DNA of 40,773 bases from the NCBI RefSeq assembly GCF_027484545.1, contig NZ_JAIXST010000044.1:1-40773 (forward strand), written 5' to 3'. Shown one piece after another: positions 1 through 40,773 of this stretch. The notes beneath the pieces were generated by a model. That model was given only the letters and a program-made list of their open reading frames with translations, did not search any database and was not told the DNA's origin. Position 1 is the stretch's first letter. The number at the start of each line of letters is the position of its first letter. This DNA is from Runella sp. GTDB lineage: Bacteria; Bacteroidota; Bacteroidia; Cytophagales; Spirosomataceae. A program made the position numbers and the translations under genes.

Positions 1-61
1 CAACGGGGGCATCTTTCGGGTGTATTACACATCAGGTAGGTTATTTAGGTTCTTGGTAAAA

Positions 62-92
62 CAAAAATAACACCCCGATTGCCCCTTACAAA
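62..92 (-). promoter_or_regulatory. Predicted Bacteroidota promoter firing leftward out of the window
   Basis: On the minus strand TTTG (92-89), a 19-nt spacer and TATTTTTG (69-62) match the Bacteroidota housekeeping promoter consensus (TTTG, 19-21 nt, TAnnTTTG) exactly. Transcription would start near 55 and run off the left edge. Minus-strand ATG codons at 32-30 and 12-10 could begin the gene it serves, but too little is visible to call a CDS. It would be divergent from the AtuA-like gene. Confidence 0.5.
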
Positions 93-142
93 ATCAGCAC
101 CATAATTGGCGCACTACCCTTTTTTTGAAAGTTAAAAAATAG

Positions 143-182
143 TCACTAATTGGCTCATTCACCCATTCACTCATTAGTCACA
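143..182 (+). repeat. CATTCACTCATTAGT-type leader repeat, copy 1
   Basis: An (A/C/T)-rich tract built from repeated CATTCA/TCACTAAT units ends 0-3 nt before the start codon at 183. It closely resembles the tract in front of the EVE gene (3978-4018) and, more loosely, those before the ROK gene and acpH. All read in the same orientation relative to the downstream gene. Function unknown. Confidence 0.5.
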
Positions 183-503
183 ATGAAACTCTACGACATC
201 GCACACAGTCGCGCCGGCGACAAAGGCAATACCTCAACCTTATCTTTGATTCCGTTCAAAGAAGAAGATTTTGCCTTTTTGTGCCACCAAATCACGGTAG
301 AACGAGTCACCGAGCACTTAAAAAACATCGTTTCAGGCTCTATCACCCGTTATGAATTACTCAATATCTCTTCTTTACTATTTGTCTGTGAGCAAGCTTT
401 ACTTACGGGCGTTACTACTTCTCCGGCAGTTGATACCCACGGTAAAGCATTGAGTTATGCGTTGCTGGAAATGGAGGTTGACGGCTATCTGAAAAAATTC
501 TAA
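183..503 (+). CDS. AtuA-like (ferredoxin-fold) small protein
   Basis: A 106-residue protein beginning MKLYDIAHSRAGDKGNTSTL, the hallmark of the small AtuA-related domain that is fused to, or encoded just after, DUF1446/AtuA acyl-CoA-type proteins of acyclic terpene or branched acid catabolism. The conserved AHSRAGDKGN segment is at residues 7-16. An ATG at 150 is in frame, but family members begin at MKLYDIAHSR, and the leader repeat ends at 183, so 183 is preferred. The usual DUF1446 partner would lie upstream but is not visible; the left edge instead carries a divergent promoter, so the gene may stand alone. The biochemical role of the domain is not established. Family recognition is confident; function is inferred. 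Confidence 0.8.
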   Translation: MKLYDIAHSRAGDKGNTSTLSLIPFKEEDFAFLCHQITVERVTEHLKNIVSGSITRYELLNISSLLFVCEQALLTGVTTSPAVDTHGKALSYALLEMEVDGYLKKF

Positions 504-508
504 CTTTT
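478..508 (+). promoter_or_regulatory. Candidate promoter of the cysE leader transcript
   Basis: GTTG (477-480), a 20-nt spacer and TAACTTTT (501-508) approximate the TTTG/TAnnTTTG consensus with one mismatch in each box. It overlaps the 3' end of the AtuA-like gene. A start near 515 would give about 52 nt before the leader-peptide ATG at 568. Weak by itself; position is the main support. Confidence 0.3.
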
Positions 509-567
509 TTTTCGGAAATGAACCTTTTTGCACGGTTTTTAGTATGAGAGTTATAAAAACTTTCTCT

Positions 568-615
568 ATGAAATCTATCCGAATCGCTGCGTGTTGTTGC
601 TGTTTTCATTACTAA
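568..615 (+). CDS. Poly-cysteine leader peptide upstream of cysE
   Basis: A 15-codon ORF reads MKSIRIAACCCCFHY, with four consecutive Cys codons (TGT TGT TGC TGT, 592-603) and stop TAA at 613-615. It lies between the AtuA-like gene and cysE, ahead of a terminator hairpin (662-683). Four Cys codons in a row in so short an ORF, before the gene for the committed step of cysteine synthesis, is the architecture of ribosome-mediated attenuation: stalling on Cys codons when Cys-tRNA is scarce would favour read-through. No Shine-Dalgarno is visible, which is normal here. Translation is inferred, not shown. Confidence 0.72.
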   Translation: MKSIRIAACCCCFHY

Positions 616-620
616 GCGAT

Positions 621-692
621 GGAAGGGGGAAATGTATTCATCGAAATCAAGAAATTGAGGCGCCCTTTCCCGCAAGAAAGGGCTTATTTTTG
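621..692 (+). promoter_or_regulatory. Cysteine-responsive attenuator: antiterminator strand plus terminator hairpin
   Basis: The terminator is a perfect 8-bp stem, GCCCTTTC (662-669) with GAAAGGGC (676-683), a 6-nt loop and the tail TTATTTTT. Just after the leader stop, the G/A-rich strand 621-632 can pair with its 5' arm: GGGAAA (627-632) with TTTCCC (666-671), or GGAAGGG (621-627) with 664-670 through a bulge. A ribosome stalled at 592-603 would leave 621-632 free and antiterminate; one reaching the stop at 613-615 would cover part of it and allow termination. The tail also contains TATTTTTGC (685-693), a possible -7 box for a secondary cysE promoter. Confidence 0.65.
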
Positions 693-708
693 CAATCCAA
701 CCAATGCC

Positions 709-1536
709 ATGACTTTAACTGAACAAGATTTATCTATCCCTTTTTTCGAGCGTCTTGCAGAACAAAACAGGCGTTATCAGTACCGACTTCCTTCCCGCAA
801 TGATGTTGGGAAATTTGTGGAAGAAATCATGTGCTTTTTGTTTCCAATTACCCAAGACTGCGGGAATTCTTCGACGGACTTGCCCGAAGCATATCAGCGA
901 CTGCAAAAACGTCTTTTGTGTTTGTTGGAACCCTTAAACGTAAATCTGGAAACGGGTAAAATTGCGGTTGCTGAGCAGTTTTTGACGCAACTCCCAACCA
1001 TATACGAAAATCTTTTGCTGGATGCGCAGGCCATTACCGACAATGATCCTGCTTCGATTGGGATTGAAGAAGTAATCGCTGTGTATCCGGGTTTTTATGC
1101 TATTGCTGTGTATCGGTTAGCCCATGCCTTGGTAGATTTGGGCGTCCCGCTTCTCCCGCGGATGCTCACGGAACACGCTCATGGACTGACGGGGATTGAT
1201 ATTCATCCGAAAGCCAATATTGGACAATCGTTTTTTATTGACCACGGGACAGGAGTAGTGATTGGGGAAACCACCGACATTGGTAATAATGTTAAAGTGT
1301 ATCAGGGGGTTACTTTGGGGGCACTGAGCGTTTCTAAATCGTTGGCAGAGACCAAACGCCACCCTACGATTGAAAATAACGTGGTGATTTATGCCAATGC
1401 GACTATTCTGGGCGGTAAAACCGTCATTGGAAATGATTCCATCATTGGCGGAAATGCGTGGCTAACTGCAAGTGTACCTCCTTTCTCGCAAGTCTATCAC
1501 CAGAGTGACATCAAAATTCGGCAAACAAGTTTATAA
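709..1536 (+). CDS. cysE: Serine O-acetyltransferase
   Basis: Makes O-acetylserine from serine and acetyl-CoA, the committed step of cysteine synthesis in the cytoplasm. The 275-residue product has the alpha-helical SATase N-terminal domain (about 1-150) and a left-handed beta-helix of hexapeptide repeats from about residue 160 ([11 protein letters not shown], then [15 protein letters not shown]). Asp178 and His179 are the expected catalytic pair. The frame is open to an ATG at 619, but that would place the terminator hairpin inside the gene and add a non-conserved extension, so the ATG at 709 is chosen. Regulation is likely through the poly-Cys leader upstream. It has the longer, Bacteroidota-style SAT length. 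Next gene is convergent. Confidence 0.9.
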
Positions 1537-1537
1537 T

Positions 1538-1571
1538 TAGGAGTCAGAAGTGAGGAGTCAGTAACGAGAAA
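1538..1571 (+). repeat. GGAGTCAGAAG dispersed repeat, copy 1
   Basis: Purine-rich tract (GGAGTCAGAAGTGAGGAGTC, then AGTAACGAGAAA) directly after the cysE stop. An approximate complementary tract (TTCTCACTTCTG) follows at about 1590-1602, so the pair could fold into a hairpin in the cysE/TetR convergent gap. Related sequence lies after ahcY (8878-8905) and inside dnaX (11401-11462). Confidence 0.45.
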
Positions 1572-1619
1572 TAAAATCATTACTGTTAACTTCTCACTTC
1601 TGAAGTCTCTCTTCTAAAA

Positions 1620-2216
1620 CTAAGCCAATCCTCTCAAAAATCGCCTTACTGATTCCATAAAAATGGGTTCCAAATTGGGTAGATTAGGATGGGGTTGGGT
1701 TACCACAGACACCATCAAAAAGCCGTACGTTAGGCACCACCACTCGTAGAAAGTTTTAGAAACCATTTCAGCAGAGCGGGGACGGATTTGTACCAATGCT
1801 TCCCAAATCGGGTGGTTATTGAGCATGGCAAATTCGATTTGATACGCCTGTTTTGACTGGCAAAGCGCCCCTTCAATGTTGAACATAACCTGAAAAACCT
1901 CCGTTTGTTCTAGCATAAAACGCCACTGAATTTGGGCAAATTCAATGAACAGTTTTTCGGGGCTTCGGTATAAATTTTTGAGCTTCAGCAGTTCGTCGTG
2001 TAAGTAAGTAAACCCTTCGTTTCGGATGGTTTCCAATAATTTATCTTTATTATCGAAGTATTCGTAGAGAATCGGAGGGCTGTATTCAATCACCTCGGCA
2101 ATTTTGCGGATAGAAACGGCTTGCCAGCCCTCTTCGCGGGCAATGTCGCGGGCGGTTTTGAGGATATCAGTACGAACCTGCTTACGCAGCCGCTCCCGAC
2201 GTTCAATGATTCCCAT
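1620..2216 (-). CDS. TetR/AcrR family transcriptional regulator
   Basis: A 198-residue one-domain DNA-binding repressor-type protein. Residues about 10-60 form the TetR_N helix-turn-helix (ILKTARDIAREEGWQAVSIR, then IAEVI and ILYEYFDNKDKLL), and the remainder is an all-helical ligand/dimer domain of the TetR_C_33/WHG type (WRFMLEQTEVFQVMF). The ATG at 2216 (MGIIERRERL) is preferred over the in-frame ATG at 2249, which adds an atypical extension. Neighbours are convergent cysE and, upstream on the same strand across a terminator, the peroxiredoxin, so no target is evident. Ligand unknown. Confidence 0.87.
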   Translation of the reverse strand: MGIIERRERLRKQVRTDILKTARDIAREEGWQAVSIRKIAEVIEYSPPILYEYFDNKDKLLETIRNEGFTYLHDELLKLKNLYRSPEKLFIEFAQIQWRFMLEQTEVFQVMFNIEGALCQSKQAYQIEFAMLNNHPIWEALVQIRPRSAEMVSKTFYEWWCLTYGFLMVSVVTQPHPNLPNLEPIFMESVRRFLRGLA

Positions 2217-2313
2217 GCAAGAAATTTTATGAGTTAGAGAAAATATCACACTGTTAAATTAAGTACAAAGAAAGCCAAATGTTGTAAAAAACCAAATGTT
2301 TTGCCAACAAAAA

Positions 2314-2346
2314 AGCCCCTCAATGTGCTGATTGAGAGGCTTTTTA
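2314..2346 (-). terminator. Intrinsic terminator after the peroxiredoxin gene (bidirectional)
   Basis: AGCCCCTCAAT (2314-2324) pairs with ATTGAGAGGCT (2331-2341) across one mismatch, with a 6-nt loop. A-run upstream and T-run downstream allow termination on both strands. It lies 32 nt past the peroxiredoxin stop and insulates the TetR gene. Confidence 0.8.
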
Positions 2347-2377
2347 TGTCGAATAAGACAAAGGCGCTCTGGCCTTA

Positions 2378-2845
2378 CTATAAAGATTCCAAAGAAGCTT
2401 TGATAGCTAAGAAATCCGGGAGATTGCCGGGATTGTCAAGAACTTCGGCGTATTGAATGGTTCCTTCACCGTCAATCACAAAAGCGGCACGTTTAGCTAC
2501 GCCCGTCATTCCGAAAACAAAATTTTCAAAATAAACGCCATAGTCCTGAATGGTTTTTTTATTGAAATCTGAAAGTAAATCAAAGGTGTAGTTTTGCTCA
2601 GCCTTGAATTTTCCCAGACTGAAAACCGTATCAATCGAAATCCCTACCACTGCGGCGTTGAGTTTGGTATAATACTCAATGTCGTCGCGCATGGTACAGA
2701 GTTGGGCGGTGCATACACCCGTAAATGCCGCTGGGAAAAAATGGATAATGAGATTTGTATCTTTAAAATCTTCGAGCGAAACTTGTTTTTTATCAGAGTT
2801 GAAAAGTGTAAATGAGGGGGCTTTATCGCCTTTTTGTAATGCCAT
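2378..2845 (-). CDS. Peroxiredoxin (AhpC/TSA, BCP/AhpE-like)
   Basis: A 155-residue thiol peroxidase that reduces hydroperoxides in the cytoplasm. It opens with the redoxin signature KGDKAPSFTL; the active-site loop FFPAAFTGVCTAQLC places the peroxidatic Cys at residue 45. Cys50, five residues on, matches the resolving-Cys position of alpha-type BCP/PrxQ enzymes. Arg117-118 in the GVAKRAAFVID region fits the conserved arginine. Full length, no signal peptide. Transcribed alone from a palindromic promoter (2865-2880) to a strong terminator. Exact Prx subfamily (BCP versus AhpE) is uncertain. Confidence 0.9.
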   Translation of the reverse strand: MALQKGDKAPSFTLFNSDKKQVSLEDFKDTNLIIHFFPAAFTGVCTAQLCTMRDDIEYYTKLNAAVVGISIDTVFSLGKFKAEQNYTFDLLSDFNKKTIQDYGVYFENFVFGMTGVAKRAAFVIDGEGTIQYAEVLDNPGNLPDFLAIKASLESL

Positions 2846-2864
2846 GATGGTTTTTGTTTGGTTT

Positions 2865-2880
2865 TATTTTTGCAAAAATA
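2865..2880 (-). promoter_or_regulatory. Palindromic -7 region of the peroxiredoxin gene
   Basis: TATTTTTGCAAAAATA is a perfect 16-nt palindrome, so a TAnnTTTGC box exists on both strands; the minus-strand box is 2880-2872, 27 nt before the start codon. TTTG at 2907-2904 is a possible -33 box, with a 23-nt spacer that is longer than usual. A plus-strand reading would initiate toward the ROK kinase. Confidence 0.4.
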
Positions 2881-2986
2881 GAAATACCCCATTGAAAACT
2901 TGACAAATGCGTAAATGTTCGTAATTATGCCAAAAAAAATTCGCAAACAGTAGTCCACAGTTGGCGGTTTGCAGTCTCTATTTTTA

Positions 2987-3016
2987 ATCAATCATTCATT
3001 TAACCATTCAATACCA
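2987..3016 (+). repeat. CATTCA-type leader repeat, copy 3 (diverged)
   Basis: AATCAATCATTCATTTAACC and following CATTCAATACC sit just upstream of the ROK gene start at 3024. Resembles the tracts before the AtuA-like and EVE genes. Preceded by a decayed CACAGTTGGCGGTTTGCAGTC segment similar to 3952-3968 and 37166-37190. Confidence 0.35.
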
Positions 3017-3023
3017 ATAAAAA

Positions 3024-3950
3024 ATGCAGACCATTTGGGGAATAGACCTCGGCGGAACCAAAATCGAGGGAGTCGTTTTATCATCACCATCACCGGATGC
3101 GGTTATCATTAGTAAACGGATAGATACCGAGTCGCACAAAGGCTACCAACACATTGCTAATCAGATAGTAAGGCTAATTCGCGAATTGGAGGCAGAAACC
3201 GGTTATCGTGCCGAAAGTGTCGGCATCGGAACGCCGGGTACGGTAGAGCCTGCTACTGATTTGATGAAAAACTGTAATACAACTTGCCTGAATGGGATGC
3301 CGCTCAGAGCTGATTTGATGAAAACTCTGAATATTCCTGTTGCCATTGCCAATGATGCCAATTGTTTTGCCCTTGCCGAAGCTACGATGGGAATTGTTCC
3401 TGATGTAGTTCCTGATTTCAATTGTGTTTTTGGAGTTATTATGGGAACGGGCGTTGGTGGTGGTGTGGTCTTTCGTGGAAAAGACGGTCAACCTTTTGTG
3501 CTAAACGGTCGGCAGGGGATTGGTGGTGAGTGGGGGCATAATGAACTGGAATTCAATGGGTACGATTGCTATTGCGGCAAAAAAGGCTGCGTAGAGCAAG
3601 TACTTTCCGGACTGGCACTGCAACGATATTATGCCCAAATCAGCGGGAAAGAATTGAAAATGAAAGAAATTGTTGCTCGTTATTATGCTGATTCTGACCC
3701 GTATGCTTCCCAAACCATTGACCGTATGTTGGAATACTTTGGAAAAGCAGTTTCGGTGCTGATGAACATTCTTGACCCGGACGCGATTGTGTTGGGCGGC
3801 GGAGTTGGAAACATAGATTTGCTCTATACCGAAGGCGTTGAACGGGCTAAAAAATATATATTCAACAGTGGAAACGTCGAAACCAAAATCCTACGTCCTA
3901 AGTTAGGAGATAGTGCCGGCGTGTTTGGCGCGGCGATGTTGGCGGAGTAG
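3024..3950 (+). CDS. ROK family sugar kinase / regulator
   Basis: A 308-residue ATP-dependent hexose or N-acetylhexosamine kinase of the ROK family, with no DNA-binding domain. The phosphate-binding loop DLGGTK is at residues 8-13, the catalytic Asp is in NDAN (D111), the glycine-rich GTGVGGG loop follows, and the ROK zinc site is complete: His172 in GEWGHNELE plus Cys182, Cys184 and Cys189 in DCYCGKKGC. GGGVGN near 254 binds adenosine. The motifs suit glucokinase, fructokinase and NagK alike, so the substrate is not assigned. Upstream tract is a leader repeat; downstream the EVE gene is separated by a similar one, so the two may be transcribed separately. Confidence 0.9.
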   Translation: MQTIWGIDLGGTKIEGVVLSSPSPDAVIISKRIDTESHKGYQHIANQIVRLIRELEAETGYRAESVGIGTPGTVEPATDLMKNCNTTCLNGMPLRADLMKTLNIPVAIANDANCFALAEATMGIVPDVVPDFNCVFGVIMGTGVGGGVVFRGKDGQPFVLNGRQGIGGEWGHNELEFNGYDCYCGKKGCVEQVLSGLALQRYYAQISGKELKMKEIVARYYADSDPYASQTIDRMLEYFGKAVSVLMNILDPDAIVLGGGVGNIDLLYTEGVERAKKYIFNSGNVETKILRPKLGDSAGVFGAAMLAE

Positions 3951-3977
3951 TTAGCGGTTTACAGTTCACAATCAAAA

Positions 3978-4018
3978 ATCACTAAATCACAATTCACTCA
4001 TTCACTCATTAGTAAAGT
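3978..4018 (+). repeat. CATTCACTCATTAGT-type leader repeat, copy 2
   Basis: ATCACTAAATCACAATTCAC followed by TCATTCACTCATTAGTAAAGT ends exactly at the EVE start codon. The segment CATTCACTCATTAGT is identical to that before the AtuA-like gene at 166-178. Preceded at 3952-3968 by GCGGTTTACAGTTCACAATC. Confidence 0.5.
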
Positions 4019-4435
4019 ATGAATCATTGGTTAATCAAGTCGGAACCTTTTGCGTATAGTTGGGATGATTTTGTAAAAGCGGGAAGGAGTGTGTGGGACG
4101 GAGTTCGTAATTATCAGGCGCGTAACAATCTGAAAGCCATGGCAGAAGGAGATTGGGCACTGTTTTATCACAGCAATGAAGGGATGGAAGTAGTAGGTAT
4201 TGCGCAAGTGGCAAAAGAAGCTTTTCCTGATCCTTCCACTGATGACCCGCGTTGGGTAGCGGTAGAATTTGTGCCCGTACAGCGATTAGAGCGGCCTGTT
4301 ACCTTACATCAAATCAAGGCAGATAATAGATTGCAACAAATTGCGTTAATTAGGCAATCCAGGCTGTCGGTCATGCCGATTCGGCCGGAAGAATTTGACC
4401 TAATCTTAAGTTTAAGCCAAAATGAAGACGCATAA
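4019..4435 (+). CDS. EVE domain-containing protein
   Basis: A 138-residue protein made of one EVE domain, a PUA/YTH-like fold related to human THYN1 that binds modified bases in nucleic acids. The signature MNHWLIKSEPFAYSWDDF, then VWDGVRNYQARNNLKAM and GDWALFYHSN is complete, and PIRPEEFDLIL closes it as usual. The aromatic cage residues expected for base recognition lie in the WDGVRNY and FYHS segments. Overlaps the next gene by 14 nt, suggesting co-translation. In other bacteria EVE domains are linked to modification-dependent restriction, but nothing of that kind lies beside it. Exact ligand unknown. Confidence 0.9.
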   Translation: MNHWLIKSEPFAYSWDDFVKAGRSVWDGVRNYQARNNLKAMAEGDWALFYHSNEGMEVVGIAQVAKEAFPDPSTDDPRWVAVEFVPVQRLERPVTLHQIKADNRLQQIALIRQSRLSVMPIRPEEFDLILSLSQNEDA

Positions 4436-6032
4436 TAACCCAAAAAATCAACGTTTGCATCGATTTGCTTCGCGGTTTGCATTTTTTTGCTTATTGCTCA
4501 CTACGTATTGCTCAATAGCTCAAACTGTTAAAAGAGTGGAATTGCCCCTGCCGGGCACCAATGAATCTTTTCATACCATTTCGCTGGGTGCAAAAGGGGT
4601 GGTTTTAGTTTCTCAACTTTCCAAGAATGCTTTCAATATTCAGAAGTTAAATGCTGATTTAGAAAGAGATTGGTCCATCAACGGTACCATTGAAGAAAAT
4701 TTAGATTTTGTGAAATCTTCTTACGATGGGCAGTCGATTTATTTGCTGTTCACACGCACCCGCACTGATTTTTATCAAGTCGTAAAAGTTGGCATAGCGG
4801 GCTTTATGGAAACGTTTTACCTGACATCGGTGGACCGTTTTCAAATTACGGACTTTCAAACGCTCGGTTATTCGGTATTTATGGCGGGGACTGTTCGGGA
4901 TGAACCTATGTTGCTTTACACCAATTTGGCTTCTAAACAAAGCAAAGTCCTTCCCGGGGTGACGCAAGCCAACACCGTTATCCAATCGGTTGATATTGAT
5001 ACACTTCACCATTTGGTCAATGTATGCTATGCGGCTCGGAAAGGCCGTGAAATTAAAATGATTTCCCGCACTTTCGATGAGTATGGACAAGCCGTTGGAC
5101 AGGTAATGGTAGAACCGGAACCCGATTATTCGCTGTTGAACGGACGCCTGTTTATGCTTAACGATTCCACTAAGTTGATGATTGGAACGTACGGTTTTCG
5201 GAATATGCAGGGAAATAACAACAGCGCTTCGCAGGGGTTATTTTTGAGTAAAATTGTCTACGACGAAGTGGAGTTTACGCAGTATCACAGCTTTACGGAT
5301 TTTAAGAATTTCTTCAATTTTATGTCTGACCGCGAGCAGGAACGGATGCAGCGGAAGATTGAACGGAAGAAAGAAAGCGGTGATGATGTCAAATTAAATT
5401 ATCGATTATTGGTCCACGATATCATTGAACAAAACGGTAACTACCTGATTTCGGGTGAGGTATTTTATCCCGAATACCGCAACAACAACAACGGTCCTTA
5501 CGGAATGAGTTCTTGGTGGGGCTCGCCGGTCATGTCGCCTTTGGGTTGGGGAGGAATGGGAATGTATCCTTCCATGGGTCTTTGGAATCCTTACTATTGG
5601 GATCCTTTTTACGGAGCCCGTCGTATGAACAATGGTCAGGTATTCAACGGTTTTATTTATACGCACGCCATTGTGGCAGGCTTTACGGCCAAAGGAGATT
5701 TGTTGTGGGATAATTCACTTCCTTTCGATAATGTCCGCAGCATGGAGTTGAAAGAGAAAGTGCGGGTTAAACCTAACGAAGACCAAACCGTGTCGATGTT
5801 TTATAGCAACAGAGGCACGATAAAAGCCAAAGTGTTTGACAAAGATAAAGTGTTGGCCGACACTCAGCCCATACCCATCATGACGGCTGATATGAGTGAC
5901 CGTGTGCGCCAAACGACAACGGATGAAGTGTTGTACTGGTACGACAACTATTATTTAGCTTTTGGTTACCAACGAATTACCAGCGGTGACGGTCGTAGGA
6001 ATGTATTTTATTTGAATAAGATTTCGTTTTAA
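4422..6032 (+). CDS. Secreted hypothetical protein with a Gly/Trp/Tyr/Met-rich patch
   Basis: A 536-residue protein not recognised as a named family. Residues 1-34 form a signal peptide (basic start, FAFFCLLLTTYC core, SIAQ cleavage region). The rest alternates short strands such as GVVLVSQLS, QSIYLLFTR and GYSVFMAGTV, spaced like blades of a beta-propeller, which is only an impression. Residues about 352-406 are a low-complexity patch rich in G, W, Y, P and M, between LISGEVFYPEYRN and GFIYTHAIVAGF, and a charged run (about 300-325) precedes it. The start overlaps the EVE gene by 14 nt. Likely periplasmic or outer-membrane associated. Followed by a long hairpin. Confidence 0.75.
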   Translation: MKTHNNPKNQRLHRFASRFAFFCLLLTTYCSIAQTVKRVELPLPGTNESFHTISLGAKGVVLVSQLSKNAFNIQKLNADLERDWSINGTIEENLDFVKSSYDGQSIYLLFTRTRTDFYQVVKVGIAGFMETFYLTSVDRFQITDFQTLGYSVFMAGTVRDEPMLLYTNLASKQSKVLPGVTQANTVIQSVDIDTLHHLVNVCYAARKGREIKMISRTFDEYGQAVGQVMVEPEPDYSLLNGRLFMLNDSTKLMIGTYGFRNMQGNNNSASQGLFLSKIVYDEVEFTQYHSFTDFKNFFNFMSDREQERMQRKIERKKESGDDVKLNYRLLVHDIIEQNGNYLISGEVFYPEYRNNNNGPYGMSSWWGSPVMSPLGWGGMGMYPSMGLWNPYYWDPFYGARRMNNGQVFNGFIYTHAIVAGFTAKGDLLWDNSLPFDNVRSMELKEKVRVKPNEDQTVSMFYSNRGTIKAKVFDKDKVLADTQPIPIMTADMSDRVRQTTTDEVLYWYDNYYLAFGYQRITSGDGRRNVFYLNKISF

Positions 6033-6070
6033 ATAGCCCATTGTTCACATACAATAGACTGAATTCACAA

Positions 6071-6108
6071 CGGTGCTGTTGGTTGCTGATTTGCAACTGA
6101 CAGCACCG
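6071..6108. terminator. Long intergenic hairpin (16-bp stem)
   Basis: 6071-6086 pairs with 6093-6108 over 16 bp including two G-U wobbles, with a 6-nt loop. No T-run follows on either strand, so it may be a terminator of the U-poor kind or an mRNA 3' stabiliser for the secreted-protein gene. Confidence 0.5.
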
Positions 6109-6126
6109 AACTATTTAAAAAGCGAT

Positions 6127-6134
6127 TACTTTTG
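6127..6134 (+). promoter_or_regulatory. -7 promoter element of the methyltransferase gene
   Basis: TACTTTTG matches TAnnTTTG exactly, 45 nt upstream of the start codon at 6180. No TTTG -33 box is seen at the right distance, which would fall in the hairpin stem. Confidence 0.45.
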
Positions 6135-6179
6135 TATCGGGACCTTAAACGGTTCCACTCTCCACTTTAACCTTTTGAA

Positions 6180-7061
6180 ATGCAATTACTGACACCTCTA
6201 CACTGGAAAGAATACGAATTGATTGATAGTGGTAATTTTGAAAAATTAGAGCGGTTTGGCGCGTATGTGTTGGCTCGCCCCGAGCCACAGGCGATTTGGG
6301 ATAAGTCGCTTTCCGAAAATGAATGGAAGCAAATGGCGCAAGCCTATTTTGTGCGTGAAAAAAACTCGCCCGAAAAAGGCGAGTGGAAACTCACGAAAGG
6401 AATGCCCGAAAAATGGTGGACGTACTACCGCTACGCAGGCTTGAATTTGAGTTTAAAATGCTCGTTGACTTCTTTTAAACACGTCGGTATTTTTCCTGAA
6501 CAGGCTGCTAATTGGGATTACTTGGAAGAAAAGTTAAGTGCTCTGCCCGTAGAGAAGCCTACCGTGTTAAACCTGTTTGCTTACACAGGAGCAGCTTCAG
6601 TAGCTGCTCGGCAAGCGGGTGCAGATGTGACACACGTGGATTCCATCAAACCCGTCGTGACTTGGGCGCGCGAAAACATGGAAGCCAGCAATTCTGACAA
6701 CATTCGTTGGATGGTAGAAGACGCGTTTAAGTTTGTACAACGCGAAGTGCGACGGGGTAAAAAATACAATTGCCTTATCTTGGATCCTCCTGCTTATGGC
6801 CGTGGCCCTGCGGGAGAAAAGTGGGTGTTGGAAGAGCAACTCAACGACTTACTGAAATCCTGTGCCGAATTGTTGGATGAAAAAAACTGTGTCTTTATTC
6901 TCAATTTATATTCCTTGGGCTTTTCAGCTTTGATGGCCGAAAACTTAGTAGCCGACCGATTTGGGGCTGTTCCCAATGCCGAGAGCGGCGAATTGTACCT
7001 GCCCGACCGCGCGGGGCGTAAATTGCCTTTAGGAATTTTCTTTCGCTTTGCGAGTGTTTAA
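6180..7061 (+). CDS. Class I SAM-dependent methyltransferase (RlmI/RlmK-like)
   Basis: A 293-residue Rossmann-fold methyltransferase of the Methyltrans_SAM (PF10672) type, which includes 23S rRNA m5C/m2G enzymes. Motif I, VLNLFAYTGAAS, is at residues 129-140 and the acidic end of strand 2 at THVDSIK (151-157). The catalytic motif IV is LDPPAYGRGP (201-210), the DPPxxG form found in RlmI, rather than NPPY. The N-terminal 110 residues lack a PUA domain, so it is shorter than RlmI. Own promoter and strong terminator, so monocistronic. Substrate RNA position is unassigned. Confidence 0.85.
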   Translation: MQLLTPLHWKEYELIDSGNFEKLERFGAYVLARPEPQAIWDKSLSENEWKQMAQAYFVREKNSPEKGEWKLTKGMPEKWWTYYRYAGLNLSLKCSLTSFKHVGIFPEQAANWDYLEEKLSALPVEKPTVLNLFAYTGAASVAARQAGADVTHVDSIKPVVTWARENMEASNSDNIRWMVEDAFKFVQREVRRGKKYNCLILDPPAYGRGPAGEKWVLEEQLNDLLKSCAELLDEKNCVFILNLYSLGFSALMAENLVADRFGAVPNAESGELYLPDRAGRKLPLGIFFRFASV

Positions 7062-7063
7062 CT

Positions 7064-7110
7064 ACTGCCCCGTCAGTTGTTTTCTACATCTGGCAGGGCA
7101 GTGTTTTTTT
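7064..7110 (+). terminator. Intrinsic terminator after the methyltransferase gene
   Basis: ACTGCCC (7064-7070) pairs with GGGCAGT (7096-7102), with a secondary TCAG/CTGG pairing inside, followed by a run of seven T. It lies between convergent genes, and the T-run overlaps the stop of the DUF2027-Smr gene. Confidence 0.75.
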
Positions 7111-8080
7111 ACTTAATCTTCACTTTTGTGGCTCCGTAGCCAAATTTTTCCTTCTGAGCATCTTCAAAAAATTTCACGTTTTTGTGTTTGCTCATGCGGC
7201 GGTGGAGTTCCATTCGTAACACGCCGTTGCCTACGCCGTGGATAAACGTAATCTCGTCCATGCCGCTGGCGATGGCTTTTTCCAATTGAGTTTCAAAGGC
7301 ATTCAGTTGAATTTCTACCATTTGGGTATTGCTCAACTTCAGAAAATCGCGGGTGAGTTTTTCGATGTGCAGGTCAATGACTGAAGCAGGTCGTTCAATT
7401 TTGGAGGGAGTGGTAGGTTCCGGTTCATTTTTTTCAAACATCTTTTCCATCAATGTTTGAGCATTGAGCGGCTCCTCAATTTTTTCGTCGGCATCAAGTT
7501 GGAACAGATAGGCGTCTTTGTCGAGAAGTGGCGCTTTACGTTTGTTTTTGAAAAATGTATTAGCTCGAAACTTCAGCCGTTTGCTCAAAGGAGCACGTTC
7601 GGGAGCAAAACCTATGGTAAAATACAGGCAATTGAACACAAATGTTCCCCAATCCTCGAAGTCCTTGATCAGTAAGTCCTGTACTTTCAGGCTGCTTTTA
7701 GCTTTCAACATTCCGCCCGAAAGGCCGCGTTGGTGGCGCTCGGTAGGCATGGTAAGGGTATAGGGTAAATCCCAATCGGTGTTATTAACCAAATGCAATA
7801 CTAATTCGCGGTCGTTGAGCGGGACGAATGCCATGAAAATGCCTTTTTCAGCCTTAATTCCCGTTGGACGAGTTTCGGTAGCTTTTTCGGTAGGCTTTGC
7901 GCTTGCCTGTCCACGGAAAGCTTGTGCTTCCTGGGCCGATACGACGGCCAATTCACGCTTCATGACGGGTACACGAAATCCGTCTTCTATTTCAACTTCA
8001 ATTACATTGTTGGGCAAAATGCGAGTAACAATGCCTGCTTCTTTGGAATGTACAAATCTAACTTTATCGCCTACGTTCAT
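7109..8080 (-). CDS. DUF2027 and Smr domain protein
   Basis: A 323-residue two-domain protein common in Bacteroidota. It opens with an SH3-like DUF2027 segment (MNVGDKVRFVHSKEAGIVTR); the middle is a beta-rich region, with a Lys/Arg-rich stretch near 170-190; and the C-terminal 91 residues (233-323) are a Smr domain with its three motifs, VIDLH, the HGVGNG loop (281-286) and GATKVKI. Smr domains from MutS2-type proteins nick DNA or act on mRNA of collided ribosomes; which applies here is unknown. Its ATG overlaps the toxin stop as ATGA (8080-8077), so its translation appears coupled to the toxin-antitoxin pair. Confidence 0.88.
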   Translation of the reverse strand: MNVGDKVRFVHSKEAGIVTRILPNNVIEVEIEDGFRVPVMKRELAVVSAQEAQAFRGQASAKPTEKATETRPTGIKAEKGIFMAFVPLNDRELVLHLVNNTDWDLPYTLTMPTERHQRGLSGGMLKAKSSLKVQDLLIKDFEDWGTFVFNCLYFTIGFAPERAPLSKRLKFRANTFFKNKRKAPLLDKDAYLFQLDADEKIEEPLNAQTLMEKMFEKNEPEPTTPSKIERPASVIDLHIEKLTRDFLKLSNTQMVEIQLNAFETQLEKAIASGMDEITFIHGVGNGVLRMELHRRMSKHKNVKFFEDAQKEKFGYGATKVKIK

Positions 8081-8433
8081 TTTGGTATACTGCGTTGTCT
8101 AATTCCGTCGTCACTGATGACGGTAAAGTGAAATTCAAATGGATGAAAACCTGTTTCTTGTAAGTTTAATAAAATTTGAGCGGGAGCTTCGGGATGAAAT
8201 TGGGGAAGTCTGAAATATATGACCCCGATTGGGCGATACCCTTCTTTGAATATTAAGGTTCCAAAATCACTGTCAAAAGTAAGTATAAGTCGATGCTCGT
8301 TAATGGCGAATTCAATTACTTTAAAATCTTCTATACTTGGATTTTCTATTGAAATATGCTTAATGTCCCAGTTTTTAGATGCTAATAACTTAAAAGAAGC
8401 CATTGGGAAATTTTCGTCAGCTAACCATTTCAT
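8077..8433 (-). CDS. DUF5615 family PIN-like toxin
   Basis: A 118-residue PIN-like protein, putative RNase toxin. The family pattern is complete: MKWLADENFP gives the first acidic pair (D6, E7), ISIENPSIEDFKVIEFA the middle, ILTFDSDFG the central acidic motif (D54, D56), and YRPIGVIYFRLP the closing strands. Encoded directly after the DUF433 gene with an ATGA overlap (8433-8430), the standard order for this toxin-antitoxin pairing. Full length with no broken motif, so probably functional. Growth-inhibiting activity is inferred from the family. Confidence 0.87.
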   Translation of the reverse strand: MKWLADENFPMASFKLLASKNWDIKHISIENPSIEDFKVIEFAINEHRLILTFDSDFGTLIFKEGYRPIGVIYFRLPQFHPEAPAQILLNLQETGFHPFEFHFTVISDDGIRQRSIPK

Positions 8434-8678
8434 GAAGCCTGTTTTAACGGATAAGTAGGTAAGTATAATAGACCATCCTTTGCCATTTGGAGCATAAATG
8501 TATATACTGCTAATAAAGATTCGTGCGTTAGTCGAGGGTAATTCTCAAGAATCATTTGTTCTGTCCAACCATCACTTAATCGCTCAAGGATAAACTCAAC
8601 TGATAACCGGGTTCCTTTAATGACAGGTTTTCCGTTTAGAATCAGAGGGTCTGCGTGTATATGGTCTTGCCAATTCAT
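8430..8678 (-). CDS. DUF433 family antitoxin
   Basis: An 82-residue protein of the DUF433 family, a winged or homeodomain-like helix-turn-helix: DPLILNGKPVIKGTRLSVEF, ILERLSDGWTEQMILENYP, and LTHESLLAVYTFM. These are the antitoxins of DUF5615 PIN-like toxins, expected to bind the toxin and to repress the operon. First gene of an ATGA-overlapped chain of three. No clear -7 box was found upstream, where the sequence is AT-rich. Confidence 0.88.
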   Translation of the reverse strand: MNWQDHIHADPLILNGKPVIKGTRLSVEFILERLSDGWTEQMILENYPRLTHESLLAVYTFMLQMAKDGLLYLPTYPLKQAS

Positions 8679-8834
8679 TTTACTAATAGTTTTTTACAAA
8701 TTTATCTAATTTTCGGCGAACTCTAATCAATTGCCCTATTTGATTAATATCAAAGTCTCCTTTTACAGATAACGACTTTGCCTCCTAATAGTTCCCGAAT
8801 GGCAGTACCGGCAGCCACGGTTCATAGCTAAATA

Positions 8835-8869
8835 ATAAAGGCTGCCGCAATTGTTGCGACAGCCTTTAT
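8835..8869 (-). terminator. Intrinsic terminator after ahcY
   Basis: A 15-bp stem with one mismatch (8835-8850 with 8854-8869) has a TTG loop and is A/T-flanked on both sides (TTATTATT on the minus strand). It is correctly placed 39 nt past the ahcY stop. Confidence 0.75.
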
Positions 8870-8877
8870 CTTTATTC

Positions 8878-8905
8878 GGACTCCTCGTTTCTCGCTCCTC
8901 AGGTC
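8878..8905 (-). repeat. GGAGTCAGAAG-type dispersed repeat, copy 2
   Basis: On the minus strand it reads CCTGAGGAGCGAGAAACGAG then GAGTCC, immediately after the ahcY stop and before its terminator. Related to 1538-1571 by shared GAGGAG and CGAGAAA blocks. Confidence 0.35.
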
Positions 8906-8907
8906 TA

Positions 8908-10224
8908 TTAATAACGATATAGTTCTGATTTGTAAGGTCCTTCTACCGTTACACCGATGTAATCAGCTTGTTCTACGTCCAAAGTTTCCAATTTGGCACC
9001 GATGTGAGCTAAGTGAAGTTTAGCCACTTTTTCGTCCAAATACTTAGGAAGGATATATACTTGTTTTTCGTATTTGCCCGGGTTGGTGTACAACTCGATT
9101 TGCGCCAATGTTTGGTTACAGAAAGAGTTTGACATTACAAACGACGGGTGACCCATCGCACAGCCTAAGTTCACCAAACGACCTTCGGCCAATACGATGA
9201 TTTCTTTTCCTTCTACTGTATACAAATCCACTTGTGGTTTGATTTGTATTTTGCTGTCGCCGTGCGTTGAGTTCAACCAAGCCATGTCGATTTCGTTGTC
9301 GAAGTGGCCGATATTACATACAACCGCCTTGTCTTTCATGGTTTTGAAGTGACGTGGCTTGATGATGTTGATGTTACCGGTTGCAGTTACAAAGATATTG
9401 GCGCGAGTAGCGGCTTCGTCCATCGTTACGACTTCAAAACCGTCCATCGCTGCCTGAAGCGCACAGATTGGGTCGATTTCGGTCACCAATACGCGGCAAC
9501 CTGCCCCGCGAAGTGATTCGGCCGAACCTTTACCTACGTCACCATAACCGGCAACGACGGCTACTTTACCGGCCAACATCAAGTCAGTAGCACGACGAAT
9601 CGCGTCTACCAATGACTCTTTACAGCCGTATTTGTTATCAAATTTAGATTTTGTTACCGAATCGTTTACGTTGATGGCAGGAAGATACAATGTTCCGTTT
9701 TTCATACGCTCGTACAGGCGGTGAACACCGGTTGTCGTTTCTTCTGACAAACCGCCGATACCCGCTACTAATTCAGGATACACGTCAAACACCATGTTGG
9801 TTAAGTCACCACCGTCGTCCAAAATCATGTTAAGTGGCGCGCGCTCTTCACCAAAGAAAAGTGTTTGCTCAATACACCAATCAAACTCTTCGGCAGTCAT
9901 GCCTTTCCACGCATATACTGAGATACCCGCTGCTGCAATAGCTGCTGCTGCGTGATCTTGAGTTGAGAAGATATTGCAGGAAGACCAAGTTACTTCTGCG
10001 CCCAATGCTGTAAGGGTTTCAATCAAAACGGCCGTTTGAATGGTCATGTGCAAACATCCTGCGATGCGTGCGCCTTTCAAAGGCTTTGATTCACCATATT
10101 CAGCACGAAGCGCCATCAAACCTGGCATTTCGGCTTCTGCCAAACGCATTTCTTTGCGGCCCCAATCGGCCAATGTGATGTCTTTTACTTTGTACGGTAC
10201 GTACGTTCCAGTTGCTGTTGACAT
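8908..10224 (-). CDS. ahcY: Adenosylhomocysteinase
   Basis: Cytoplasmic NAD-dependent hydrolase that splits S-adenosylhomocysteine into adenosine and homocysteine, relieving product inhibition of methyltransferases and feeding the methionine cycle. The 438-residue protein has all family marks: [15 protein letters not shown] (57-71), [16 protein letters not shown] (81-96), the Asn/Lys/Asp cluster [17 protein letters not shown] (184-200), NAD loop GYGDVGKG (226-233), and the C-terminal LYRY. It has the shorter form lacking the roughly 40-residue insertion of some bacterial homologues. Monocistronic from a TAATTTTG promoter to a hairpin terminator. It generates homocysteine, functionally linked to the cysteine supply of cysE, but not physically. 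Confidence 0.97.
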
Positions 10225-10282
10225 TTTGTATCTTAAAAATTAAACTTGTTTGCTGTGTTAGAATGATTCTCTAATTCTGATA

Positions 10283-10290
10283 CAAAATTA
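10283..10290 (-). promoter_or_regulatory. -7 promoter element of ahcY
   Basis: TAATTTTG on the minus strand matches TAnnTTTG exactly, 58 nt upstream of the start codon. No good -33 TTTG is visible at the right distance. Confidence 0.5.
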
Positions 10291-10368
10291 ACAGGTAATT
10301 GAATGAGAATTGTACTTTTTAGGGTAAGAAAATAGACGGTTCTTCTAAAAAAAGATATTTTTTGGCAT

Positions 10369-10481
10369 AATAACGGGTATAATACCCATTATTTTAGATA
10401 ATACATTATAAATAGGTGGTATTTGTAGATATTTTATCTAAGTCGATAAATGCAAAAATAATGGTATTATCCCGTGTTATG
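10369..10481. repeat. AT-rich palindrome pair in the ahcY-dnaX gap
   Basis: A 25-nt inverted repeat at 10369-10393 is centred on GGGTATAATACCC. A similar AATAATGGTATTATCCCGTG element lies at 10458-10477, resembling the reverse complement of the first. Between them lies TAGATATTTTATCTA (palindromic). The gap 10291-10535 holds nothing else recognisable. Possibly an operator array or the remains of a small transposable element. Confidence 0.4.
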
Positions 10482-10535
10482 GGTTAGGCATTCGGCATTT
10501 TTATAGTTGTTGTACCTTCCAAATTTACCCCTTTC

Positions 10536-10874
10536 ATTAGAAAAATTTTGACAAAATCGAAACTATCTAAGCAAGAACTTTTCGATTTTTCAATCCATTT
10601 ATTTCAAAAAGTTACCGTTGTCCCCGGTTTCACACTTTCATCAGAAATAGTGGAAGAAGCCTATAATTGGTGCGGAACTATTGACCCTAAAGATGTTTTA
10701 TAGGTAGCTTTGACATTACAACTCGCCGGCTCAAAGTTTATTACTCGTGACAGTATTCTGCACAACGGCTTAAAGGCAAAAGGTTTCGATAACGTCGTAA
10801 TGTTTCACGAAGTATTTGGAAGCAGACTTCGTAAACCCCTAAAAATCCACATCCAACCCCAACAACCGCTGTAA
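10536..10874 (+). pseudogene. PIN-domain (VapC-like) toxin relic
   Basis: Reading in one frame gives IRKILTKSKLSKQELFDF, then LFQKVTVVPGFTLSSE, VEEAYNWCGTIDPKDVL, an in-frame TAG at 10701-10703, then VALTLQLAGSKFITRDSIL and NGLKAKGFDNVVMF. This is the C-terminal two-thirds of a PIN-domain protein, in which DPKD and TRD carry acidic metal ligands. There is no start codon and the N-terminal segment with the first catalytic Asp is missing. The frame runs into the 3' end of convergent dnaX. With the intact DUF5615 pair 2 kb away, it marks a second, dead toxin gene. The call rests on recognised PIN pattern. Confidence 0.7.
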
Positions 10875-12605
10875 GTCAAGCAAAGCAGGATTTCTTTCGG
10901 CGAGGGCGTTGAATTTTTCCTGGGGGGTGTAGGGGTTACGTTTTACTTCGTTGGGGGCAATACGGTGCGTGATTTGGATTTCACGGTTTTGAAGATTTCG
11001 GCGTAAATAGCCGAGCAATTGTGGTTTTACTTCGTTGAGCAATGTTTCCTGGTGGAGATTATCCAATACCAACTCAATCGTCGTTCCTTCCAGTTTAAAC
11101 TCCCGATTGAGCATGATTTGCTCGCTGACTCCGCCGCCTTTCTGTTCCCGTAAGCGCGAGAAAGCTTCCCACGTTTGGTTCAACTCTTCCAAGGAAAACG
11201 GCTTGTCCGTCGTCCAAGTCAGCGATTCAGGTTCAGGGGTGGCGGGTGTAGCTGTTTTGACGGGTTCGGGCGTAACTACCACGGAGGCATTGAGATTGAC
11301 CGTAGAGCGAAGTTTTCCCAAATTTCCATTATTGGAGGCGTTCTGGTAGGTAATCGTCGGCTCATTGGTCATGGACTGTTGAGCAGCAACAGGTGACTGG
11401 GGAGTAACCCCTCCCTTCTCACTCCTGGCTTCTGACTCCCGGCCACTCCTCCCTTCTACATTAGGCTTTTTTTTTTCGTCTTCCGCGAGGGCGTTCAAAT
11501 CCAGTACGTCAGTGAGTTTGGCGAGTTTCATCAGGCACAACTCCACGTGCAGGCGCTGCTGTTTGGCGGCTTTGTAATTGATATCGCACTGACTTCCTAC
11601 GCTCAAGGCCGACAACAAAAACGAAATAGGAGATTTAGCCGATTGGTCAATGTATTTGTTTTTGGCCGTTTCCGATACTTCCAGGAGTTGAACGGTAGAA
11701 GGGTCTTTGGAAACCAACAAGTTACGGAAGTGTTCCAGCATCCCGATGACAAACAAATGCCCGTCGAAGCCTTTTTTGAGTACTTCGTTGAAAATCAGCA
11801 TACTCTTCGACAAATCGCCCGCCAAAAGTGCATCCGTCAGACGGAAATAGTAATCGTAATCAAGGATGTGCAGGTTTTCGAGAACGTCTTTGTAGCGAAC
11901 CGTTCCGTCGGTAGAAAACGTGACGTTCAAATCAAACATCGAGAGCGCATCGCGCAAACCTCCGTCGGCTTTTTGGGCAATGAGTTCTAAGGCTTCCCTT
12001 TCGGTTTTCACACCCTCTTTTACGGCAATTTGCTCGATATGGTCGGCGATGTCGCGCGGCTGAATCCGGTTAAAATCGAATATCTGACAGCGCGACAAAA
12101 TCGTCGGTAAAATCTTGTGTTTTTCCGTCGTTGCCAAGATAAAAATGGCGTAGCTGGGCGGTTCTTCCAAGGTCTTCAAAAATGCATTGAAAGCCGACGA
12201 CGACAGCATGTGGACCTCGTCTATGATGTAGATTTTGTACTTGCCCGTTTGAGGCGGGTAGCGCACTTGGTCAATCAAATTACGAATATCATCTACGGAG
12301 TTGTTGGAAGCCGCGTCCAACTCGTGCACATTAAACGACGCATTATTTTGAAAAGCCACGCACGAATCACACTCTCCGCACGGCTCTATTTCATCGGTAA
12401 GACTCTGACAGTTAATGGTTTTCGCCAAAATACGTGCATTGGTCGTTTTGCCTACCCCGCGCGGGCCGCAAAACAAAAATGCCTGTGCCAAGTGATTGGT
12501 GCGAATCGCGTTTTTGAGGGTAGTTGTAATGTGTGACTGTCCAACAACCGTATCAAATGTAACGGGGCGATACTTCCGAGCCGATACCACAAAATTTTCT
12601 GCCAT
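10839..12605 (-). CDS. dnaX: DNA polymerase III subunit gamma/tau
   Basis: ATPase subunit of the clamp loader and organiser of the replisome. The 588-residue tau form has Walker A GPRGVGKT (47-54), the zinc module C66, C76, C79 and C82, Walker B IDEVHML, the SRC sensor in PTILSRCQIF, and the domain III collar to about 370. A variable linker and a C-terminal domain (from about 490) follow. At codons 377-380 the coding strand has A10 (11476-11467); gaining or losing one A stops translation after residue 381 or 382, which would give a gamma-like product. The linker right after it is encoded by a dispersed intergenic-type repeat. Start ATG at 12605; monocistronic. Confidence 0.96.
   Translation of the reverse strand: MAENFVVSARKYRPVTFDTVVGQSHITTTLKNAIRTNHLAQAFLFCGPRGVGKTTNARILAKTINCQSLTDEIEPCGECDSCVAFQNNASFNVHELDAASNNSVDDIRNLIDQVRYPPQTGKYKIYIIDEVHMLSSSAFNAFLKTLEEPPSYAIFILATTEKHKILPTILSRCQIFDFNRIQPRDIADHIEQIAVKEGVKTEREALELIAQKADGGLRDALSMFDLNVTFSTDGTVRYKDVLENLHILDYDYYFRLTDALLAGDLSKSMLIFNEVLKKGFDGHLFVIGMLEHFRNLLVSKDPSTVQLLEVSETAKNKYIDQSAKSPISFLLSALSVGSQCDINYKAAKQQRLHVELCLMKLAKLTDVLDLNALAEDEKKKPNVEGRSGRESEARSEKGGVTPQSPVAAQQSMTNEPTITYQNASNNGNLGKLRSTVNLNASVVVTPEPVKTATPATPEPESLTWTTDKPFSLEELNQTWEAFSRLREQKGGGVSEQIMLNREFKLEGTTIELVLDNLHQETLLNEVKPQLLGYLRRNLQNREIQITHRIAPNEVKRNPYTPQEKFNALAERNPALLDLQRLLGLDVDF
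11401..11462 (-). repeat. GGAGTCAGAAG-type dispersed repeat inside dnaX, copy 3
   Basis: On the coding strand the linker at residues about 382-402 reads GGGAGTCAGAAGCCAGGAGT then GAGAAGGGAGGGGT, similar to the tract after cysE. It translates as a low-complexity SGRESEARSEKGG linker. It looks like an intergenic repeat tolerated in a disordered part of a core protein. Confidence 0.45.
11467..11476 (-). other. A10 slippage tract in dnaX
   Basis: Coding strand GAA AAA AAA AAG holds ten consecutive A. With eleven A the frame reads K-K-K-A then TAA (11463-11461); with nine it reads K-K-S-L-M then TAG. Both would end a product of 381-382 residues, just past the clamp-loader domains. Thermus dnaX uses an A9 tract for transcriptional slippage to make gamma; E. 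coli uses a ribosomal shift at A AAA AAG. Confidence 0.6.
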
Positions 12606-12699
12606 GGTCGCAAGTTAGCAAGACAACGGCTGAATTCAAACAGAAAAAAAAAGGCGGGTCGTTAACTAAAAAATTATCAGGATGTTATCCATAAAAACT

Positions 12700-12707
12700 T
12701 AACTTTG
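12700..12707 (+). promoter_or_regulatory. -7 promoter element of the barrel-protein gene
   Basis: TAACTTTG matches TAnnTTTG, 17 nt upstream of the start codon, implying a very short leader. The region is the divergent gap shared with dnaX, whose minus strand has TTTG, 19 nt and TAACTTGC ending 6 nt before its ATG, a weaker match. Confidence 0.42.
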
Positions 12708-12724
12708 GTATAAAATAACCGGCT

Positions 12725-13444
12725 ATGAAAAAACGAATTTTACTCCTTGCTTTTATCACCCATTTCGGGTATTTGTACGCCCAAAATTACGAAAATCGTC
12801 CCGCTCCCGATGATGCACCTCGGAAGCTGAGGCACATGGCTTCGCTCTCGTTGGTGGCGGCAATTCCGCAGGGGCTCTTTCGCGACCTTAACAATCACGT
12901 CGGATTCGGCCTCCGTGGCAATGTGACTACCGCCGTCAGGCACTTTCCGATTCAAATCGGCTTCGACGGCGGGTACATCACGCAGCAAACTGCCCGGAGA
13001 GAATTCAAAAACGGCAACGCCACTTTTCAGGATCGCTATAAAGTAAAAGCAAACAGCAATGTAGTTTCGCTGGGATTTACGGCGCGTTTTGACCCATTTG
13101 CCCACCAACGTCATTTGCCTGTTCAGCCATTCATTGACGGTACGGTGGGAACCAATGCGTTCTTTTCTTCCGTTGAAACAGCCTATTATGACAACGGTGA
13201 ATGGAATAGCAAAAACACGAATACAAAACCCCGATGGGCTTATATGTACGGTGGGTCAGTGGGCGTTGGGATTCCCGTAGGCAAGCAGATGCGCATTGAA
13301 GTAAAAGGGTCCTATTATTTCGGCGACCGAACCAAATACAAGACTGACCCCGTGATTGATGCACTCGGTACGGTAGAGTTTACAGAGAAAAAATCGGAAA
13401 CGACCATGTTAATTCCGCAAATCGGACTCAATTGGCTATGGTAA
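12725..13444 (+). CDS. Outer-membrane beta-barrel protein
   Basis: A 239-residue secreted protein with a clear signal peptide (MKKRILLLAFITHFGYLYAQ, cleavage after residue 20). The mature part shows alternating amphipathic strands typical of small porin-like barrels of Bacteroidota: MASLSLVAAIPQGLF, FGLRGNVTTAVR, PIQIGFDGGYI, NVVSLGFTARFD, WAYMYGGSVGVGIPVG, MRIEVKGSYYFGD, and a terminal strand ending MLIPQIGLNWLW with an aromatic last residue. The specific family and function are not recognised. Stands alone, divergent from dnaX. Confidence 0.8.
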   Translation: MKKRILLLAFITHFGYLYAQNYENRPAPDDAPRKLRHMASLSLVAAIPQGLFRDLNNHVGFGLRGNVTTAVRHFPIQIGFDGGYITQQTARREFKNGNATFQDRYKVKANSNVVSLGFTARFDPFAHQRHLPVQPFIDGTVGTNAFFSSVETAYYDNGEWNSKNTNTKPRWAYMYGGSVGVGIPVGKQMRIEVKGSYYFGDRTKYKTDPVIDALGTVEFTEKKSETTMLIPQIGLNWLW

Positions 13445-13551
13445 ACAAGGCTTTTTGTATTCGTAAAAATTACCAAAACTGAAAGCGACAACTTTGAATT
13501 CATAACGGGGAAAAAGTGTTCATCCCGAAGAGAAGTTAAAATCCCACCATA

Positions 13552-14397
13552 ATGATTGAAACATTTAAAAGAAACTGGAAAAGTTATCTCATAGAGGCAT
13601 GGACATTGGGTATGTTGATGGGCGCTATTTGTCTTTTTGTCATCTTAATGGAGCACCCCAGCGTTGGCTTAAACCAAAAAATTACTTCCGCGTTTTTACG
13701 ACGCTTGCTGATTGCCTTAGGAGTAGGAATCACTGTTTGCTTGGTCATTTATTCTAAGTGGGGTACAAAAAGCGGTGCTCACATGAATCCTGCCTTTACC
13801 TTAGCCAATTATCAGTTGAATCGAATTTCGCTCACCGATGCCGTTTTCTATATCATATTCCAATGTTTGGGGGCAGTACTCTTTATGTATCTCCTTAAAT
13901 GGTTGGCCTTTGACTTCATTGAGCATCCCAATGTTACGTATGCCGCCACTGTTCCGGGCCATCAGGGAATAGCGGTTGCCTTCGTAGCTGAGGCAATTTT
14001 AGCCTTTGTTCTTTTTGGCACTGTACTCATTATAAGCAACAGCAAATTAGCAACTTATACGGGCTACGCTGTCGGTTTTCTGGTCTTTTTATTCATTGTT
14101 TTTGAAGCTCCTCTGTCGGGTATGAGTATCAATCCGGCGCGAAGTCTGGGTTCAGCCATTCCTTCCCATATTTGGACGTCTTTTTGGGTGTATTTGGTCG
14201 CTCCCGTCGGCGGAATGCAATTGGCGGCTTATTTATACCGAAGATGGTACCTCAGCCAAACGGGGGAATGCAGAAGTATTGACTGTTTTATGAGTGGCAA
14301 ACAACACCAAAACGCCGTTTATTACGTAACTCAGTGGTTTGAAAAAAAGCAAACCGGGGAATTAGATACCCACGTGAATAAAATAGCCGACAACTAA
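13552..14397 (+). CDS. MIP family channel (aquaporin/glycerol facilitator)
   Basis: A 281-residue inner-membrane channel with six predicted helices. Both half-helix signatures are intact: AHMNPAFTLA (Asn79-Pro80-Ala81) and the second INPARSLGSA (Asn194-Pro195-Ala196, Arg197 forming the constriction). Helices include LGMLMGAICLFVILM, LIALGVGITVCLVIY, GAVLFMYLLKWLAF, VAEAILAFVLFGTVLII, YAVGFLVFLFIVF and SFWVYLVAPVGGMQLAAYLY. The C-terminal 45 residues are a soluble tail with a Cys pair (CRSIDC). Water versus small-solute selectivity cannot be settled by eye. Convergent with the MOSC gene 4 nt away. Confidence 0.9.
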   Translation: MIETFKRNWKSYLIEAWTLGMLMGAICLFVILMEHPSVGLNQKITSAFLRRLLIALGVGITVCLVIYSKWGTKSGAHMNPAFTLANYQLNRISLTDAVFYIIFQCLGAVLFMYLLKWLAFDFIEHPNVTYAATVPGHQGIAVAFVAEAILAFVLFGTVLIISNSKLATYTGYAVGFLVFLFIVFEAPLSGMSINPARSLGSAIPSHIWTSFWVYLVAPVGGMQLAAYLYRRWYLSQTGECRSIDCFMSGKQHQNAVYYVTQWFEKKQTGELDTHVNKIADN

Positions 14398-14401
14398 GTT
14401 C

Positions 14402-14893
14402 TTATAACTTGCTCACTTCATCGCCTACCCGAATTGTACCTTCCTGAATAACCTTGGCGGTAATGCCTCCGTGCCCGCGCATGGCATTGTAGCCGCCTAC
14501 ACCAAAGTGTTCTTCCATGCGGCTGCACGGTTGACACAATCCCGTCATTTCTAAAATCACATCTCCAATTTGAATACGGTGGTCTTTGAGTGCCAATAGG
14601 TTGATGCCTTTCACCACGATATTCCGTCGGGTCAGCGCCGGGTCGATGGATTCTTTTCCCAAATAAGAAGCTACGGCGTCCAGATGCTCTGCCTGAATCA
14701 ACGTAACCTGACGCTTGCTGTCGGCAGTACCTTTGTAACGATCGCCTTCCAATCCCTTCCCGATGTGCGCATAAGTTTCCGTCACCGACTGCATGGGTTG
14801 GCGAGACGCAGGCCGAACCTGTATCAAAACCACTTCGCCTGCCTGCGAAAAATGGCTCATGAGTTCTTTGAGGGGTGATGGGTCTGTAAACAT
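14402..14893 (-). CDS. MOSC domain-containing protein
   Basis: A 163-residue protein with a MOSC domain, the sulfur/molybdenum-cofactor handling fold of YiiM-type proteins and the C-terminus of MoCo sulfurase. Visible features are HIGKGLEGDRYKGTADSKRQ, VTLIQAEHLDAV, the RRNIVVKGINL strand, and the conserved Cys in MTGLCQPCSRMEEHFG. The GLCQPCSRME motif near residue 125 matches the family Cys. An in-frame ATG at 14860 is an alternative start. Metal-sulfur transfer or N-hydroxylated base reduction are the known family roles; this one is unassigned. Confidence 0.85.
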   Translation of the reverse strand: MFTDPSPLKELMSHFSQAGEVVLIQVRPASRQPMQSVTETYAHIGKGLEGDRYKGTADSKRQVTLIQAEHLDAVASYLGKESIDPALTRRNIVVKGINLLALKDHRIQIGDVILEMTGLCQPCSRMEEHFGVGGYNAMRGHGGITAKVIQEGTIRVGDEVSKL

Positions 14894-14930
14894 TTTAGAT
14901 TGTTTTAATTGGAATGATGGTTATTGAAGG

Positions 14931-14946
14931 ACGTTACAAACGCACA
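14931..14946 (-). repeat. Half REP element at the 3' end of the transposase gene
   Basis: ACGTTACAAACGCACA shares 15 nt (CGTTACAAACGCACA) with one arm and loop of the REP hairpin at 15520-15540, but its left arm is cut to CGTT. It abuts the RAYT stop, so REP sequence flanks the gene on both sides. Confidence 0.6.
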
Positions 14947-15495
14947 TCAAATTAATTCCACTTTCACTAAGCCTTTCAACCCCGAATAATCTACTGCGCT
15001 ACTGTATAAATAATCTTCGGGATTTCCCACAATTTCCTGTCGAACAGGATTTTCATGAATATAATTCAGCTTTTGTTCAATAAAGCGATTGCTTTCCAAT
15101 AGAACAGGGTGATTTCCGTCTTGCCAAACCTTGAATTGTTCCGCTCTCCGTGTTCGATACGCCTCAAAGCCAAACTTATCCAAGAGCCAATCTCGGCGGC
15201 TTTCTTCCCTTGTTTGGATAGTGTCAATAATGGCCTTTGAAGTATATTTCTTAAAATCCCGAAGAAAACCTGACATCGTTTGCGGCTCTTCTATACGAGC
15301 CATTAAATGCAAATGATTGGACATTAACACCCAGGCAAACACCACTAACCCTTTTTTCTCAGTACAATAATTGAGCGATTCAACAATAATGTGCTTGTAT
15401 TCTTTACGAGTAAAAATATCAATCCAATGAACCACAGTCATTGTCAGGAAATAAGCAGCCTGTTGGTCATCAATAAAGTAACGGTCTCGGGCCAT
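14947..15495 (-). CDS. REP-associated tyrosine transposase (RAYT)
   Basis: A 182-residue Y1_Tnp (HUH) single-strand DNA transposase of the TnpA-REP group, domesticated enzymes thought to spread REP hairpins. The metal-binding HUH motif is SNHLHLMARI (His61, His63); VVFAWVLMSNHLH, GFLRDFKKYTSKAI, QDGNHPVLLE and LNYIHENPVRQEIV are family segments, and PEDYLYSSAVDYSG closes it. Length fits intact members. Four REP-like hairpins lie directly upstream of its start and a half copy directly after its stop, the usual REP-RAYT arrangement. Confidence 0.92.
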   Translation of the reverse strand: MARDRYFIDDQQAAYFLTMTVVHWIDIFTRKEYKHIIVESLNYCTEKKGLVVFAWVLMSNHLHLMARIEEPQTMSGFLRDFKKYTSKAIIDTIQTREESRRDWLLDKFGFEAYRTRRAEQFKVWQDGNHPVLLESNRFIEQKLNYIHENPVRQEIVGNPEDYLYSSAVDYSGLKGLVKVELI

Positions 15496-15512
15496 TGTTT
15501 TGAATTATTTTA

Positions 15513-15629
15513 GTAGCATCTGTGCGTTACAAACGCACAGCTCGGATGTTCGCGCTGTAAGCGCAAACCAACATTTTTGTTAGTTTGCGTTTGTAACGCA
15601 AACCCCTGAGAAGTGCGTTTTCAACGCAC
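15513..15629. repeat. Cluster of four REP-like hairpins
   Basis: Four palindromes with 3-nt loops: 15520-15540 (9-bp arms, loop ACA), 15548-15568 (10 bp with mismatch, loop GTA), 15583-15603 (9 bp, loop TGT) and 15613-15629 (7 bp, loop TTC). Arms share TGCGTT/AACGCA. A GTAG tetranucleotide (15513-15516) stands 3 nt before the first hairpin, the signature RAYT enzymes recognise. The cluster fills the gap between the acpH stop and the RAYT start and may also terminate acpH transcription. Confidence 0.8.
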
Positions 15630-15638
15630 GTAAAAAAA

Positions 15639-16235
15639 CTATTCAGGATTCAGAAAATCCTTACAACAGCTAATCAAATCAGGAAAAAAAGCGCGAAAAT
15701 AGGCTTCATAAACCGACTCATGCAGAAACAATTCTTCGCTTGCTTTTTCTATACCTTTCAAAAATGAAAACCGTTGCGACATTCCGTTAAACGAACGACT
15801 CATTCCTTCCCTAAACTGATAATTATACAGCCAATCGTATTTTCGCATCGAATCGACCAAAGAAAGTGACTCTTCGGGTAGAGTCGAACGGTTTTTTAGT
15901 AGTACGGCATAAATATGCTCCGTAAATTCTTTCAACGGCTGCGCGTGATAGTCCGCAAAATGCTTGGCCAGAAAATAGTCAAAATACATATCCATAATGA
16001 TGCCTCGGTATTTCCCAAAACTCGCGGGAAGCGACTGACGACATTCTTGGCCAATGGGATGTGTATCGGTAAATGAATCTATTTGGCGGTGCAGTAAAAT
16101 CCCCTCTTTGATGGCCTCGTTGTAGCGGGCATTTCGGGGGTGATTGAGTCGTCCTCGGGCAAAATCTCCCAACAAATTACCTACAATGAGCGGTTCTTGG
16201 TCAAAAGACAAATAAAAGTGAGCCAGATAATTCAT
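15639..16235 (-). CDS. acpH: Acyl carrier protein phosphodiesterase
   Basis: A 198-residue HD-fold hydrolase that removes the phosphopantetheine arm from holo-ACP. The family pattern is clear: MNYLAHFYLSF, VGNLLGDFARG, ILLHRQIDSFTDTHP (metal-binding His and Asp), KYRGIIMDMYFDYFLAKHF, and MRKYDWLYNY. Full length. Upstream 37 nt carry a repeat related to those before other start codons; the dCMP deaminase gene lies just upstream on the same strand, so the two may be cotranscribed. Ends 10 nt before the REP cluster. Confidence 0.9.
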   Translation of the reverse strand: MNYLAHFYLSFDQEPLIVGNLLGDFARGRLNHPRNARYNEAIKEGILLHRQIDSFTDTHPIGQECRQSLPASFGKYRGIIMDMYFDYFLAKHFADYHAQPLKEFTEHIYAVLLKNRSTLPEESLSLVDSMRKYDWLYNYQFREGMSRSFNGMSQRFSFLKGIEKASEELFLHESVYEAYFRAFFPDLISCCKDFLNPE

Positions 16236-16272
16236 TTGTGATTAGTGATTGGTGGTTTAGTGATTGGCAATT
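16236..16272 (-). repeat. ATCACTAA-type leader repeat, copy 4
   Basis: On the minus strand it reads CCAATCACTAAACCACCAAT then CACTAATCACAA directly before the acpH ATG. Same units (AATCACTAA) and same placement as the tracts before the AtuA-like and EVE genes. Confidence 0.4.
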
Positions 16273-16754
16273 TACTGCCCACTGAATACCGCCGAATGAT
16301 GCCTCTCAACCTGTACACCGAATTTGCGTAAAAATTCTACTCCTTCATCTATCCCGATTCCTTTGTAGGCTGCATAAGAATTTAAATAAATCACCCGCTT
16401 GATTTTCATGGTGTATATCACCCGCGCACAGGCAATGCACGGTGACAGTGTTACGTATAAGGTCGTTCCTTCCAAATTGGCCCCGTTTTTGACTGCGTAC
16501 AAAATAGCGTTTTGTTCGGCATGAAGTGCCAAAGAACAACTTCCTTTGGAATCACGCGGGCAACCGTGCTCAGGGAATTCTTCGTCGCAATTGTGCGTTC
16601 CTGACGGTGGACCGTTGTATCCGATTGAAATAATCCGTGTATCTTTGGTGAGGACCGACCCTACCTGTGCTTTGATACAGTGCGAGCGCCGCGACAGGTT
16701 TTGGGCCAATTCCATAAATATATCGTCAAAGGCAGGTCGTTTTTGGGAATTCAT
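16272..16754 (-). CDS. dCMP deaminase family protein
   Basis: A 160-residue zinc deaminase, predicted to convert dCMP to dUMP for dTMP synthesis. The zinc site is His78 in LHAEQNAI with catalytic Glu80, and Cys106 and Cys109 in SPCIACARVIY. IGYNGPPSG (44-52), the insertion with CDEEFPEHGCP, and the ending YKGIGIDEGVEFL are typical of the ComEB/dCMP deaminase family. No membrane or DNA-binding extension. The divergent gap (16755-16845) may hold promoters for it and for the DUF922 gene. Confidence 0.92.
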   Translation of the reverse strand: MNSQKRPAFDDIFMELAQNLSRRSHCIKAQVGSVLTKDTRIISIGYNGPPSGTHNCDEEFPEHGCPRDSKGSCSLALHAEQNAILYAVKNGANLEGTTLYVTLSPCIACARVIYTMKIKRVIYLNSYAAYKGIGIDEGVEFLRKFGVQVERHHSAVFSGQ

Positions 16755-16845
16755 ACGTTTGTAGCAGGGCGTGTTGCCTTTAAAGTTTTTTTAGATAAGT
16801 GTCAATTGTGGGAATACAGGCCGCAAAGTAACGAAAAGAACAGGT

Positions 16846-17949
16846 ATGAAGTACAGTCCGAGAGTAATTATAGGTGTCCTTTTTATCATGCTGAACGCAT
16901 CTTCTCTCCTTTTTTCCCAAACCCAAACCATCACCCTCAAGTCTGAACGACTGAAGGTGCAACCTAAAGGTTTTTACATCGCCGAGGTGATTGACAGTCG
17001 CCCCATTACGACAAATATCGGCAAGGTTTGGAGTCGTCCGCAACCCCTAACTGCGGTATTGCAAGGCGGTACTTCCAAAGGGATTGAGGCATTTTTGAAT
17101 CGAAATTTTAATCCTTCCAAAACCGATAGCCTTACCCCTATTGTTCTAACCATCAAAGAATTACGCATCAGCGAGATGCTCACGCCAGCTAATCGCGTAG
17201 ATGGAGAAATCAAAATGGTTTTGGGCTACGAAACCTACCGAGAAGGTCGGCGGGTGTATCTCACGGGCGGCAACGCGACCACTACTTACACTCGGGCGGG
17301 AATTCCTCCCGAAGAGATGGTGGAACCCCTGATTCGGAAGTTGTTGGAAAACGAAATGAAGGGATTTAACGATTGGTTTGCCAAAGGAATCAAAACCTCT
17401 GATTTGTTGGTCAAACAGGTAAAACTCATTTTTGAAGAAGACTCCACGCTCGTTTCCGACGGCGATACCGTATATTATCATTCCAACCGACCCCTGACCT
17501 GGAAAGACTTTTTGGGCGCCCCGGCCGTGATAAGTCGCTGGGCGGCTCAGGTATTTACGAGTTTTGGATTTGAAGCGCGTTCCACGGTCAGTAACCGAGT
17601 ATTGGAACTCCGTGTTCGGACCAAAGTATGGATTGACAAAACCATTTCGTGGGGACGGGCAGACTCCAAAAATGACTACGTACTCGACCACGAACAACTC
17701 CATTTTGACATCACACGTCTAACCGCCGAACGGTTTAAGCGACACCTACGCACCATGACTTTTTCGGTTGAAGATTACAGTAGTGAGCTACAATACCAAT
17801 ACATTGAGTTTTACCGACTGCACAGCCAACTTCAAATGCAGTACGACGACGAAACAAGTCACGGAATCAACCGTCCTGCTCAAGCTCAATGGGTCAAAAA
17901 AGTACGGGACGAATTGCGGAGTTATGGAGTGAAACCCGCTCGGCAATAG
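16846..17949 (+). CDS. Secreted DUF922 zinc-protease-like protein
   Basis: A 367-residue protein with a signal peptide (MKYSPRVIIGVLFIMLNASS, cleavage near FSQ-TQT). Residues about 25-185 form an unassigned domain (ITTNIGKVWSR, LTIKELRISEML) and 200-367 a DUF922 domain: RPLTWKDFLGAP, VLDHEQLHFDITRLTAERFK and the ending DDETSHGINRPAQAQW. HEQLH (His282, Glu283, His286) has the HExxH spacing of zincin proteases, so a hydrolytic role in the periplasm or at the surface is possible but untested. Convergent with the FKBP gene 13 nt away. Confidence 0.8.
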   Translation: MKYSPRVIIGVLFIMLNASSLLFSQTQTITLKSERLKVQPKGFYIAEVIDSRPITTNIGKVWSRPQPLTAVLQGGTSKGIEAFLNRNFNPSKTDSLTPIVLTIKELRISEMLTPANRVDGEIKMVLGYETYREGRRVYLTGGNATTTYTRAGIPPEEMVEPLIRKLLENEMKGFNDWFAKGIKTSDLLVKQVKLIFEEDSTLVSDGDTVYYHSNRPLTWKDFLGAPAVISRWAAQVFTSFGFEARSTVSNRVLELRVRTKVWIDKTISWGRADSKNDYVLDHEQLHFDITRLTAERFKRHLRTMTFSVEDYSSELQYQYIEFYRLHSQLQMQYDDETSHGINRPAQAQWVKKVRDELRSYGVKPARQ

Positions 17950-17962
17950 ATTTCCTTAACGT

Positions 17963-18421
17963 CTATTTCGCAGACACCACTTCAATATCAAACACCAAAG
18001 GAGAATTGCCCGGAATGTCAGACCCTGCGCCTCTTGAACCATAACCTAACGAAGAAGGAAAAATAAGCGTAGCGCTTTCACCCACTTTCATTTTGGCAAT
18101 CCCTTCGTCAAAACCTGCCACGACCTGCCCCAGGCCCAAATTGAAGTTGAAGGTACCCGAATCAAAACTTTTATCAGACAGGAGTCTCCCAGCATATTTT
18201 ACGGTTATAATTTGACCCACTTTCAGAACTGCTCCCGTCGCATTGGGCTTGGTAAGAATATACCGTAAACCGCTGGCCGTTTTCTCCGTAATTGTTAAAT
18301 TTTTGCTTTTGATGTAGTTTTCTATTTGTTGCTCTTCAGTGCCGGAAACTTCCTGTTCTTTATTACACGCTACCATCATCACTGAAAGGATAACTACTGC
18401 TAACAGACTTACTTTTGACAT
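17963..18421 (-). CDS. FKBP-type peptidyl-prolyl isomerase, lipoprotein
   Basis: A 152-residue lipoprotein folding factor. The start at 18421 (MSKVSLLAVVILS) puts a lipobox VMMVAC at the end of a short signal peptide, giving lipidation on Cys19; the frame also extends to an ATG at 18463. After a Glu-rich spacer, the FKBP domain (about 65-152) shows VLKVGQIITVKYAGRLL, the catalytic-pocket FDSGTFNFNLGLGQVVAGFD, EGIAKMKVGESATLIFP, LGYGSRG and SPLVFDIEVV. Likely anchored facing the periplasm and acting on exported proteins. Confidence 0.9.
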   Translation of the reverse strand: MSKVSLLAVVILSVMMVACNKEQEVSGTEEQQIENYIKSKNLTITEKTASGLRYILTKPNATGAVLKVGQIITVKYAGRLLSDKSFDSGTFNFNLGLGQVVAGFDEGIAKMKVGESATLIFPSSLGYGSRGAGSDIPGNSPLVFDIEVVSAK

Positions 18422-18536
18422 ACCACGTACGGATTGATTGTTAAATTTATTTAAGGAGGACAAAGGTAATAATTCATTAAGGCAAATTTTTTATTCTTCC
18501 TAATTGTCCTATTTTTACATAAAAATAAGTTTCAAA

Positions 18537-18773
18537 ATGACGGTATATAATCTGTATGATGAAATTGCCGAACTTATAGCAGGACTAAACCCTGATAAGT
18601 TAAAAGGCATGAAAGCATCTGAAGAAATGCAACAACGGCTTGAATATTTAATCGAAAGGTCAAAGAATAATCAAATTGATCGAAAAGAGAAAGATGAACT
18701 CGATCACTACATTGTTTTAGAGCGACTTATCCGATTGGCAAAATTAAGAGCCTCAAAAAGATTAGCTGCATGA
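18537..18773 (+). CDS. Small helical protein paired with an HNH nuclease
   Basis: A 78-residue, charged, all-helical protein (LYDEIAELIAGLNPDKLKGM, EEMQQRLEYLIERSKNN, IDRKEKDELDHYIVLERLIR, LAKLRASKRLAA) with no named domain I can assign. It ends in the ATGA (18770-18773) that starts the HNH gene, so the two are translationally coupled. The ATG at 18537 is preferred over that at 18504, whose extra residues look like leader sequence. Possible roles are specificity or immunity partner for the nuclease; this is inference from position only. Confidence 0.7.
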   Translation: MTVYNLYDEIAELIAGLNPDKLKGMKASEEMQQRLEYLIERSKNNQIDRKEKDELDHYIVLERLIRLAKLRASKRLAA

Positions 18774-19165
18774 GCCGTTATGTGGCTGATTCTTTACGTA
18801 AGTTAGTAGCTGAAAGAGCCAATTTTTGTTGTGAATATTGCCTTCTCCCCGCCGAAAATTCCTACTTTGGCTTTCATATTGAACACATAGTAAGTTTGAA
18901 ACATGGTGGAAAAACCGAAGCGGACAATCTTGCCTACTCCTGCCAAATATGCAATCTGAATAAAGGCACAGACCTCGGCACCTATTTAGATAACCCTCTG
19001 AACTTAATTCGTTTCTTTAACCCAAGAATTGATAATTGGCAGGATCATTTCGAAATTCTATCAAGTGGTCTTTTACGGGCAAAAACGCAAATAGGAGAAG
19101 CTACTATCAAGATTTTAGACTTGAATCACCCTGATTCTATTATTGAACGACTTGAAATGATTTAA
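18770..19165 (+). CDS. HNH endonuclease
   Basis: A 131-residue single-domain nuclease. The zinc-ribbon type HNH motif is complete: CEYC (21-24), the catalytic HIEHIVSLKHGG (36-47) with His39, DNLAYSCQICNLNKG (52-66) carrying the Asn and the second Cys pair (58, 61). The C-terminal half (RIDNWQDHFEILSSG, ATIKILDLNHP, RLEMI) is the extension shared by free-standing HNH proteins encoded after a small helical protein. No phage or restriction genes adjoin. DNA target unknown. Overlaps its partner by 4 nt and precedes the GNAT gene by 3 nt. Confidence 0.88.
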   Translation: MSRYVADSLRKLVAERANFCCEYCLLPAENSYFGFHIEHIVSLKHGGKTEADNLAYSCQICNLNKGTDLGTYLDNPLNLIRFFNPRIDNWQDHFEILSSGLLRAKTQIGEATIKILDLNHPDSIIERLEMI

Positions 19166-19168
19166 CCT

Positions 19169-19684
19169 ATGCAGATTATTAATTCAACCCTCCAAGATTT
19201 ATCGGCCATCATGAGCCTCTATGACGAAGCCATTGCGCATCAAAAAGCCGTTAGCGACTTGGTTTGGAAAGGGTTTGACGAGGAAGTGGTCGTTAATGAA
19301 ATCAACGAAAACCGTCAATGGAAAATCATGATGGAAAACGAAATTGCCTGCGTTTTTATGACGGCTTACAATGACCCCGCCATTTGGGACGAAAAAGACA
19401 GGGATTCAGCCATTTATGTTCATCGTATAGTTACCAATCCAACATTTCGAGGAAAAGGCTTTGTTCAAATCATCACGGATTGGGCAATGGATTATGCTCG
19501 CTCCAACAACATTGATTTTGTAAGGCTTGATACATGGCAGGACAACGCCAAACTGCACCAAATCTACCAAAAGGCAGGTTTTACGTACGTAGGTATCAAG
19601 TCAATCACTCCCACAAAAGACTTACCAAAACACTATTGGGGAACAAAATTAGGACTGTTTGAAATCAAAATTTCGGCGCTGTAG
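19169..19684 (+). CDS. GNAT family N-acetyltransferase
   Basis: A 171-residue acetyltransferase with one GNAT fold. The acetyl-CoA motif A is HRIVTNPTFRGKGFVQIITD (Arg/Gly-x-Gly pyrophosphate loop RGKGF), followed by WAMDYARSNN, VRLDTWQDNAKLHQIYQKAG (motif B, QDNxxLxxxYxKxGF) and FTYVGI. Substrate could be an amine or a protein. Only 3 nt after the HNH stop, making a three-gene operon of mixed function. Start ATG at 19169. Confidence 0.87.
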   Translation: MQIINSTLQDLSAIMSLYDEAIAHQKAVSDLVWKGFDEEVVVNEINENRQWKIMMENEIACVFMTAYNDPAIWDEKDRDSAIYVHRIVTNPTFRGKGFVQIITDWAMDYARSNNIDFVRLDTWQDNAKLHQIYQKAGFTYVGIKSITPTKDLPKHYWGTKLGLFEIKISAL

Positions 19685-19708
19685 TTGCGGGTGCAAGCAC
19701 CCTGCAAC
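19684..19708. terminator. Hairpin between convergent GNAT and response-regulator genes
   Basis: GTTGC (19684-19688) pairs with GCAAC (19704-19708), continued by GGGTG/CACCC around a CAAG loop with one bulged T. No T-run on either side. A likely transcript-end structure for the two convergent genes. Confidence 0.45.
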
Positions 19709-19717
19709 GGCAAAATT

Positions 19718-20164
19718 TCAAACCTTAAATAAAAAATTGGCTTTGTTGAATGGTGGGTCCCGATAAACGTGTGCATACATTACTATTTTATGCAGCGCTT
19801 TTTTTAGCATACCAAAGTTATTCGGCTTTTTTAAATACCCATTTGCCCCACTTTGGAACGTTTCCTCAATGTCTTTTTCAGAGGATGAAGTTGAATAAAT
19901 AGTAACTACAATCTCTTTTAATCTTTCACTTTGTCTTATTTCTTTCAAACATTGCAACCCATTTTTTCGAGGCATATTCAGATCCAGAAAAAGCAAGTAA
20001 GGCATCGGAGTTTCTTCTTTGCTGAGGTAATCCATTAATTCCACTCCATCTTTCACAGTATATACACTCGTTTTTAATTTTAATTCATCCAATGCTTCAG
20101 AAAAGAGTTGACGGTCGTCTTCATCATCATCTGCAATAACTATGGTTAGGGGGGGGGTATTCAT
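19718..20164 (-). CDS. Response regulator receiver protein (stand-alone)
   Basis: A 148-residue REC domain with no output domain. The acidic pocket is DDDEDD (12-17), the phosphoacceptor Asp61 sits in LFLDLNMPRKNG, then STSSSEKD with Thr/Ser near 91-92 and the conserved Lys in GYLKKPNNF (112 or 113). This is the Rcp1-like type that pairs with CHASE3/phytochrome kinases and signals by contact. It follows the kinase by 11 nt. Codons 3-6 hold a run of nine C on the coding strand; eight C stops after five residues, and ten C after twelve, so tract length would switch the gene on or off. Confidence 0.92.
   Translation of the reverse strand: MNTPPLTIVIADDDEDDRQLFSEALDELKLKTSVYTVKDGVELMDYLSKEETPMPYLLFLDLNMPRKNGLQCLKEIRQSERLKEIVVTIYSTSSSEKDIEETFQSGANGYLKKPNNFGMLKKALHKIVMYAHVYRDPPFNKANFLFKV
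20149..20157 (-). other. C9 homopolymer at the start of the response regulator
   Basis: G9 on the plus strand equals C9 on the coding strand (ATG AAT ACC CCC CCC CTA). Eight C gives TAA as codon 6, ten C gives a TGA after twelve codons. No in-frame alternative ATG follows within the conserved start of the domain. This is the classic form of a slipped-strand phase-variation tract. Confidence 0.6.
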
Positions 20165-20175
20165 CTTGTTTTTTC

Positions 20176-22044
20176 TTAGTTAAAGGGAAAGTAAATATCA
20201 AATTTGGCTCCCTTGTTCAGTTCACTTGTAGCAGTAATGACTCCATTGTGGTTTTCCACTATTTTCTTTACAATGGCAAGCCCCATTCCTGTCCCTTTGT
20301 ATTTTTCTCTTCCATGCAGGCGTTGGAACACTTCAAAGATTTTTTCGCTGTATTCGGGCTCAAAACCTATTCCATTGTCAGAAACAACGATATGGCAATA
20401 TTTTGCTTCCCGCAGCCCTTTTTCGGGCCAATCCGACGGCAACTCACTTTCCAATTCATCCCCTTGCACCACATTGCTTTTTATCTGTATGTGAGGCGGT
20501 GTATCCGAATTTGAAAATTTGAGTGCATTACTGATGAGATTATGAATAAGTTGGCGAAACTGAAAAGGAATTATATTAACGACAGGGAGGTCAATGGTTT
20601 CAATGGTTGCCTGTTTTTCGTCAATTGTTTCTTTCAAATCGGCTATTATTTCGTTAACAATGGTGTTCAGGTTTGTTCTCTTAAATTTTCTCACTTCATT
20701 GTTTGTCCGGGAATAGTTAAGTAAATCGTCCAAAAGTGTTTGCATTCTGACCGCCGCATTCTGCATTTTTTTGAAGTAACTTTTACCATTATCCGTTAAA
20801 TTTTCATAGTCTTTTCCGACAATCCGCGAAGCAAACATTTGAATACTTCTGAGCGGCTCCTGCAAGTCATGACTGGATATATAATTTAAGGATTCCAATT
20901 CTTTGTTCGCAACGATTAATTCACTGGCCCGTTTTTCTTTTTCTCCGTTTTGAAAGAAAAGTTCTTTGTTGGCAATGACCAATTCGGCGGCCCGTTTTTC
21001 CTTTTCTCCGTTTTGGAAGAAAAGTTCTTTGTTGGCAATGACTAATTCAGCCGCTCTTTTTTCTTTTTCTCCGTTTTGGAAGAAAAGCTCTTTGTTGGCG
21101 ATGACCAATTCCGCGGCCCGTTTTTCCTTTTCTCCGTTTTGAAATAGTAATTCTACGTTGGCAATAACTAATTCTGCAGCTCTTTTTTCTTTGTCTTCAT
21201 TTTCAAAAACGAGTTCTTTATTGGCAATAATCAGCTCTGCGGCCCTTTTTTCTTTTTCTCCATTTTGAAAAACGAGTTCATTATTTGCAATGACCAACTC
21301 TGCAGCCCGTTTTTCTTTCTCTTTATTTTCATAAATCAGCTCGATATTCGCAATGACTAATTCAGCCGCTCTTTTTCCTTTTTCTACGTTTTCAAAAAGA
21401 AGCTCGTGTTGTAGATTTTGTGTATTATGCAGTTCGGTATTTATCCTGAAATAGGAAACTAAAAGCATCAGTAATGCGCACACAGACAGCACAGTGAGAA
21501 AAAATGGGGTTTTAAACGAAAGCTGTGTATAATCTTTAGTACGAAGTGTCAGAAGTTGGTTTTCTGCCTTTCTCATCACTTCAATGTGATGCTTCACGTA
21601 GGCTATTTTTTTTGCTTCCTCGATACTGCCGACCTTATCATACTCCGGTACTTTTCCTGCGGAAGTGTTTTTTATGTTTACCAATCCCTCAACTATAGCC
21701 AAGTTCAATTTTTTAAGGTTTTGGATTTGCTCCGGATTATCTTTTAATAAACTATCCAGTAAATGCTGTTCAACCTTGAGGCTATTTAAAGCTAAATCTC
21801 TTTTTTCGAGCATCACTGCTTCGCCAGACAGGAGATAGCCGCGGTGTTCGCTTTCCGCTTCCAAAAGAGAGGATGAAAGTTTTTGCAGCGATTGATTCAC
21901 CTGATTAGTATGATTCACCCAATTGGAAATATCAATTAGATTTTTTATTTGAAAGAATAAATAGATAGAAAGTCCGACCAGAAAAATGGTAGTTATCACA
22001 TAAATAAGTCGGACTTCTAAAAGTGAATGTCTGTTTTTCTTCAT
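20176..22044 (-). CDS. CHASE3-type sensor histidine kinase with 21-residue repeats
   Basis: A 622-residue inner-membrane kinase that should phosphorylate the adjacent receiver protein. TM1 is about residues 13-33, followed by a periplasmic CHASE3 domain (about 38-170; LLEAESEHRGYLLSGE is its signature), TM2 about 180-199. Eight tandem copies of a 21-residue unit (218-385, consensus NGEKEKRAAELVIANKEL then FFQ) form a long three-heptad-phase coiled coil. Then come HisKA with His392 in SSHDLQEPLR, the N box FRQLIHNLISNALKFSN, G1 VSDNGIGFEP and G2 GTGMGLAIVKKI. Repeat copies 5-7 are identical in protein. Unusual in the number of repeats; otherwise complete. Confidence 0.93.
   Translation of the reverse strand: MKKNRHSLLEVRLIYVITTIFLVGLSIYLFFQIKNLIDISNWVNHTNQVNQSLQKLSSSLLEAESEHRGYLLSGEAVMLEKRDLALNSLKVEQHLLDSLLKDNPEQIQNLKKLNLAIVEGLVNIKNTSAGKVPEYDKVGSIEEAKKIAYVKHHIEVMRKAENQLLTLRTKDYTQLSFKTPFFLTVLSVCALLMLLVSYFRINTELHNTQNLQHELLFENVEKGKRAAELVIANIELIYENKEKEKRAAELVIANNELVFQNGEKEKRAAELIIANKELVFENEDKEKRAAELVIANVELLFQNGEKEKRAAELVIANKELFFQNGEKEKRAAELVIANKELFFQNGEKEKRAAELVIANKELFFQNGEKEKRASELIVANKELESLNYISSHDLQEPLRSIQMFASRIVGKDYENLTDNGKSYFKKMQNAAVRMQTLLDDLLNYSRTNNEVRKFKRTNLNTIVNEIIADLKETIDEKQATIETIDLPVVNIIPFQFRQLIHNLISNALKFSNSDTPPHIQIKSNVVQGDELESELPSDWPEKGLREAKYCHIVVSDNGIGFEPEYSEKIFEVFQRLHGREKYKGTGMGLAIVKKIVENHNGVITATSELNKGAKFDIYFPFN
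20890..21393 (-). repeat. Eight tandem 63-bp coding repeats in the kinase
   Basis: Each 63-bp unit codes for 21 residues, three heptads, so gain or loss of units keeps frame and coil register while changing linker length. Units 5-7 are identical in protein and differ at synonymous sites (for instance GACCAATTCGGCGGC versus GACTAATTCAGCCGC), so they are not very recent copies. Unit 1 and unit 8 are the most diverged. Confidence 0.9.
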
Positions 22045-22400
22045 AATAGCTACTTTTTAACAATCGAAATGGCTCATTTCCTGCAATGTACCACTTAAAT
22101 ACCGCCTTTGTTGGTTCGGCATCCAACTATTATGACCATTTACCGTATTGATATATACGATTGCCGATTATTATCTCCAAATAGGGGCACTCTTACGTCC
22201 AATAAGCAAAAAATTACCTTTTGCTTCAATGCCCGACAGGGTACAGAAAATCTCAAAATCTCTTGAAAAATTAATTCTTTCCGTTATTTTTGTTTAGCTA
22301 TATCGGCACCCCACAAATATCCACCCATTGACGAGTAAATTTCTGTGATTGAGGTGTTTATCTTCGTGGTATCAAACAGTACCTAATCCCCACATAAGCG
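22045..22400. other. Divergent intergenic region, 356 nt
   Basis: Non-coding gap between the kinase and the GATase-like gene. Apart from the promoter at 22263-22292 it shows no ORF with coding character, no RNA gene and no strong hairpin. The kinase-side promoter was not found. Confidence 0.4.
22263..22292 (+). promoter_or_regulatory. Predicted promoter of the GATase-like gene
   Basis: TTG (22263-22265), a 19-nt spacer and TATTTTTG (22285-22292) match the Bacteroidota consensus well. A start near 22299 would leave a leader of about 100 nt before the ATG at 22401. Confidence 0.55.
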
Positions 22401-23666
22401 ATGAAAAAGTGGTATCTGTTCTTCTTCATTTTGGCCTCAGCCGGAAGGCTCCTTGCCAATTCAATCCTCATTCCGATGGACGATAAACAGTCCAATCACC
22501 TCAAAGCCTACGGCGTGGCTTATTGGGAACTCAAAGCCGACCAAGAGTTAGATTGGTTGCTCAATTACCGAGGTGGGAGTTTCCTGATGAAGTATTCCAC
22601 CGCGTTGGAAAAAGAATGCCGGCTCCGCGATGTGTCTTTTGATGTGATTTCGGACGCTACTACCAATTCCATTCTCAAATACGTCACCAATCCCGACGTA
22701 AACATGGATGCCGTAAAGCTCCACAAAGCCGCCAAAATCGTAGTGTACAGTCCTATTAAAGTCAGCAGCGCCTCTTTTGAAGACACCGACGCCGTGCTTT
22801 TGGTGCTCAAATACGCCGAGATTCCCTTTGAAATCGTGTATGATGAGGAAATCATGAAGGGAGATTTGTCCAAATACGATTGGCTGCACCTTCACCACGA
22901 GGACTTTACGGGGCAATTTGGCCGCAACCGCCGCCGAATGAGCATTGCAGATATTCAGGCGCAGGAAAACATCGCCAAAAAATTTGGTTACAAAAAAGTA
23001 TCGCAGTTGAAGTTAGACGTAGCCCGTACCATCAAAGGCTTTTGCGCGGGAGGCGGGTATCTGTTTGCCATGTGCTCGGGAGCCGAATCGCTCGACGTAG
23101 CCCTGGCCGCTGAAGGAGTGGACATCGTTCCGTCGGTTTTCGACGGCGATGGCGTGGATCCTAATGCGCAGTCTAAATTGGATTTCAGCAAAACGTTGGC
23201 CTTTGAAGATTTCAAATTGGAACTCAGCGGCGACGACGATTACCGCGGCGGCGGGATGTCGTTTTCCACCATCAATTCATCATCAGGACAAGGATGGGGT
23301 GAAGAAACCAACAGTTATTTTTCCCTCTTTGATTTCTCCGCCAAATGGGACGTGATTCCTGCGATGCTTGTTCAAAACCACGAAGCATTGATTCGGGAGT
23401 TTATGGGGCAAACCACGGCCTTCAACAAAAAAACGGTAAAGTCCAGTGTTTTGGTCATGGGACAAAGCAAAGCCTCCGACCGCTATATTTACGGAGAGTT
23501 GGGTCGCGGACAGTTTACGTTCTACGGCGGCCACGACCCCGAAGGACAACGCGGCTTTCACCGAATGCCCACCGACCTCAATCTACATCCGCACTCCCCT
23601 GGCTATCGCCTGATTCTCAATAACGTGCTTTTCCCTTCGGCTAAGAAAAAGAAACGCAAAACGTAG
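22401..23666 (+). CDS. Exported GATase-like protein (often labelled 'asparagine synthetase B')
   Basis: A 421-residue protein from a family widespread in Bacteroidota and commonly auto-annotated as asparagine synthetase B, although it has neither the N-terminal-nucleophile glutaminase nor the ATP-PPase domain of AsnB. Residues 1-19 are a signal peptide. The core looks like a class I glutamine-amidotransferase or BPL-N type fold: KIVVYSPIKVS, YAEIPFEIVYDEEI, YDWLHLHHEDFTGQ, and the elbow-like GGGYLFAMCSGAESLD with Cys in MCSG. Conserved later segments are FSAKWDVIPAML, REFMGQTTAF, GQFTFYGGHDPEGQ and LILNNVLFPSAKKKK. Preceded by a good promoter. Function unknown; the name should not be taken literally. 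Confidence 0.8.
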   Translation: MKKWYLFFFILASAGRLLANSILIPMDDKQSNHLKAYGVAYWELKADQELDWLLNYRGGSFLMKYSTALEKECRLRDVSFDVISDATTNSILKYVTNPDVNMDAVKLHKAAKIVVYSPIKVSSASFEDTDAVLLVLKYAEIPFEIVYDEEIMKGDLSKYDWLHLHHEDFTGQFGRNRRRMSIADIQAQENIAKKFGYKKVSQLKLDVARTIKGFCAGGGYLFAMCSGAESLDVALAAEGVDIVPSVFDGDGVDPNAQSKLDFSKTLAFEDFKLELSGDDDYRGGGMSFSTINSSSGQGWGEETNSYFSLFDFSAKWDVIPAMLVQNHEALIREFMGQTTAFNKKTVKSSVLVMGQSKASDRYIYGELGRGQFTFYGGHDPEGQRGFHRMPTDLNLHPHSPGYRLILNNVLFPSAKKKKRKT

Positions 23667-23829
23667 GGATGAGGTAAAAGGAGAAAGTTAAAAGTGTAAA
23701 GAGATAGGGAGGCCGCGTGATATTTTTCCGCGCTGTCTTTTTTATGTCTTTAGAAATACATGGATTATTTTTAGATTAGTTTTGGGAATATGAAAGGTAA
23801 GACTGCTGCGATGAACTGTAAAATTTTTG

Positions 23830-23837
23830 TAAATTTG
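23830..23837 (+). promoter_or_regulatory. -7 promoter element of the AT-rich gene
   Basis: TAAATTTG matches TAnnTTTG and stands 26 nt before the ATG at 23863. It supports transcription starting ahead of the small upstream ORF rather than at the TTG at 23984. Confidence 0.4.
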
Positions 23838-23862
23838 AGGTTATAATTAAGTTATTTAAAAA

Positions 23863-24021
23863 ATGAAAATATCGCTAAAGAAATATTCATCCTATTTCGG
23901 GTTAATCGAATTTAAAACGAATGTTAGTAATATGTCACTTATTAATATTCGCGAAAATGACATAATTACTGCTTTCATTAACTTTGAAGAAAATATCAAT
24001 CCCTATTTACAACTTAGATAA
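23863..24021 (+). CDS. Small upstream ORF, possibly the frameshifted 5' part of the next gene
   Basis: A 52-codon ORF (MKISLKKYSSYFGLIEFKTN to NPYLQLR) of the same AT-rich composition as the following gene, beginning just after a -7 box and overlapping that gene by 38 nt in another frame. Removing one A from GAAGAAAATATC (23986-23997) would fuse the two as FINFEEISIPIYNLDNDEW. Either a separate small protein or, more likely, the true N-terminus cut off by one extra A. Not recognised in itself. Confidence 0.4.
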   Translation: MKISLKKYSSYFGLIEFKTNVSNMSLINIRENDIITAFINFEENINPYLQLR

Positions 24022-25618
24022 TGACGAATGGAATTTAATTCTTGACCATGCTTTTGCAAATTGTTTTTTTATAAACATTAATTCAGATGGTCTCGTTAAT
24101 TTCGCTGAAGGTGACGAAGATTATGGTCAGTTTTGTTTATATTCCCCAAATGAATTGAACGATTTTGTTAATATCCTACCAATTTTTGGAAACATACAGA
24201 ATGAAAGCACTAATTTATTTAAAGAGTTTCAACTTGACAAAATAGTTGATCTCTATTTATTATTACCTGGATTCAACACAAATAGCCTTACAAGTATTGA
24301 TAGCATTTCTAAAGTGCTCCCAAAAGAATTATTTAATAAATTAATGAAAGGGATATTTGACCTTAATGATTTCGCAGAAAATACATATTATTCATTAAAT
24401 CAATACATTAAAGAAAACTCTTTAACTGACAAACTGGAGTTTATTTCAATTTCAAATATCCCAGTTTTGGTTAATGAAAATTCGACATATATAAATTCTG
24501 ATTCAGCAATTATAGATATGTTTCCTTATTTAGGCTTTAAAATTAAAAATGAATTTTCAACACAGTTTTTATTTGATTATTTTAAAAATTCAATAGACGG
24601 AAAAATACTATTCGAAGAAATAAAAGAATCATTACTAAATCATACACCTTTCAACAAGTTGAAAATTAAAGCGCCTAAAGATAAAATTTCTCAAATAAAA
24701 TATTCGGCTGCTTTTCGTCTTCAATATGAAGCATATAAATATGACACAAGTAAAATAAGCAATCATATAAACGAGCAAATTAGAGATTTAAAAGAACTTT
24801 ATAAAGTAAGAAGAAAGGTTGTTCATAAATTTATTCATGATAAAAAAATTTTTAATTTTTTGGACACTTTAAGAAATCCATTGCCGTATAATATCGAAAA
24901 GAGCTATAGAAGTTATTTAAGATCGGCTGATGATATTGACAGGTTGACTCTCGGCGGAAAGCTTTACAATCTTATTTTACGTTCAATTATTTTTTATCCA
25001 TTAGAAGAAATAATTTACTTAGGTTTTGATACAAATGAACCTAATATTTCTGAAATCATTAGAACTATCAAAGACAATAAACCTATTTCAGATGGCACAT
25101 GGGTTGAGTTATTTAATAAATTGGCAACAGTTATTTATAAAAATGAAAATATAGAACTCAAATATTTTGGCTCATTTATTAGAAAAGTAAACAAAACAAT
25201 AATTCCAATCTTAAGGGATATGGTTCCACCAAGAAATGATGTTCATCACTATAGAGAACATTTTACTGTATGGCTAAAATTATTGGATAGCAATCTACCA
25301 ATAATTTTAGACGCTTTTAGAAATGCCTTTTCTGATAGCTTAATTATCCAGATCATTAACCAAAATTATAAAAAAGATGGATTATATATTAAGGCAAAAA
25401 AGATTATGGGATATGAAGTTGATATCGAAACCATAGAGTTTAGTACTGCTTTAAATGGCAAATATTTTATAGAAAACGAATTAATAGTTTATAATAAAAC
25501 TTTGGATTATACTGTTCCTCTTAACAATTTTTTCAAGGTTGAAATTATAAAGAGTGATTCAATTAAGATGGGAATTATTGGGAATTTTATAAATGGTGTT
25601 CCAACATTTGATTATTAA
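23984..25618 (+). CDS. AT-rich HEPN-like hypothetical protein
   Basis: A 544-residue, strongly AT-rich gene (about 70% A+T by eye, unlike its neighbours), read here from a TTG since no ATG is near. The N-terminal half (1-260) is not recognised. From about 265 (VRRKVVHKFIHDKKIF, NPLPYNIEKSYRSYL) it is helical, and PPRNDVHHYREH (about 412-423) contains RNDVHH, which fits the HEPN ribonuclease motif R-polar-x3-H. A beta-rich tail follows (IKAKKIMGYEVDIE, KYFIENELIVY). The layout recalls HEPN-containing abortive-infection and defence proteins, from memory only. Flanked by an IS relic. Likely acquired horizontally; single gene, no visible partner. Confidence 0.65.
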   Translation: MKKISIPIYNLDNDEWNLILDHAFANCFFININSDGLVNFAEGDEDYGQFCLYSPNELNDFVNILPIFGNIQNESTNLFKEFQLDKIVDLYLLLPGFNTNSLTSIDSISKVLPKELFNKLMKGIFDLNDFAENTYYSLNQYIKENSLTDKLEFISISNIPVLVNENSTYINSDSAIIDMFPYLGFKIKNEFSTQFLFDYFKNSIDGKILFEEIKESLLNHTPFNKLKIKAPKDKISQIKYSAAFRLQYEAYKYDTSKISNHINEQIRDLKELYKVRRKVVHKFIHDKKIFNFLDTLRNPLPYNIEKSYRSYLRSADDIDRLTLGGKLYNLILRSIIFYPLEEIIYLGFDTNEPNISEIIRTIKDNKPISDGTWVELFNKLATVIYKNENIELKYFGSFIRKVNKTIIPILRDMVPPRNDVHHYREHFTVWLKLLDSNLPIILDAFRNAFSDSLIIQIINQNYKKDGLYIKAKKIMGYEVDIETIEFSTALNGKYFIENELIVYNKTLDYTVPLNNFFKVEIIKSDSIKMGIIGNFINGVPTFDY

Positions 25619-25671
25619 GAATCAGAAATAGACATTCAATGTGTACTTCGTATTTACATGAATACGATGGA

Positions 25672-25846
25672 GGGCTTTGTTGCATGGAGACTAAATAGTG
25701 GTAAAGTACAAATATTTAACATAATATATACAATATCAAAAAGAGTTAAGCTCCTCTAATATAGGCTATTTTGGTGTGTAAAAGTCCCGTTTTTGAGTAT
25801 GTCTTCATATTAAACTCTTTGAGATGCGAACCATGCAGCAAAGCCA
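25672..25846 (-). mobile_element. Remnant of an insertion sequence (about 175 bp, inverted ends)
   Basis: GGCTTTGTTGCATGG (25673-25687) and its inverted partner CCATGCAGCAAAGCC (25831-25845) match at 14 of 15 positions. Between them, on the minus strand from 25808, a frame reads MKTYSKTGLLHTKIAYIRG then stops at 25746, which looks like a transposase N-terminus cut off early. The rest of the element is gone. No target duplication could be identified. It sits at the downstream edge of the AT-rich gene. Confidence 0.6.
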
Positions 25847-25902
25847 CTCAAGTATAAAATTTAATAGTTATGTAAAGGATAGCCTAACCCTGAACCCATA
25901 AC

Positions 25903-26895
25903 ATGAAAAAAACAGCAAAAAAAGTCGTATACGCTATTATTTCGGTAGTGATGGCTGTTGTTATTTTTGGGTTGGTATTGGCCTTTCTTCCAACGAAATC
26001 AAAGACAAACCATGCGGGGATTTCGGCCGAAAGAGCCACCGTTTTAAGGCAGAATTTCACAGGCCCTCATCATCTGATTACTACTACTGACGGGGAAACG
26101 CTGCTTCTGCGAAGATGGAATCCGGACAGTATTGAACCGTCCAAAAAAGAAATTGCCGTTTTGATTTTTCACGGCATCACGGCCCACAGCGGCGCCTACG
26201 ATATGGGCGGGAAACCCATCTCAGCAGGCGGATATACGACCTTTGGCTTGGATTACCGAGGGCATGGTTTATCGGGAGGCAACCGAGGTGACAGCCCGGG
26301 TAAAGACCAATGGATCACTGATTTAGCCGAGTCGGTCAAGTACATTAAAGGTCTTGGGTTTCCCAAAGTGGTTATCTTGGGGCATAGCATGGGCGTGGCT
26401 TCGGCAATATGCGCCGCGAATGCCGTTCCCGATGAGATTTCGGGATTAATACTTCTTTCGGGCGCTTATGAAGGCCGGAAAGGGCTGTCGATACCGCCAA
26501 CCCTATTTGAAAAAACTAAAATTTTCACAAGTTCTATTTTCCGCCCCTCTTATCAGGCGGTCGAATATTACAGAGATGGCATGACGGTCACCAAAGATTC
26601 CCTGTTCAATTTAAGATATACGCTTCGATTTTTAACCATGCTGAACGTCAAAGAACTTCGGCTCCCGAAAAACCTGAATGTTCCGGTATTGGTCGGTGTG
26701 GGAGATAAAGATGAGTTATTTGAAGTAGATAAAGTGAAGGATTTCTATAACTTAGTCCCCGGAAATAAAAAGGAGTTTTTAGTGATGAAAAACACGACCC
26801 ATGCCAAGATTCCGGTGGAAAGTTGGGAACAAGTGGTTGTTTGGCTGAGTAAAACGCACGCCGACGGGCACAAAAAGAACACAGAAACACTTTGA
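25903..26895 (+). CDS. Membrane-anchored alpha/beta hydrolase (lysophospholipase-like)
   Basis: A 330-residue serine hydrolase of the Hydrolase_4 (monoacylglycerol lipase, PldB-like) group. One N-terminal membrane segment (about 8-29) anchors it or serves as a signal. The fold shows IFHGITAHSG (oxyanion region), FGLDYRGHGLSGG, the nucleophile elbow GHSMG (160-164, Ser162), the acid in VGVGDKDELF and the His in NTTHAKIP. Probably cleaves glycerol or lipid esters on the outer face of the inner membrane; the substrate is unassigned. Forms a likely pair with the next gene 39 nt downstream. Confidence 0.87.
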   Translation: MKKTAKKVVYAIISVVMAVVIFGLVLAFLPTKSKTNHAGISAERATVLRQNFTGPHHLITTTDGETLLLRRWNPDSIEPSKKEIAVLIFHGITAHSGAYDMGGKPISAGGYTTFGLDYRGHGLSGGNRGDSPGKDQWITDLAESVKYIKGLGFPKVVILGHSMGVASAICAANAVPDEISGLILLSGAYEGRKGLSIPPTLFEKTKIFTSSIFRPSYQAVEYYRDGMTVTKDSLFNLRYTLRFLTMLNVKELRLPKNLNVPVLVGVGDKDELFEVDKVKDFYNLVPGNKKEFLVMKNTTHAKIPVESWEQVVVWLSKTHADGHKKNTETL

Positions 26896-26934
26896 AGAAT
26901 CAATTATCAAGCAAAACAACAACCAAAAACACAA

Positions 26935-27579
26935 GTGAAAAAACAACTACTTAACCTCTCTCTTGCGATACTTTTGTGCTCACTGACAGCCCTTGGACAA
27001 ACCCCCATCAAGCTGACCCAACTCGATAGCAATAAACTCCCCTTTGACATAAAATTGGAAGGAAAAATAAAAAATGCGGTCAGGTGGACGGATAGTTTGG
27101 GCGACAATATGGTGATTACGACGGAAACGGGCATTTTTCAAAACAAAAAGTTCAGACATGAAGAAGATGGAAATGATGCCGAACTGTTTGCCTATCACTT
27201 CCTCATTTCAAAAGATGAAGCTAAACAAACGTGGAAAGTGTACGATTTTATCAAAGATTGTCCCTTGGACATTGAGGCTTCGTTTATCAAAAATACGTTT
27301 CAGGTAACGGACCTGAACAAAGACGGTGTAGCCGAAATTTGGCTCATGTATAAGACCGTTTGCCACGGCGACGTCAGTCCCTGCGATATGAAAATAATCA
27401 TGTACCAAGGCCCGCAAAAATTTGCCATGCGAGGAAAAAACAAAGTCAAAATTTCGGACCGGGACTATGTAGGCGGAGAGTACAAATTTGACCCGGCCTT
27501 TAGCAGCGGACCAAAAGAATTTCTTGAATTTGCCAAAAAGTTATGGCAGAAAAACATCATGCAGACGTGGAGCAAATAA
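26935..27579 (+). CDS. Secreted protein, M949_RS01915-like
   Basis: A 214-residue exported protein, read from GTG since no ATG is near. Signal peptide MKKQLLNLSLAILLCSLTAL, cleavage near GQ-TPIK. The mature part resembles the Bacteroidota family loosely named M949_RS01915, whose stated link to surface polysaccharide synthesis is weak. DLNKDGVAEIWL (near 125-136) is an EF-hand/FG-GAP-like calcium loop, and one Cys pair (CHGDVSPC) could form a disulfide. Ends in FAKKLWQKNIMQ. Family call is tentative; export is well supported. Confidence 0.72.
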   Translation: MKKQLLNLSLAILLCSLTALGQTPIKLTQLDSNKLPFDIKLEGKIKNAVRWTDSLGDNMVITTETGIFQNKKFRHEEDGNDAELFAYHFLISKDEAKQTWKVYDFIKDCPLDIEASFIKNTFQVTDLNKDGVAEIWLMYKTVCHGDVSPCDMKIIMYQGPQKFAMRGKNKVKISDRDYVGGEYKFDPAFSSGPKEFLEFAKKLWQKNIMQTWSK

Positions 27580-27625
27580 AAGGCTTCTGTATCTTTTTAG
27601 ACGCAGATACACAAACCATTTGCAG

Positions 27626-27633
27626 TAATTTTG
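27626..27633 (+). promoter_or_regulatory. -7 promoter element of the aminotransferase gene
   Basis: TAATTTTG matches TAnnTTTG, 24 nt upstream of the ATG at 27658. No clear -33 box. Confidence 0.45.
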
Positions 27634-27657
27634 GAACAGAAAATTTAAAACAGGGAT

Positions 27658-28794
27658 ATGCACTTAAAAGATTTCGAGGTTGAACGGTATTTTGCAAAAT
27701 ATGAGTTTACTGCTCAATACCTCTTATCAAGTTCAGACTGTGATGGATACAGTATGAACTACGTTCTAAATTTAGCGTCTGACGTAGAAAAAGAGCACTG
27801 GGATACTTTAAAATTGGGCTATACCGAAACCGTAGGAAGTGAACCGTTGCGGCAGGCTATCAAACAGCATTATCAAACCATTGCTCTTGATGAAATAGTG
27901 GTATCATCGCCGGGAGAGGCTAATTTCATTTTGATGAATGTGGTGCTGAATGCAGGAGATCATGTCATTTGCATGGCTCCCATGTATCAATCGCTGTATC
28001 AGGTTGCCAAAGATATAGGTTGTTTTGTTTCATTTTGGAAACCGGCCAAAACTGAAAATCAATGGTATTATGACCCCGAAGATTTGAAACAATTAATTAC
28101 CTCAAAAACAAAATTAATTGTCATCAATTTTCCACACAATCCAACCGGTTACAGTCTAACTCCCGCTGAATTTAAGCAAATCACAGAAATCGCACAACAA
28201 AACAATATCCTGCTTTTTTCGGATGAAATGTACCGTTTTTTACACCACGATACCGACCAGCAACTGCCTTCCGCCTGCGATTTATACGAAAATGCCATCA
28301 GCCTTTGGGGAACAGCAAAAACATTTGGACTTGCGGGATTACGATTAGGGTGGCTTACGTCAAAAAACAAAGAAATCTTAAAAAAGGTGGAGCATTTTAA
28401 AGACTACCTTTCGATATGCAACAGTGCCACAAGTGAACTGTTGGGAACGATTGCCATTAACAATATGGCCAAATTTGTCAATCCCAATTTAGAAAAAATC
28501 AAGTCAAATATTTTGTTGTTTGAGCAATTCCATCACCGTAACGCCGATTTTTTTGATTTTATAAAACCCAATTCAGGCTCAACCGCCTTTATAAAATTGA
28601 CCGCAAAAGAGCCCGCCCTGCAATTTGCCGAAAGATTGGTGAAGGATACGGGAATCATGCTTTTGCCATCAGAAACTTTTGAGTATGGTGAATCTCATGC
28701 AAGAATCGGTTTTGGACGAGAAAATATGCCCCAAATTTTAGAAAAGTTTGAAGTCTATATCAACAATAACGGGAAACACTACCGGACAGTCTAA
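27658..28794 (+). CDS. Class I/II PLP-dependent aminotransferase
   Basis: A 378-residue fold-type I aminotransferase. Family positions visible are GSEPLRQAI, SSPGEANFILM, MAPMYQSLYQVA, NFPHNPTGYSL (PLP/substrate Asn), FSDEMYRFLHH (Asp-x-x-Tyr) and LWGTAKTFGLAGLRLGWLT, with the Schiff-base Lys221. Arg of HARIGFGREN near the C-terminus should bind the substrate carboxylate. The sequence leans to the alanine/aspartate aminotransferase or MalY-like side rather than a named biosynthetic enzyme, so the substrate is open. Crp-type regulator follows 61 nt downstream on the same strand. Confidence 0.9.
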   Translation: MHLKDFEVERYFAKYEFTAQYLLSSSDCDGYSMNYVLNLASDVEKEHWDTLKLGYTETVGSEPLRQAIKQHYQTIALDEIVVSSPGEANFILMNVVLNAGDHVICMAPMYQSLYQVAKDIGCFVSFWKPAKTENQWYYDPEDLKQLITSKTKLIVINFPHNPTGYSLTPAEFKQITEIAQQNNILLFSDEMYRFLHHDTDQQLPSACDLYENAISLWGTAKTFGLAGLRLGWLTSKNKEILKKVEHFKDYLSICNSATSELLGTIAINNMAKFVNPNLEKIKSNILLFEQFHHRNADFFDFIKPNSGSTAFIKLTAKEPALQFAERLVKDTGIMLLPSETFEYGESHARIGFGRENMPQILEKFEVYINNNGKHYRTV

Positions 28795-28855
28795 ACTAAG
28801 ATGATTAACCAAGACAAGGATGCTCCCCCTTTTACAACAGTCTAAAAACCCACGA

Positions 28856-29431
28856 ATGGAAACCAAACTCCTCAATTATTTTTCCCGAATTATGCCGCTT
28901 TCTGAGGAAGAAGCAGCGGCCATTGCGGATACTATGTTGATTCAACGGTACAAAAAAGGTACTGTTTTGCTCAAAGAAGGGCAAATCTCCACCGAAGCTT
29001 ACTTTGTATTGGAGGGGTGCGTGCGACAGTATTTCCTCATTGACGGGGAAGAGAAAACCAACAATTTTTTCACCGAAGAGCAATGGGTTATTTCCATCAA
29101 CAGTTTCAGTAGCCGAACTCCTTCCAACCATTACCTGGAATGTTGTTTGGACAGTTCGTTGGTGGTGGGTAATCGGGAAAAAGAAGAAAACCTCTACCGA
29201 CGATTTCCCAAATTAGAAACCATTTCCAGAAAAGTAATGGAGAAAGTATTTGCCGAACAGCAGGAAATCATGTCTTCCTACGTGACCGATAGTCCCGAAC
29301 AACGCTACCTGAAATTATTGACGTCACGCCCCGATTTGTTTCAAAAAATACCGCAATACCAATTGGCGAGTTACATTGGAGTAAAACCGGAGTCGTTGAG
29401 CCGAATCAGAAAACGAATCATTCATAAATAA
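28856..29431 (+). CDS. Crp/Fnr family transcriptional regulator
   Basis: A 191-residue regulator with a cyclic-nucleotide-like sensor domain (about 15-110: YKKGTVLLKEGQISTEAYFV, LEGCVRQYFLIDGEEKTNNF) and a C-terminal winged helix (SPEQRYLKLL, IPQYQLASYIGVKPESLSRI). It is the Bacteroidota subtype that lacks the classic cAMP phosphate-binding Arg-Ser pair, so its ligand is unknown. The ATG at 28856 (METKLLNYF) is preferred over the one at 28820. Possibly regulates the convergent alcohol dehydrogenase or the upstream aminotransferase; unproven. Confidence 0.9.
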   Translation: METKLLNYFSRIMPLSEEEAAAIADTMLIQRYKKGTVLLKEGQISTEAYFVLEGCVRQYFLIDGEEKTNNFFTEEQWVISINSFSSRTPSNHYLECCLDSSLVVGNREKEENLYRRFPKLETISRKVMEKVFAEQQEIMSSYVTDSPEQRYLKLLTSRPDLFQKIPQYQLASYIGVKPESLSRIRKRIIHK

Positions 29432-29456
29432 GGAAAGCCGCCGCCGTTGGCACGCT

Positions 29457-30416
29457 CTACACCACAATCGCGACATTCCCCTTCTTGTGTCCTTTTTCCA
29501 CATACGCGTGCGCTTCGGCCATTTGTGCTAAGGGATACGTTCGGTCAATCACCGGTTTCAGTTGACCTGCCTCGATGAGTTCTTTCAGAAAAATCATGTC
29601 TTCTGCCGTTTCACTAATGACGCCCGTCACTACTTTTCGGTTGCCTGTCATGGAAGTCCATGCCCCTCGAATCATTTCTGAAAGGCCCGCCGCACTTAAA
29701 ATCAATATCCCATTCTTATTCAATGACTTTAAAATGTGTGAAAACAACGTCTTATTGACCGTCTCAAAAATTACATCGTAGGTTTCTCCGTTTTTAGTAA
29801 AATCCTCCTTGATATAATCAATGACTTTATCCGCTCCTAACGATTTTACCAAATTCACATTTGCCGTACTGCATACGCCCGTTACATGGGCTCCGAAATG
29901 CTTTGCCAACTGAACAGCCGCACTGCCCACCGCTCCCGAAGCTCCGTAAACAAGCACTTTTTGCCTGGGCATAATGTTTGCTTTTTTGATAAAATGCAGG
30001 GCCGTTGTGGCGCCAAAGGGAATCGCCGCCGATTCAGCATGAGTGATATTTCTCGGTTTTAAGGCCAACACTGCCTCTTCTGGCAGGCATTTGTATTCTG
30101 CATACGCCCCAAAACCAGAACTCAGTGCCGTAGAGCCAAAGACTTCATCGCCCACTTTGAATCGTTTTACGTCTTTGCCGATAGCTTCAATTTGCCCCGA
30201 AAGCACACCGCCCAGGATATTGATTTTGGGTTTCATAAGTCCAAAAAACAATCGAACGGCGTACGGGTCTGCTTTTCGAAGCCGCCAATCTCCGGAATTG
30301 ACAGCCGTAGCTTTAATTTTTACGAGAATTTCGTTGTCTTTTAGGGTGGGTTTTTCTACTTCTTTCAATTCAAGAACTTCCGGGGCTCCGTACTTCGTAT
30401 AAACAATTGCTTTCAT
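29457..30416 (-). CDS. NAD(P)-dependent alcohol dehydrogenase / quinone oxidoreductase family
   Basis: A 319-residue medium-chain dehydrogenase/reductase. The GroES-like domain opens with [20 protein letters not shown], and the Rossmann part has [20 protein letters not shown] (AxGxxG loop), then [20 protein letters not shown]. The zinc-binding Cys cluster of classic alcohol dehydrogenases is absent, so it resembles zinc-free quinone reductase or zeta-crystallin types. The start is placed at 30416; the in-frame ATG at 30479 adds 21 unconserved residues. Reductive detoxification of electrophilic carbonyls is a common family role. Convergent with the Crp gene by 25 nt. Confidence 0.88.
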
Positions 30417-30643
30417 GTTGGTGGTATTCTTTTTGACTTTTTCGAGAGCAAAAGTACGGGGCCGATTTCCCAATTTCATTGACTTTAGTTAAGAAATCGA
30501 TGAAAACAAAGTCAATCGTTACTACACGATTACGATTGAAAAAAGAAATGTATTGTTGGTTCCCGCTTATAAAAGCTGAAAAAAGAACATTTGCATCCGC
30601 AACGTAATGATTCATTATTTTGTATTTCGGCGTTGGATAATCT

Positions 30644-30942
30644 GGTGGAGGAGCTTATAGAGGCTATGGCTATGGCAGCAGAACTTACGGATACGGAGGA
30701 GGATATTGTACGTAGGAGGAATACCTTATTTTTATTATTCGGGCATGTTTTACCGTTCTTATAACAACAACCAATACGAAGTGATACGTCCGCCCATTGG
30801 AGCGGTGGTGACAGAACTGCCCGCCGATGCCCAAGGGGTAATCGTTGACGGGGAGGAGTATTTCCTGAGTTATGGTACCTACTACCGTGCCTACGTCAAT
30901 GAAAATCACCAATTGGTGTATGAAGTAGTGGGTGAGCAATAA
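30644..30942 (+). pseudogene. DUF6515-like protein, truncated and frameshifted
   Basis: Frame 30644-30712 reads a Gly/Tyr-rich GGGAYRGYGYGSRTYGYGGG and then hits TAG (30713-30715). One frame over, from about 30706, it continues as YVGGIPYFYYSGMFYRSYN, VIRPPIGAVVTELPADA, VIVDGEEYFLSYGTYYRAY to 30942. Together these make the G/Y-rich and repeat part of a DUF6515 secreted protein, joined by a one-nucleotide loss near 30707. No signal peptide or start is visible; TAA at 30638 closes the 5' frame. Inactive, or a sequencing error plus lost start. DUF6515 function is unknown. Confidence 0.65.
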
Positions 30943-31027
30943 ATCAGAAGCTTGATTTCAAGTAGATTTTGGTTAAAAGCGGGTTTTAAAGGTACAATTA
31001 ACCCCTCACTTTTAACGGATAATCCCT

Positions 31028-32113
31028 ATGTTTTCTCGTCGTGATTTTCTCAGAACTACTGCTTTAGGCGGCGCTGCTTCGCTTTTTTCTCCTCATGTGT
31101 TGCTCTCAGCTACGCGTCCCAAAAAAGACAAATTGGGCATAGCCTTGGTCGGGTTGGGGTATTACAGCACTGATTTATTGGCACCCGCTCTACAATTGAC
31201 CAAAAATTGTGAATTGGTCGGGATTGTTACCGGTACCCCTTCCAAAGCGGAAACGTGGAAACAGAAGTACAATCTGAAGGACAAAAACATTTATAATTAC
31301 CAAAATTTCGACCAAATTGCCAATAATCCGGACATTGACGTAATCTATGTGGTATTGCCGCCCAGTATGCACCGCGAATATGTAGTACGCGCGGCTAAAG
31401 CAGGGAAGCAGGTGTTTTGTGAAAAACCCATGGCCCCGAGCGTAGCCGATTGCGAAGCGATGATTAAAGCCTGTGCGGATAATAAAGTGAAATTGGCCAT
31501 TGGCTACCGTTGTCAACACGATCCTAATACGCAGGCGTATATGAAGTTTGCGAAGGAAAAAACCTTTGGTAAAGTGAGAATGGTGACTTGTGGTGCCGGC
31601 TATTTTGATGCCCGTACGACGCACTGGAAACAAAACAAAGCCCTCGGGGGCGGTGTCATGGGCGATATGGGCGTGTATGCGCTTCAGGGGGCGAGGTTGG
31701 CTACGGGCGAAGAGCCGATTTCTGCAACGGCGCAATTTCATACCACACGTCCTGATATTTACAAAGAAGTAGAAGAAACGGCTACCTTTCAGTTGGAGTT
31801 TCCAAATGGAGCGTTGGCTGCCTGCCATACGAGTTTTGGCATCAATATGAATTACCTGCAAGCCAATTGCGAAAAAGGCTGGTTTAAGATGGAGCCTTTT
31901 TCGATCTATAGCGGAAACAAAGGAAGCAGCCCGCTTGGTGCTATTGATTTCCCGCTCCAAAGCCAACAGGCAAAGCAATTGGATGACGACGTTGAGGCTC
32001 TTATGAAAAGCACTTCGCTCATTGCACCCGGTGAAGAAGGTCTGCGGGATATTCGCGTGGTGGAAGCCATTTATAAATCGGTCGCAAACGGAGGGAAGAC
32101 GATTAAGATTTAA
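31028..32113 (+). CDS. Tat-exported Gfo/Idh/MocA oxidoreductase
   Basis: A 361-residue NAD(P)-dependent sugar oxidoreductase sent to the periplasm by the Tat system: SRRDFLRTTALGGAASL is a twin-arginine signal. The Rossmann part has IALVGLGYYSTDLL (GxGxxG-like), and the catalytic CEKPMAP is at 131-137 (Lys133). GYRCQHDPNTQAYM and GGGVMGDMGVYALQGARLAT belong to the GFO/IDH C-terminal domain. Related proteins remove or isomerise sugar groups such as N-acetylgalactosamine or use bound NAD; the substrate is unassigned. Stands alone, ending in a strong terminator. Confidence 0.9.
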   Translation: MFSRRDFLRTTALGGAASLFSPHVLLSATRPKKDKLGIALVGLGYYSTDLLAPALQLTKNCELVGIVTGTPSKAETWKQKYNLKDKNIYNYQNFDQIANNPDIDVIYVVLPPSMHREYVVRAAKAGKQVFCEKPMAPSVADCEAMIKACADNKVKLAIGYRCQHDPNTQAYMKFAKEKTFGKVRMVTCGAGYFDARTTHWKQNKALGGGVMGDMGVYALQGARLATGEEPISATAQFHTTRPDIYKEVEETATFQLEFPNGALAACHTSFGINMNYLQANCEKGWFKMEPFSIYSGNKGSSPLGAIDFPLQSQQAKQLDDDVEALMKSTSLIAPGEEGLRDIRVVEAIYKSVANGGKTIKI

Positions 32114-32206
32114 TGTGAATGAGCGAACGAGTATCTGACAATCAGGGAGTTAAAAATCAATAAGTAACCTGATGGTGATAAACGAGTAATGATTTAAGAT
32201 ATAGTG

Positions 32207-32256
32207 AAAGAGCGAGGTTTGGGACGGTTCACCGTTGCGACTCGCTCTTTCTATTT
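32207..32256 (+). terminator. Terminator after the oxidoreductase gene
   Basis: AAAGAGCGAG (32207-32216) pairs with CTCGCTCTTT (32241-32250), with an inner ACGGT/ACCGT hairpin in the loop. A/T-rich flanks on both sides. It could also terminate minus-strand transcription of the small membrane protein gene. Confidence 0.7.
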
Positions 32257-32283
32257 ATAGACCTCCGTATTTTTTAAAATTCA

Positions 32284-32475
32284 CTAATCCGCTACTTTAT
32301 TCAGCATCCCAACTCCTACAAACAAAAACAGAGCTCCTACGACGAAAGGAACCAGAGTTTCCCATTTGGTGAGTGTAAAGCCTAATACCGCCTTATCGGA
32401 CATGAAGGCGATGCAGGCAAAGAGAATAAAAATAACACCCATACCGGTGAGAATGCTTCCTATCGTACGTTTCAT
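32284..32475 (-). CDS. Small two-helix membrane protein
   Basis: A 63-residue protein with two membrane helices (about 4-24, IGSILTGMGVIFILFACIAF, and about 38-56, LVPFVVGALFLFVGVGML). No named family is recognised. The ATG at 32475 (MKRTIGSI) is chosen; the longer frame to 32580 would add polar residues that overlap the ABC permease gene's 3' end. Downstream of the permease by 64 nt on the same strand. Confidence 0.55.
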   Translation of the reverse strand: MKRTIGSILTGMGVIFILFACIAFMSDKAVLGFTLTKWETLVPFVVGALFLFVGVGMLNKVAD

Positions 32476-32539
32476 TGTGGTTTGGTTTTGGTTTAATTGG
32501 GCTGCAAAGCTATCATTTTTGTTAGAAAGCTGCAATGAA

Positions 32540-33691
32540 CTACGATTCAGGTCTGATTTTAAGCCCTTCTTCGTGGACAATGTATTCAGATTGATAATAA
32601 AACCGTTGGAACAGATAGATTCCTAACAATAGGGTAGTCAGTACAAGAATGGCAGTTGGAATACGAAACATAATGAGGAAAAATCCGACGAAAAAAGCAT
32701 AAAATCCCTGTCTCAGCAGCGTATCCATGACATAATGCCGTTGGAGAAATCGACCGAAAATCAGCCAAAGGAGCCCCAAAATGAACCCCCACCACTGAAT
32801 GGCATAGACCCAACTGACACCCTTGGGTAAGTAGCGCACCAAAAACAACGTTTCGGGAAGAATAAGGAGCGCGAAAAGCTGCAAGTATTGAATCGAACGT
32901 TGGCGAAGCGACAGCGGTAAATTGCGTAACAGTGGCAGTTGTAAATGCTCAAATTCGTACAGATGCAGCAGCAGCACCGAATGAACCATGCCGATGGTCA
33001 AGGCACCTAATGAAAGCAACCGTTCGTCGTAGTGGTCGGTGGGGTAGATTTTACAAACTCCCAGTACGATAAAGCATGTAAAACCTTTGGTCAGAAACAG
33101 TAAAACGGGGTTGTCTTTGAACAGATACAGAATAAAATAAGACCAATAGGGTTTGGTAAAACGGCGATTCAGATATCCACTGAAAGCGCTCAATTTCGTG
33201 TCGGGATTGGGACGAAACAGGCGGTATTCGTAGGAGGCTACGGCTGTAAATGGTATCAATAAAATGTAAGAATACGTAGCGATAACGGCGTTTTGCTGAC
33301 CGATTTTCCATCCGTAATACCCCACAAATGCCGCATAAAGTACTACGGGTAACCACAGCATCGCCTGTACGTACAACAAGGCAAGCCAACGCTGCCATTT
33401 CGGAATTAACACCAATTGAAACAGAAAATCGTGTGAATCCCATAATAACCGTTGGCGGACAAAAAAGATGGTTTTGAGGTGATACAACCCAAAAAAGGCA
33501 AAGACCAAGCCCAGTAAAAAAGGGGAAGCAAAGACATAGGCCGACAAAGCAATGTGGTCTTCCGGACGCAGAATCCCAAAGGCAAACATCAGTACCAAAA
33601 AAAGAAAACCAGTATTGAGGCGATAGTATTCTACTACTAATGTTTTGCGAAGAATGTTGAGAACGGGAATCATAACTTGCTGCTTTATCAC
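32540..33691 (-). CDS. ABC transporter permease, multi-pass membrane protein
   Basis: A 383-residue integral membrane protein with about 10 hydrophobic segments (for example FLFLVLMFAFGIL, SYILLIPFTAVASY, LQLFALLILPETLFL, FFVGFFLIMFRIP). It starts with GTG at 33691, overlapping the ATPase stop (GTGA), with an in-frame ATG at 33673 as the alternative. It carries no recognised permease signature; the assignment rests on the overlap with an ATP-binding subunit. Exported substrate unknown. Confidence 0.75.
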   Translation of the reverse strand: MIKQQVMIPVLNILRKTLVVEYYRLNTGFLFLVLMFAFGILRPEDHIALSAYVFASPFLLGLVFAFFGLYHLKTIFFVRQRLLWDSHDFLFQLVLIPKWQRWLALLYVQAMLWLPVVLYAAFVGYYGWKIGQQNAVIATYSYILLIPFTAVASYEYRLFRPNPDTKLSAFSGYLNRRFTKPYWSYFILYLFKDNPVLLFLTKGFTCFIVLGVCKIYPTDHYDERLLSLGALTIGMVHSVLLLHLYEFEHLQLPLLRNLPLSLRQRSIQYLQLFALLILPETLFLVRYLPKGVSWVYAIQWWGFILGLLWLIFGRFLQRHYVMDTLLRQGFYAFFVGFFLIMFRIPTAILVLTTLLLGIYLFQRFYYQSEYIVHEEGLKIRPES

Positions 33692-34329
33692 CCTGCGGAG
33701 GGACTTATTTCTGTTATTTTTTTATCCTTTACCTCAAATAATTGCTTGATGGGTAAGGCGTTAAATCTAAAATCCTGATGCGATGACAACAAAAACGTCA
33801 CTCCCTTGGCGTGATAATCACGCACCAGTTCATAAACTCGCTGCACGGTAGCATCATCAATCGTAATGAGCGGTTCGTCCAGAATAATTACTTTCGGACT
33901 TCCTAAAAATGCCAACGCCAACGACGTTTTTTTTAACATGCCACTGGAGTAAGTACCCGTGGGTTGGTACAAAAATGGTTCGATTCCCAGCATTTCAATG
34001 AGAGAGTCAACTTGGGATTCGGAAGCACGCTTGGCGGTGGCAACAAACTGAATTAAATCATTGGCCGTGAGAAATTCGGGGTAGTCGGGTTCGGCTTCAC
34101 CGTAATTAATATGGAGGCGGTAGTCAATGGGTTGTTTGCGAATGCCCCATTCAACTAATTGAATCTCTCCCTCAAAGGGCAACATTCCGGCCAGCGTTCT
34201 GAAAAAAGTGGTTTTACCCGATCCATTGGCTCCTTTGAACCAGTGAATACCCTCCGATAAAACCAAATCGGGCACTTGGATCACCAAATGCCCGCCGTAG
34301 GATTTTTGTAAATTTTTGATTTGAAGCAT
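33688..34329 (-). CDS. ABC transporter ATP-binding protein
   Basis: A 213-residue nucleotide-binding subunit. Walker A GANGSGKT is at 33-40, the signature YSSGMLKKTSLALAFLG (SSGM in place of LSGGQ), Walker B KVIILDEP and a switch His in LLSSHQDFR. Short form, typical of simple one-ATPase one-permease transporters. The permease follows immediately with a 4-nt overlap. Substrate unknown; the layout suits an exporter of lipid, peptide or drug type. Confidence 0.92.
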   Translation of the reverse strand: MLQIKNLQKSYGGHLVIQVPDLVLSEGIHWFKGANGSGKTTFFRTLAGMLPFEGEIQLVEWGIRKQPIDYRLHINYGEAEPDYPEFLTANDLIQFVATAKRASESQVDSLIEMLGIEPFLYQPTGTYSSGMLKKTSLALAFLGSPKVIILDEPLITIDDATVQRVYELVRDYHAKGVTFLLSSHQDFRFNALPIKQLFEVKDKKITEISPSAG

Positions 34330-34338
34330 AAATTCAGT

Positions 34339-35694
34339 TTACTGTAAACTGCTTACGGCTGATTTTCTTGTTTTCGCTACTTCCAGTACGTGTTTTCCAA
34401 TTTTTGTACCGGCAATATTGCCTTGGTCGCAACCTGATCGGTAGTGAATTCCACCGTAAAGCCGACTGATATTCACACTCTTGGCTGCTTCTCGGAACGA
34501 TTTAAATGATAGAACTCCGTGGCCATGTTTATATTCCGTTGAATCCGTAAAAGCGATATTATCTCCGTGAACAAAGGTAAGAATTTCTGCCGAGGCAGCC
34601 GAGATGGTACTGTGACCGCTGGTATATTCAGGGAAAGGAGGAGTTTGTAAAAACGGTTGCCACTTAGGGTCAATATCCGAATTAATGACCGTTTCAGGGC
34701 GAACCTTTCTCGTACGGTATTTTTCTTCCCAACAACCAATAAAACCATCAAGCAATGCAATAGACGTAAGAGAATATCCTTCTACGCTTCTTTCAAACGG
34801 GACTTTGTTATTGCGACAAATGGTTGAGTTGATCGCCATCCAATGCCCTCCGGGAGTCATTTTTTTGTTGGCAAACGAAACGTGCCCAACTACATTCATA
34901 ACAAAAGGATTGTCATCCCAAAACCAGGCAATGCGTTTTTGCTCTTCGGTCAGATTTTTACCAATTTCGTATACTTCACGGGTCTCGCGCCAAAATTCAC
35001 TGTTTTTATCTTTGGTCCACATAGGAGGGCGCGGCGGCATAAACTGAGTGGCTGAGTCGAGCGTTAGTGACCGGATTCTGTGCCATTCGGGCTCGCAGGC
35101 ATCCGCATAAGCGGGAGGGGTAGGGACCCAAGTGCCCGGTTCATTGGTAACCGTAAATCGAATTCCGCGTGTTTGTTTGTATTTGTCCTTAGTCGAATAC
35201 CGCATTATGTGAGCAGCGACGCTATCTCCATACGCCATGGAACGTTCAATGACATCGTCGGGAATCCCCATATCCTCGTATTTTTTGTAAAAATCCTTTT
35301 CGTACTCGTCAAAAAAGCTCGCTGAAAAGGTAAGGTTTCGGGCAACTTTCAAAAAAGCGCGTGTACTTGCTAACGGAAAGCAATATTCTTTTCCGGCTTC
35401 GGGGGTAGGTGAGGGGCCAAATCCTTTCAGTTGACCCCCTAATGATTGATAAGTAGGGTAGCCCGGAACCATAGCTTCGTAGCCGGCCAAATTGGAATAA
35501 GCGTAAATTCGACCTGCTACCGGCGGTTTAAAAATGTCGTGAATAATAACTTCCGTAAGCAATTCGACAGAGGTATGATACAGTTCCGGATCGGCGGCCT
35601 TGGCGTTGTATTCTTCGGGTTTAGCAGTGGGTTTGCAGGCGCTCATCAGTAGGAAAACGACTCCTACACTTAGTAAAAACGACTTTCTCATCAT
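34339..35694 (-). CDS. Vanadium-dependent haloperoxidase (PAP2 superfamily), lipoprotein
   Basis: A 451-residue lipoprotein whose signal peptide ends in LLMSAC (Cys20). The PAP2/haloperoxidase vanadate or phosphate site is complete: K-x6-RP in KYRTRKVRPE, PFPEYTSGHSTISAASAEIL (Ser-Gly-His), and SRLYGGIHYRSGCDQG (Arg, His, Asp). N-terminal helices include FKPPVAGRIYAYSN, and WFWDDNPF is family-conserved. Halide oxidation cannot be told from acid phosphatase activity by motif alone. Located at the cell surface or periplasm. Upstream promoter candidate at 35750-35757. Follows the ABC genes' direction but is transcribed first. Confidence 0.88.
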   Translation of the reverse strand: MMRKSFLLSVGVVFLLMSACKPTAKPEEYNAKAADPELYHTSVELLTEVIIHDIFKPPVAGRIYAYSNLAGYEAMVPGYPTYQSLGGQLKGFGPSPTPEAGKEYCFPLASTRAFLKVARNLTFSASFFDEYEKDFYKKYEDMGIPDDVIERSMAYGDSVAAHIMRYSTKDKYKQTRGIRFTVTNEPGTWVPTPPAYADACEPEWHRIRSLTLDSATQFMPPRPPMWTKDKNSEFWRETREVYEIGKNLTEEQKRIAWFWDDNPFVMNVVGHVSFANKKMTPGGHWMAINSTICRNNKVPFERSVEGYSLTSIALLDGFIGCWEEKYRTRKVRPETVINSDIDPKWQPFLQTPPFPEYTSGHSTISAASAEILTFVHGDNIAFTDSTEYKHGHGVLSFKSFREAAKSVNISRLYGGIHYRSGCDQGNIAGTKIGKHVLEVAKTRKSAVSSLQ

Positions 35695-36190
35695 ATAGGG
35701 TTCTGAAAAAAATCAAAATTAAAATTCAAAAAAACATACCGTTAAATCGCAAAATTACAAAACGATACGGTCAATAAATTGATTTTTATCACTTATTTAG
35801 GGAATTGTGATTGGACAGATGCCTTTTAGTGGAATGAAAAACAGATTCAATTGAATTGAACATGGGCAAAAGTTTCCAGTGCTACAATCTGATAAGAGAT
35901 AGTTTCCAGCATTAGCAACACTTCGCCTGGGAGGGAAACGGGTGGAATTTTCGCGGTTCGCTTGGTGTTTTAAATAGCAGTCGTAGAGAGATAGTTCACA
36001 AAGATTGGAAGGGGTAAAATTTGGACAGAAAAATGTCGGAGTCAGTAAGGCTGTACTGAGCAATTTCCTTATTATTGCAACTGTTTCATAATCAAACTTT
36101 CGCAAAAAATTTTCGCTAAAAAGTCAAAGTAATTGTTGTTTTTTTGAAAGAAAACTCTTATTTTTCCACAAACTAAAACATCTAAAGCAT
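35695..36190. other. Intergenic region, 496 nt
   Basis: AT-rich gap between divergent haloperoxidase and phoH. On the minus strand, two TAATTTTG boxes (35757-35750 and 35721-35714) could drive the haloperoxidase. The rest holds repeated GTTTCCAG motifs and no ORF with coding character. A 102-codon minus-strand ORF here (35797-36105) looks spurious. Confidence 0.45.
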
Positions 36191-37147
36191 TTGGTAGAAA
36201 AAGTAATTTCCTTGGAAGATGTGTCGCTCGTAGATTTTCTGGGCGTCGAAAATAACCACATCAGAGAAGTAGCCGCCGCTTTCCCCATGAGTAAAATCAT
36301 CTCGCGCGGCAATGAAATTCGGGTCATGGGTACTCCTCCCGAAATCCTTCGCATTGGCGATATTCTGGAATCTCTCCTCCAGCACTATCAGAAGTACGGA
36401 AAAATCACCAACGAAAATGTACGGCATTACCTTACTGCTAATGGTGGTTCGGTAGCTCCACCCCACGTACTGGAAGACGAAAAAGACGTTATTCTGTACG
36501 GTACGCGCGGCGTAGTGGTCAAAGCAAGAACGGCTAATCAGAGGCGGATGGTCGAGGAAGCTGCCGAACACGATCTGCTGTTTGCCATTGGCCCAGCCGG
36601 TACGGGTAAAACCTACACTGCCGTAGCCTTGGCAGTACAGGCATTGAAAGAAAAGAAAGTAAAAAAACTTATCATCACTCGCCCGGCCGTTGAGGCAGGG
36701 GAAAATTTAGGGTTTTTGCCCGGTGATTTGAAAGAGAAGATTGACCCGTATCTCCGTCCCATCTATGATGCGCTGGAGGATATGATTCAGAGTGAAAAAC
36801 TCAAGTTTTACTTAGAAAACAACATTATTGAAATTGCGCCGTTGGCCTATATGCGCGGGCGCACTTTGAATAATGCTTTTATCCTGTTGGACGAAGCCCA
36901 AAATACAACACCTTCACAAATGAAGATGTTTTTGACCCGTATGGGGCCAAGTTCGAAGGTGATTATTACAGGCGATAAAACGCAGATAGACTTACCCAAA
37001 AATCAACAGTCGGGTTTGAAAGATGCGGCGGAAACCCTCAAAAACGTGAAAGGCATCAGCTTTGTAGAGTTGGATGGCCGCGACGTAGTACGCCACCGCC
37101 TCGTCAAAGATATTTTGGATGCTTATGATAAAAAAGAGAATGGGTAG
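36191..37147 (+). CDS. phoH: PhoH family ATPase
   Basis: A 318-residue RNA-associated ATPase of the PhoH-like/YbeZ type, linked to ribosome and RNA maturation with YbeY. It reads from TTG at 36191, since no ATG lies between the upstream stop and the conserved VEKVISLEDVSLVDFLGVE start. Walker A GPAGTGKT is at 134-141, followed by RPAVEAGENLGFLPGDLKEK, LLDEAQNTTP (Walker B) and ITGDKTQIDLP. The N-terminal 100 residues contain the KH-like region. Next gene's frame overlaps by 29 nt. TTG start is probable. Confidence 0.9.
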   Translation: MVEKVISLEDVSLVDFLGVENNHIREVAAAFPMSKIISRGNEIRVMGTPPEILRIGDILESLLQHYQKYGKITNENVRHYLTANGGSVAPPHVLEDEKDVILYGTRGVVVKARTANQRRMVEEAAEHDLLFAIGPAGTGKTYTAVALAVQALKEKKVKKLIITRPAVEAGENLGFLPGDLKEKIDPYLRPIYDALEDMIQSEKLKFYLENNIIEIAPLAYMRGRTLNNAFILLDEAQNTTPSQMKMFLTRMGPSSKVIITGDKTQIDLPKNQQSGLKDAAETLKNVKGISFVELDGRDVVRHRLVKDILDAYDKKENG

Positions 37148-38561
37148 AGTTTACAACGGTCCGCCGTGCGGTTTACAGTTTACAGTTAACCGTTTACAAT
37201 TGGCAGTGAAATACCAAACGCACTGCCAATTGTCTATTATATGCCGATTGATACCTTCGTGCCGTCTTTTGCCTTTTGCCTTTTGCCTTTTTTTCTTTTT
37301 GTCTCCTTCTGCCAACGCTCAGCGCTGCTCGGCGGTTCAGTATGATTCTATGCTGGCAAAACGCTATCCTTTCTGGAAACTGAAGCGCAAAATGCTGGAA
37401 GATTCAATTCAAACTTACTTACGGTCACCTCAGAGTCGTGCAGTTCGCACCGGAGCCATTTGTGAGCGAATCAGAATTCCCGTTGTAGTGCACGTGGTGC
37501 ATAATAATACGGCCGGCACCATAGGAGGGCGCGATAATCCAAACATTTCTGACGACCAAATCAAAGAACAAATTCGTGTTTTGAACGAAGATTACCGTCG
37601 AAAAACGGGAACCAGAGGCTACAACACTAATACCGTTGGGGCTGATACGGGTATTGAGTTTTATTTGGCAACCATTGACCCTGATGGTAAAGCAACTACG
37701 GGCATCACAAGGCATTATTATGCTCAGAAAACAACGTTTGACGTCTTCTTGGACGATCAGACATTGGCCAATATTGTAAGTTGGAATACGGATCGCTACC
37801 TGAATATTTGGGTAACTCGATTTTCCAATAACTATTTAGGGATTTCTCAGTTTCCATCTGTTACCGGAATCAATGGATTGGATAATAATAATGAGCTACA
37901 GGAAAAAACCGACGGCGTTTTTATTGATTTTCGCGTGTTCGGAATAGGCTCGGCGGTCACAAGTCGTTTATACAGTTTGGGACGAACCACTACCCACGAA
38001 ATTGGGCATTGGTTGGGATTGGTGCATACGTGGGGGGATGATAACTGCGGCACTGATTATTGTGCCGATACGCCTACCTGCGAAAATGGGAACCAAACGG
38101 CAAACTGCGGCCCTGTTTTTTCCAATTGCGGCGGGGTACGTACTCGGAACATGACCGAAAACTACATGGATTACTCTCCGGATTCGTGCATGAATATTTT
38201 TACCAAAAATCAAACCGAACGGATGCTGGCGGTCATTGAAAAAGCGCCCCGTCGGAATCGCTTGGTAAAGTATTGGTGCGCTGCGCTTCCTTTCGGTACT
38301 AATCTTTTGGTTGAAATCTACCCAAATCCTACTGACCCTACGACTGATTTAACGAATATCAAAGTGACTTTAAAGGAGTTCGGTACATTTGATATTGAGG
38401 TTTTTAGTTTAACGGGGCAGTTGATCAGCCAAAAGCAATACAAAGACTACCCGAGTTGGGTCGTTGAATTTCCTACCACCAATCTTCCGCCGGGCTCGTA
38501 TATCGTACGGGTAAAAACCAAAGACGAGACGATTACTAATCGCTTGGTTGTTATACGATGA
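37119..38561 (+). CDS. M43 (pappalysin-like) zinc metalloprotease with T9SS sorting domain
   Basis: Secreted protease. The metzincin motif HEIGHWLGLVHTWG starts at residue 293 (counted from 37119), and YMDYSPDSCM is the Met-turn. Cys residues (NCGTDYC, PTCENG) form the usual disulfides. Residues about 408-480 are a type A T9SS C-terminal sorting domain (LVEIYPNPT, SLTGQLIS, LPPGSYIVRV). The start is uncertain: the frame is open to an ATG at 37119 inside phoH, but the signal peptide only begins near 37248 (TTG, IPSCRLLPFAFCLFFFL). That core is encoded by a heptamer repeat, whose length would switch frames. Downstream comEC overlaps by 4 nt. Confidence 0.87.
   Translation: MLMIKKRMGRVYNGPPCGLQFTVNRLQLAVKYQTHCQLSIICRLIPSCRLLPFAFCLFFFLSPSANAQRCSAVQYDSMLAKRYPFWKLKRKMLEDSIQTYLRSPQSRAVRTGAICERIRIPVVVHVVHNNTAGTIGGRDNPNISDDQIKEQIRVLNEDYRRKTGTRGYNTNTVGADTGIEFYLATIDPDGKATTGITRHYYAQKTTFDVFLDDQTLANIVSWNTDRYLNIWVTRFSNNYLGISQFPSVTGINGLDNNNELQEKTDGVFIDFRVFGIGSAVTSRLYSLGRTTTHEIGHWLGLVHTWGDDNCGTDYCADTPTCENGNQTANCGPVFSNCGGVRTRNMTENYMDYSPDSCMNIFTKNQTERMLAVIEKAPRRNRLVKYWCAALPFGTNLLVEIYPNPTDPTTDLTNIKVTLKEFGTFDIEVFSLTGQLISQKQYKDYPSWVVEFPTTNLPPGSYIVRVKTKDETITNRLVVIR
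37196..37233 (+). terminator. Hairpin after phoH
   Basis: A perfect 12-bp stem CAATTGGCAGTG (37197-37208) with CACTGCCAATTG (37221-37232), plus one closing A-T pair, 12-nt loop. Followed by CTATTATAT, so termination would be weak. It lies within the frame leading to the protease and directly after a GCGGTTTACAGTTTACAG repeat. Confidence 0.5.
37266..37291 (+). repeat. CTTTTGC heptamer repeat in the protease signal region
   Basis: Three full CTTTTGC units (37266-37286) plus CTTTT. One unit more or less shifts the frame. At the present length, the ATG at 37241 is out of frame; with one fewer unit it would read MPIDTFVPSFAFCLFFFL into the protease. Confidence 0.55.
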
Positions 38562-40615
38562 ATGCCTTGCTTCGTTATACGCTGGCTTTTGTCGGCGGAA
38601 TTTTGTTACACGGCATTTTTTCCAAATCTTTTGTTGGAAATATTGGGTACAAATTTGTGTTCGGAGCCGTTCTGTTTTTGAGTGCACTCCTTTTTCTGCT
38701 CCTTCGTTTTCGTAAAAGCAATCGTTATAGTCTTGGTTTATTAACCATTCTTCTATTTGTAGGACTGGGGTGGGTTCGTACTCCTTCTTTACACGATAAG
38801 ACTGATTTTAGCCACGTTATTGCTTATGAGGTGGCAGTTACATCACCACCCGAAACCCGCGCTAAAACCTACAAAATAGAAGCGATGGTGCTGAAAGCTC
38901 AATGGGAGAATCAATGGCATCCACTTTCAGGAAAAATACTTCTTTACATTGACAAAGGAGCACCAAAGCCTCATTATGGTGATGTATTACTTATTCGTGG
39001 GGCACCCCGTTTGGTAGAACCTCCCCAAAATCCCGCGCAATTTGATTATCAAAGATTCCTCTCTTATAAACAGATTTTTCACCAACATTACCTGCGCAGT
39101 ACTGATTTTGCTCTGACGGGTAAACGCGAAACAAATTGGCTGAAAGAATGGGCATTCACCGTCAGTGAATGGAGTGATGTCGCCTTACGCCGATTGGTGC
39201 CGCTCGACCGTGAATATGCAGTGGCCAAGGCGATGATTCTTGGTCTGCGTGATGAAATGGATAATGAATTGGTTCAGGCTTATTCGGCAGCCGGTGCTGT
39301 GCATGTATTATCGGTATCTGGTTTTCACGTGGGGATTTTTGTGCTTTTGTTGGCTTGGTTACTTCGGTTTATAAAAAAACGCCGACATGGCCTATTTCTT
39401 TATTTAGGGATTACCTTAGGAATCATGTGGTTTTATGCTGTATTGACCGGGTTGTCAGCTCCCGTGGTTCGTTCGGCATTGATGGTTACGATACTTTTGT
39501 TGGCAGAGCCGCTGGGAAAGACAAAAGATACAAAAAATGCCCTCTTCGGTTCAGCTTTGATTTTATTGGTGCTTGACCCGTTGTTGATTTATTCGGTTAG
39601 TTTTCAATTGTCGTATGCGGCATTGGGAGGGATTCTTTTTTGGCAACCTGTTTTATACCAAAGCCTTACCTTTAAAGATTGGTTTTTAGATAAAATTTGG
39701 GAAGTTTCTGCGGCGGCTCTTACGGCGCAGTTGGCTACTTTCCCTTTGGCTGTCTATTATTTTCATCAGTTCCCTACGTATTTTCTGTTGGTAAATCCCG
39801 TAGTGGTTGGGCTGTCGGTGGCTATGCTCTATGTGGCATTTGTCACCCTTGCGTTGTCCTGGATACCGTTTTTATCAGTAGGCTTAGGTTGGCTTTTGAC
39901 GATGCTCACCTGGCTTTTAAATCAGGCGGTAGTATTGACTGAACAACTACCGTATTCGGTGTTAGGCAATTTATCCTTTTCCAGGTTAGAACTGTTGTTG
40001 GTTTATGGAATCGGCGGGTGTTTATTGGCGCTCCTGTACTATCGTAATGTACGTTGGTTTTGCGGGATTGGAATCGCAAGTGTAGGCTTGTTGATTTTGC
40101 AAGTGGTTGAAATAAAGACTTTTAATAAACAAAAATGGTTGGTTATTCATTCGGTACCGAAGCAAAGTGCAGTCAGTTTGATAGATGGAAGACAGGCAGT
40201 TTTGGTCGCAGATTCGGCTTTTTTTCAGCCTGATCAAAAGCCTTTTAATTTCTATCTTAAGAATTTTTACGTTAATCAAAGCATTGGTTATACTCAATAT
40301 GAACCTTTAGAGGTTCCTGCGGCGGATGTAAAGATACTTCCATTTGGGAAACTTATCGTATGGCAAGGCCGAAAAATCCTATTCGTTGAAAAACCTATTG
40401 CGTGGACATTACCTCCCATTGCTGATTACATATTAATTCGGAATAACGCCTTTCGTAAATCAGAGCAATTACGCATTGTTTTTGGAAATCAAAGGCTCAT
40501 CTTCGATAATTCCAATAAATTTTATGTATTAGATACATTGGAAAAACAGGCGGTATCTCGCCGACTGCCCTGGTATTTTGTGAACAAGAAAGGTGCTTTG
40601 GTAGCTCAATTTTAG
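38558..40615 (+). CDS. comEC: ComEC/Rec2-type DNA uptake membrane protein
   Basis: A 685-residue inner-membrane channel protein for transport of single-stranded DNA during natural transformation. After N-terminal helices comes a DUF4131-like soluble region (about 90-190; QNPAQFDYQRFL) and the Competence domain (about 220-500), with AVHVLSVSGFHVGIFVLL and WFYAVLTGLSAPVVRSALMV as signatures. It lacks the metallo-beta-lactamase domain found in Gram-positive ComEC, as usual in Bacteroidota; the C-terminal 150 residues are a short beta-rich tail of unclear role. Start overlaps the protease stop as ATGA, so expression is coupled to that of the protease. Confidence 0.9.
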   Translation: MNALLRYTLAFVGGILLHGIFSKSFVGNIGYKFVFGAVLFLSALLFLLLRFRKSNRYSLGLLTILLFVGLGWVRTPSLHDKTDFSHVIAYEVAVTSPPETRAKTYKIEAMVLKAQWENQWHPLSGKILLYIDKGAPKPHYGDVLLIRGAPRLVEPPQNPAQFDYQRFLSYKQIFHQHYLRSTDFALTGKRETNWLKEWAFTVSEWSDVALRRLVPLDREYAVAKAMILGLRDEMDNELVQAYSAAGAVHVLSVSGFHVGIFVLLLAWLLRFIKKRRHGLFLYLGITLGIMWFYAVLTGLSAPVVRSALMVTILLLAEPLGKTKDTKNALFGSALILLVLDPLLIYSVSFQLSYAALGGILFWQPVLYQSLTFKDWFLDKIWEVSAAALTAQLATFPLAVYYFHQFPTYFLLVNPVVVGLSVAMLYVAFVTLALSWIPFLSVGLGWLLTMLTWLLNQAVVLTEQLPYSVLGNLSFSRLELLLVYGIGGCLLALLYYRNVRWFCGIGIASVGLLILQVVEIKTFNKQKWLVIHSVPKQSAVSLIDGRQAVLVADSAFFQPDQKPFNFYLKNFYVNQSIGYTQYEPLEVPAADVKILPFGKLIVWQGRKILFVEKPIAWTLPPIADYILIRNNAFRKSEQLRIVFGNQRLIFDNSNKFYVLDTLEKQAVSRRLPWYFVNKKGALVAQF

Positions 40616-40669
40616 TAATTTTTCTTCTTTTTACGGCATCTTTCAAAGAAACTAATTAGGGTGATTGCA

Positions 40670-40773
40670 TCAAGTGTTAAGTTGGTTTAACAGGGTTTTA
40701 AGGTAAGCATCGTCGCGAGCGGCTTTCTTTCGCTTACGAGCCAAACTCATTTCAGTCGGCTCTCGCTTTAAGA
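40670..40773 (-). CDS. 3' end of a gene cut by the window edge
   Basis: On the minus strand the last 33 codons read LKREPTEMSLARKRKKAARD then DAYLKTLLNQLNT and stop at 40672-40670. Lys/Arg-rich, then helical; family not recognised. Its main part lies beyond the right edge, convergent with comEC. Confidence 0.4.
   Translation of the reverse strand, partial: LKREPTEMSLARKRKKAARDDAYLKTLLNQLNT

Follow-up and report, generated by a model that had tools for sequence, protein, structure and literature searches.

In the leaders of the trp, his and leu operons, protector, antiterminator and terminator helices can form, and the position of the ribosome decides between them. For cysteine, Canestrari et al. 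in 2020 reportedly described poly-Cys leader ORFs at actinobacterial cys genes, and a comparative study of attenuation, said to have been published by Lopatovskaya et al. in 2010, could hold related predictions. The available part of one report describes poly-Cys leader ORFs before cys genes of mycobacteria and other actinobacteria, with no conserved terminator hairpin and with Rho suggested for the mycobacterial ones (PMC1262725); that of another describes the uORFC-8-2 motif, found at cysS in Rhodobacterales, for which ribosome-mediated attenuation by charged tRNA-Cys was predicted (PMC8632094). A report on Flavobacterium psychrophilum, which belongs to the same phylum as the organism studied here, gives leader-peptide candidates and clues to attenuation before amino-acid operons, and in its available part names no cysE and no Cys leader (PMC9723704).

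Here we analyzed a stretch of 40,773 nucleotides of Runella sp. (contig NZ_JAIXST010000044.1; hereafter the window), in which a short ORF with four consecutive Cys codons precedes a cysE gene. The locus has the same three helices as the trp, his and leu attenuators, with the ribosome position presumably deciding among them, but it concerns Cys, cysE and Bacteroidota, and protection in Runella looks weak when no ribosome is present. It shares with uORFC-8-2 a leader ORF with tandem Cys codons, stems and a terminal U-run, whereas uORFC-8-2, as far as the available text of that report goes, has two tandem Cys codons and belongs to alphaproteobacteria and to cysS, a tRNA synthetase gene (PMC8632094); the gene here encodes a serine O-acetyltransferase and thus lies outside the location that defines that motif. 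With the actinobacterial leaders it shares a run of Cys codons in a short ORF before cysteine-synthesis genes and, unlike those leaders as the available part of the report describes them, it has an intrinsic terminator and an antiterminator strand (PMC1262725). We estimate a probability of roughly 0.87 that this is a ribosome-mediated transcription attenuator which would link cysE expression to charged tRNA-Cys. It would be a device of known type, a well-supported prediction from sequence and folding models on a gene and in a phylum for which the open-licence text of PubMed Central yielded no description of a cysE attenuator.

Arrangement of the cysE leader

The features from 520 onward lie on the forward strand. 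Downstream of a gene for an AtuA ferredoxin-like domain protein (181-503) there is a probable promoter region (520-557), with GAACCTTTTTGCACGGTTTTTA at 520-541 and TATAAA at 552-557, the latter 18 nt 3' of the TTGCAC in the promoter block. The leader ORF, MKSIRIAACCCCFHY (568-615), runs from the ATG at 568-570 over 15 codons to the TAA at 613-615; an in-frame ATG at 543 is a second possible start and would give a 23-codon ORF. Its four consecutive Cys codons, TGT TGT TGC TGT (592-603), form the proposed stalling site. The 3' end of this run opens a putative protector hairpin (helix 1:2; 603-625), in which TTTTCAT at 603-609 pairs with ATGGAAG at 619-625. Region 2, the candidate antiterminator strand ATGGAAGGGGGAAA (619-632), includes the G-rich strand GGAAGGGGGAAA at 621-632 and is complementary to the 5' arm of an intrinsic terminator (662-692), which consists of a stem-loop at 662-683 (8 pairs, loop of 6) and the tail TTATTTTTG at 684-692. 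The serine O-acetyltransferase gene (cysE/epsC) occupies 709-1536. Its product narrowly passes the NCBIfam EpsC serine O-acetyltransferase model (151.2; cut-off 150) and matches the Pfam hexapeptide repeat; the best model is TIGR01172 cysE, yet the score of 159.6 is below the cut-off of 210.65. By this assignment the gene belongs to the pathway of the leader's amino acid, as the attenuator class requires. A sequence-only reading of this stretch had already named the leader ORF, the four Cys codons, the stop, the G/A strand, the 8-bp hairpin with its T-tail and cysE at 709, and had every coordinate right; the covarying protector hairpin, which it did not name, is by our alignment a part of the putative device.

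Under the proposed mechanism, transcription would start near the conserved block and a ribosome would translate the 15-codon leader. When charged Cys-tRNA is scarce, this ribosome would stall on 592-603 and cover the 5' strand of the 1:2 hairpin, so that region 2 (619-632) could pair with the 5' arm of the terminator (from 662) and polymerase would continue into cysE. With plentiful Cys-tRNA, the ribosome would reach the stop at 613-615 and cover much of region 2, so that the terminator (662-692) would form and transcription would end near 690.

To place this arrangement in its genome, we looked at other runs of Cys codons. The pattern (TGY)4 occurs at 63 places across the 7.1-Mb Runella sp. 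genome, and 61 of these were examined; they contain 21 listed CCCC ORFs of 6-45 codons, with 20 different stops, among which the cysE leader alone is followed by a terminator (at least 6 pairs, within 130 nt), and no second four-Cys attenuator was found at the 61 places by this measure. A strict scan for a Cys-run ORF followed by a terminator, run over every fetched locus (1,773,160 bases with each strand counted separately), returned 21 cases in cysE upstream regions (15 without duplicate loci) and 2 elsewhere, in DNA that was chosen for a match to cysE, to a poly-Cys string or to another query and is not a random genome sample. No Rfam model, and hence no T-box (Cys) riboswitch, matched the window at gathering score, and 28 loci of relatives gave no T-box-type match at E up to 1.

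Conservation within the genus

All 13 genomes of the genus have cysE, and in 10 of them it is preceded by a leader ORF with four or five Cys codons, a stop, a G-rich strand and a terminator, the last at the matching place in each of the ten. The alignment that the sequence-only reading had called for thus shows, within the genus, that Cys codons, frame, stop and terminator have been kept together in most genomes. The Cys run is preceded, at a distance of exactly 8 codons, by an ATG or GTG start in 8 of the 10 leaders; in the other two, from Runella zeae and Runella sp. MFBS21, the run has five Cys codons and the ATG lies 11 codons 5' of it (MTFLYCIFAVG-CCCCC-LVL and MISLYSVSAVG-CCCCC-LVV). In all ten, 21-24 nt separate the beginning of the Cys run from the stop, and the T-run comes 67-73 nt past the stop. 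The peptide of the window is MKSIRIAA-CCCC-FHY; MKTKRAAV-CCCC-IRD occurs in four genomes, and MNIKPAAG-CCCC-FLC, METIRTFA-CCCC-FIR and MKTATLLV-CCCC-IFR once each, with a GTG start in two of the peptide types. Comparing five clade representatives by nucleotide, we found Cys codons 2-4 and the stop invariant, Cys codon 1 varying at its third base alone and the start varying only between ATG and GTG, while most of the remaining leader nucleotides differ in 4-8 of the 10 pairs. Such a pattern is expected of a presumably translated ORF under selection for its Cys codons, although selection on the DNA or RNA of the Cys block is not fully separable from it because codons 2-4 show no synonymous change.

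All 13 genus loci have the promoter block, GAACCTTTTTGCACGGTTTTTG, with no more than one position changed, and in 12 of them, L013 being the exception, TATAAA comes next at the 18-nt spacing. At up to three mismatches the block occurs at a single place in the 7.1-Mb genome. Three genomes, G002, G006 and G009 (loci L005, L006 and L013), have kept the block close to cysE and lack both leader and terminator, indicating that the leader forms a module of its own between the promoter and the gene. R. defluvii is among the relatives without the leader. In a genome of another genus (G019), a similar block lies 13 nt before the ATG at the start of cysE. Since the block stays near cysE in the leaderless loci and has this counterpart in G019, it is probably the cysE promoter, and the terminator probably lies within the transcript that begins there.

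A second cysE-like gene (L014-L017), about 50-60% identical and with no poly-Cys leader, is present in four genomes of the genus (G002, G003, G006 and G011). In G002 and G006, the first copy lacks the leader as well.

Predicted pairing and ribosome position

We considered three helices, the protector 1:2, the antiterminator 2:3 and the terminator 3:4, in an alignment of ten sequences (A2). For the protector, 77.6% of alignment cells were paired (shuffles: 64.0, sd 2.5) with a covariation score of 0.400 (shuffles: 0.159, sd 0.036), and neither value was reached in any of 500 shuffles; both also exceed those of six slid versions. These values are to be read with the register of 1:2 in mind, which was derived from three of the same ten related sequences and so favors this helix, and related sequences may exceed shuffles without any structure. 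The antiterminator paired in 84.4% of cells, with no covariation beyond shuffles in this alignment; the terminator, which is nearly invariant, likewise gave none beyond shuffles in a test in which an alignment gap (column 76) displaced the helix.

Next, we folded the RNA up to the terminator loop after removing the nucleotides behind the edge of the ribosome, using footprints of +12, +15 and +18 nt counted after the first base of the A-site codon. At +15, the ten Runella leaders had 4.0-8.5 expected antiterminator pairs with the ribosome on a Cys codon vs. 0.3-5.6 with the ribosome at the stop; with no ribosome, 3.2-8.4 pairs were still predicted, which sets these leaders apart from a tightly controlled attenuator of the textbook type, and the protector is predicted to be weak in competition with 2:3. 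The predicted pairing therefore changes with ribosome position in the direction that the sequence-only reading had proposed. Its finer claim, that stalling at 592-603 leaves 621-632 open and that reaching the stop masks it, held in its first half, the stalled window copy having 8.4-8.5 antiterminator pairs; the masking is complete at +18 (0.3 pairs) and incomplete at +12 (6.1) and +15 (5.6). As a control, the stretch between Cys run and terminator was shuffled 200 times per leader. The real drop was reached by 35, 11, 29 and 3 shuffles in L001-L004, where L001 is the window, and by 0, 0, 10, 2, 3 and 1 shuffles in L007-L012. A ribosome-dependent antiterminator is thus clearly predicted in most relatives and weakly in L003 and in the window copy, which ranks among the weakest for predicted switching. 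In full-length equilibrium folding the terminator was favored at any ribosome position, except partly in L007, implying that the switch must depend on the order of co-transcriptional folding.

Related arrangements in other Bacteroidota

The family has 146 genomes with a cysE match; we fetched 86 cysE upstream regions from it, 85 of which were long enough (300 nt; L227 was too short). Leaders were found at 10 of 13 loci in Runella (g1), at 1 of 2 in genus g27 and, with at least three Cys codons, at 8 of 9 in the sister genus g17, where the ninth reads CCS; outside these three genera none was found at the 61 remaining loci, and none at the 22 cysE loci examined from other families of the order (47 places listed). 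By these loci, the control of cysE proposed "in this lineage" is not general in Cytophagales.

All nine g17 loci have a hairpin of 5-6 pairs and a run of at least 8 T after the ORF, and L214 alone among the g17 leaders passes a stricter terminator scan. Seven g17 leaders were folded: at +15, the stalled ribosome left 3.2-7.5 antiterminator pairs and the ribosome at the stop 0.3-2.8 in five leaders and 5.4 in L185; in L212, a ribosome at the stop covers the terminator arm itself. The real drop was reached by 45 (L185), 25 (L197), 18 (L205), 21 (L210), 6 (L211) and 2 (L214) of 200 shuffles, and because the drops are so often matched, g17 is the weaker evidence. The leader ORF reads through the terminator in two of the nine (L213 and L220) and stops 10 nt before it in a third; in genome G038 the stop adjoins the terminator arm, which misfits the model. 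By these sequences and foldings, the sister genus has a related, less regular version of the putative device. Cys-run ORFs at L042, L065, L096 and L100, without a terminator in the strict scan, were judged to be chance occurrences, and L141 was excluded from the good cases.

A second group with the complete arrangement, apparently linked to Bacteroidales, emerged farther away in the phylum. In the family of G640, the genome of L044, where 14 of 59 genomes had a cysE match, L293 (MILKVTINSCCCFCKLFRKAGLLL) and L295 (MIKWEKMNCCCCFCYHLTERVLFFHC) are complete and 11 loci lack a leader; at both complete loci a cysK-like gene, recognized by eye, comes next downstream. L295 belongs to genome G644, in whose order a cysE match was found in 22 of 198 genomes (L310 is the same place as L295); L311 (MLKRIVKHMFCCCMASQTGLCFDLYD) and L322 are complete there in addition to L295. 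The strict scan overlooked the terminator of L311, whose stem has one mismatch and which folds at -17.0 kcal/mol. Folding of the four complete loci gave, at +15, 4.9-9.8 pairs when stalled vs. 0.0-0.8 at the stop, and 0.5, 1.0, 2.8 and 8.9 antiterminator pairs with no ribosome; 2, 0, 3 and 1 of 200 shuffles reached the real drop. The leader ATG of L293, L295 and L311 lies 4 nt past TAnnTTTG, which we take to be the -7 promoter element of Bacteroidota, suggesting that these poly-Cys ORFs may be nearly leaderless; in 1,836,298 fetched bases, strands counted apart, there are 77 cases of this box with an ATG 3-6 nt downstream. A Cys-rich ORF at L316 has no terminator in the strict scan, and Cys-run ORFs at L312, L319 and L326, also without one, were judged to be chance. 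At the remaining locus of the G640 family, L282/L044 (PLNT01000016.1), a leader ORF with eight Cys codons (MQHSKIYNILTCNNILCCYCCCCIC) stands before cysE and a cysK-like gene; no terminator was found after it.

Searching 395 genomes of the phylum with a gapped pattern, which does not match the window's own leader, gave 13 matches, among which only that in Runella G001 is a leader; L303, L304 and L307 were examined and judged not to be leaders, and the remaining matches were judged from the matched letters alone.

We also observed a conserved element of about 40 nt, TGTTG...TTCCnCAnnnYGGGGnnnnATTCYACTA, before cysE at 39 aligned loci (A1) from genera g3, g5, g9, g17, g19, g27 and g30, mostly outside ORFs with a start (for example L187:166-212, reverse strand, and L200:468-514, forward strand). 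As a structured RNA it was rejected: RNAalifold gave almost no structure, in an extraction that included two wrong places, and there was no relevant Rfam match. It is likely a DNA operator. Weaker matches to the A1 model lie upstream of an apparent operon for an ECF sigma factor and phytoene desaturase and of an aconitase-like gene (genes recognized by eye), and the operator is possibly common to cysteine and carotenoid genes.

Alternative explanations

Could an ordinary terminator, which would either serve the AtuA-domain gene upstream or act as a constitutive dampener, stand by chance next to a poly-Cys ORF while cysE is controlled otherwise, for example by a DNA-binding regulator? Hairpins of terminator type mean little when taken alone (2 were found in 2 kb, with about 1.7 expected), and other genera of the family do have a different, operator-like element conserved before cysE. 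However, 10 of 13 genomes have kept Cys codons, frame and stop along with the terminator. In the DNA examined, this combination seldom occurs anywhere but in cysE leaders, and it is found again at cysE in the Bacteroidales-linked group. The conserved block precedes the terminator and, in the loci that have no leader, lies near cysE. We therefore regard a chance association as improbable.

An alternative of similarly low probability is a translated regulatory leader that acts in another mode, through Rho-dependent or translational control, nascent-peptide arrest or general translation speed rather than Cys-tRNA. The eight-Cys leader at L044/L282, with no terminator found, would suit such a mode, as would the mycobacterial poly-Cys leaders, which in the available part of the report have no conserved terminator and for which Rho is suggested (PMC1262725); against it, ten Runella leaders and four Bacteroidales-linked ones have a terminator with a T-run, and conservation of the peptide does not extend beyond the Cys run, which argues against sequence-specific arrest. 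It is least probable of all, and very nearly negligible, that cysE begins at the ATG at 619 and that the hairpin falls within the coding sequence of a 30-residue extension: the cysE frame is indeed open upstream as far as this ATG, but in 3 of 10 Runella loci it is closed 12, 54 and 63 nt before the cysE ATG, and only 2 of the 10 have an in-frame ATG near 619.

Discussion

The cysE locus of Runella sp. combines an ORF with codons for the amino acid of its pathway, a terminator before the gene, a predicted antiterminator strand and a predicted protector helix, as expected of an attenuator that responds to charged tRNA-Cys. The conserved parts and the predicted shift in pairing support control of cysE by stalling at Cys codons, and on this mechanism the sequence-only reading was most likely right. 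As to its wider history, the odds seem about even that poly-Cys attenuation of cysE is recurrent, gained and lost across Bacteroidota, with near-leaderless ORFs at 3 of the 4 complete loci of the Bacteroidales-linked group paralleling the leaderless poly-Cys ORFs of mycobacteria.

The locus would provide a concrete cysteine sensor at cysE that can be put to the test, in a phylum, Bacteroidota, in which leader-peptide attenuation has already been noted, according to the available part of that report (PMC9723704). A natural comparison is available in the relatives whose promoter block has no leader after it, and the occurrence of the same parts in two distant groups makes it possible to test common origin against convergence.
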